A DNA stretch of 28,300 nt. Source: a virus. Where the stretch lies: the IMG/VR virus record IMGVR_UViG_3300031753_000034, positions 1 to 28,300 of that record, one strand, 5' to 3'. Positions 1 to 28,300 of the stretch are shown piece after piece (positions within the stretch are counted from its first letter, which is position 1; each line of letters starts with the position of its first letter). The translations under genes were made by a program, and so were the position numbers. The notes beneath the pieces are model-generated. The model was not told the DNA's origin and made no database searches. It worked only from the letters and a program-made list of their open reading frames with translations.

Positions 1-1
1 G

Positions 2-229
2 TGCCCGCTATATTTTGCGATCAGGTATAACAGTTCCTCGAGCATTGATTACCTGGTGTCGCGAGGAGGACTTACATGGCTTCGAGTCGCAACCGCCAGT
101 AACCCTGGATTTACGGTTGGTTCCATCGGGCTCTTTGTTGCTTCCGAAAACGCAACTTCCGGAACAATTGCCGCTTTTGATTGGATTAGAAAATTATCTG
201 GAAGCATCAAGGAGATGACGGTTAATTGA
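2..229 (+). CDS. Virion protein, C-terminal end (5' truncated by window), ConA/LamG-like
   Basis: Frame 2 is open from the first bases to a TGA at 227-229 and encodes the last 75 residues of a protein whose start lies before the window. The tail reads like the last strands of a concanavalin/LamG-like jelly roll: 'GFTVGSIGLFVASENAT' followed by 'AAFDWIRK', a pattern common at the end of such domains in phage tail and carbohydrate-binding proteins. The stop overlaps the TTG start of the next gene (TTGA), which indicates one transcript and translational coupling. The fold is inferred from pattern only. A receptor-binding or tail-appendage role is inferred from the downstream tail-fibre-like gene. 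Confidence 0.6.
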   Translation, partial: CPLYFAIRYNSSSSIDYLVSRGGLTWLRVATASNPGFTVGSIGLFVASENATSGTIAAFDWIRKLSGSIKEMTVN

Positions 230-858
230 AAACTCTCGGTTCACAAGGTCACAACGCCAGCGGTCCTGGCTCGGCGACCGATTCCGATTTTGTTCAGTTT
301 GACGGCACTTCCGGGACGCTGCTCAAAGACGGCGGACTTTCCCTCGATACCGCTGGAACGCTTGTCGCAAACAGCGACTTGAGAATCGCAAGCCAAAAAG
401 CAGTCAAGACCTACGCGGACACGAAGCTAGCCCAAGCTGGAACGATCACCAACGACAACGCCGCTGCCGGCAACATTGGCGAATATATTGAAAGTGTGAT
501 CGCATCCGGCTCCGGGTTAGCACTGACAAGCAACGTCGCGAAAAACGTTACGTCTATCAGTCTCACCGCAGGAGACTGGGACGTGTTTGGATTTGCTGGC
601 CTAATCGGAGTCGCGGGAACGACTTTTCAGTTTGCTTTTGGAGGCGCATCTACCACGAGCGCCACTCTCTCAGGAGACGAATTTTTCGGATATGGAGAAG
701 GGACTTTCACGTTGAACTCCAACACCATTCAATTTCCGTTCCCGACCAAGCGCTTTAGCCTGGCTTCCACCACGACGATTTTTCTTGTCTTTCAAGGAGT
801 TTTTGCAGGAAGCACCGCAAAATGTTTTGGGAGAATCAGCGCGCGCCGGATGCGATGA
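226..858 (+). CDS. Tail-fibre / receptor-binding-like virion protein
   Basis: 210 residues from a TTG start that overlaps the previous stop. The N-terminal third has the low-complexity tail-fibre style 'FVQFDGTSGTLLKDGG' followed by 'LRIASQKAVKTYAD', a motif often seen before the C-terminal knob of phage fibres. From about residue 70 the protein is Gly/Ser/Thr/Phe-rich with alternating beta-strand character and resembles trimeric knob domains (TNF/C1q-like), ending in a basic 'RISARRMR'. There is no signal peptide. Its position after another virion gene and before the lysis operon fits the end of a tail module. The knob fold is inference. The short motif is directly visible and gives good confidence that this is a virion fibre. 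Confidence 0.7.
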   Translation: MKTLGSQGHNASGPGSATDSDFVQFDGTSGTLLKDGGLSLDTAGTLVANSDLRIASQKAVKTYADTKLAQAGTITNDNAAAGNIGEYIESVIASGSGLALTSNVAKNVTSISLTAGDWDVFGFAGLIGVAGTTFQFAFGGASTTSATLSGDEFFGYGEGTFTLNSNTIQFPFPTKRFSLASTTTIFLVFQGVFAGSTAKCFGRISARRMR

Positions 859-859
859 C

Positions 860-1354
860 TTATTGATTCACGTCGTTAAGCACGCGGAGCACGAAATCCT
901 CTGTGGTCTCGTGAGTGCCATTGGCATCGATCCATTTGATTTCTCCGGCAAGATCGACAAAGGGAACTTCATCCGCCGGCAACGGATCTCCGATTACAAA
1001 GAGCGCATTGAGCGCTGCGCTTTCAAACGTGACCGAGAAAGTGTAGGTCGCGGTCGTTCCGGATCCGGAGAAGGTCCACGACGCGGCCGTGGCCGCAAGC
1101 GGGGCGTTGTGGTTCCCCTTTTGTTTGAATCCGAGGACGCCGGTCGCCGGCGCGGAGACCTGGGTGATAATGCCGGCGGTCAAAAACTGAACGGCGAAGG
1201 TCAGCGTATCGCCGCGCTTGATTTGCCCAAGGTGTCGCATCGGTTCCTGGACCGTGTTGGAGGACGGGGGAGCGTGCACACCATCGCCACCGGCCGGGAC
1301 AGCCGCGAGAAGGTTGTTAGTTGCAAGATCGACAAAGGCGCTGATTAAATCCAT
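860..1354 (-). CDS. Putative virion/baseplate accessory protein, inverted orientation
   Basis: 164 residues, ATG at 1354-1352, reading opposite to both neighbours and ending 1 bp from the stop of the upstream plus-strand gene. The product is hydrophobic and Gly/Thr-rich with beta-strand alternation ('RGDTLTFAVQFLTAG', 'ATYTFSVTFESAALNALFVIG', 'GEIKWIDANGTHETTEDFVL'), typical of phage baseplate or fibre proteins. The overlapping plus-strand frame gives an Arg-rich low-quality translation typical of an antisense shadow, so the minus strand was chosen. An FVDLA motif occurs near both ends of the protein, and at the DNA level a 16-bp direct repeat (948-963 and 1323-1338) underlies it. Exact role unknown. 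Confidence 0.6.
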   Translation of the reverse strand: MDLISAFVDLATNNLLAAVPAGGDGVHAPPSSNTVQEPMRHLGQIKRGDTLTFAVQFLTAGIITQVSAPATGVLGFKQKGNHNAPLAATAASWTFSGSGTTATYTFSVTFESAALNALFVIGDPLPADEVPFVDLAGEIKWIDANGTHETTEDFVLRVLNDVNQ

Positions 1355-1400
1355 TCGCCTGCGCGCCCGGAGTCAACGCTTTGACAATCCCCTCTCGCGC

Positions 1401-1961
1401 GTGAGGAAATGGTTGCCGCCACTTTTTTTTCTCGCCTTTTTTGTGGCGAGTGGCGCGAGCTCACAGCAGCCCGAAGGTCTGAATAATGATAAGACCTCCG
1501 GGATCGAGGCGATTCTGCGGGAAAAGATCAGCGCACTTGAGTCGAAGATTTCAGCGAATGATCAGCGTTATGAGCAGCGCTTTGCCGATTCAGAAAAAGC
1601 GGTCAACGCGGCGTTGCAAGCGGCCGATAAAGCCGTTAGCGCGGCGCTGCAATCCGCCAAGGAAGCGGTCAATAAAGCGGAAGCGGCCAACGACAAACAT
1701 TTTGATTCAGTCAACGAATTTCGCAGGACCCTGGGAGATCAAGCCAATGGCTTTTTGACCAAGGACTCAGCCGTCGCGCGCTTCGACGGTCTCAACGAGA
1801 AGATCAACGAAGTGAATTCCAGAGTGTTACGTCTTGAAGGGCAAGACATCGGCCGAGCGGCTACCATAGGAACCGGCATCGCCATCGCCGGCGTGGTCAT
1901 CGCCCTTTTGATTCTGCTGCGGCGGTCGCGCGTCAGCCAGCCGCCGTTGACAAGGGATTAA
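1401..1961 (+). CDS. Coiled-coil membrane protein of the lysis region (spanin/holin-accessory-like)
   Basis: The GTG at 1401 is preferred over upstream starts because it places a signal/anchor segment ('WLPPLFFLAFFVASGASS') at the N-terminus; upstream starts would overlap the inverted gene. The 186-residue product then has a long charged Ala/Lys/Glu coiled coil (about residues 40-90), a 'SVNEFRRTLGDQ' motif seen in phage coiled-coil proteins, and a C-terminal transmembrane helix ('TIGTGIAIAGVVIALLILL') followed by a basic tail. This architecture suits a periplasm-spanning or membrane-tethered lysis accessory protein. It opens a tightly packed plus-strand operon. No catalytic motif is present, and the lysis role is inferred from neighbours. 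Confidence 0.65.
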   Translation: MRKWLPPLFFLAFFVASGASSQQPEGLNNDKTSGIEAILREKISALESKISANDQRYEQRFADSEKAVNAALQAADKAVSAALQSAKEAVNKAEAANDKHFDSVNEFRRTLGDQANGFLTKDSAVARFDGLNEKINEVNSRVLRLEGQDIGRAATIGTGIAIAGVVIALLILLRRSRVSQPPLTRD

Positions 1962-1967
1962 ACTCGT

Positions 1968-2114
1968 ATGCCTTCGACTCCGGTTATTCTTCTCATCGTT
2001 GCTGTCGTGCTGCTCGGGCTCGCGACCATCGGGGTTGGCGCGCCCAGGTTCAGTTTGGGATGGGCGGGCATGGCATTTTTTGTTCTCTCCGTTCTCATCG
2101 CAGGACACAAATAA
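1968..2114 (+). CDS. Small two-helix membrane protein (holin-like candidate)
   Basis: A 48-residue ORF starting ATG, 6 bp after the previous stop and 4 bp before the next start. Two hydrophobic stretches, 'VILLIVAVVLLGLATIGVG' and 'LGWAGMAFFVLSVLIAG', are separated by a short basic turn, and the C-terminus is 'HK'. Size, two membrane helices and position between a coiled-coil membrane protein and another membrane protein ahead of the endolysin genes fit a class II holin or a small phage membrane protein of unknown role. No motif proves pore formation. Confidence 0.6.
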   Translation: MPSTPVILLIVAVVLLGLATIGVGAPRFSLGWAGMAFFVLSVLIAGHK

Positions 2115-2118
2115 AAAA

Positions 2119-2340
2119 ATGATTTCTCCTGAAACGGCTCAAAGCGCGGCGCTCGCCTGGATAGGTGTAGTCTCCGCGATCGCGCTCGCCGCGGCGGGCG
2201 CAGTGGCAATGATCCTGCCGAAACTGAGCACGCTGGTTGAGGCCGTGAAAACGTTGAAATCAGGCCACGAGCGAAACGTGGCAGCAATCACGCAAATCGC
2301 TCTGGCAACTCCCACGACTCCAAAGGAAACAAAAAAATGA
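2119..2340 (+). CDS. Single-pass small membrane protein (holin/accessory candidate)
   Basis: 73 residues from the ATG at 2119; longer upstream in-frame starts would run through the previous gene. One clear transmembrane helix at residues ~13-33 ('WIGVVSAIALAAAGAVAMIL') is followed by a charged helical region ('LVEAVKTLKSGHERNVAA') and a polar tail ending 'KETKK'. Its stop overlaps the start of the lipoprotein gene (ATGA). It resembles small phage lysis-region proteins with one N-terminal anchor and a cytoplasmic or periplasmic helix. It and the preceding 48-residue protein are the best holin/antiholin candidates here, by context only. Confidence 0.6.
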   Translation: MISPETAQSAALAWIGVVSAIALAAAGAVAMILPKLSTLVEAVKTLKSGHERNVAAITQIALATPTTPKETKK

Positions 2341-2858
2341 AAACACAAATTCTCTCTTCGGTCATCGCGCTCGCTTTCTTTGGCTGCTCTACCACGCAGC
2401 AAAACGGCGCTGCCTCTTTTGCCAATAGCCCTGCCGGACAAGCTATCATCAAGACGGCCGTGACCGGCCTCATGGTGGGCGCAATGAGCGCCGCCACGCA
2501 ATACGGCGCGACCGGAAGCGTGAACGGACAGGCGATCGCAACCGCTGAGCTCCCCGTCCTTTTAGGATCTCAGCAAAGTATGCTCGCGCTTGTCGGCACT
2601 CCGCAGGCGGACAATTCCAATGCCATCGTAACTGCCGTGACTCAAGGCGGCGGGAATTCTGCCATCGCCAAAAAAGTCGCGCCGATCGCGCTTTCGAATG
2701 TGAAAACGATGATCGACAAAGGCATCGTTCCGGACGTGGCCGTGCAAAAAGCGGCCGCAGCGATTGGCGCAGTGCCAAAAGCAGCGGTTGCGGTGCAAAA
2801 AGGCGCTTCTCAAAATGTCGTGGTCGCGGCCGCGGCCAAGGCCATCGCCGCCAAATAA
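2337..2858 (+). CDS. Lipoprotein of unknown function
   Basis: 173 residues with a type II signal peptide: 'MKTQILSSVIALAFFGC' ends in a lipobox with the lipidated Cys at about residue 17. The mature part is unusually rich in Ala/Val/Gln ('AAAAIGAVPKAAVAVQKGASQNVVVAAAAKAIAAK') and has helical-repeat character. It would be anchored in the inner or outer membrane facing the periplasm. Such lipoproteins in phage lysis cassettes can be outer-membrane spanin subunits, but this one is longer than usual and lacks the Pro-rich style of o-spanins. It starts on an ATGA overlap, so it is probably coupled to the preceding membrane protein. Confidence 0.65.
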   Translation: MKTQILSSVIALAFFGCSTTQQNGAASFANSPAGQAIIKTAVTGLMVGAMSAATQYGATGSVNGQAIATAELPVLLGSQQSMLALVGTPQADNSNAIVTAVTQGGGNSAIAKKVAPIALSNVKTMIDKGIVPDVAVQKAAAAIGAVPKAAVAVQKGASQNVVVAAAAKAIAAK

Positions 2859-2859
2859 A

Positions 2860-3093
2860 ATGTTTGGAGCCGTAATCGGCCCGGCGCTACAAGCTTTCGC
2901 CGCCGGCGCGAACGTGTGGACAAGCGAGCGCACGCTTTACAATTCGCCTGAGCTCGTGAAATCGAAACTCGCCGAGCACCGAAAACAGTTGGCGGACCGG
3001 CTCACCGAGCTCGACGCGATTCTCGTTAATCCCAGCTCGACACCGGTGCAGCACGCTGAAGCACTGCGCCGAAGCCGGCTAGCCATGAGTTAG
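2860..3093 (+). CDS. Small helical protein of the lysis region
   Basis: 77 residues from ATG 2860, 1 bp after the lipoprotein stop. It begins with a short amphipathic/hydrophobic stretch ('FGAVIGPALQAFAAGANVW') and continues with a charged helical segment ('SKLAEHRKQLADRLTELDAIL') and a second predicted helix ('VQHAEALRRSRL'). Small phage proteins of this layout (N-terminal hydrophobic patch, then a helical hairpin) are frequent near lysis genes but have no assigned function. I do not recognise a family. Confidence that it is coding comes from its snug fit in the operon and even amino-acid composition. Confidence 0.6.
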   Translation: MFGAVIGPALQAFAAGANVWTSERTLYNSPELVKSKLAEHRKQLADRLTELDAILVNPSSTPVQHAEALRRSRLAMS

Positions 3094-3106
3094 AAATGAA
3101 CTGGAA

Positions 3107-3724
3107 ATGAAAACGGAAATGAAACTGAAAACTTTGCTCCTTGCGATCGGGCTAAGCTTGATCGTTGCAATCGCTTCCGGCGCTGCGCCCTGCCCGCCGG
3201 AAGGCAGCTCGAAAAATCCAGCGCACCAGGCGATGGACCGTCTCAAAAATCGGACGACCGCGCCTGCTAAGATCGACAAGTCGGTCACGCTCGCTTCCCT
3301 GTTAGCGCCTGGCGCCGATGCGAACCGATTTAGCTCGAGCCAGGGCGCAACGATTACTGGTTACATCGCCTTGGTAAAGCCAGGCGGACCGGAAACCTGT
3401 CACTGTGGTAAAGGTGGGCTCGCCAACGAGGACACGCACATTGTTGTCGTCTCGGATCCGAAATACATCAAGGACGGGACTCATCACTTGATCGTGGAAG
3501 TAACTCCGCAATCGCGTGTGCTGCGTGTGCTCGCAAAAATTCCAGGCACGCCAATTCTCAAAAAGCAGCTTAAGCCCGGCACGCAAGTGCGAATCACTGG
3601 CTGGCTGTTCTTCGACGTGATGCACGTGCAGAACGCTTTCAACACCAATCCGCATGGAAAGGCTTTGTGGCGCGCGACGTGTTGGGAAATTCATTCGGTC
3701 ACAAAGATCGAAGTCATCAAATGA
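3107..3724 (+). CDS. Secreted OB-fold-like protein
   Basis: 205 residues with a Sec signal peptide (residues 1-27, 'LLLAIGLSLIVAIASGAA'). ATG 3107 has a GGA-type Shine-Dalgarno; an in-frame ATG at 3119 is an alternative. The mature protein alternates beta strands in an OB-like order: 'ATITGYIALVKPGG', a CHCGKGG segment, 'DTHIVVVSDP', 'HHLIVEVTPQ', 'GTQVRITGWLFFD' and a C-terminal 'WEIHSVTKIEVIK'. A closing phrase of the type WEIHPVTKIEV is characteristic of a family of exported bacterial OB-fold proteins with no known enzyme activity. Three Cys residues could form a disulphide or bind metal. Its stop overlaps the next start (ATGA). Function unknown. Confidence 0.7.
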   Translation: MKTEMKLKTLLLAIGLSLIVAIASGAAPCPPEGSSKNPAHQAMDRLKNRTTAPAKIDKSVTLASLLAPGADANRFSSSQGATITGYIALVKPGGPETCHCGKGGLANEDTHIVVVSDPKYIKDGTHHLIVEVTPQSRVLRVLAKIPGTPILKKQLKPGTQVRITGWLFFDVMHVQNAFNTNPHGKALWRATCWEIHSVTKIEVIK

Positions 3725-4034
3725 AAGGTAGACGGATAGCGGTGCCGGCGAACGGCAACATTTTCGAAGCGGTGAAAGAAGCTGGGGATTACTGCGGTCC
3801 GGTGGAAGGGACGGCGATAAAGGATGGCAAAAAGGTCACAGTGCAGCGGGTATCGTTTCTGTTGCCCGATGTGAAAACGGGGTGTTTCATTGCGCGAGTC
3901 CGCCGCACAAGTTCAGCGAAGAGCAGGATGGGACGCTCACGATAACAGCCTCGATTTTGGCGACGTGGGGAAACGCTGACGGAAACCACACCTGGCACGG
4001 CTATCTGACAAAGGGCGAGTGGGTGAGCTGCTGA
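3721..4034 (+). pseudogene. Small protein interrupted by a -1 frameshift (DUF6527-like pattern)
   Basis: Translation starts at ATG 3721 on an ATGA overlap. Frame 1 runs to a stop at 3945, ending in unnatural Arg/Ser-rich residues. Moving back one base in the GGGG run at 3879-3882 restores a convincing protein to TGA 4032-4034: '...LLPDVKTG' continues as 'VFHCASPPHKFSEEQDGTL', then 'TITASILATWGN' and 'TWHGYLTKGEWVSC'. The intact form would be about 104 residues. The 'DGTLTITASI...WHGYLTKGEW' ending resembles small phage proteins of the DUF6527 type (weak recognition). The site does not match a canonical slippery heptamer, so a real indel or an assembly error is more likely than programmed frameshifting. 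Confidence 0.6.
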
Positions 4035-4037
4035 AAA

Positions 4038-4358
4038 ATGAGCGTTATGCAATTATGCAGTTTTTTTTGCATAGCTGCATTGGCCGGCTGCGAGCACATG
4101 ACGGTTGCGCCGCGGCATTACGAACATCACGCCATCGCCTTTGACGAGAACGTCCAGAATGCCGGCCTGATCGACTGCGATCACAATGGGTGCACGGTCA
4201 CGAGCAACTGGCTCGACCACTACAAGAAAATGGAAGCCACCGCTGGGACGATCGCGGCCGATGCAAACATCTGGCAGGTCAGCGCGGACGCGTTTCATAT
4301 CTCCTACGAAGTAAAAATTCATTTCGAGACGATGCTCGACGCGGAGAACGGGCCATGA
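4038..4358 (+). CDS. Small lipoprotein
   Basis: 106 residues with a type II signal peptide: 'MQLCSFFCIAALAGC' gives a classical LAGC lipobox with the lipidated Cys at about residue 18. The mature part contains 'NAGLIDCDHNGCTVTSNWL', a pattern seen in several phage lysis-region lipoproteins, followed by a charged mixed alpha/beta tail. It begins 3 bp after the restored stop of the frameshifted gene, and its own stop overlaps the ATG of the NlpC/P60-like gene. It would reside in a membrane facing the periplasm. An o-spanin-like or lysis-accessory role is possible but not shown. Confidence 0.65.
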   Translation: MSVMQLCSFFCIAALAGCEHMTVAPRHYEHHAIAFDENVQNAGLIDCDHNGCTVTSNWLDHYKKMEATAGTIAADANIWQVSADAFHISYEVKIHFETMLDAENGP

Positions 4359-4888
4359 AGCTGCTCGCCTTTCACGCGCACGCGGGAGATCCGCTTTCGA
4401 TGCTCATCAAGGCGCTCACCCGGAGTTGCTACTGTCACGCGGCCGTTTTGATCGACAACGCAAAATGGAAAGCGGCCTGGATCCAAAAATATAAAATCGT
4501 TGGGCAAGGCAATCTGATCGTCGAAGAATTTTTTCCGCACGTCCGCGTCAGGTATTTAGCGCCCACGGAGCTGGCCGAGATCGACGTTTTCAGTGTCTTG
4601 GGGCTCACGGCCAAGATGGAAGACAAGGGAATGAAATGGTGCATGGACCAGCTCGATGCGCGCACCGCCTACGGCATAACCGATCTCTTCAAATTTCTTC
4701 CTGGCCCGCGCGCGCTGCTTGGCGAGGACAACGATCAATCGTTTGAGAAGCACTCGATCTGCAGCCAGTTTGCTTTCAATGCGGTCCGCATGGGCGGGCT
4801 GCGACTCCTCAACTGTCACGACTACGAAGTCTCGCCCGACAAGCTGCAATGGTCGCCCTTCGCGATCCCGGAGCCGAAATTAAAATGA
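4355..4888 (+). CDS. Permuted NlpC/P60 (YiiX-like) papain-fold hydrolase
   Basis: 177 residues from ATG 4355 (ATGA overlap). The sequence shows the circularly permuted NlpC/P60 order: an N-terminal His in 'CYCHAAVLID' (His28) and a later Cys in 'HSICSQFAFNAVRMGG' (Cys136), with a YG pair at ~106 matching the usual aromatic position. Enzymes of this clan cleave amide bonds, often in peptidoglycan peptides or lipid-linked substrates. There is no signal peptide, so export would need a holin or release at lysis. Next to a GH108 muramidase it probably contributes peptide-bond cleavage during lysis or a virion-associated function. Family fold is fairly secure; substrate is not known. Confidence 0.75.
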   Translation: MKLLAFHAHAGDPLSMLIKALTRSCYCHAAVLIDNAKWKAAWIQKYKIVGQGNLIVEEFFPHVRVRYLAPTELAEIDVFSVLGLTAKMEDKGMKWCMDQLDARTAYGITDLFKFLPGPRALLGEDNDQSFEKHSICSQFAFNAVRMGGLRLLNCHDYEVSPDKLQWSPFAIPEPKLK

Positions 4889-5121
4889 GACCGCGGAAAG
4901 TTGCGACCGACGCGGAGCGGCAATTTGAGTGCGTCGCGCTGGTTTATTTCCGGCTGCAGCTCCTGGGCGATCTTCCCAAAAAAGCTAGCCGCGGCGGGTT
5001 CCACATCGAAGCCTACGGCAAAGACGAGCTCGGACTAACTGATAAGGAGATTAAAAGAGTCCGGGCGCGCGCCAGGGCGCACATGGAAAGATTCACCGGC
5101 AAGCTGCCGTGGTGGAAGTGA
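4885..5121 (+). CDS. Small basic hypothetical protein
   Basis: 78 residues starting on an ATGA overlap with the NlpC/P60-like gene. It is basic and helical, with 'VRARARAHMERFTGK' near the end, and a central 'GGFHIEAYGKDELGLTDKEI' that could form a small alpha/beta unit. I recognise no family. Conserved operon packing supports coding. Its position between two cell-wall hydrolase genes suggests a lysis or virion accessory role. Confidence 0.55.
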   Translation: MRPRKVATDAERQFECVALVYFRLQLLGDLPKKASRGGFHIEAYGKDELGLTDKEIKRVRARARAHMERFTGKLPWWK

Positions 5122-5142
5122 CTTTGACATCCGCGCGGAAGC

Positions 5143-5733
5143 GTGGATTCAGGCGCGAAACATTCCAACGCTTTCCTTTCCGCGATCGCGTTCATCCTGC
5201 CGCATGAGGAGCAGTTCGCGCGCGGTCATTGGGGCGATGAAAACTTTGTCGTTACTGAGAACGTCTCTGGCGACAGCGGCGGCCTAACGAAATACGGGAT
5301 CGACCGCAAATCTCATCCTGGCGTCGATATCGCCAGGCTTACGCGCGCCGGCGCGATCGCAATCTACTGGACCGAATGGCTCTTTCGCCGGCTTGATCTT
5401 CTCCCGGAGAAGCTCGCGGTTGCGGTTTTCGACGTTTTCGTAAACGGCGGGACTCCGATCCGCTGGCTTCAGGCTGCGATCAACAAGGTCGGGTTCCCGA
5501 TGTCGCAGCATCTGGCCGCGCGAGATTTCAAATTACCGCTCACCGTTGACGGCGATCCAGGTCGCAAAACTCTCGCCGCCGCGGCGGCGTGCGATCAAGC
5601 GGCCGTGCTCCGCTATTTCATCGGCCAGCGCGATGCCCGCTTCGTGGCGCTCGCTCACGGCCCGCGCGCGAAATTCTTGAAAGGCTGGGAAGCGCGCGAT
5701 CGCGATCTGGAAAAATATCTCGCCGCCGCATGA
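5143..5733 (+). CDS. GH108 endolysin (N-acetylmuramidase) with PG-binding domain
   Basis: 196 residues from GTG 5143. The N-terminal ~110 residues match the glycoside hydrolase 108 pattern: an HEEQ near residue 22, where the family's catalytic Glu lies, then 'SGDSGGLTKYGID', 'IAIYWTEWLF' and 'LAVAVFDVFVNGG'. The C-terminal part has the PG_binding_3 signature 'LTVDGDPGRKTLAAA' and a final helical tail. GH108 enzymes cleave the glycan strands of peptidoglycan between MurNAc and GlcNAc. There is no signal peptide, so release should depend on a holin from the same operon. Length is normal for the family. It overlaps the next gene by 4 bases. Confidence 0.87.
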   Translation: MDSGAKHSNAFLSAIAFILPHEEQFARGHWGDENFVVTENVSGDSGGLTKYGIDRKSHPGVDIARLTRAGAIAIYWTEWLFRRLDLLPEKLAVAVFDVFVNGGTPIRWLQAAINKVGFPMSQHLAARDFKLPLTVDGDPGRKTLAAAAACDQAAVLRYFIGQRDARFVALAHGPRAKFLKGWEARDRDLEKYLAAA

Positions 5734-6986
5734 AGAAAAAACTTTCATGCAGCGCGGTCCTTCTTTTTCTCGCCGTCGCTATTCTAAACGGTCCGACAAA
5801 CGAAGTTTGGATCGCGATCCGCACCGATTCCAAGCCCGGGACCGGAACGCAAAAGGACCCTTACGATGGCAGCACCATGGAGCGGTTCGACGCCGTCATG
5901 GCCGCGATTCCGCCCTGGAATCTGATTCATCTCGGGCCCGGGACGTTCCGGACAAACATCAGACACACCTGGCAGGTCCGCACCGGCTGGGTTGTTAGCG
6001 GACAAGGCAAATACACAACCGTGCAGCTAGGCGGAAACGCGCATGGGCTCAACGCCGGCTACACCTGCTTCTCAAATTACTTTTGGGACAGCGCGGCTGA
6101 TTACGTGGTTATCCGAGATTTGGTTTGCGATGCTAACTGGGCGGAAATTTCTTTAACGGCCGACACCGGAGCGGGCGGCGAGAAGAACATCTGCACCGGC
6201 GCCATCGGAGTCGGTGGAAGCTATGATCTTTTCGAACGCATCCACTCAATCAATACCTTTGGGAGCTGGGCGAACGCCCGGGAACAATTCGCGATCGCGA
6301 TGCTCGGCGCTGGCGCGGGCGGAGTCGGCGACGTCATCCAATTCTGCCGGGTCGATCACGTAAAAGGAAATTACGGCGCGCCCTATGCGCTTTTTAACGT
6401 CAGCAAGTCGCGAGTCACGCACTCGTTCGCGCAAGGGATTAACAACGGACTCAACGGCGGATTTCCAACTGGCGGGGTGAACCTGGCCCTCGCCTACGAT
6501 TGCGAAATTTCCTTCAACACGTTTATCGATTGCTCGGCTGGTTATCACGACACCGCACCGGTCAAACGGTTGAAGGTGATCGGCAACGTGGTGATCCGCG
6601 GCGGATTCGGATTCATCGATAACAGCGTCAACGACGACACCGATTTCGAGATCCGGCTCAACTACTTCGAGATCCAAAACCGCGTGGTTGGCGGCGCGAG
6701 TTACGGGATCGGCAACACGCAGAACCGGCCGGCAATCAACTGGAAGATCAAAGACAACACGATTGTCCGGAGCCCCGCGCCAGGAAAAGGCTATGCCGAA
6801 ATCCGTGGCATTTCACTGGCCGGCGCGTCGCAGCCAGGCACAAAAATCATTAGCAACATTGTCGACGACACCGACACCAATTACGCGCAAGGCGCGATCC
6901 GGAGCGGGAACCGCGACTCGGACGGCAACGTCGTCCCTGGGTTAGAGGACACGGTCCAACCGCCGGCGCCGGAGCGGCCGCAATGA
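5730..6986 (+). CDS. Secreted right-handed parallel beta-helix protein
   Basis: 418 residues from ATG 5730 (overlapping the endolysin stop), with a signal peptide 'KLSCSAVLLFLAVAIL' at residues 4-19. The body is a pectate-lyase-like beta helix: residues ~30-70 have the 'DGSTMERFDAVMAAIPPWN' entry motif and 'IHLGPGTFRT', then repeated strands with Asn ladders ('VIGNVVIRGGFGFIDNSV', 'ISFNTFIDCSAGYHDT', 'WKIKDNTIVRSP'). Such folds serve as polysaccharide lyases/hydrolases or tailspikes. I see no family-specific catalytic residues. The signal peptide argues for export to the periplasm or cell surface rather than assembly into a virion in the cytoplasm. It is followed by another exported protein in an ATGA overlap. 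Confidence 0.72.
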   Translation: MKKKLSCSAVLLFLAVAILNGPTNEVWIAIRTDSKPGTGTQKDPYDGSTMERFDAVMAAIPPWNLIHLGPGTFRTNIRHTWQVRTGWVVSGQGKYTTVQLGGNAHGLNAGYTCFSNYFWDSAADYVVIRDLVCDANWAEISLTADTGAGGEKNICTGAIGVGGSYDLFERIHSINTFGSWANAREQFAIAMLGAGAGGVGDVIQFCRVDHVKGNYGAPYALFNVSKSRVTHSFAQGINNGLNGGFPTGGVNLALAYDCEISFNTFIDCSAGYHDTAPVKRLKVIGNVVIRGGFGFIDNSVNDDTDFEIRLNYFEIQNRVVGGASYGIGNTQNRPAINWKIKDNTIVRSPAPGKGYAEIRGISLAGASQPGTKIISNIVDDTDTNYAQGAIRSGNRDSDGNVVPGLEDTVQPPAPERPQ

Positions 6987-7297
6987 AACGCTTCGCTGTT
7001 CTTTTTCTCGCGGCGGCCATTTTTGCTTCCGCAAATGCGGGGCAAAAACCGGACATCGTTCCGATCATGCTGGAATGGTCGCCGCCGCCGATGTCGCTTT
7101 GGCCCGATTGCGTGGTGGGCTGGAAGATTTACGAATGCCCGGTCCTGGGCGGGATCTGCGTGGTGCTAGCCAAGGTCACGCGCTGCGAAGCGACACTGCA
7201 GCTTGATGGCACGGTGAGCCATCTGTTTTTCTGCACGGCATTTTGCAAGGGCGCCGAAAGCAGCCCAAGCAATTTTGTGCTCTGGTCGCCGCCTTGA
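6983..7297 (+). CDS. Small secreted Cys-rich protein, FnIII-like
   Basis: 104 residues with a signal peptide (residues 1-19, 'FAVLFLAAAIFASANA'). The mature sequence 'IMLEWSPPP...VVGWKIYECP...TLQLDGTVSHLFFCTAF...SPSNFVLWSPP' resembles one fibronectin type III beta sandwich (W-x-P start, K-I-Y, closing F-C-x-x-F). Six Cys residues in the mature part suggest disulphides after export. It is the last gene of the plus-strand lysis operon and ends 6 bp from the convergent stop of the minus-strand cluster. A ligand-binding or surface role is plausible but unproven. Confidence 0.6.
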   Translation: MKRFAVLFLAAAIFASANAGQKPDIVPIMLEWSPPPMSLWPDCVVGWKIYECPVLGGICVVLAKVTRCEATLQLDGTVSHLFFCTAFCKGAESSPSNFVLWSPP

Positions 7298-7303
7298 GCC
7301 GCC

Positions 7304-8254
7304 TTAATCCCACCGTTCGTCGAGATCTAATTGTCTCTTCGCGTCCGCGTCGTTCCCGCGACCCATTGCCTCAAAAAGCAAATTGTCACTGATGCCGAGC
7401 TTCTTCTGGAGCTGCCGCATTTCGTGGAAGGACTGTTTCGCGAAATCGCGCGCCCGAGAAACCGCGATTTCGCTATTGAGGCTGTTTGGGTTGGTGGCAA
7501 GCTTGCCGATTACGAGCCACCGGGCAGCCAAAACTCCCAGCCAATACTGATCGGAATCGTTCCCACTGTGATGCTCGAGCTGAATATTATCTACAGCGAG
7601 CCGGAGATTTGGTTCGCCGGCGCTGACATACCTGGCGGCGTTGGAATAGCCCTCGCCTATTTCGGCCGAGAAATTCTCCGCTTTGCGGCCGTGGGCGCTG
7701 GGCGGAGGAGCAGGGGCGGACTTCTGAACCAGCGGCTTTGGCGGCTGCGTATCTAACTTCGCGAAGTCGCGGAGCGCTCTTAAGGCTACGAGCTTTTTCT
7801 GTGAATCAGAGGGGTTGCCCGTAACCGGCTGGCTCCTGATCTCGGCGATTTGCGCATCGATTTCGTCCGCGTGCGCTTTGAGCTCGACGGCCATTACGTG
7901 GTTCTTTTCCACCAAGGTCCCTTGCTCATAGTCGACTGCGGCTAGGTGAAGATCTACAGCCACTTTGGCAGCTTGCGCGATCGTGTCCGCCGGGACTCCC
8001 GGCGCCTCGGCTCTCATCGGTGCCGTCAGCGCCAGGGCGATTCCAAGCCCGATGACCAACAGTAGTTTTTTCATTTTGTCGCTGCCGACAAACTCCCCCT
8101 CTGGACTTTTCCGGCCACGCGAGATTGGTTCGGCTTTGCGCGAGGTCTCGCGATAGCGCGGGAAACGCCGGGCAAGTTGCGCGAATGCGTCGTCGTGACT
8201 GGCCCCTGTGAATGTCTCTCCCCGGAACTGGACTGCTGCCTGGTATCTTGTCAT
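7304..8254 (-). CDS. Fusion: small RYQAAVQFRGETFTGA module joined to an exported helical protein
   Basis: 316 residues from ATG 8254. Residues 1-~48 are a near copy of the separate protein at 8581-8781 (RYQAAVQFRGETFTGA followed by the HDDAFAQLARRFPRYR segment). Residues 61-84 are a textbook signal peptide beginning at an internal ATG (8074), 'MKKLLLVIGLGIALALTAP' ending AEA. The rest is alpha-helical with a Pro-rich linker ('PPKPLVQKSAPAPPPSAHG') and no known family. An internal signal peptide cannot act normally behind 60 extra residues, so either translation of the exported protein starts at 8074 or the duplication created a fusion. A palindrome (8263-8278) lies 9 bp upstream of the 8254 start. 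Confidence 0.55.
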   Translation of the reverse strand: MTRYQAAVQFRGETFTGASHDDAFAQLARRFPRYRETSRKAEPISRGRKSPEGEFVGSDKMKKLLLVIGLGIALALTAPMRAEAPGVPADTIAQAAKVAVDLHLAAVDYEQGTLVEKNHVMAVELKAHADEIDAQIAEIRSQPVTGNPSDSQKKLVALRALRDFAKLDTQPPKPLVQKSAPAPPPSAHGRKAENFSAEIGEGYSNAARYVSAGEPNLRLAVDNIQLEHHSGNDSDQYWLGVLAARWLVIGKLATNPNSLNSEIAVSRARDFAKQSFHEMRQLQKKLGISDNLLFEAMGRGNDADAKRQLDLDERWD

Positions 8255-8285
8255 GTCCCACGTTATAAGCGTTTATGGTGCCAAA
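8119..8285. repeat. Direct repeat, copy 1 (module plus palindrome)
   Basis: About 166 bp that recur 526-527 bp away at 8646-8811 with many silent changes. The unit covers the first ~45 codons of a minus-strand gene, its start codon and the upstream palindrome with the trailing GGTGCCAAA. Conservation runs through both coding and regulatory parts, so gene and operator were duplicated together. Confidence 0.8.
8263..8278. promoter_or_regulatory. Palindromic operator-like site 1 (TTATAAGCGTTTATGG)
   Basis: A variant of the CCATAAGCGCTTATGG palindrome, 9 bp upstream of the ATG at 8254 on the minus strand. It is followed on the plus strand by TGCCAAAA, the same extension as site 2. Read on the minus strand, TTGGCA sits directly before the palindrome and could be a -35 element, which would place a regulator between promoter boxes. 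The binding protein is unknown. Confidence 0.6.
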
Positions 8286-8293
8286 AGCTGAGC

Positions 8294-8584
8294 TCATTGC
8301 GTGATAATTTGCTCAGCGTCTCCAAGCATTCCGTGAGACCAATCGATCGCCGCTCCCCCCGTAGCGACGAACCGCGCGATCATGGGGACCTTGTGGCCAC
8401 GGAGCTCCCAATTCTGCCCGTTCGCCGCCGCCTCGTAGGTGCGGCCATCGGAGCGGCGGATAGTGACGATTTTGTAAACACGAAGGTAATCGGCAATCAA
8501 TTTGCCCACGGCGATTGAGGCCGGCTCGCGCTCCACAGCGAGAATCCGCGCCGCATAGGCCCGCCAATCGAATGCGCTGTTCAC
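8294..8584 (-). CDS. Small protein with AFDWR...SIAVGKLIADY motif
   Basis: 96 residues from GTG 8584, overlapping the stop of the upstream gene (GTGA), so the two genes form an operon. The N-terminus 'AFDWRAYAARILAVEREPAS' followed by 'IAVGKLIADYLRVY' is repeated, diverged, in the plus-strand gene 10648-10845 ('AFDWRTFAARQL...SIVVGELIAEYF'). The C-terminal half has strands 'YKIVTIRRSDGRTYEA' and a G-rich tail. No recognised domain. The shared block between two oppositely oriented genes on either side of the integrase suggests a family specific to this phage group, perhaps regulatory. Confidence 0.55.
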   Translation of the reverse strand: MNSAFDWRAYAARILAVEREPASIAVGKLIADYLRVYKIVTIRRSDGRTYEAAANGQNWELRGHKVPMIARFVATGGAAIDWSHGMLGDAEQIITQ

Positions 8585-8781
8585 GCCGCCATCCTCGCCA
8601 CTTGCAGCAGGTTCATGAATAGGCCGTCCGGGCTGTTAAAGCCGCGCGCGATCGGTTCGAGCTTGCGCGAGGTCTCGCGGTAGCGCGGGAAGCGCAGAGC
8701 GAGTTTGGCGAATGCGTCGTCGTGGGTGGCGCCGGTGAATGTCTCTCCTCGGAACTGGACTGCTGCCTGGTATCTGATCAT
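8581..8781 (-). CDS. Small RYQAAVQFRGETFTGA protein (stand-alone copy)
   Basis: 66 residues from ATG 8781. Nearly identical over its first ~50 residues to the N-terminus of the fusion gene at 7304-8254, but ending in its own tail 'SPDGLFMNLLQVARMAA'. A compact alpha/beta unit is likely ('AAVQFRGETFTGATHDDAF'). A perfect 16-bp palindrome lies 7 bp upstream of the start. I do not recognise the family. Duplication together with the operator and placement next to the integrase hint at a regulatory or lysogeny-linked role, which is inference. Confidence 0.6.
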   Translation of the reverse strand: MIRYQAAVQFRGETFTGATHDDAFAKLALRFPRYRETSRKLEPIARGFNSPDGLFMNLLQVARMAA

Positions 8782-8811
8782 GCCTATACCATAAGCGCTT
8801 ATGGTGCCAAA
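8646..8811. repeat. Direct repeat, copy 2 (module plus palindrome)
   Basis: Second copy of the unit described at 8119-8285, 526-527 bp away in the same orientation. This copy keeps a perfect palindrome, while copy 1 has diverged at two or more operator bases. Homologous recombination between the copies would delete the gene at 8294-8584 and leave one hybrid gene. Confidence 0.8.
8789..8804. promoter_or_regulatory. Palindromic operator-like site 2 (perfect CCATAAGCGCTTATGG)
   Basis: Perfect 16-bp palindrome 7 bp upstream of the minus-strand ATG at 8781, trailed by TGCCAAA. On the minus strand TTGGCA precedes it and TATAGG follows it with a 16-bp gap, which could be -35 and -10 boxes with the palindrome as spacer. 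That layout would let a dimeric regulator block RNA polymerase directly. The regulator is not identified. Confidence 0.7.
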
Positions 8812-8858
8812 GGCAAGGAGAATCGCGGATAAGATCGATCCCAGGACGTTATTTCTCT

Positions 8859-8931
8859 TTTTAGGCCGATTTCAGCCTGTTTAGGCCAGCCCGCGCGGGC
8901 CTTTCCCCATCGCTGCCATAAGCGTTTATGC
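8859..8931. promoter_or_regulatory. Intergenic segment with TTTAGGCC repeats, a GC hairpin and palindromic site 3
   Basis: The gap 8782-8974 carries no convincing gene. It contains two direct TTTAGGCC repeats about 20 bp apart (around 8858 and 8879), a short GC-rich hairpin centred on CCCGCGCGGG (near 8890-8899), and a third palindrome variant CCATAAGCGTTTATGC at 8916-8931 followed by TATATTGAG. The segment may hold a terminator for the minus-strand gene at 8975-9145 and further regulator binding sites. Confidence 0.45.
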
Positions 8932-8974
8932 TATATTGAGACGCATTAACGCGAAAGCCGGCTTCAGTGAGCGG

Positions 8975-9145
8975 CTAATGGCGCTTGGATTTGGGGCGCG
9001 GTCTTGCCGCTTCTTGCCGGCGCCGGCGGCGCCTGGCGTTTACCTCTTCCAGGATCCGGGTCCGGCGAGCTATTTCCGCCCTGGAGAAGTTTTTTGGCAC
9101 CCCGCGGGCCATCTTTCCTAACGCCGATGCGTGCTGGTTAGCCAT
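8975..9145 (-). CDS. Small, very basic protein
   Basis: 56 residues from ATG 9145, preferred over the upstream in-frame start at 9226 because the extension is Cys-rich and overlaps a palindrome half-site. The sequence has 'SALGKMARGVPKNFSRAEIA', 'RRTRILEEVNA' and then a run of Arg with a Lys/Arg tail. Helical and highly positively charged, it may bind nucleic acid. No family is recognised. It lies between the integrase and the duplicated-module genes in the same orientation. Confidence 0.5.
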   Translation of the reverse strand: MANQHASALGKMARGVPKNFSRAEIARRTRILEEVNARRRRRRQEAARPRPKSKRH

Positions 9146-9157
9146 TTCTCGCGCAGA

Positions 9158-9173
9158 GCATAAGCGTTTTCCG
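9158..9173. promoter_or_regulatory. Palindrome half-site (GCATAAGCGTTTTCCG)
   Basis: Keeps the left half ATAAGCG and part of the right half of the CCATAAGCGCTTATGG sites and lies 12 bp upstream of the minus-strand ATG at 9145. Its position relative to a start codon matches the better sites, but the match is only partial and could be chance. Confidence 0.3.
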
Positions 9174-9244
9174 AAAAGGGCCGCAAGAGCAATTCTGCAA
9201 GGCAAAGTCGGGAGCGGGTTGCACACCCGCTAACACCCAAGAAA

Positions 9245-10150
9245 TCATCGGAATTCCAGCGCCAGAGGCATCGGGACCACATTCTCGAATATGGCCGGGG
9301 CCAGGGCAAAGTAGGCGGCCCCTTCCCGTTCCGATTTCGGGTCGTTGTAGTTCTCGCGAATCATCCGTGGGCTGTTTCCCATCTCTTCGGCCAGTTGCGG
9401 CCGGTTCTTGATCACGGCCAAGCGATAGCTCCCGTAAGAATGCCGCAGAGCGTTGTCTTTCCGGGGCAACCCCGTGAGACGGCGGATCCTCGCCATTTCT
9501 CGACTATGGGCGTTCTCGTTCGTCTTAAAATTGCCAGGGTAAAGTGGGCCGACCCGGTCGCGATATGGCTCGAGCCAGGCGGCCAGATTTGGCTGGATGG
9601 GAACAACCCGGCTGATGCGGATCTTGCGCGCGACCCTGGCCGAAACGCGAATTTCGCCTTCATCGAATTTGATCGCGTTCCAATCGAGCCGCAAAATTTC
9701 GCTCGGGCGAAGCCCGGCGAAAAGCCCGAGCGCCACACTTGGGAGCCAATCCCGCGAAACATACTCAAGAATGAGCGCTGCCTCGGGTGGCGTCCAGGTC
9801 TCGATGTCGTGGCTTGGTTTTATTCGCCAAACCTTTTCCGCGGCCGAGCGGCGGTCCTCTGGCAAATGATCGTGCCGCCGAGCGAAGCGCGAGTATTGCA
9901 CGATCGCGGCGAGAATGTTATCGCGCCGGCGGGGCCCCACGCGTTGCGAAATTTCGCGCAGGTATTCGACGACATCGCTGTGGCGCACCTTTTCGAGATG
10001 GGGGAAGCGCCGGATGAAAGGTGTGAGACTGTTGCGCAGGCCGTAAATATGGCGGTAACTGCGGTTGAGATCCGCGAGCTCGCCAAGCATCTCGTCCAAG
10101 ATCTCCTCGGAAGAGGAGATGCGGCGCCGTTCAAACCATTGTCTAATCAT
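9245..10150 (-). CDS. int: Tyrosine recombinase (phage integrase)
   Basis: 301 residues from ATG 10150. The N-terminal ~115 residues form a SAM-like core-binding domain. The catalytic domain shows Arg148 in 'GLRPSEILRLDW', a Lys in the beta hairpin ('ARKIRISRVVPI', ~176), Arg236 in 'ALRHSYGSYRLA' and a nucleophile candidate Tyr268 in 'MIRENYNDPKSE'. The first His of box II is Asn233, and the usual His of the GHS box is Asn259 ('MGNSP'), which seems typical of this verrucomicrobial-style subfamily (from memory). The enzyme should carry out site-specific integration and excision at attP/attB. A palindrome lies 36 bp upstream and a tRNA-like sequence about 0.5 kb upstream. Confidence 0.9.
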   Translation of the reverse strand: MIRQWFERRRISSSEEILDEMLGELADLNRSYRHIYGLRNSLTPFIRRFPHLEKVRHSDVVEYLREISQRVGPRRRDNILAAIVQYSRFARRHDHLPEDRRSAAEKVWRIKPSHDIETWTPPEAALILEYVSRDWLPSVALGLFAGLRPSEILRLDWNAIKFDEGEIRVSARVARKIRISRVVPIQPNLAAWLEPYRDRVGPLYPGNFKTNENAHSREMARIRRLTGLPRKDNALRHSYGSYRLAVIKNRPQLAEEMGNSPRMIRENYNDPKSEREGAAYFALAPAIFENVVPMPLALEFR

Positions 10151-10185
10151 AAGGGAGGGAGCGTCATGGTTAGCACTTCCTGAGC

Positions 10186-10201
10186 CATAAGCGCTTATGA
10201 T
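10186..10201. promoter_or_regulatory. Palindromic operator-like site 4 (CCATAAGCGCTTATGA)
   Basis: One mismatch from the perfect palindrome, upstream of the integrase start and trailed by TTCCAAGG (compare TGCCAAAG at site 2). On the minus strand TTGGAA precedes it, matching the -35-like TTGGCA of the other sites. The integrase would therefore share a regulator with the small genes at 8254 and 8781, or the site may bind the recombinase as an arm-type site. Confidence 0.65.
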
Positions 10202-10456
10202 TCCAAGGCAATGAAAAGGCGCTGCCCGCCTCTCTTACGTTCACGTTTTCATCACGGTGCAAAGCCTAATAGCTAAGCCGAGCGCGATGCGAACAGAAAA
10301 AGTGAGAGGAGCGCGATTATTCCGGAGCGCCCTGGCATGCAAGTGTGAACAAATGGTGAGTAAATTATCCCATGCCATTCACAGCCGGAAAAGTTTAGAG
10401 CATCTAACATTTTTGGCTTGGCAGCGGCTCGGCCTTCGTTTACGAATAAAAGGCGA
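10202..10456. other. Divergent intergenic region, probable early control region
   Basis: About 255 bp between the minus-strand integrase and the plus-strand early genes. A 69-residue frame here has a poor composition and is not called. The stretch includes AT-richer blocks (around 10355-10415) and TTGGCA at 10419-10424 with a weak TACGAA 17 bp on, a possible promoter for the 10457 gene. No clear repressor operator other than palindrome 4 is seen. Confidence 0.4.
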
Positions 10457-10651
10457 ATGGAAGTAAAACCGATTCAGATTCGCGGGAGTGATGCAAAGTT
10501 TTACGATCGCGTCACCGGAATCGCCAAACGACTTAAGACGTTTCGCGCGCCGCTTTGCCAGGCGGCCACAGAATTCGTTCTGCCAAAACTCGAATCCGGC
10601 GAGCTCGCGATGATCAACGGGGAGATCCTCCCGGTGGGAGGAAAGCGATGA
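10457..10651 (+). CDS. Small protein, possible ribbon-helix-helix-like regulator
   Basis: 64 residues from ATG 10457, which has AAAAGGCGA just upstream; an earlier in-frame start adds only a poor basic stretch. 'VKPIQIRGSDAKFYDRV' followed by 'AKRLKTFRAPLCQAATEFVL' has a strand then two helices, the layout of ribbon-helix-helix proteins, but the match is weak. It is the first gene of the rightward early region, and its stop overlaps the next ATG. If a regulator, it could control the palindromic sites on the other side of the intergenic region. This is inference. Confidence 0.55.
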   Translation: MEVKPIQIRGSDAKFYDRVTGIAKRLKTFRAPLCQAATEFVLPKLESGELAMINGEILPVGGKR

Positions 10652-10845
10652 AGAGGGAACGTTCTTGGGGGCAAGGCGGGGGCGGGAATCGAACCCGCTC
10701 TCAATTGGCCTTTGATTGGCGCACTTTTGCCGCGCGCCAGTTGTCGCAACCGCGCCTGCCTGTATCGATCGTCGTCGGCGAATTGATCGCCGAATATTTC
10801 GCGCCGTCCGCGCGCTCCTCTGCTCGAGTAAAGGCGACGGTATGA
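10648..10845 (+). CDS. Short AFDWR-motif protein overlapping a tRNA-like sequence
   Basis: 65 residues on an ATGA overlap. Residues 8-18 ('GQGGGGNRTRS') are the typical translation of an antisense tRNA T-arm. From residue 21 the 'AFDWRTFAARQLSQPRLPVS' and 'IVVGELIAEYF' stretch is clearly related to the N-terminus of the gene at 8294-8584, but this copy stops about 50 residues earlier. It looks like a truncated relative whose 5' end was joined to an attachment site. It overlaps the next gene by four bases, so it may still be translated. Confidence 0.5.
   Translation: MKRERSWGQGGGGNRTRSQLAFDWRTFAARQLSQPRLPVSIVVGELIAEYFAPSARSSARVKATV
10674..10698 (-). other. tRNA 3'-end-like sequence, candidate attP core
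   Basis: On the minus strand the sequence reads GCGGG-TTCGATT-CCCGC, a perfect 5-bp T-stem with a canonical 7-nt T-loop, followed by a 7-nt CCCCGCC acceptor strand and a discriminator T. No D-arm or anticodon arm is present, so it is a fragment rather than a tRNA gene. Temperate phages that integrate into tRNA genes carry the 3' end of the tRNA in attP near int. Here the integrase lies 0.5 kb away. Confidence 0.6.
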
Positions 10846-11033
10846 GCGGGCAAGAAATCAATGCGCTTCTTGTTGCTGGCCAGCTAGCAGGCTTGTCGCA
10901 ATGGCTCGATGCCGACGCATTAGAAAGATTCCTCGCTTCCAAGCCAGAGGATTTCCGCTACGAAGCAATGTGTCGGGCCGCGATTGAATTTAAGCGCGCG
11001 ACATTTGGCAATAAGAAGGAGGCGCCGGCGTGA
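10842..11033 (+). CDS. Small hypothetical protein
   Basis: 63 residues from ATG 10842 (ATGA overlap with the previous stop). Mostly helical: 'GQEINALLVAGQLAGLSQWL', 'ADALERFLASKPEDF', 'YEAMCRAAIEFKRATF'. Acidic to neutral and soluble, with no known family. It belongs to a chain of small early genes. Strong Shine-Dalgarno bases for the next gene (AAGGAGG) lie inside its 3' end. Confidence 0.55.
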   Translation: MSGQEINALLVAGQLAGLSQWLDADALERFLASKPEDFRYEAMCRAAIEFKRATFGNKKEAPA

Positions 11034-11290
11034 AATTTCTCACCTGGCCCTGGCCGAAGCATCCAGCTCCGAAAGCGTTCGAGCGTCCGGAGTCGTTCTT
11101 TTTTTTTCCTCACGGCGCCGAGCACGCGCGACTCGATCGCGCGCTAAAGCGCATAGCTAAATCGCAGGCAGTAGATGAGCGAGCGGCCCGCGTGGCGTTC
11201 GTCCTTACGCGCAAGCCCAACATGCTCGGGACGACGATTAAAAGTGCCGGCGGACCGATCCAAGTCTTGTGGGCCAATTCGCTGGACTAA
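11030..11290 (+). CDS. Small hypothetical protein
   Basis: 86 residues from GTG 11030, chosen because a full AAGGAGG lies 8 bp upstream and the GTGA overlaps the previous stop. The N-terminus is Trp/Pro-rich ('FLTWPWPKHPAPKAFERPES') followed by FFFFP and a basic helical middle. The end 'TIKSAGGPIQVLWANSLD' may be a beta hairpin. No family is recognised. Confidence 0.55.
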   Translation: MKFLTWPWPKHPAPKAFERPESFFFFPHGAEHARLDRALKRIAKSQAVDERAARVAFVLTRKPNMLGTTIKSAGGPIQVLWANSLD

Positions 11291-11293
11291 AAA

Positions 11294-11545
11294 ATGGACG
11301 CGGAGCTCGAATATCGTCGCGGGATGCTCCGGGTTTGGCACCGCATGCTCCGCGATGCAGAAAAAGCCCAAGCCGCCGCCGATAACAGCGCGTGGTGCAG
11401 GTTCGTGAAATGGGCCGATGAATTTCTCATCGGCGGCGCGCGTGATTCGCTGGCCAAGCTGGGCCCGCTTAGTGACGCCGCTCAACAACGCGAGCTCGAT
11501 GATTTTTTTGCGGAAGGCGAAGCGCCCTCGGAAAAAGCAGCCTAA
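11294..11545 (+). CDS. Small helical hypothetical protein
   Basis: 83 residues, ATG 3 bp after the previous stop. Predicted helices 'ELEYRRGMLRVWHRMLRDAE', 'WCRFVKWADEFLIGGARDSL' and an acidic C-terminal helix 'QQRELDDFFAEGEAPSEK'. No recognised domain. Part of the packed early gene chain. Confidence 0.55.
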   Translation: MDAELEYRRGMLRVWHRMLRDAEKAQAAADNSAWCRFVKWADEFLIGGARDSLAKLGPLSDAAQQRELDDFFAEGEAPSEKAA

Positions 11546-11551
11546 CGAGCG

Positions 11552-11752
11552 ATGGAAAAGCGCAACGGCAAAATCCTCACGGAGAAGGACGAGATAGGCG
11601 AACTGCCGCCACGCGCCACGCATGGATTCGCTCATTCATCATCTCTCTCACGAACCGTCGATCAAGCGTGCAACGAGTTTTTTAGAAAACGCGGGATCGC
11701 GCCTCCGGAAACCTGGCGGCGCGGCCGGGAGGCTAAACGGAAGGCCGCATGA
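11552..11752 (+). CDS. Small hypothetical protein
   Basis: 66 residues from ATG 11552. Polar, ending in a basic 'WRRGREAKRKAA', with 'SRTVDQACNEFFRKRGIAPP' in the middle. The stop overlaps the ATG of the following membrane-protein gene. No family is recognised; operon packing is the main support. Confidence 0.5.
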   Translation: MEKRNGKILTEKDEIGELPPRATHGFAHSSSLSRTVDQACNEFFRKRGIAPPETWRRGREAKRKAA

Positions 11753-12165
11753 AACGGCCGGCATTCCTGGAACAACGCGTGATAACACCGCGGCCGCGAA
11801 CGTCCCATCGCGCGGTCAATTTTGTGATCATCCTGGCGATCGTGGCTCTGCTCGTGATATTGATCGTTAGGATATTTGCCTATGACGTCGTCGCCGGCGC
11901 CGTCCTTTGCGCCATTTTGTTTTCAGGCGGCGTTGTCTTGCTCGCGGGTCTGTTTATGCAAGCACGGCAACACAAGAAAAAGCTTGGCCAAATGAAATGG
12001 GAAGCGTGGCTCACCGCGGTGGACGATCGCGATATTGGCGGCGATCTCGATTTCAAAGATCCGGCAGAGTCATTGTATCTGCGCGAAAAGTTTGAGGCTG
12101 GCTGTTCCCCCTACGAAGCGATCGCCGCATGGCGCCATCGCCAAGCGCGGGACCGGAAGAGATGA
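11749..12165 (+). CDS. Two-helix membrane protein upstream of the HerA-like ATPase
   Basis: 138 residues on an ATGA overlap. Two transmembrane helices, 'VNFVIILAIVALLVILIVRI' and 'VVAGAVLCAILFSGGVVLLA', are followed by a cytoplasmic part with 'MKWEAWLTAVDDRDIGGDLD' and 'EAGCSPYEAIAAWRHRQARD'. The stop overlaps the ATPase start (ATGA), so the two are translationally coupled. One possibility is that it tethers or partners the ATPase at the membrane, similar to membrane partners of FtsK/VirB4-type motors, but no homology shows this. Confidence 0.6.
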   Translation: MKRPAFLEQRVITPRPRTSHRAVNFVIILAIVALLVILIVRIFAYDVVAGAVLCAILFSGGVVLLAGLFMQARQHKKKLGQMKWEAWLTAVDDRDIGGDLDFKDPAESLYLREKFEAGCSPYEAIAAWRHRQARDRKR

Positions 12166-13520
12166 GCAAACTGCACATCTCATCAGATTTGTCGCTTCCG
12201 CTCGATGCAGTGACGCAGAAGTTTGGGATCCTCGGCCGGACCGGCAGCGGGAAAAGCTATTTCGCGACCAAGCTCTGTGAAGAAATGCTGGATGCCAAAG
12301 CGCAGGTCGTGGCGTTGGATCCAGTGGGCGTGTGGTGGGGTTTGCGGGTCTGCGCGGACGGGAAGAGCGATGCTTATAAAATTCCGGTCTTTGGCGGTTT
12401 GCATGGCGATATTCCGCTCGAGCCAGGTGGGGGCGCACTGATTGCGGATCTGATTGTCGATAAAACGGTTTCCGCGGTGGTCGATCTTTCGGGATTTCTG
12501 CTTAGTGAACAACGCCGGTTCGCGACCGATTTCGCGATGCAGCTTTTTCATCGCAAAAAAGCGCAGCGGTCCGCGCTTCATCTTTTTGTCGAAGAAGCGC
12601 AGGAGTTCGTTCCGCAACAAGTCCGCGGCGATGTCGCTAAGATGGTCGGCGCTTATGAGCGGTTGTTAAAGCTTGGCCGCAATTTCGGGATCGGGGCATC
12701 GCTTATTTCACAGCGGCCGCAAAGCGTGAACAAAGACGTTTTGAATCAAACAGAATGTCTTTTCACATTTCAAATGACGGGGCCGCAGGAGCGCAAAGCG
12801 ATCGAATCGTGGGTTGCTGAGAAAGGTCTCGATAAAGACATCGTGGGCGAATTGCCCAAGCTCAAAGTGGGCGAAGCGCATGTCTGGAGCCCTCAATGGC
12901 TGCAAATTTCCGAGACGATCAAAATCTCGGAGAAAAAAACCGCCGATGTGAGCGCCACGCCCAAGCCGGGCGTAAAAGCGATCGAGCCGAAGCAGCTTTC
13001 GCAAATCGAGCTCGAGGATCTAAGCGATAAGATGCTGGCCACGATCGAGCGGGCCAAACAGGAAGATCCGAAAGCGCTGCGAAAACAGATTGTCGATTTG
13101 AAGCGCGAGCTCGCGTCGAAATCTCCGAAGCTTGAAAAAGTCCGTATCGAATCAAAGCCAGTCCTGAAAGACGGCCAGCTCGATAAGCTTCTTAATTACA
13201 TTGGCTGCGTTGGGGACCATTTGCGCAGGGCGAAGGCGATCGTTTCGCACGATTTCGAGAGAATACTCACCCGAATCGAGAAGGTCGACGTGTTGCTCAA
13301 GCCAATCAACGACGCGCTTGGCAAATTGGTTGAGCAAAAGCGCGGCAAACTGGTTTTCAGCGATCGCCAATACCGATCAAACTCGGCCGCGACCACTGGC
13401 GAAGAGGGGCCTCGCGTGTTTCCTCGTTCGATTCTGGAACGGCGGCCGGAGGGAAGGCCAACGAGTCGATTGAGTGTGAACAGCGATCGGTCACGCGACG
13501 GCAAGAAGTTTCACACTTAA
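12162..13520 (+). CDS. HerA/FtsK-type (DUF87-like) P-loop ATPase with C-terminal coiled coil
   Basis: 452 residues from ATG 12162 (ATGA overlap); an upstream in-frame start at 12129 lies inside the previous gene. Walker A is G25-RTGSGKS in 'FGILGRTGSGKSYFATKL', Walker B is at 139-145 ('LHLFVEE') followed by AQEF, and a sensor-like 'ISQRPQSVNKDVLNQ' follows, as in HerA and other DNA-translocating hexamers. Beyond residue ~260 the protein is charged and helical, including 'LDKLLNYIGCVGDHLRRAKA', and probably coiled. HerA-family motors pump DNA, often with a NurA nuclease. No nuclease gene is adjacent. A role in phage DNA processing or transfer is inferred. Confidence 0.8.
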   Translation: MSKLHISSDLSLPLDAVTQKFGILGRTGSGKSYFATKLCEEMLDAKAQVVALDPVGVWWGLRVCADGKSDAYKIPVFGGLHGDIPLEPGGGALIADLIVDKTVSAVVDLSGFLLSEQRRFATDFAMQLFHRKKAQRSALHLFVEEAQEFVPQQVRGDVAKMVGAYERLLKLGRNFGIGASLISQRPQSVNKDVLNQTECLFTFQMTGPQERKAIESWVAEKGLDKDIVGELPKLKVGEAHVWSPQWLQISETIKISEKKTADVSATPKPGVKAIEPKQLSQIELEDLSDKMLATIERAKQEDPKALRKQIVDLKRELASKSPKLEKVRIESKPVLKDGQLDKLLNYIGCVGDHLRRAKAIVSHDFERILTRIEKVDVLLKPINDALGKLVEQKRGKLVFSDRQYRSNSAATTGEEGPRVFPRSILERRPEGRPTSRLSVNSDRSRDGKKFHT

Positions 13521-13538
13521 ACTTTTGATTCCGCGGAA

Positions 13539-13610
13539 ATGCGAGTTACCGACGGCGCGGAATTGCTCATCCAGTTCGGCCGGGTCGTCCGGCAATTCAC
13601 TTACGAATGA
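13539..13610 (+). CDS. Possible leader-like small ORF
   Basis: 23 residues from ATG 13539 with GCGGAA just upstream, ending in a TGA that overlaps the next ATG (ATGA). Sequence 'MRVTDGAELLIQFGRVVRQF' plus 'TYE'. Its frame follows that of the ATPase gene. The precise overlap suggests translational coupling for the next gene, but 72 bases is too short for a firm coding call. Confidence 0.35.
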   Translation: MRVTDGAELLIQFGRVVRQFTYE

Positions 13611-14086
13611 GCGTGCAGCCGTTCATTTTGTGTCCGTGTTGCGGCGCCAGAATAGAAATTGAAGCCCGGACTGTCCAGGCTGAGCTCCCCCTTGGGCCCA
13701 TTGCTTTCACTGAAAAAAAGCTCGACAAACCAAAGAGCGAGTTGGTAAAATCACACGACGTCGACGACGATTCTTTTATTCGCCACAGCGAACGATCCGA
13801 CCGAACGACGACGTCGTCGTTAACGGTCGCTTCTTGCGAAGAAGATCTACGGCCGTCGTCGCTGTCGTCGCTCAAAAAGATTCTCGGAGAAAGAGAATGG
13901 CGGACAAACAGCGATATTTGGGAGCGTTATTATAAGCGATGCCCGCGTGCTCTGAATCACGCGATCGAAGATTGGAAACTGCGCACACCGGATCAGCAGC
14001 AAACGATTAAAAATCGTGCAGCTTGGCTAACGGACCGCTATAAGCGCGCCGAGAGCGATATCCACAAAGCCAGGAAAAGCGCGTGA
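13607..14086 (+). CDS. Zinc-knuckle early protein
   Basis: 159 residues from ATG 13607. Starts 'VQPFILCPCCGARIEI', a CxCC knuckle that may bind zinc with a partner molecule. The middle is Ser/Asp-rich and low complexity, underlain by repeated GACGACG/CGTCGTC triplets. The last third is a conserved-looking helical unit 'WRTNSDIWERYYKRCPRALN' and 'KNRAAWLTDRYKR', similar in style to C-terminal modules of phage replication-associated proteins. Function unknown. The stop overlaps the GTG of the next gene. Confidence 0.6.
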   Translation: MSVQPFILCPCCGARIEIEARTVQAELPLGPIAFTEKKLDKPKSELVKSHDVDDDSFIRHSERSDRTTTSSLTVASCEEDLRPSSLSSLKKILGEREWRTNSDIWERYYKRCPRALNHAIEDWKLRTPDQQQTIKNRAAWLTDRYKRAESDIHKARKSA

Positions 14087-14295
14087 TCGAGCCGGTCATT
14101 GTTGAAGTGCAAAAAGCTCGCGGCGGTTACATCGCTGCGGAAGGGGCGTGGAGGTCTTTGGTTTATCCAAAGAAAGCGCACGCGCTCAATCACGCTCGCG
14201 TTAGACTGAGATTTCGCGGCGGCGAAATCCGTGTGTTCGATGACGCCGGCGTGCTCGAAAAAGTTTTCCCAAACCAGGGAAACGAAAGGAGGTGA
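14083..14295 (+). CDS. DUF2188-like small protein
   Basis: 70 residues from GTG 14083 (GTGA overlap). Pattern 'GYIAAEGAWRSLVYPKKAHA' then 'GGEIRVFDDAGVLEKVF' follows the DUF2188 layout: a beta strand with W, a helix that starts with the switched segment, and a final strand with G-x-E-x-x-V. DUF2188 members are small, often phage or mobile-element encoded, with unknown function. The stop lies inside a strong ribosome-binding site for the next gene. Confidence 0.6.
   Translation: MIEPVIVEVQKARGGYIAAEGAWRSLVYPKKAHALNHARVRLRFRGGEIRVFDDAGVLEKVFPNQGNERR
14285..14295 (+). promoter_or_regulatory. Full-length Shine-Dalgarno (AAAGGAGGTGA)
   Basis: An uninterrupted match to the anti-Shine-Dalgarno consensus, with GGAGG ending 8 bp before TTG 14301. 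It shows that the in-frame GTG at 14292, which is part of this element, is not the start codon. The stop of the previous gene (TGA 14293-14295) is embedded in the same motif, allowing stop-restart coupling. Confidence 0.75.
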
Positions 14296-14300
14296 CGAAA

Positions 14301-14495
14301 TTGGACAACGAATTGCATATCAGCCTCAAATGGCCACAAGGCCAAGGTAGAGTGACGAAAGCCGAAGCTGAAAAAATCGCGACCGGCGTAGCCGAGAAGC
14401 TTCTCACGTTTGGCGTGAAAAGTTTCGATGTCTCGAACTTCAACTTCGAGGGCAAGACCATTGCCATTCCGCTACCGGCTCACGCCAGTAGATAA
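14301..14495 (+). CDS. Small hypothetical protein
   Basis: 64 residues from TTG 14301, set by the perfect Shine-Dalgarno at 14285-14295. 'NELHISLKWPQGQGRVTKAE' and 'AEKIATGVAEKLLTFGVKSF' then 'FEGKTIAIPLPA' suggest a compact beta-alpha-beta fold. No family is recognised. It is the last gene before the inverted-repeat terminator and seems to end the early operon. Confidence 0.55.
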   Translation: MDNELHISLKWPQGQGRVTKAEAEKIATGVAEKLLTFGVKSFDVSNFNFEGKTIAIPLPAHASR

Positions 14496-14507
14496 AAAAA
14501 GGGGTTG

Positions 14508-14568
14508 GACAAAAACCGTTCCGATTCGCGATCTGCAGGTCGCGGGTCGGACGGGAAAAGTTTTTGTC
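14508..14568. terminator. 61-nt inverted repeat, probable bidirectional terminator
   Basis: Outer arms GACAAAAAC (14508-14516) and GTTTTTGTC (14560-14568) pair perfectly over 9 bp. Inner arms CCGATTCGCGA (14521-14531) and TCGCGGGTCGG (14540-14550) pair at 9 of 11 positions around an 8-nt loop. A-tract, GC stem and T-tract give terminator character on both strands. It directly follows the early operon and its right arm overlaps the -35 box of the next promoter. Confidence 0.7.
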
Positions 14569-14592
14569 ACGCTTGCGCGTATAGCTTAGAAT
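14564..14592 (+). promoter_or_regulatory. Sigma70-type promoter for the histidine kinase gene
   Basis: TTGTCA (14564-14569), a 17-bp spacer and TAGAAT (14587-14592) make a near-consensus promoter. A start site near 14599 would leave a 5' leader of under 10 nt ahead of ATG 14608. The -35 box lies within the right arm of the inverted repeat, so a cruciform or a bound protein could occlude it. Predicted from sequence only. Confidence 0.65.
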
Positions 14593-14607
14593 GGGCCGCG
14601 AAGTGGA

Positions 14608-15273
14608 ATGACGACAACGGCCCTCGAACCGGCGGCTGCCGGCGCCATCGAGTCGAATCTCGATACGCGCGAGATGAGCGAATACATCGTCGCGCATGAT
14701 CTGGTCAACATTCAGACGGCCGCGCAGCTTCACCTCGAGAAGGCAGCCAGGGAGATCAGCCGATTGTCCGAATTGGCTACGATCATCATGGCTTTGGCTA
14801 AGGCCAACATGGAAAGCTTGGAAGTGATCGATATCAACACGCTTTTGAAAGCGCACCGATCAGCCTTGCGGCTCGCGCTAGCGGCGGATGTTGTTCTGGA
14901 AATGAATCTTTTGGCCCGATCCCACAAGATTAAGGCTAATCCGATGTTGGTCCGCGCGATGTTCGGTCTTTTCGCTTCCAACGCCGACGACGCGCTGGGC
15001 GAGGTCAAAGATCTGCGGAACAAGACATTTTCAATCGAGACCTTCGCAATCGACAGCGAAATCTTGATCCGGATCAACGACAACGGCGCCGGCATGAGCC
15101 AGGAGACAAAGCAGCGGATCTTGTCCGGCGAGAAGTTCACGACCAAGAGCGCTCATTGCGGCGAAGGAATGAGCTACATGAGCAAGGTTATCGGCAAATT
15201 GAAAGGTCGCTTTGAAATTAAAAGCGATCTTGGGATCGGAACAACGTTTCGAATCTATTTACCTGCCGTTTAG
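14608..15273 (+). CDS. Minimal soluble histidine kinase (DHp + catalytic ATPase domains)
   Basis: 221 residues from ATG 14608. Residues ~25-95 form a DHp-like helical pair with an H-box 'VAHDLVNIQTA' (phospho-acceptor His30). Residues ~110-221 are a GHKL/HATPase_c domain: N-box 'FASNADDAL' (Asn125), G1 'NDNGAGM' (158-163), an F-box-like 'FTTKS', a shortened G2 'CGEGMS' (185-187) and the closing 'DLGIGTTFRIYLP'. There is no sensor, PAS or membrane segment. Histidine kinases autophosphorylate and pass phosphate to a response regulator, none of which is encoded in this window. Its own promoter and a preceding terminator indicate an independently expressed accessory gene (moron-like). The kinase fold is secure; activity and partner are unknown. 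Confidence 0.8.
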   Translation: MTTTALEPAAAGAIESNLDTREMSEYIVAHDLVNIQTAAQLHLEKAAREISRLSELATIIMALAKANMESLEVIDINTLLKAHRSALRLALAADVVLEMNLLARSHKIKANPMLVRAMFGLFASNADDALGEVKDLRNKTFSIETFAIDSEILIRINDNGAGMSQETKQRILSGEKFTTKSAHCGEGMSYMSKVIGKLKGRFEIKSDLGIGTTFRIYLPAV

Positions 15274-15281
15274 GCACGAAT

Positions 15282-15298
15282 CGCGCTCGAAAAGCGCG
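15282..15298. other. Small hairpin after the kinase gene
   Basis: CGCGCT and AGCGCG pair over 6 bp around CGAAA. There is no T-tract, so it is a poor intrinsic terminator. It lies in the 29-bp gap between the kinase stop and the next GTG. Confidence 0.3.
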
Positions 15299-15302
15299 CT
15301 AG

Positions 15303-16070
15303 GTGCTTAAAAACGGGTCGGAGCCTTTGCGCGGCGAAGAAGCGCGCCGCGCTGCTCACAGCGATTACGAACGCCATTTCAAGGAATGGTTTCGAGAGCA
15401 AACGCCGCTGATTCAGGATTGTTTGCGGCTCCAAGGAATCGATAAACCGGAGCCATACGACGCGCCGCGATATCGCGCGGAGCAGGACTTTGAACACGAG
15501 TTTTCCGATCCGGCCGATTTCGCCGTTGATCCCTGCGATCCGCGAATTCCGATTGTCGATTTTGAATCAACCAGTCGCGGCGAGCTAAAGGATTACTGCG
15601 ATCACTTTGGGAGCGCACTGAATTGGGCAACCAAAGGCAAGCCGGACATCTACGACATGGGCGTGCGTGCAAATGTGCTGCTCGCTGTGATGCGGCCGCA
15701 AGCGCTCCAAGGCATGAAGATGAGGCTCCCAAAAAAATTGATTGAAGGATTGCGGAGCGCGTTGCTCGTCGGCGGAAAAGATCCGCTCAAAACCGGCAGA
15801 TTTTTCTGGCGTGCTTTCGGTTGGGTTCGCAAATGCGGTTCGCTGATGCAGCTAGGGAAACGCATGTTTTCTATGATCTACGCATTGCGTCCGGATCTGA
15901 TCGATGCCGCGACCTGCGCGGTCATCGGCGAGCTGGACAATAAATCGCGCCAAGCTGCGAACAAACCGGTGCAAGAATTTCGAGACACTTTCAGCGGGAT
16001 CAACTCGCTGCCAATGAGAGGAAATGAAACGAGGAAACGATGCAAACGATCGCAACTGAACAATCACTGA
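15303..16070 (+). CDS. Hypothetical protein downstream of the kinase
   Basis: 255 residues from GTG 15303. Soluble, mixed charge, with an acidic segment 'DFEHEFSDPADFAVDPCDPR' and a helical C-terminal half ('PKKLIEGLRSALLVGGKDPL', 'QLGKRMFSMIYALRPDLID'). The final residues are basic. No domain is recognised. It overlaps the DUF3102 gene by 31 bases and could be co-transcribed with the kinase, since the hairpin between them is a weak terminator. Confidence 0.6.
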   Translation: MLKNGSEPLRGEEARRAAHSDYERHFKEWFREQTPLIQDCLRLQGIDKPEPYDAPRYRAEQDFEHEFSDPADFAVDPCDPRIPIVDFESTSRGELKDYCDHFGSALNWATKGKPDIYDMGVRANVLLAVMRPQALQGMKMRLPKKLIEGLRSALLVGGKDPLKTGRFFWRAFGWVRKCGSLMQLGKRMFSMIYALRPDLIDAATCAVIGELDNKSRQAANKPVQEFRDTFSGINSLPMRGNETRKRCKRSQLNNH

Positions 16071-16615
16071 AAACGTCCGAACTGCGGCGACTAACCAAGG
16101 AAGCTAAACAGCTTTACACCGAAACCGAAAAAGTCCGCGACCAGGTGGAAGCCGGCGCCATGAGCGCGTTGGAAAAAGCGTGGCAATGCGGCAAACGACT
16201 CAACGCCATCAAGACGATCATTGGCCACGGCAACTGGTTAACCTGGCTGAATAGCAATTTGCCGGAAGTAACCGAAAGCACCGCGCAACGCTACATGAAG
16301 ATTGATCGCGATAACCCAAAAGCCGCACGCGTGCGGGATTTGAAATTTGATTCGCTGCGCAAGCATTGTCTCACGTTCGTGCCAGAGAAGTCCGAGCCTA
16401 ACAAACATCGCGACGTGACGTTCCCTCGCTCAATTAGCCTGGCGAACGTGGTGAACGAATATAACCGCTTGAAGTATCGGCACCAGCAAGGGCTAGAAGC
16501 AATGGACTTCGGTCTCGCGCGCGAAGAAACGGTCGAGCTGTATGAATGGCTTGGGTTTATTCATGGCGATCGTGAGGTTGATCCTTGGGCAAGCATTGGG
16601 CACTCCCCCCGCTAG
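16040..16615 (+). CDS. DUF3102-family protein
   Basis: 191 residues from ATG 16040 with GAGGAAACG upstream. The stretch 'ALEKAWQCGKRLNAIKTIIG' then 'HGNWLTWLNSNLPEVTESTA' and 'QRYMKI' is the DUF3102 signature (a helical region with G-x-x-L...HG-x-W-x-x-W-L...S...A-x-R-Y-M), found in phage and plasmid proteins and sometimes linked to ParB or DNA-binding roles. The rest is helical. It is the last gene before the packaging module, and early or DNA-binding function is inferred from family and place. Confidence 0.75.
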   Translation: MQTIATEQSLKTSELRRLTKEAKQLYTETEKVRDQVEAGAMSALEKAWQCGKRLNAIKTIIGHGNWLTWLNSNLPEVTESTAQRYMKIDRDNPKAARVRDLKFDSLRKHCLTFVPEKSEPNKHRDVTFPRSISLANVVNEYNRLKYRHQQGLEAMDFGLAREETVELYEWLGFIHGDREVDPWASIGHSPR

Positions 16616-16736
16616 ATAGCTTTCACGACTTGTGCCCCCGCCGCGCTGTTGTTCCAACTTTCGTCGTTTCTCTACGCGCCGCCAAAAAACGTTGTGCACA
16701 CGAAATTATTTTGGTTCTGACACCGCGATTTAGAGT
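16616..16736. other. Gap ahead of terminase genes, possible cos/packaging region
   Basis: 121 bp with no gene. It holds a TGTGCACA palindrome in CGTTGTGCACACG (near 16693-16705) and an AT-rich block AAATTATTTTGG. In lambda-like phages the cos site and terminase-binding sites lie just before the small terminase gene, so this is the best place for them in the window. A strong promoter is not evident. Confidence 0.35.
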
Positions 16737-17282
16737 GTGAAGCGCAAGCGGAAGGCCGGCCGGCCACGCAAGAAGTTTGATCCCGATGGGTTTTCTCCGG
16801 ATCTCGATGGGGTTGCTGAACATCTCGGGATTTCGCTGCGCGCGCTGCACAACGCTCGCAAACGTTTTGCCAAAGACAGGCCAAAGCATCGCGCCGGCGG
16901 ACCGTATCCGATGCGCGCTTACAAGAATTGGGCCGATCACCACGGCGTAACCGGCCGGCGTAAGCAAGAAGATCTCGTCGAAGAGCAGGACATCCGGTTG
17001 CGTCGGGACAGGCTCCGGCTCGCGCGCGAAGAATTCGAATTTGAGCAGATCAAAGAACAGATGTTGCCAGTCAGCCAGTTCCAGATCGCGCTCACCAAAA
17101 TGGTCGCAGCGTTCCTGGCCGCGCTCAACGCGTTTCCGTCGCGGGTAAATGAGCAGCTCGAGGGTTTGAGTTTCGATGATCGCGCGCCGGTGCTCGAACA
17201 GGAAGTCGAGTTGCTTAAAAAAACCCTGGCCGGCTGCGATTATCTGCAGGCCGAGTCTAACGATCAAGAATTTTCCGAATGA
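16737..17282 (+). CDS. terS: Terminase small subunit (Nu1-like)
   Basis: 181 residues from GTG 16737. An N-terminal basic arm 'RKRKAGRPRKKFDPDG' leads into a helix-turn-helix 'LDGVAEHLGISLRALHNARK', as in small terminase DNA-binding domains. A following charged coiled coil 'RRKQEDLVEEQDIRLRRDRL' and 'REEFEFEQIKEQML' is typical of oligomerisation regions. The last third is acidic and helical. It directly precedes the large terminase gene, overlapping a small gene between. The small subunit recognises packaging sites and feeds DNA to the motor. Assignment rests on domain layout and position. Confidence 0.75.
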   Translation: MKRKRKAGRPRKKFDPDGFSPDLDGVAEHLGISLRALHNARKRFAKDRPKHRAGGPYPMRAYKNWADHHGVTGRRKQEDLVEEQDIRLRRDRLRLAREEFEFEQIKEQMLPVSQFQIALTKMVAAFLAALNAFPSRVNEQLEGLSFDDRAPVLEQEVELLKKTLAGCDYLQAESNDQEFSE

Positions 17283-17464
17283 AACAGCCAACGCGATTCG
17301 AAGATGAATTTCCTGCAACGGCTGCTTTTCTCATGTCGATCTACGCGCGCGAGCCACAGCATACATGCCCGCGCGGGCACCGACATTTCCTGCCGTATTG
17401 GCTGCACGTCGGGCGCGACTACTGCCAGCATATTCCGTTTGAGATTTATTGCCGCCGCCGATGA
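17279..17464 (+). CDS. Small Cys/His protein between terminase genes
   Basis: 61 residues with ATGA overlaps at both ends (with terS and terL). Contains 'HTCPRGHRHFLPYWLHVGRD' then 'YCQHIPFEIYCRRR', with three Cys and several His that could bind one zinc ion. No family is recognised. The tight coupling to both terminase genes suggests an accessory packaging or structural role, perhaps an HNH-like remnant or a zinc knuckle. This is speculative. Confidence 0.55.
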   Translation: MKQPTRFEDEFPATAAFLMSIYAREPQHTCPRGHRHFLPYWLHVGRDYCQHIPFEIYCRRR

Positions 17465-19506
17465 AGCAAAAGGTTGTCGATCTTTTCCGCGGAATCATCG
17501 CTCCCCTGCTCACTCCGCTTCCACGGAAGAAAATGTGGGAGTGGGCCGACGAAAACGTGATCGTTCCGGACGTCGTAGGCAGTCCTTATCCGGGTCCGCT
17601 CAATTCCGGCCGGTTGCCGATGATGCGCGGACTTCTCGAACGCTTGGAGCTCCCGCGCGTGCGCTTTTTCGATCTTTGCAAAAGCGCCCGGACCGGAGGG
17701 TCGCTTTTTTTTGGGATCATTCCTGTGTTACATAAAATCGCGACTAAGCCCGGGCCCATCCTCTGGCTGGATCCAACGGCGCGGACCGGATCGCGACTCT
17801 CGCGCCAGGAGATCCAACCATTCCTGCGCGCCTGCCGGGCGACCAACGTGCTGCGGATCCCCACCAAGCGCTATTGGACCACGCGGGAAATGATTTTCAA
17901 GACCAGCACCTTCGGGATTGTTGGCGCCGGCAGCGTGCCGGACCTGGGCGGACGCCAGGGCGAATTAATCGTCATCAATGAGCAGGACAAAATTCCTGCT
18001 AAAGCGCGGGCCGAAGCGCCGCCCGGTTTGCTTGTGCTGGTCCGGAGCAAACTCTTTCGGCGCACCCGCAAAATCATCCGCAACTCGACTCCCACGCTCG
18101 AGCAAGCTGATACCTGGGGCGGGTTTGTAGCGGGCTCGCAATTGTATGGCTACCTGCCATGTCCGAAATGCGGCGGTTATCAGCCGCTCGCTTTCTTCAA
18201 GGAACCTGCGCAGCCCGATCAATGGATGCGGATTGATGAGGACGATCCGCTCCTCATCGGGCACGAAATAAAGCGCGCCAGCCGCCACGGCGTCAATCTC
18301 GCGGCGGACACGCAACGAAAAAATTATCGCGCGATCAAGCGAGCGAAGGACAAACGGGGCGGTTATCTGGTGCAAGGTATTGCCCAAACCGGCCGGATCT
18401 GGTGGCCGGCCGAGCTCCAGGACAAAAAATCGAAGCAATGGGACGTGGACGAAGTCGAGCGACAGGCGCGTTACGAGTGTGGTTTTTGCGGCGCGAAGAT
18501 TGCGCAGGAAAAACTTAACTGGATGAACGCGCGCTATGCGCTGCGATCGCACCGGCCGCACGCTCCATACGACACAGAAAGTGCGCTCCTTTGGGCCGCT
18601 TATTCGCCAATGGATTTGGGATGGGGCGGCCTCGCTAAAAAATATCTCCTCTCGATCGGGAGCGTGACCAAGATGCACGACTGTTACAATTCCGATTGGG
18701 CGCGGCCGTTTGAACGGACACCAACGCGGATAACTCGCAAAACGATCGAATTGATTCAAGCCAGGACTCCGATCAAATACGAGCGCGCGAACCCACTGGA
18801 TCCGGAGGATCCGTGCAAGCTTCCCATCCGTCCCTGCTTTATCACGATGAGCCGGGACGTTCAGCAGACCGAAATGTGGTGGGAAGTGTGGGCCTGGGCA
18901 GTTGATGCCAGCTCCTGGCTCCTGGCCTGGGGCTCATGCGCTTCCGATTCTGAGATTGTCGACATTTCCAACCGGGTTTGGACTTACGATTTTGGAGATG
19001 GTTCGCCGCTCGAGCTCCACACCACTTGGAAAGGCGTCACCGACTCAGGCTACAAAGCGAAGCGGCCCGCCGGCGTTTACCGCTTCGTCCACGAGCAAGG
19101 CGGCCGGTGGATCGCCGCGCGCGGCGGACATCTGCAAGCGGGAAAAGAAAAACCGATTCACGAAACGTCGATCGAATTCAATTACGACGGGGCCCAGGTC
19201 TCCATCCCTTACTGCCACTTCAACGATGATCAGATGAAAGATCATCTCTACCGGTTCGTCATCAAGGAGCGCCAGCACGCGCGCTATCTCCCGCAAAAGC
19301 TGGACGATTTATTTATTGACCAGGTCACGAGCGAACACCTGACGGCGATCAAAATGCCCGATGGCCGGACCGCGCACGAATGGCGCGTGGGAGTCGATCC
19401 GCACCTGGGCGATTGCTGGAAAATGAACGAGATCTTTCATTTCATTTTCTCGCGCGAACTGCTACAAGCGATGCGCGCGCGCCAGGACGCCATCCGTAAA
19501 AAATGA
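17461..19506 (+). CDS. terL: Terminase large subunit (GpA family)
   Basis: 681 residues from ATG 17461. The Walker A is the deviant lambda-gpA kind, 'CKSARTGGSLFFG' (Lys74; lambda has KSARVGYSK), followed by 'PILWLDPTARTG' and a Walker B-like 'GELIVINEQDKIP'. A zinc-knuckle pair 'PCPKCGG' and 'ECGFCGAK' lies in the middle, as in many GpA terminases. The nuclease half starts at 'ITMSRDVQQTEMWWEVWAWA' and ends in a basic C-terminus. The enzyme cuts concatemers at cos and drives ATP-dependent packaging into the procapsid. Length is normal for the family. Confidence 0.93.
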   Translation: MKQKVVDLFRGIIAPLLTPLPRKKMWEWADENVIVPDVVGSPYPGPLNSGRLPMMRGLLERLELPRVRFFDLCKSARTGGSLFFGIIPVLHKIATKPGPILWLDPTARTGSRLSRQEIQPFLRACRATNVLRIPTKRYWTTREMIFKTSTFGIVGAGSVPDLGGRQGELIVINEQDKIPAKARAEAPPGLLVLVRSKLFRRTRKIIRNSTPTLEQADTWGGFVAGSQLYGYLPCPKCGGYQPLAFFKEPAQPDQWMRIDEDDPLLIGHEIKRASRHGVNLAADTQRKNYRAIKRAKDKRGGYLVQGIAQTGRIWWPAELQDKKSKQWDVDEVERQARYECGFCGAKIAQEKLNWMNARYALRSHRPHAPYDTESALLWAAYSPMDLGWGGLAKKYLLSIGSVTKMHDCYNSDWARPFERTPTRITRKTIELIQARTPIKYERANPLDPEDPCKLPIRPCFITMSRDVQQTEMWWEVWAWAVDASSWLLAWGSCASDSEIVDISNRVWTYDFGDGSPLELHTTWKGVTDSGYKAKRPAGVYRFVHEQGGRWIAARGGHLQAGKEKPIHETSIEFNYDGAQVSIPYCHFNDDQMKDHLYRFVIKERQHARYLPQKLDDLFIDQVTSEHLTAIKMPDGRTAHEWRVGVDPHLGDCWKMNEIFHFIFSRELLQAMRARQDAIRKK

Positions 19507-19682
19507 AAAGGTTATTCACTAATCACGAGCTCGCAGCATTGAAGAAACTGGCCCGAGTTTCGCGATTCCTATCTTGGCGTTTCGAGGTCTTTAGGTTTCG
19601 GCGCGACATGCGGCGGATGAAAAGAATCCTGGATTTTCACAAGTGCGGTTCGGCAGCGTCTCAGCGATACCGCGCGCCATGA
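19503..19682 (+). CDS. Small very basic protein
   Basis: 59 residues from ATG 19503, overlapping the terminase stop (ATGA), and ending in a TGA that overlaps the next ATG. Rich in Arg/Lys/Phe ('RFLSWRFEVFRFRRDMRRMK'), probably helical. No family is recognised. The two perfect ATGA overlaps are the main evidence for coding. Possible role in packaging or head joining. Confidence 0.5.
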   Translation: MKRLFTNHELAALKKLARVSRFLSWRFEVFRFRRDMRRMKRILDFHKCGSAASQRYRAP

Positions 19683-19918
19683 AAAAAATTTACGTCACGC
19701 ACGGGGAGCTTGCAGCGCTGCAGGAATTAAACGGAGCATGGGATGGTATTTCTACCGTCGAAGGATTACACCGCTACTTTGCGATCCTCGGCCCTTATCG
19801 CACGCAAACGATAATCGATGCCGCGTGCGCGCACGAGCAGGTCAACGTTTTTGTTTTCCCTTCGCCTTTTGCGCCATGGCCATTGCAGCTTTCGTTTGAA
19901 AAGGAACGAGCGGGTTAG
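19679..19918 (+). CDS. Small hypothetical protein
   Basis: 79 residues from ATG 19679 on an ATGA overlap; the earlier in-frame start at 19643 would overlap the previous gene further. 'KKIYVTHGELAALQELNGAW' and 'LGPYRTQTIIDAACAHEQVN' suggest a small alpha/beta fold. No known domain. It lies between terminase and the gpW-like connector. Confidence 0.5.
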   Translation: MKKIYVTHGELAALQELNGAWDGISTVEGLHRYFAILGPYRTQTIIDAACAHEQVNVFVFPSPFAPWPLQLSFEKERAG

Positions 19919-20004
19919 CGATCGCTCGCGCCCGCCCGCCCTCGTTGGAACACAACGTCGATGGCTAAGTCAAACGTAGCACCTTTGACATAGCGAAGGG
20001 GAAC

Positions 20005-20283
20005 GTGATCCCCGAAGGCTTTGTTGCGGCGCTAATTCTATATGCCGACGCCGGCCAGGCCGGCGCGGATGAGATTAGGGCGCAATTCAGCGCGCTCTAT
20101 GACTTGATGAAGGCCGGCAACGGCAAAACGCTTGTCAGCTCGGCGATCAACGGAAAGAACTTCGGCTTCTCGGTTTCGATGTCGGTGGAAGAAGCTTTTT
20201 CCTCTTACGCCGCGGCCTTAAAGGAAATTGACGGGACGATCGTGCCCATCACTTACGGCGGGTTTTACGGACTCACCAGATGA
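20005..20283 (+). CDS. gpW-like head-tail joining protein
   Basis: 92 residues from GTG 20005, with GAAGGGGAA upstream. The core 'FSALYDLMKAGNGKTLVSSA', 'GKNFGFSVSMSVEEAFSSYA' has the helix, beta hairpin, helix order and Leu/Asp pattern of lambda gpW, with an extra N-terminal helix. It sits exactly between terminase and portal, where lambda has W. gpW binds the portal after packaging and makes the tail attachment site. Similarity is weak, so the call rests on order and size. Confidence 0.55.
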   Translation: MIPEGFVAALILYADAGQAGADEIRAQFSALYDLMKAGNGKTLVSSAINGKNFGFSVSMSVEEAFSSYAAALKEIDGTIVPITYGGFYGLTR

Positions 20284-21884
20284 GCAGCACGATCTCGGGT
20301 CCAAGCGCCAGCGGCGAATCCATTTGGGGCTATGATGGCGCGCAAATTAGCAGCGCGCGCACGGCGTTTTTCTTTTTCCCATGGAATAGCCGGCGCGAGT
20401 TTGCCGCTTACACTCGCAAAGAACTGGTCCGCAAAGTCCGCGCCCTGGACGCCAACCTTTCTTTGTTCGGCCGCATTGCCCGCAAAATTTCCGAGCACTC
20501 AGTTGGCAAAGGAATTTTTCCGAGGCCGATCACCAAGGACAAGGACTGGAATGACGCAAACCGGAAACGGTTCATGGACAAGGTGTCCAAGCCTGCCAAT
20601 TACTCGATCGATCGGTCCCGCGATTTGTGGGAGGACCAGCGGATCGCGGCCGAAACGCTGGTCAGCGACGGCGAATTTTTCGAAGCGTTTTGTTTCAAGG
20701 ACAAGATCAACCTGGTTCAGCCGCTCGACGTGTTCGAGATCGAGAATCCGAAAGATACTTCGCCTAACGACCGCTGGTTCGACGGGATCCAGACAGACGA
20801 GTTTGAAGCGCCCACTAATTTTGGGGTGCGGACCTTGCCTTTTGCTCTGACCTCGCGCGGATCGGGCGCGACCGGTCCGCAGAGCCAAGCCAAGATCGTG
20901 CCGGCAGAGTCGATGGTTCATATCTTCCGCCGCCGGCGCGCCAAGCAGCCGCGCGGGTTCACCTGGTTCTACTCCGGAATCAATGACGGGATCGATTGCC
21001 TCGATTTGAAGGCACTCGAGAAAGGCACAGCCAAGCTGCACAGCGCGCTGGCCATCTCGGTAAAGAAAAAAAAGGGCGACGCGGCCAGGCAGGGAATTTC
21101 CGGAGACCTGCAAAAAATGTTGATGCCGGATGGCTCGACCAAGGTCGAAGAAAATTTCTGGCGCGGCGCCGCGATCAGTTACTTGGGCGAGGACGAAGGC
21201 ATCGAGCTGCACACGTCGAACCGGGCGAGTCCCGCGTTCATCGCCTGGATGGAATTTCTGTATCGGGAGATCGCGAACTCGACCGACCTGCCGGTGGAAA
21301 CGGTTATCGATTTTTCAAAACTCAACGGATCCAACACGCGCGCGATCCTGGAAGCGGCCCAATGGGTGTTCGATCTTGTCCAAGACACGATCGTGCAGCG
21401 GCAGAGCCAGCCGTTCTATGTCTGGGACACTGCGCTGGCGATGCAGCGGGGCGAGCTCCCGATGTGCAAGGATCCGTTTTGGTGGGCCTGCGCCTGGCGC
21501 GGCCCGGCGAAACTCACGGTCGATATGGGACGCACGGCGCAAGCCGCGGTGCTCCTCATGAAAAATTGCGGCCTCTCCCATGTCCGTTACTACGAGGAGC
21601 GGGCGCTGGATGCCTACGAGGAAGCGGGCGAGGAAATTGAATTTCTCGGATGGCTCAAAAAGGAATGCGCGAAGAACGATCTGGACTTCAATCTGCTGCT
21701 TGAACCTACGCCGGGCGCCGCGCCAAAGGCCGGCAACGATCCGGACCAGGGCGAGATCGAAGGAAAATCTGAGAGCTCGATTATCAATTTGAACGTGGAC
21801 GCAAAAGCGCCAGGAAAACGCTCGTTCCGATTCAACCGGGCCGATGGCTCAGTCATGCGCGGCGAGATCATTGACTCGGAGTAA
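20280..21884 (+). CDS. Phage portal protein (lambda family)
   Basis: 534 residues from ATG 20280 (ATGA overlap). The protein has the lambda gpB pattern: an N-terminal 'YTRKELVRKVRALDANLSLF', a wing region with 'IAAETLVSDGEFFEAF', a 'VHIFRRRRAKQPRGFTWF' clip/stem stretch, and 'SNRASPAFIAWMEFLYREIA' before 'TDLPVETVIDFSKLNGSNTR'. The C-terminus is charged and disordered. The dodecameric portal forms the DNA entry channel. It follows the gpW-like gene and precedes small virion genes and the protease-scaffold, matching lambda order. Length is normal. Confidence 0.92.
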   Translation: MSSTISGPSASGESIWGYDGAQISSARTAFFFFPWNSRREFAAYTRKELVRKVRALDANLSLFGRIARKISEHSVGKGIFPRPITKDKDWNDANRKRFMDKVSKPANYSIDRSRDLWEDQRIAAETLVSDGEFFEAFCFKDKINLVQPLDVFEIENPKDTSPNDRWFDGIQTDEFEAPTNFGVRTLPFALTSRGSGATGPQSQAKIVPAESMVHIFRRRRAKQPRGFTWFYSGINDGIDCLDLKALEKGTAKLHSALAISVKKKKGDAARQGISGDLQKMLMPDGSTKVEENFWRGAAISYLGEDEGIELHTSNRASPAFIAWMEFLYREIANSTDLPVETVIDFSKLNGSNTRAILEAAQWVFDLVQDTIVQRQSQPFYVWDTALAMQRGELPMCKDPFWWACAWRGPAKLTVDMGRTAQAAVLLMKNCGLSHVRYYEERALDAYEEAGEEIEFLGWLKKECAKNDLDFNLLLEPTPGAAPKAGNDPDQGEIEGKSESSIINLNVDAKAPGKRSFRFNRADGSVMRGEIIDSE

Positions 21885-21893
21885 AGCTTTCAA

Positions 21894-22301
21894 ATGGCAT
21901 CAGCTTTTTGTAACGCGGGAAAAAAAGCGCTTTTCGATAACGTCTCGGCCCACACCTGGAAGGCTGCGCTCTATACGTCGGCCGCCAGTCTTGATGCCAC
22001 GACCGCCGCTTACTCCGCCACGAACGAGCTGGCTTCTTCCGGCGGATACACTGCCGGCGGCCTCACGTTAAGCGGCGTAGCGACCGGCTCTGACGCAGGC
22101 GGCGCGTGGATCACTTTTGCCAATGCCACCTGGGCCAGCGCCACTTTCACCGGCGCGCGTTACATGCTCATTTACGATTCGAGCGATGCCAATCGCGCTT
22201 ACGCTGTGATTGATTTCGGCTCCGATAAAGCGGGCCAGGGCGGCAATTTCACTTACGTGATGCCGGCCACTGGCTCGAGCACGGCGATCATTCGGTTGTA
22301 G
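21894..22301 (+). CDS. Virion structural protein, beta-rich
   Basis: 135 residues from ATG 21894. 'AHTWKAALYTSAASLDATTA', 'ELASSGGYTAGGLTLSGVAT' and 'ATWASATFTGARYMLIYDSS' match a widespread type of small phage structural protein with a beta-sandwich-like pattern. No signal peptide. Located between portal and the repeat protein. A head decoration or tail role is possible, but the specific role cannot be told from sequence. Confidence 0.65.
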   Translation: MASAFCNAGKKALFDNVSAHTWKAALYTSAASLDATTAAYSATNELASSGGYTAGGLTLSGVATGSDAGGAWITFANATWASATFTGARYMLIYDSSDANRAYAVIDFGSDKAGQGGNFTYVMPATGSSTAIIRL

Positions 22302-22303
22302 GC

Positions 22304-22531
22304 ATGGCCGGGCAATACGTCGAAGTTCAACCGGACAGCACCGGCAAAAAAATCGAGGCGACCAACACGCCTTCGGACACGGACAGTGTTTTTCGCCAGA
22401 CGGTGCAACTTCCGGAATCGCGCGACCTCCGCATGGCTGACACGGACGCCATGATTTTAGAAGAGCTGCGCGAGATGCGCCGCGTTCTCTGTGAAGCATT
22501 CAAAATCAATTACGAAATAATCTCGGACTGA
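22304..22531 (+). CDS. Small hypothetical virion-region protein
   Basis: 75 residues from ATG 22304, 2 bp after the preceding stop. The N-terminal half is polar ('QYVEVQPDSTGKKIEATNTP') and the C-terminal half is helical ('AMILEELREMRRVLCEAFKI'). No domain recognised. Probably structural or assembly-related by position. Confidence 0.5.
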   Translation: MAGQYVEVQPDSTGKKIEATNTPSDTDSVFRQTVQLPESRDLRMADTDAMILEELREMRRVLCEAFKINYEIISD

Positions 22532-22544
22532 AGGAAAAAAATTT

Positions 22545-23150
22545 ATGCAATCTGAAGCACTCGTCGGTCCGCAAATTTTAGCGGATGGAAATATCGCGCG
22601 GCTGCGCCAAAGCAAAGGAGGCGAGCTCATCGTCAGCGAGCTGCACGGAAAATTTTTCGAGCAGAATTATCGCGGAAATCTATTTCACGCCACCGTTGGC
22701 ACTGCCGGTGTCGCTCTCGCGGTTGCTGGCACGACGGCGGGCATCGCGCTGGCCAACCCGGCCGGTTCAGGCAGACTCGTCAGTCTTGTCCGCGTCACTT
22801 TCGGACTGGTATCCGGCACATTGGTCGTTGGCACCATCATGCACGGCGTAAATACCAATTTAATTGCCGCCCCAGTTACCGGCACGGCGCTGGTTCCAAT
22901 TCCAGGCCGAATTGGCTCAGGCTTTCAGCCCTCCGCTAAAGCATTCGTCACCGCGACGCTTCCAGTCGCGCAAACTCCGCTCCGGCCGTTTGCAAATAAA
23001 GCGGCCACGCCGCCATTTGGTCTCTATTCCGAAGATGTCGACGGACAAATGATTCTCGAACAAGGCGCCACATGGAGCTTGTTCGTCGTCGGAGCCGATA
23101 CCACTCCGCTCGAAATCGTCGGCGTGACCTGGGAAGAAGTGGCGTTCTAA
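22545..23150 (+). CDS. Virion structural protein, beta-rich
   Basis: 201 residues from ATG 22545 with AAGGAAAAA upstream. A glycine/alanine-rich middle ('TVGTAGVALAVAGTTAGIAL') and strands around 'IMHGVNTNLIAAPVTGTALV' and 'QMILEQGATWSLFVVGADTT' are typical of phage head-associated proteins. It is followed by the solenoid-like repeat protein. Likely a virion component; exact role unknown. Confidence 0.6.
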   Translation: MQSEALVGPQILADGNIARLRQSKGGELIVSELHGKFFEQNYRGNLFHATVGTAGVALAVAGTTAGIALANPAGSGRLVSLVRVTFGLVSGTLVVGTIMHGVNTNLIAAPVTGTALVPIPGRIGSGFQPSAKAFVTATLPVAQTPLRPFANKAATPPFGLYSEDVDGQMILEQGATWSLFVVGADTTPLEIVGVTWEEVAF

Positions 23151-23177
23151 AATTTCCGGATCTGGGGCTTCTAGCCA

Positions 23178-24083
23178 ATGCTCACGCTCCTTTTTAATCA
23201 GGGAGCAGATGTTACGGTCTCCGCCGCCGGCGTTGGAGCCAATGCGGCCATCGGCATAGGGCAGATCGACGTTACTTTCGCGCTCACTGGCGTTGCTGAG
23301 AATGCCGCCATCGGCGCGGGGCAGATCGACGTTACTTTCGCGCTCGCTGGTGTTGGCGCCAACGCAGCCATCGGCGCAGGCACGGTCGCCGTTACTTTTG
23401 CTCTGGCCGGCGTTGCGGCGAACGCATCCATCGGCTCCGGCAAGATCGACGTTACTTTCGCTCTCACAGGAATTGCGGCCAATGCGGCGATCGGAACTGG
23501 TTCGTTCGTCATCGATGTATATTTCGCGCTCGCCGGTGTCGGCGCTTCATCCGCGGTCGGGACCGGATCAGTTGCCATCGATTTCGCGGCCGCTGGCGTG
23601 TCCGCGTCCGCGGCAGTCGGCGCCGGATCGTTCGACGTTGCTTTCGCCCTAGTCGGCATAGTGGCCAACGCCGCGATCGGGACGGGCGCACTCCAAGGCG
23701 CCGTCGATGTGGTTCACGGTTGCACGCTGGCGCCCGCTACGGTCGTGCTGGGCGCGGTCCAGTCCCGGCGCAGAAAAGATAGCGGCGTCGCAGCCAATCC
23801 TGGAACCGGGACCGGCCGGATCGTTATCGATGTTGCATTTTCTTCTCCCGGCGTCGCGGCCAATGCGGCGATCGGTCAAGGCCGGGTAATTTGCGATGCC
23901 GTTTTTTCAGCGCGCAGCTGCAGCGCGCGGGCGGCGGCCGGAAACGGCCGGATAATTTGCGATGTCGTCATCCGCCAGCCGAGGATCACAGAAGCAAACC
24001 CGAAAATCGGCCGCGGCACAATTATCTCGATTGTCGATCTTACGGACGACGAAATCTGCGCTCTCCTGGCCATGGCTGCTTGA
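23178..24083 (+). CDS. Repeat protein, beta-solenoid-like virion component
   Basis: 301 residues from ATG 23178. Residues ~18 onward are tandem 20-22 residue repeats with consensus G-V-A-A-N-A-A-I-G-x-G-x-I-D-V-T-F-A-L-A; eight regular units are followed by about four diverged ones ending 'RGTIISIVDLTDDEICALLA'. Gly-Val-Ala-Asn turns and short strands fit a solenoid or collagen-like rod. Similar 'GVSATGAVG' repeats occur in phage structural proteins. No signal peptide. A fibre-like or capsid-surface role is inferred. Exact-length repeats at DNA level could allow copy-number change by recombination. Confidence 0.7.
   Translation: MLTLLFNQGADVTVSAAGVGANAAIGIGQIDVTFALTGVAENAAIGAGQIDVTFALAGVGANAAIGAGTVAVTFALAGVAANASIGSGKIDVTFALTGIAANAAIGTGSFVIDVYFALAGVGASSAVGTGSVAIDFAAAGVSASAAVGAGSFDVAFALVGIVANAAIGTGALQGAVDVVHGCTLAPATVVLGAVQSRRRKDSGVAANPGTGTGRIVIDVAFSSPGVAANAAIGQGRVICDAVFSARSCSARAAAGNGRIICDVVIRQPRITEANPKIGRGTIISIVDLTDDEICALLAMAA
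23229..23714 (+). repeat. Eight ~60-bp tandem repeats
   Basis: Units start at 23229, 23289, 23349, 23409, 23469, 23535, 23595 and 23655. The period is exactly 60 bp except for one 66-bp unit. Units differ mostly at synonymous sites, and several share ATCGACGTTACTTTCGCGCTC exactly, so parts of the array were duplicated recently. The repeats keep the reading frame. Confidence 0.85.
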
Positions 24084-24134
24084 ATTGGGTTTGACTCCTG
24101 CTCCTTGGAAGGGGGGGGCAGCAGAAATTCTTTT

Positions 24135-24470
24135 ATGACAATCGAGGAAGCCACCGAGCAGGATTTGAAGCGGCTTCTCGCGCGCCGTGAAAAAAAAGAG
24201 CTAGCTGACATTCAGCAGAAACTCCCGCTGCAATCGCTCCATGACGCCGAGGAGAGGATGAAAGAAACAACATTCGCCCTGGACCGGGCGCTCACAATTT
24301 TGACCGACACTTATCTGAGTTATGACGAGGATGAGGATGTCGATTTTGAAACCCGCCTTAATCACACCCGCTCGCTGGAAAACATCGAGCACAATTACGA
24401 CGTGTTGGCAAAAATTTGGGAGTGCCAGTGCAAACGCGTGGCCTACGAAATTAAAGATGCCACGAAATAA
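24135..24470 (+). CDS. Small acidic helical protein before the protease-scaffold
   Basis: 111 residues from ATG 24135; an upstream in-frame TTG at 24105 would add a stretch encoded by an 8-G run. Helical with 'QDLKRLLARREKKELADIQQ', 'MKETTFALDRALTILTDTYL' and an acidic loop 'YDEDEDVDFE'. No family recognised. It lies between the repeat protein and the ClpP-like protease gene, where head-assembly factors are common. Confidence 0.55.
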   Translation: MTIEEATEQDLKRLLARREKKELADIQQKLPLQSLHDAEERMKETTFALDRALTILTDTYLSYDEDEDVDFETRLNHTRSLENIEHNYDVLAKIWECQCKRVAYEIKDATK

Positions 24471-24497
24471 ACGCGCATTGACAGGGCGCAAGAGTGC

Positions 24498-25568
24498 GTG
24501 CGCACCTGGTATGAATTCAAAGCCTCCGATGACGGGAAAAAAGAAACGCAGCTCTACCTATACAACGAAATTGGCGGGTTTGGGAAAAACGCCTCCGACT
24601 TCGTTAGAGACCTTCAAACGGTCCCCCAAGATAACCGAGTGGTTCTCCGGATCCACTCGCCCGGCGGCGACGTCTTAGACGGTCACGCCATTTTCAACGC
24701 GCTCCGGGCGCACCCGGGCGGCTTGACCACTCAAATCGATGGCCTGGCTGCTTCCATGGCCAGCGTGGTTGCCCTCGCAGGCGACCCAGTCCGGATGGCC
24801 GGCAACGGGCTCATGATGATTCACAACGTGAGCGCCGGGATGCACGGCGACTCCGAGGACCTGCGGCAAATGGCCGACGTCATGGACAAAATCCAGGAGA
24901 CGATCAAAGCCATCTACTCGGCCAAGACCGGGTTATCAAAGAAAAAAATTCAGGAAATGATGGACGCGGAAACCTGGATGACCGCCAAGGAAGCGGTCGA
25001 TCTCGGATTTGCCGACGAAATCACGGGCGACCTGAAAATGGCCGCCAAGTTTGATCTATCGAAATTCAAAAACCCGCCCGCTTTGTTGACACCGGCCGCG
25101 GCAGCAATGGATCCAAACGAATTGCCGAGCAAAGAGGAAAGCAAAAAGATTTTCCGAAAAGTCGCCGCATTTTTTGTCAGCAACGAGCTCGAAGCTGCGA
25201 ACAAAAGAATTATCGAGCTGGAAGGCGTGATCGCCAAGAACGATGAGGCCACGGAGGAGCTAGTCACTGCGCACACCACCGCGAGCTTCGCCAAAGATGA
25301 AGAGATCAAGACGCTGACCCAAAACGCGACCGATGCCAAAGCGATGGCAGACGCCGCGACAGCAGATTTTGAAAACAAGGTCAGCGCCGAAGTGGTGAAA
25401 CGCTGCGCCGCCATCGGGATCACCGAACCGATCAAGCGCGATCCCGCCGTCAACACCGACGAAGACCTCCAGACCGTGCGTGAGCAAATGCTGGCCTGCG
25501 AGGACCCGAAAGAAAAAGCCGCGCTCGCCCGCAAAGCCCGCGCGCTGCGCTCCAAGGCCCGCGCCTAA
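24498..25568 (+). CDS. Capsid maturation protease (ClpP/S14-like) fused to scaffold
   Basis: 356 residues from GTG 24498. Residues ~1-170 are a phage S14-type serine protease: 'IHSPGGDVLDGHAIFNALRA', a nucleophile in 'DGLAASMASVVALAG' (Ser86), His109 in 'MMIHNVSAG' and the trailing 'DAETWMTAKEAVDLGFADEI' with Asp156 as a third-residue candidate. Residues ~210-356 are a charged coiled-coil scaffold ending in a Lys/Arg-rich tail. In this family the protein scaffolds the procapsid, cleaves itself and is removed before DNA entry. It precedes the capsid gene. A diverged copy of its last ~36 residues follows as a separate small gene. Confidence 0.9.
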   Translation: MRTWYEFKASDDGKKETQLYLYNEIGGFGKNASDFVRDLQTVPQDNRVVLRIHSPGGDVLDGHAIFNALRAHPGGLTTQIDGLAASMASVVALAGDPVRMAGNGLMMIHNVSAGMHGDSEDLRQMADVMDKIQETIKAIYSAKTGLSKKKIQEMMDAETWMTAKEAVDLGFADEITGDLKMAAKFDLSKFKNPPALLTPAAAAMDPNELPSKEESKKIFRKVAAFFVSNELEAANKRIIELEGVIAKNDEATEELVTAHTTASFAKDEEIKTLTQNATDAKAMADAATADFENKVSAEVVKRCAAIGITEPIKRDPAVNTDEDLQTVREQMLACEDPKEKAALARKARALRSKARA

Positions 25569-25583
25569 CAAAAACTTTTCCCC

Positions 25584-25727
25584 ATGAACGTCATCGACAG
25601 CGAAACGCCAGCGAAACAGTTGGAAGCCATCCGCGAAAAAATCGCGAAGTGCACCGACCCGAAAGAAAAAACCGATCTCGGACGCGAAGCCCGCAAGATC
25701 CGCTCAGAGCAAGCGAAGCGGCATTGA
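25584..25727 (+). CDS. Stand-alone scaffold-tail-like peptide
   Basis: 47 residues from ATG 25584, between the scaffold stop and the capsid gene. 'KQLEAIREKIAKCTDPKEKT' and 'DLGREARKIRSEQAKRH' mirror the scaffold C-terminus 'LQTVREQMLACEDPKEKAAL' and 'ARKARALRSKARA'. The shared C-x-D-P-K-E-K core is clear in the sequence. In many phages the extreme C-terminus of the scaffold is the capsid-binding hairpin. A separate copy could bind capsid subunits without the coiled coil. No strong Shine-Dalgarno is seen. Confidence 0.6.
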   Translation: MNVIDSETPAKQLEAIREKIAKCTDPKEKTDLGREARKIRSEQAKRH

Positions 25728-25773
25728 CACTCTCCCCAAAACAAAAACCCAACGAACAAGAAAATAACCGACC

Positions 25774-26718
25774 ATGTCCTTAACACTCTCCGCCACTGAA
25801 ATTCTCGTCGACGTCCTGGACGCCTTCAAAAAGCAGTTCCCGATGCTGACATTTTTCTCGACCGATTTCAGCTCGGCCGCCGCCGTCTTGAACCAACAAG
25901 TGCTAGCCCGCATTGCGCAGTTGCCGACCGTCCAGAGCTACGACGCGGCTGCAGGTTACGATCTCAACTGGGCCGACTCCAAAAGCTTGCTGGTCGATGT
26001 CCCTGTAACTCTCAATCAACATAAGCACGTGCCAGTCAAGATCCTCTACCTGGACCGGATCGCGGCCAAGATCGACCTTTACGACACGTCGATTGCCAAC
26101 ATCGGCTTTGTCCTGGGGAAAAGCGTCATTGATTACGCCCTGGGTCTGTGCACACCGACCAATTTCAGCGGCTCGACCGTCGCGACGATCGCGAACACGA
26201 ACCGCGACACGTTAAGCACGATCACGCTCAACATGAACGCCAACGGCGCGCGCGCCGGCGGCCGTTATGGCATCGTTAGCTCACTCTTCTTTAACTCGCT
26301 CGACAGCGATATCCGTATCGCGAGCGGCGATTACCATGGCCAGATGAAAGACGGTGCGCCTTACGGGCACCTGCACAACATCGCCGGTTTCGAGAACATC
26401 ATCGAATATCCCGACACGCCCTCAGGCAGCAATCAGACAGCTTTCTTTGGCGACAAGCGCGCCGCGGCGGTTGTGACTCGCCTGCCTTCCGACATTCAGA
26501 ACGTGGCCGACATTTTAGGCATCCCCTCGATCGCGGGCTTCGAAGTGGTCGAAGATCAAACCAGTGGCTTAAGTTTGTTAGGCATCAAGTGGATGAAGCA
26601 AGGCACCTTCGACGCAATCGTCACCGCAACCTTGCTTTACGGAGCAGTCGCAGGAAACCAGGGCGGATCCGCCGGCGTCATCACGGACAAGGCAGGCTGG
26701 GTCGTCAAGACCGCGTAA
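25774..26718 (+). CDS. Major capsid protein (HK97-like fold)
   Basis: 314 residues from ATG 25774. Directly downstream of the protease-scaffold. The pattern is that of a HK97-type capsid: an N-terminal arm with 'LDAFKKQFPMLTFF', a beta-rich P-domain/E-loop, and the A-domain 'LPSDIQNVADILGIPSIAGF' with 'KAGWVVKTA' at the end. No signal peptide. It forms the icosahedral shell and is presumably processed by the upstream protease. The fold is inferred from style and position. Confidence 0.88.
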   Translation: MSLTLSATEILVDVLDAFKKQFPMLTFFSTDFSSAAAVLNQQVLARIAQLPTVQSYDAAAGYDLNWADSKSLLVDVPVTLNQHKHVPVKILYLDRIAAKIDLYDTSIANIGFVLGKSVIDYALGLCTPTNFSGSTVATIANTNRDTLSTITLNMNANGARAGGRYGIVSSLFFNSLDSDIRIASGDYHGQMKDGAPYGHLHNIAGFENIIEYPDTPSGSNQTAFFGDKRAAAVVTRLPSDIQNVADILGIPSIAGFEVVEDQTSGLSLLGIKWMKQGTFDAIVTATLLYGAVAGNQGGSAGVITDKAGWVVKTA

Positions 26719-26739
26719 GCCAACTCATCTGGAGAAACG

Positions 26740-27060
26740 ATGTTCGTTATCGGATATAAAACGCCGAACCTAAAGGAGACCGGAACGCTCCTTTACCATG
26801 GCGACGATGCCGATGCCGCGAACAAAGCGCACCTGGACAACGCCGATAAATTCCCGCGCATCGCCAAGTCTCTAGCTGGAATCGAAGCCTTTTTTCTGAC
26901 GGTCCAGCATTTCGATCCGGAGCATCCGGTAGCGAAGGCCGAGACCGAAGCAGCCAAAAAAGCGGAGGCTTCGACGGTCAAGAAAGAGGAAGCGGCCGAG
27001 CAAAAAACTTTATCGCACTTGTCCGAAGAGGAACACAAACCAAAAAAATCTAAGAAATGA
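26740..27060 (+). CDS. Small protein with Lys-rich tail after the capsid gene
   Basis: 106 residues from ATG 26740 with CTGGAGAAACG upstream. The first ~60 residues are compact ('FVIGYKTPNLKETGTLLYHG', 'IEAFFLTVQHFDPEHP'). The rest is a charged Ala/Lys/Glu tail ending 'EEEHKPKKSKK'. The stop overlaps the next start. A head-completion or assembly role is possible by position; no family recognised. Confidence 0.6.
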   Translation: MFVIGYKTPNLKETGTLLYHGDDADAANKAHLDNADKFPRIAKSLAGIEAFFLTVQHFDPEHPVAKAETEAAKKAEASTVKKEEAAEQKTLSHLSEEEHKPKKSKK

Positions 27061-27704
27061 AAACGCGCGCCACAATTTTAATTGCAACGGTCTGCCTGCT
27101 CGCCTTGAGCGCGAGCGCGACCACGATCAACATCAAAGACAACGAGTCCGGCTACATGCTCGGCACGACGGCGCTCCAGGCGCTCGGCGTTCTCGGCGGC
27201 GGTCCTACCGGCGCGCCGGTCACGCAGCAAGCCGCTGGCACCGATCCTTACACCGTCTTGTTGAATTTTGGGTTTGTCGCTTCTGGCGGAATCAATTATT
27301 TCCCGCAGCACGCCACGGTTTCCCTTAGCGCCGCACAGATTAACGGCATGGCCGCAGCGCCTGTCCAGCTCGTAGCCGCTCCCGGCGCGGGCAAGACGCT
27401 CGTTGTGGACAAAGTGGCTATCCGGCTCACGCGTTCAGCTACGGCCTTTGCCTCTGGCGGAGTTGGAATCGTGCAATATGGCCCCACGGTGACTGGCGGC
27501 GGTATTCAAGCGCTCGATTCCACGATCGCCGCAACATTTTTTACTGGAGCAGCCGGCGCGAGCGAGACCGTCCGAAACGGCGCTGTGATGTCGGACACAG
27601 GAACGACGCTGCAAAACCTGGGCCTCTTTATTTCGAACCAAACCGGCGCGTTCACGACCGGCACCGGCACGGCCACGGTCGACGTTTGGTATCGCCTGTT
27701 CTAA
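27057..27704 (+). CDS. Virion-like beta protein with a signal peptide
   Basis: 215 residues from ATG 27057 (ATGA overlap). The N-terminus 'ATILIATVCLLALSASATT' is a clear Sec signal peptide with an ASA cleavage site near residue 21. The later part, 'VSLSAAQINGMAAAPVQLVA', 'APGAGKTLVVDKVAIRLTRS', 'GVGIVQYGPTVTGGG' and 'TGTGTATVDVWYRLF', matches a widespread phage structural-protein pattern. A signal peptide is odd for a protein built into virions in the cytoplasm. It may be exported to the periplasm or surface, or translated from an internal start. Followed by a strong terminator. Confidence 0.7.
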   Translation: MKTRATILIATVCLLALSASATTINIKDNESGYMLGTTALQALGVLGGGPTGAPVTQQAAGTDPYTVLLNFGFVASGGINYFPQHATVSLSAAQINGMAAAPVQLVAAPGAGKTLVVDKVAIRLTRSATAFASGGVGIVQYGPTVTGGGIQALDSTIAATFFTGAAGASETVRNGAVMSDTGTTLQNLGLFISNQTGAFTTGTGTATVDVWYRLF

Positions 27705-27737
27705 AAGAAACTTTTTGTTTAACTGAACCATGAGCCG

Positions 27738-27770
27738 ACCAGCCCCAGTTTTTCGGAACTGGGGCTTGGT
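27738..27770 (+). terminator. Strong Rho-independent terminator
   Basis: Perfect 10-bp stem AGCCCCAGTT (27741-27750) with AACTGGGGCT (27757-27766), loop TTTCGG, extended by ACC/GGT across a one-base bulge, then a TTTTT-containing tail (27770-27774). It ends the head operon after the gene at 27057-27704. Confidence 0.9.
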
Positions 27771-27791
27771 TTTTGTAATACACCTTTCAAA

Positions 27792-28300
27792 ATGAAAAAA
27801 CTTCTTCTCACCCTTCTCCTGGCCACTGCTTGCTTGCCGGTCCGCGCCGATAACTTGTTCGACGCCAGCGGGACGATCACGACCGGAGCCGCTTCGCAGA
27901 TCCTGCTGCCATTTAATTTCGGACCGCCGAGAAAGTTTTTCTATTTCCAAAACGATTCGGCCCACATCATGTGGTTGCAGTTCGGAACGACCGGCGCGGG
28001 CACGACCGTCACGATCAGCACCGCTACGCCGGCGCTTGTCTCCTGGACAGCGCATGGATTTGCCGCCGGCCAGCCAGTTCAATTTGGCGGCGCCGGAGCC
28101 ACGCTCCCGGCCCCGCTCGTGGCAGGCCAGACTTATTACGTGATCGCGGCGGGGCTAGTGACAAACGCTTTTGAAATTTCCGCTACGGTTGGCGGGGCAG
28201 CCATTAACACGACGACGGCCAGCGCCGGCACTCTCTTAGGTTGGGGCTTGTCCGCGACTCAGGCGCAGCCCGCGGTCCAGGTCCCGATCAGCGGCGGCAT
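27792..28300 (+). CDS. Exported virion-like protein, 3' truncated by window
   Basis: Open from ATG 27792 to the window end, at least 169 residues. Begins with a signal peptide 'KKLLLTLLLATACLPVRA' (cleavage near residue 19, though LATAC could also be a lipobox), then 'QILLPFNFGPPRKFFYFQND'. From about residue 75 the phrases 'PALVSWTAHGFAAGQPVQFG', 'AGQTYYVIAA' and 'NAFEISATVGGAAIN' form a domain common in phage tail and fibre proteins. A second gene in a row with a signal peptide plus virion-like body. It starts 22 bp after the terminator tail, so it needs its own promoter or read-through. Confidence 0.7.
   Translation, partial: MKKLLLTLLLATACLPVRADNLFDASGTITTGAASQILLPFNFGPPRKFFYFQNDSAHIMWLQFGTTGAGTTVTISTATPALVSWTAHGFAAGQPVQFGGAGATLPAPLVAGQTYYVIAAGLVTNAFEISATVGGAAINTTTASAGTLLGWGLSATQAQPAVQVPISGG

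Follow-up and report, generated by a model that had tools for sequence, protein, structure and literature searches.

A histidine kinase core of 221 residues, which carries a phospho-acceptor His and an ATP-binding domain and no sensor, is encoded as a complete gene product in the 28,300-base IMG/VR virus record analysed here (the window), and three related phages keep a similar core in the same genomic slot. These proteins are proposed to form a family of stand-alone transmitter cores that act on host response regulators as kinase and/or phosphatase, a reading that, from the sequences at hand, we hold to be about evenly balanced between right and wrong. The window member would be a derived form of this family, in which the docking end of the DHp hairpin has been largely deleted.

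A stand-alone kinase core in a tailed phage

The window contains genes for an integrase, an endolysin, a HerA-like ATPase, a terminase, a portal, a head protease and a major head protein. Based on this integrase, endolysin, packaging and head gene content, the source virus is a tailed phage and probably a temperate one. The record itself is probably a fragment, since a phage contig with a terminase 91% identical to that of the window (L002) spans 37 kb. Despite this identity, the early region of L002 is unrelated to that of the window and has no kinase, which indicates that these phages are mosaic. The junction is sharp and lies 5′ of the terminase; beyond it, a ParB-like protein, an AAA ATPase and others replace the HerA-like ATPase, the kinase and the conserved protein that follows it. 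Elsewhere in the window, between the portal and head protease genes, positions 23178–24083 encode a 301-aa protein that consists mostly of ~17-residue repeats (GVGANAAIGTGxIDVTFALA). The genes referred to below are the following.

9245–10150, minus strand: tyrosine integrase (PF00589, phrog_1), suggestive of a temperate phage
12165–13520, plus strand: HerA/FtsK-like ATPase, common to L007 (81%) and L010 (70%)
14608–15273, plus strand: stand-alone histidine kinase core, 221 aa, an intact open reading frame with Pfam and NCBIfam matches
15303–16070, plus strand: conserved protein directly 3′ of the kinase slot throughout the phage group, 36–46% identical in L007, L010, L024, L026 and L032
16040–16615, plus strand: DUF3102 protein (Pfam PF11300, E 1.8e-07), the next gene of the conserved block, syntenic
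16737–17282, plus strand: terminase small subunit (phrog_57, E 3.7e-10)
17449–19506, plus strand: terminase large subunit of the GpA type (Pfam GpA_ATPase and GpA_nuclease)

The conserved protein at 15303–16070 is without a match in Pfam, PHROGs or the PDB; it occurs in six phage contigs, and a DUF3102 protein comes after it each time.

By codon position, the base composition of the kinase gene (GC3 of 0.70) resembles that of the packaging and head genes of the phage (0.66–0.74). An alternative start at ATG 14674 (Met23) would yield a 199-aa protein with the His at residue 8, like the relatives described below, and no clear ribosome-binding site that would decide between Met1 (14608) and Met23 was seen. 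Pfam HATPase_c matches residues 116–220 with an E value of 2.3e-10 and 41.3 bits, against a curated cut-off of 26.4 bits. An alignment to PRK13837, the VirA-like kinase model of NCBIfam, runs from the H-box to the end of the protein (residues 28–220, E 1.7e-20), although the score is far short of the 647 bits that this model sets as equivalog cut-off. In Pfam searches at E<1, no domain besides HATPase_c was found: neither HATPase_c_2 (SpoIIAB-like anti-sigma kinase) nor HPTransfase matches, and even HisKA does not, so that of the HisKA/HATPase_c profile pair only the second recognizes the protein. No sensor or input domain was found by Pfam, and at most 29 residues precede the His. An earlier note on this DNA had described a phage kinase of nearly minimal size that lacks a sensor and a membrane segment, and had placed it in the GHKL/histidine kinase family from its motifs; both descriptions hold up against these matches and the alignment that follows.

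The catalytic residues are retained

The window protein, its three phage relatives and 31 bacterial kinases were aligned with MAFFT, giving an alignment of 35 kinases. The columns of H30, N125, D158, G160, G162, G185, G187, G200, S206 and G211 are invariant throughout, so that the H-box is genuine, as are the N, G1 and G2 boxes. Within the kinase gene, the motifs and domains are located as follows.

14665–14802, plus strand: DHp remnant, residues 20–65, with a short spacing from His to X-box, modelled as a low-confidence single helix
14695–14697, plus strand: codon of His30, the predicted phospho-acceptor in VAHDLVN, invariant in the 35 aligned kinases
14821–15267, plus strand: catalytic ATP-binding (HATPase_c) domain, residues 72–220, pLDDT ~85–95 except in the lid region
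14980–14982, plus strand: N box, Asn125, invariant
15079–15093, plus strand: G1 box DNGAG, residues 158–162, with D, G and G invariant
15136–15168, plus strand: F box FTTK and G2 box GEG, residues 177–187, forming the ATP lid, with G185 and G187 invariant

In the window protein, H30 and D31 align to the active His of the 34 homologues, so that the phospho-acceptor proposed earlier is present in every aligned sequence, and both Asp31 at H+1 and an Asn at H+4 are found. Studies of CrdS and HK853 established that the acidic residue at H+1 is required for kinase activity and the Asn at H+4 for phosphatase activity (PMC3510030). Although the four phage kinases are only ~29–44% identical to one another, the His, the acidic H+1 residue, the Asn at H+4 and the N, G1 and G2 boxes are invariant among them. 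That these residues persist in sequences so divergent points to selection on the chemistry. The members of the family are predicted to bind ATP and to phosphorylate the conserved His.

The invariance of the phosphatase determinant, Asn at H+4 (PMC3510030), in all four phage proteins also fits an enzyme whose main activity would be to dephosphorylate a host response regulator, draining phosphate from it and silencing a host pathway during infection; sensorless cores, which have no input to switch them, would suit such a role. However, the kinase acid at H+1 is conserved equally, and a phosphatase needs receiver docking too, for which part of the surface is seemingly missing from the window protein. 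This alternative is considered quite improbable.

The window protein appears to lack the tip of the DHp hairpin

AlphaFold2, run with eight sequences, gave a model with a mean pLDDT of 74 in which the ATPase domain is confident and the ATP lid (residues 178–184) has low pLDDT; from the single sequence, it gave a pLDDT of 41 and no usable model. Residues 20–65 are drawn as one helix, with a pLDDT of only 45–58 and no hairpin visible, a result compatible with the presence of a short hairpin as well as with its absence. A predicted structure without a DHp dimer or an ATP lid had been named in the earlier note as evidence against a kinase; the confident ATPase domain speaks for the kinase assignment, and the single low-confidence helix in place of the DHp speaks in part against it. 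Foldseek searches with the window model returned histidine kinases throughout, among them HK853, KinB, ZraS and CckA, with E values down to 1e-12. With a profile of the four phage proteins, the alignment to KinB takes in its complete DHp-CA core (E 4.8e-29), as does the alignment to ZraS.

The spacing of the motifs suggests where the DHp differs. From His30 to the X-box Arg52, the window protein has 22 residues versus 33–41 in the 31 bacterial kinases, and from the X-box to the DLN position it has 23, where the bacterial kinases have 23–31; these figures rest on a low-identity alignment, and both phmmer against ZraS and MAFFT are consistent with a gap at this point. In the relatives from L010, L024 and L032, the corresponding distances are 34–36 and 15–22 residues, and only 5–7 residues lie ahead of the His. 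The window protein therefore appears, by sequence, to be missing ~17 residues at the tip of the DHp hairpin, and the relatives appear to be trimmed mostly at the upper, sensor-facing end, with a DHp that is nearly complete. Their Pfam HisKA scores (25.7 bits for L010, 24.8 for L032 and 22.2 for L024) all fall just below the cut-off of 26.9 bits. A Gly or Pro that could form a turn is absent from the window segment, as it is from one of the 31 bacterial kinases, which makes this absence unusual and not decisive. Hydrophobic-moment coherence over residues 30–65 was discarded as a sign of a single helix because control kinases with true hairpins score equally high.

The hairpin tip is the end at which receivers dock, as established by structures of the HK853–RR468 complex. 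The docking surface of the window protein is probably reduced, and its DHp is doubtful: of the DHp assigned to it earlier, the H-box stands, and the hairpin is ~17 residues short, with no HisKA match and no hairpin in the model. For the window member, ATP binding is likely, autophosphorylation is possible and efficient phosphotransfer is doubtful.

The missing hairpin tip and the lack of a HisKA match could also mean that the window protein, and perhaps the whole family, is a pseudokinase or decoy that binds ATP without passing phosphate on and disturbs host kinases, either by pairing with them in mixed dimers or as a competitor for their receivers or their ATP domains. The long branch of the window protein in the tree (see below) and the missing sensor helix of the relatives are in line with this explanation, but a mere decoy would not be expected to keep all of the catalytic motifs, including the H+1 acid that only a kinase uses, in four proteins with identities as low as ~29%. 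We regard it as unlikely. In a further alternative, with the tip deleted, residues 20–65 of the window protein would form a continuous helix that pairs antiparallel with that of a second chain, placing each His30 near the ATPase domain of its partner for autophosphorylation in trans. Such an opened DHp would no longer dock standard receivers, and its targets would be host kinases, upon which it would act as a mixed-dimer poison or a phosphate trap. This arrangement is thought very unlikely.

A kinase family in one genomic slot

Relatives of the window kinase were found among IMG/VR phage contigs by starting from the HerA-like ATPase and the gene 3′ of the kinase. Each occupies the same slot and belongs to a 200–208 aa class.

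L010:10196–10822: kinase of L010
L024:9252–9875: kinase of L024
L032:934–1536: kinase of L032

By BLASTP, these proteins are 26–33% identical to the window kinase, depending on the query direction, and Pfam HATPase_c matches all four (E 2e-10 to 7e-19). The order of kinase, conserved protein and DUF3102 protein is the same in the four contigs, and the large terminase subunit is reached in the window, L024 and L032. The gene before the kinase is weakly replication protein O-like, or a relative of such a gene, in L010, L024 and L032, whereas the window has other small genes at this position; an open reading frame at 13607–14086 was examined as a counterpart and has no significant similarity. Because the kinase is less similar to its window counterpart (26–33%) than are the conserved protein (36–46%) and HerA (70–81%), it changes faster than its neighbours. 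It is also not essential to the phage group, as L007 keeps the whole neighbourhood, including HerA, and has no kinase. An 88-aa reading frame in L007 (9322–9588) was considered as a DHp without an ATPase domain and rejected, owing to a poor alignment and no family match. Nor is the pairing of HerA with the kinase constant, given that a search of part of L024 yielded no relative of HerA.

Just 5′ of the kinase start, L024 (9234–9253) and L032 (904–920) have near-identical DNA, CGTGCTAAAT..GTCCCAT, at kinases that are ~41% identical. This string is possibly a regulatory site; its core occurs in L010 with one mismatch, and no convincing recurrence was found in the window.

A fixed position within a run of genes from replication to packaging would likewise fit a non-signalling GHKL ATPase that has been recruited to this block as a partner of the conserved protein next to it or of the HerA-like ATPase, and HerA is indeed also common to L010 and the window (70%). 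Such an ATPase would have no reason to maintain a phospho-acceptor His together with the residues at H+1 and H+4, however, and L007 has the neighbours and HerA without the kinase; the HerA pairing is moreover inconstant, as seen in the part of L024 searched. To this explanation we assign little probability.

No close relative of the window protein was found in viral contigs, and genomes gave one weak match limited to the ATPase domain. GenBank phages gave just partial ATPase matches at no more than 35–37% identity; most of these lie in metagenomic records without annotation or in records that may be contaminated. In the tree, the kinases of L010, L024 and L032 group together (support 92/91), and the longest branch is that of the window protein, which the tree does not place with confidence. 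A single clade of all four phage kinases is neither established nor rejected (p-AU 0.32). Since the slot and the small size are common to the four, a single origin is favoured, with repeated recruitment as the alternative.

A kinase and no receiver in the phage records

No Response_reg domain was found at E≤10 in the records of the window, L010, L024, L032, L007 and L002, which may be fragments; a receiver-encoding contig, L034, was detected as a positive control. The absence of a response regulator near the kinase, as first noted, extends across the 28.3-kb record and to the records of the three related phages; because that record is probably a fragment, the absence of a partner holds for these 28.3 kb only.

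The control contig has a system of its own. At L034:3354–7217, a three-gene cassette encodes an SMC/AAA_21-like ATPase, a HEAT-repeat histidine kinase (373 aa) and a response regulator, and it looks like a defence-type two-component module. Its kinase also occurs in L035 and L036/L041 (three IMG/VR contigs), with the full set read in L034, and PADLOC returned partial matches for the ATPase only and none for the kinase or the regulator.

The presence of a similar kinase at the corresponding position in three distantly related viruses suggests that these phages interfere with host signalling by means of it. The idea of a role in a host relay, put forward in the earlier note, is strengthened by the finding that three related phages carry sensorless kinases in this slot, with no receiver in any of their records, and it is weakened for the window protein itself by the missing docking tip. 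In the proposed mechanism of a stand-alone transmitter core, a HisKA-type phospho-acceptor helix joined to a HATPase_c domain would hold a fixed place in the genomes of one set of uncultivated tailed phages, and phosphate would pass between this core and at least one response regulator of the host. The output of the core would be set by the amount of protein made and not by a stimulus, because a sensor is absent and, in three of the four proteins, the His is preceded by hardly any helix. If this is correct, a sensorless core at a fixed position in the core genome, without a receiver of its own, would be a simple override of host two-component signalling, with a signalling output set by gene dosage. 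In addition, these naturally trimmed kinase cores of ~200 aa show which parts of the DHp are dispensable, and bear on how much of it autophosphorylation requires as opposed to receiver docking.

Comparison with known systems

The cytoplasmic DHp-CA cores of the HisKA kinases KinB (PDB ID: 3d36), ZraS (9jfj), HK853 (2c2a) and CckA (5idj) resemble the window protein in the ATP-binding fold, in the H, N, G1, F and G2 motifs and in the order of DHp followed by CA. In contrast, these cores were excised from sensor proteins by crystallographers, and the phage core is the entire gene product. The best-scoring relatives, VirA-like and hybrid kinases with HDFNN H-boxes (PRK13837 and the bacterial L051–L076), share the H-box type, but their frames of 281–2000 aa leave room for extra domains, and a bare core is absent among the matches listed. 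Across 150 genomes, none of the nearest bacterial kinases among the matches listed has an open frame shorter than 281 aa.

Histidine kinases of phages and giant viruses in BFVD (e.g. A0A6J5LDC5, A0A1B1IUJ1 and Q8QKV7) have the same fold and are likewise virus-encoded, but at 371–1186 aa (matches with E up to ~1e-5) they are longer than the window protein. Among BFVD matches with E below 1e-3, the only shorter protein is a giant-virus entry of 116 aa. Known phage kinases, at 371–760 aa, are also larger than the members of this family, and their BFVD sources include uncultured tailed phages. The histidine phosphotransferases Spo0B and ChpT are small, soluble proteins with a DHp and an ATPase-like fold, without a sensor, that have lost the ATP motifs. 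The window protein shares their small, sensorless build, but it keeps all of the ATP motifs and has no HPTransfase match. In the literature searched, which covered few subscription journals, a family of minimal or sensorless phage-encoded kinases is undescribed, and the sole match to "minimal histidine kinase" concerned Schlafen fusions in BREX-linked loci. Virus-encoded kinases are already known; what appears to be new here, judged by sequence comparison, is the occurrence of sensorless cores of ~200 aa in a fixed phage slot.
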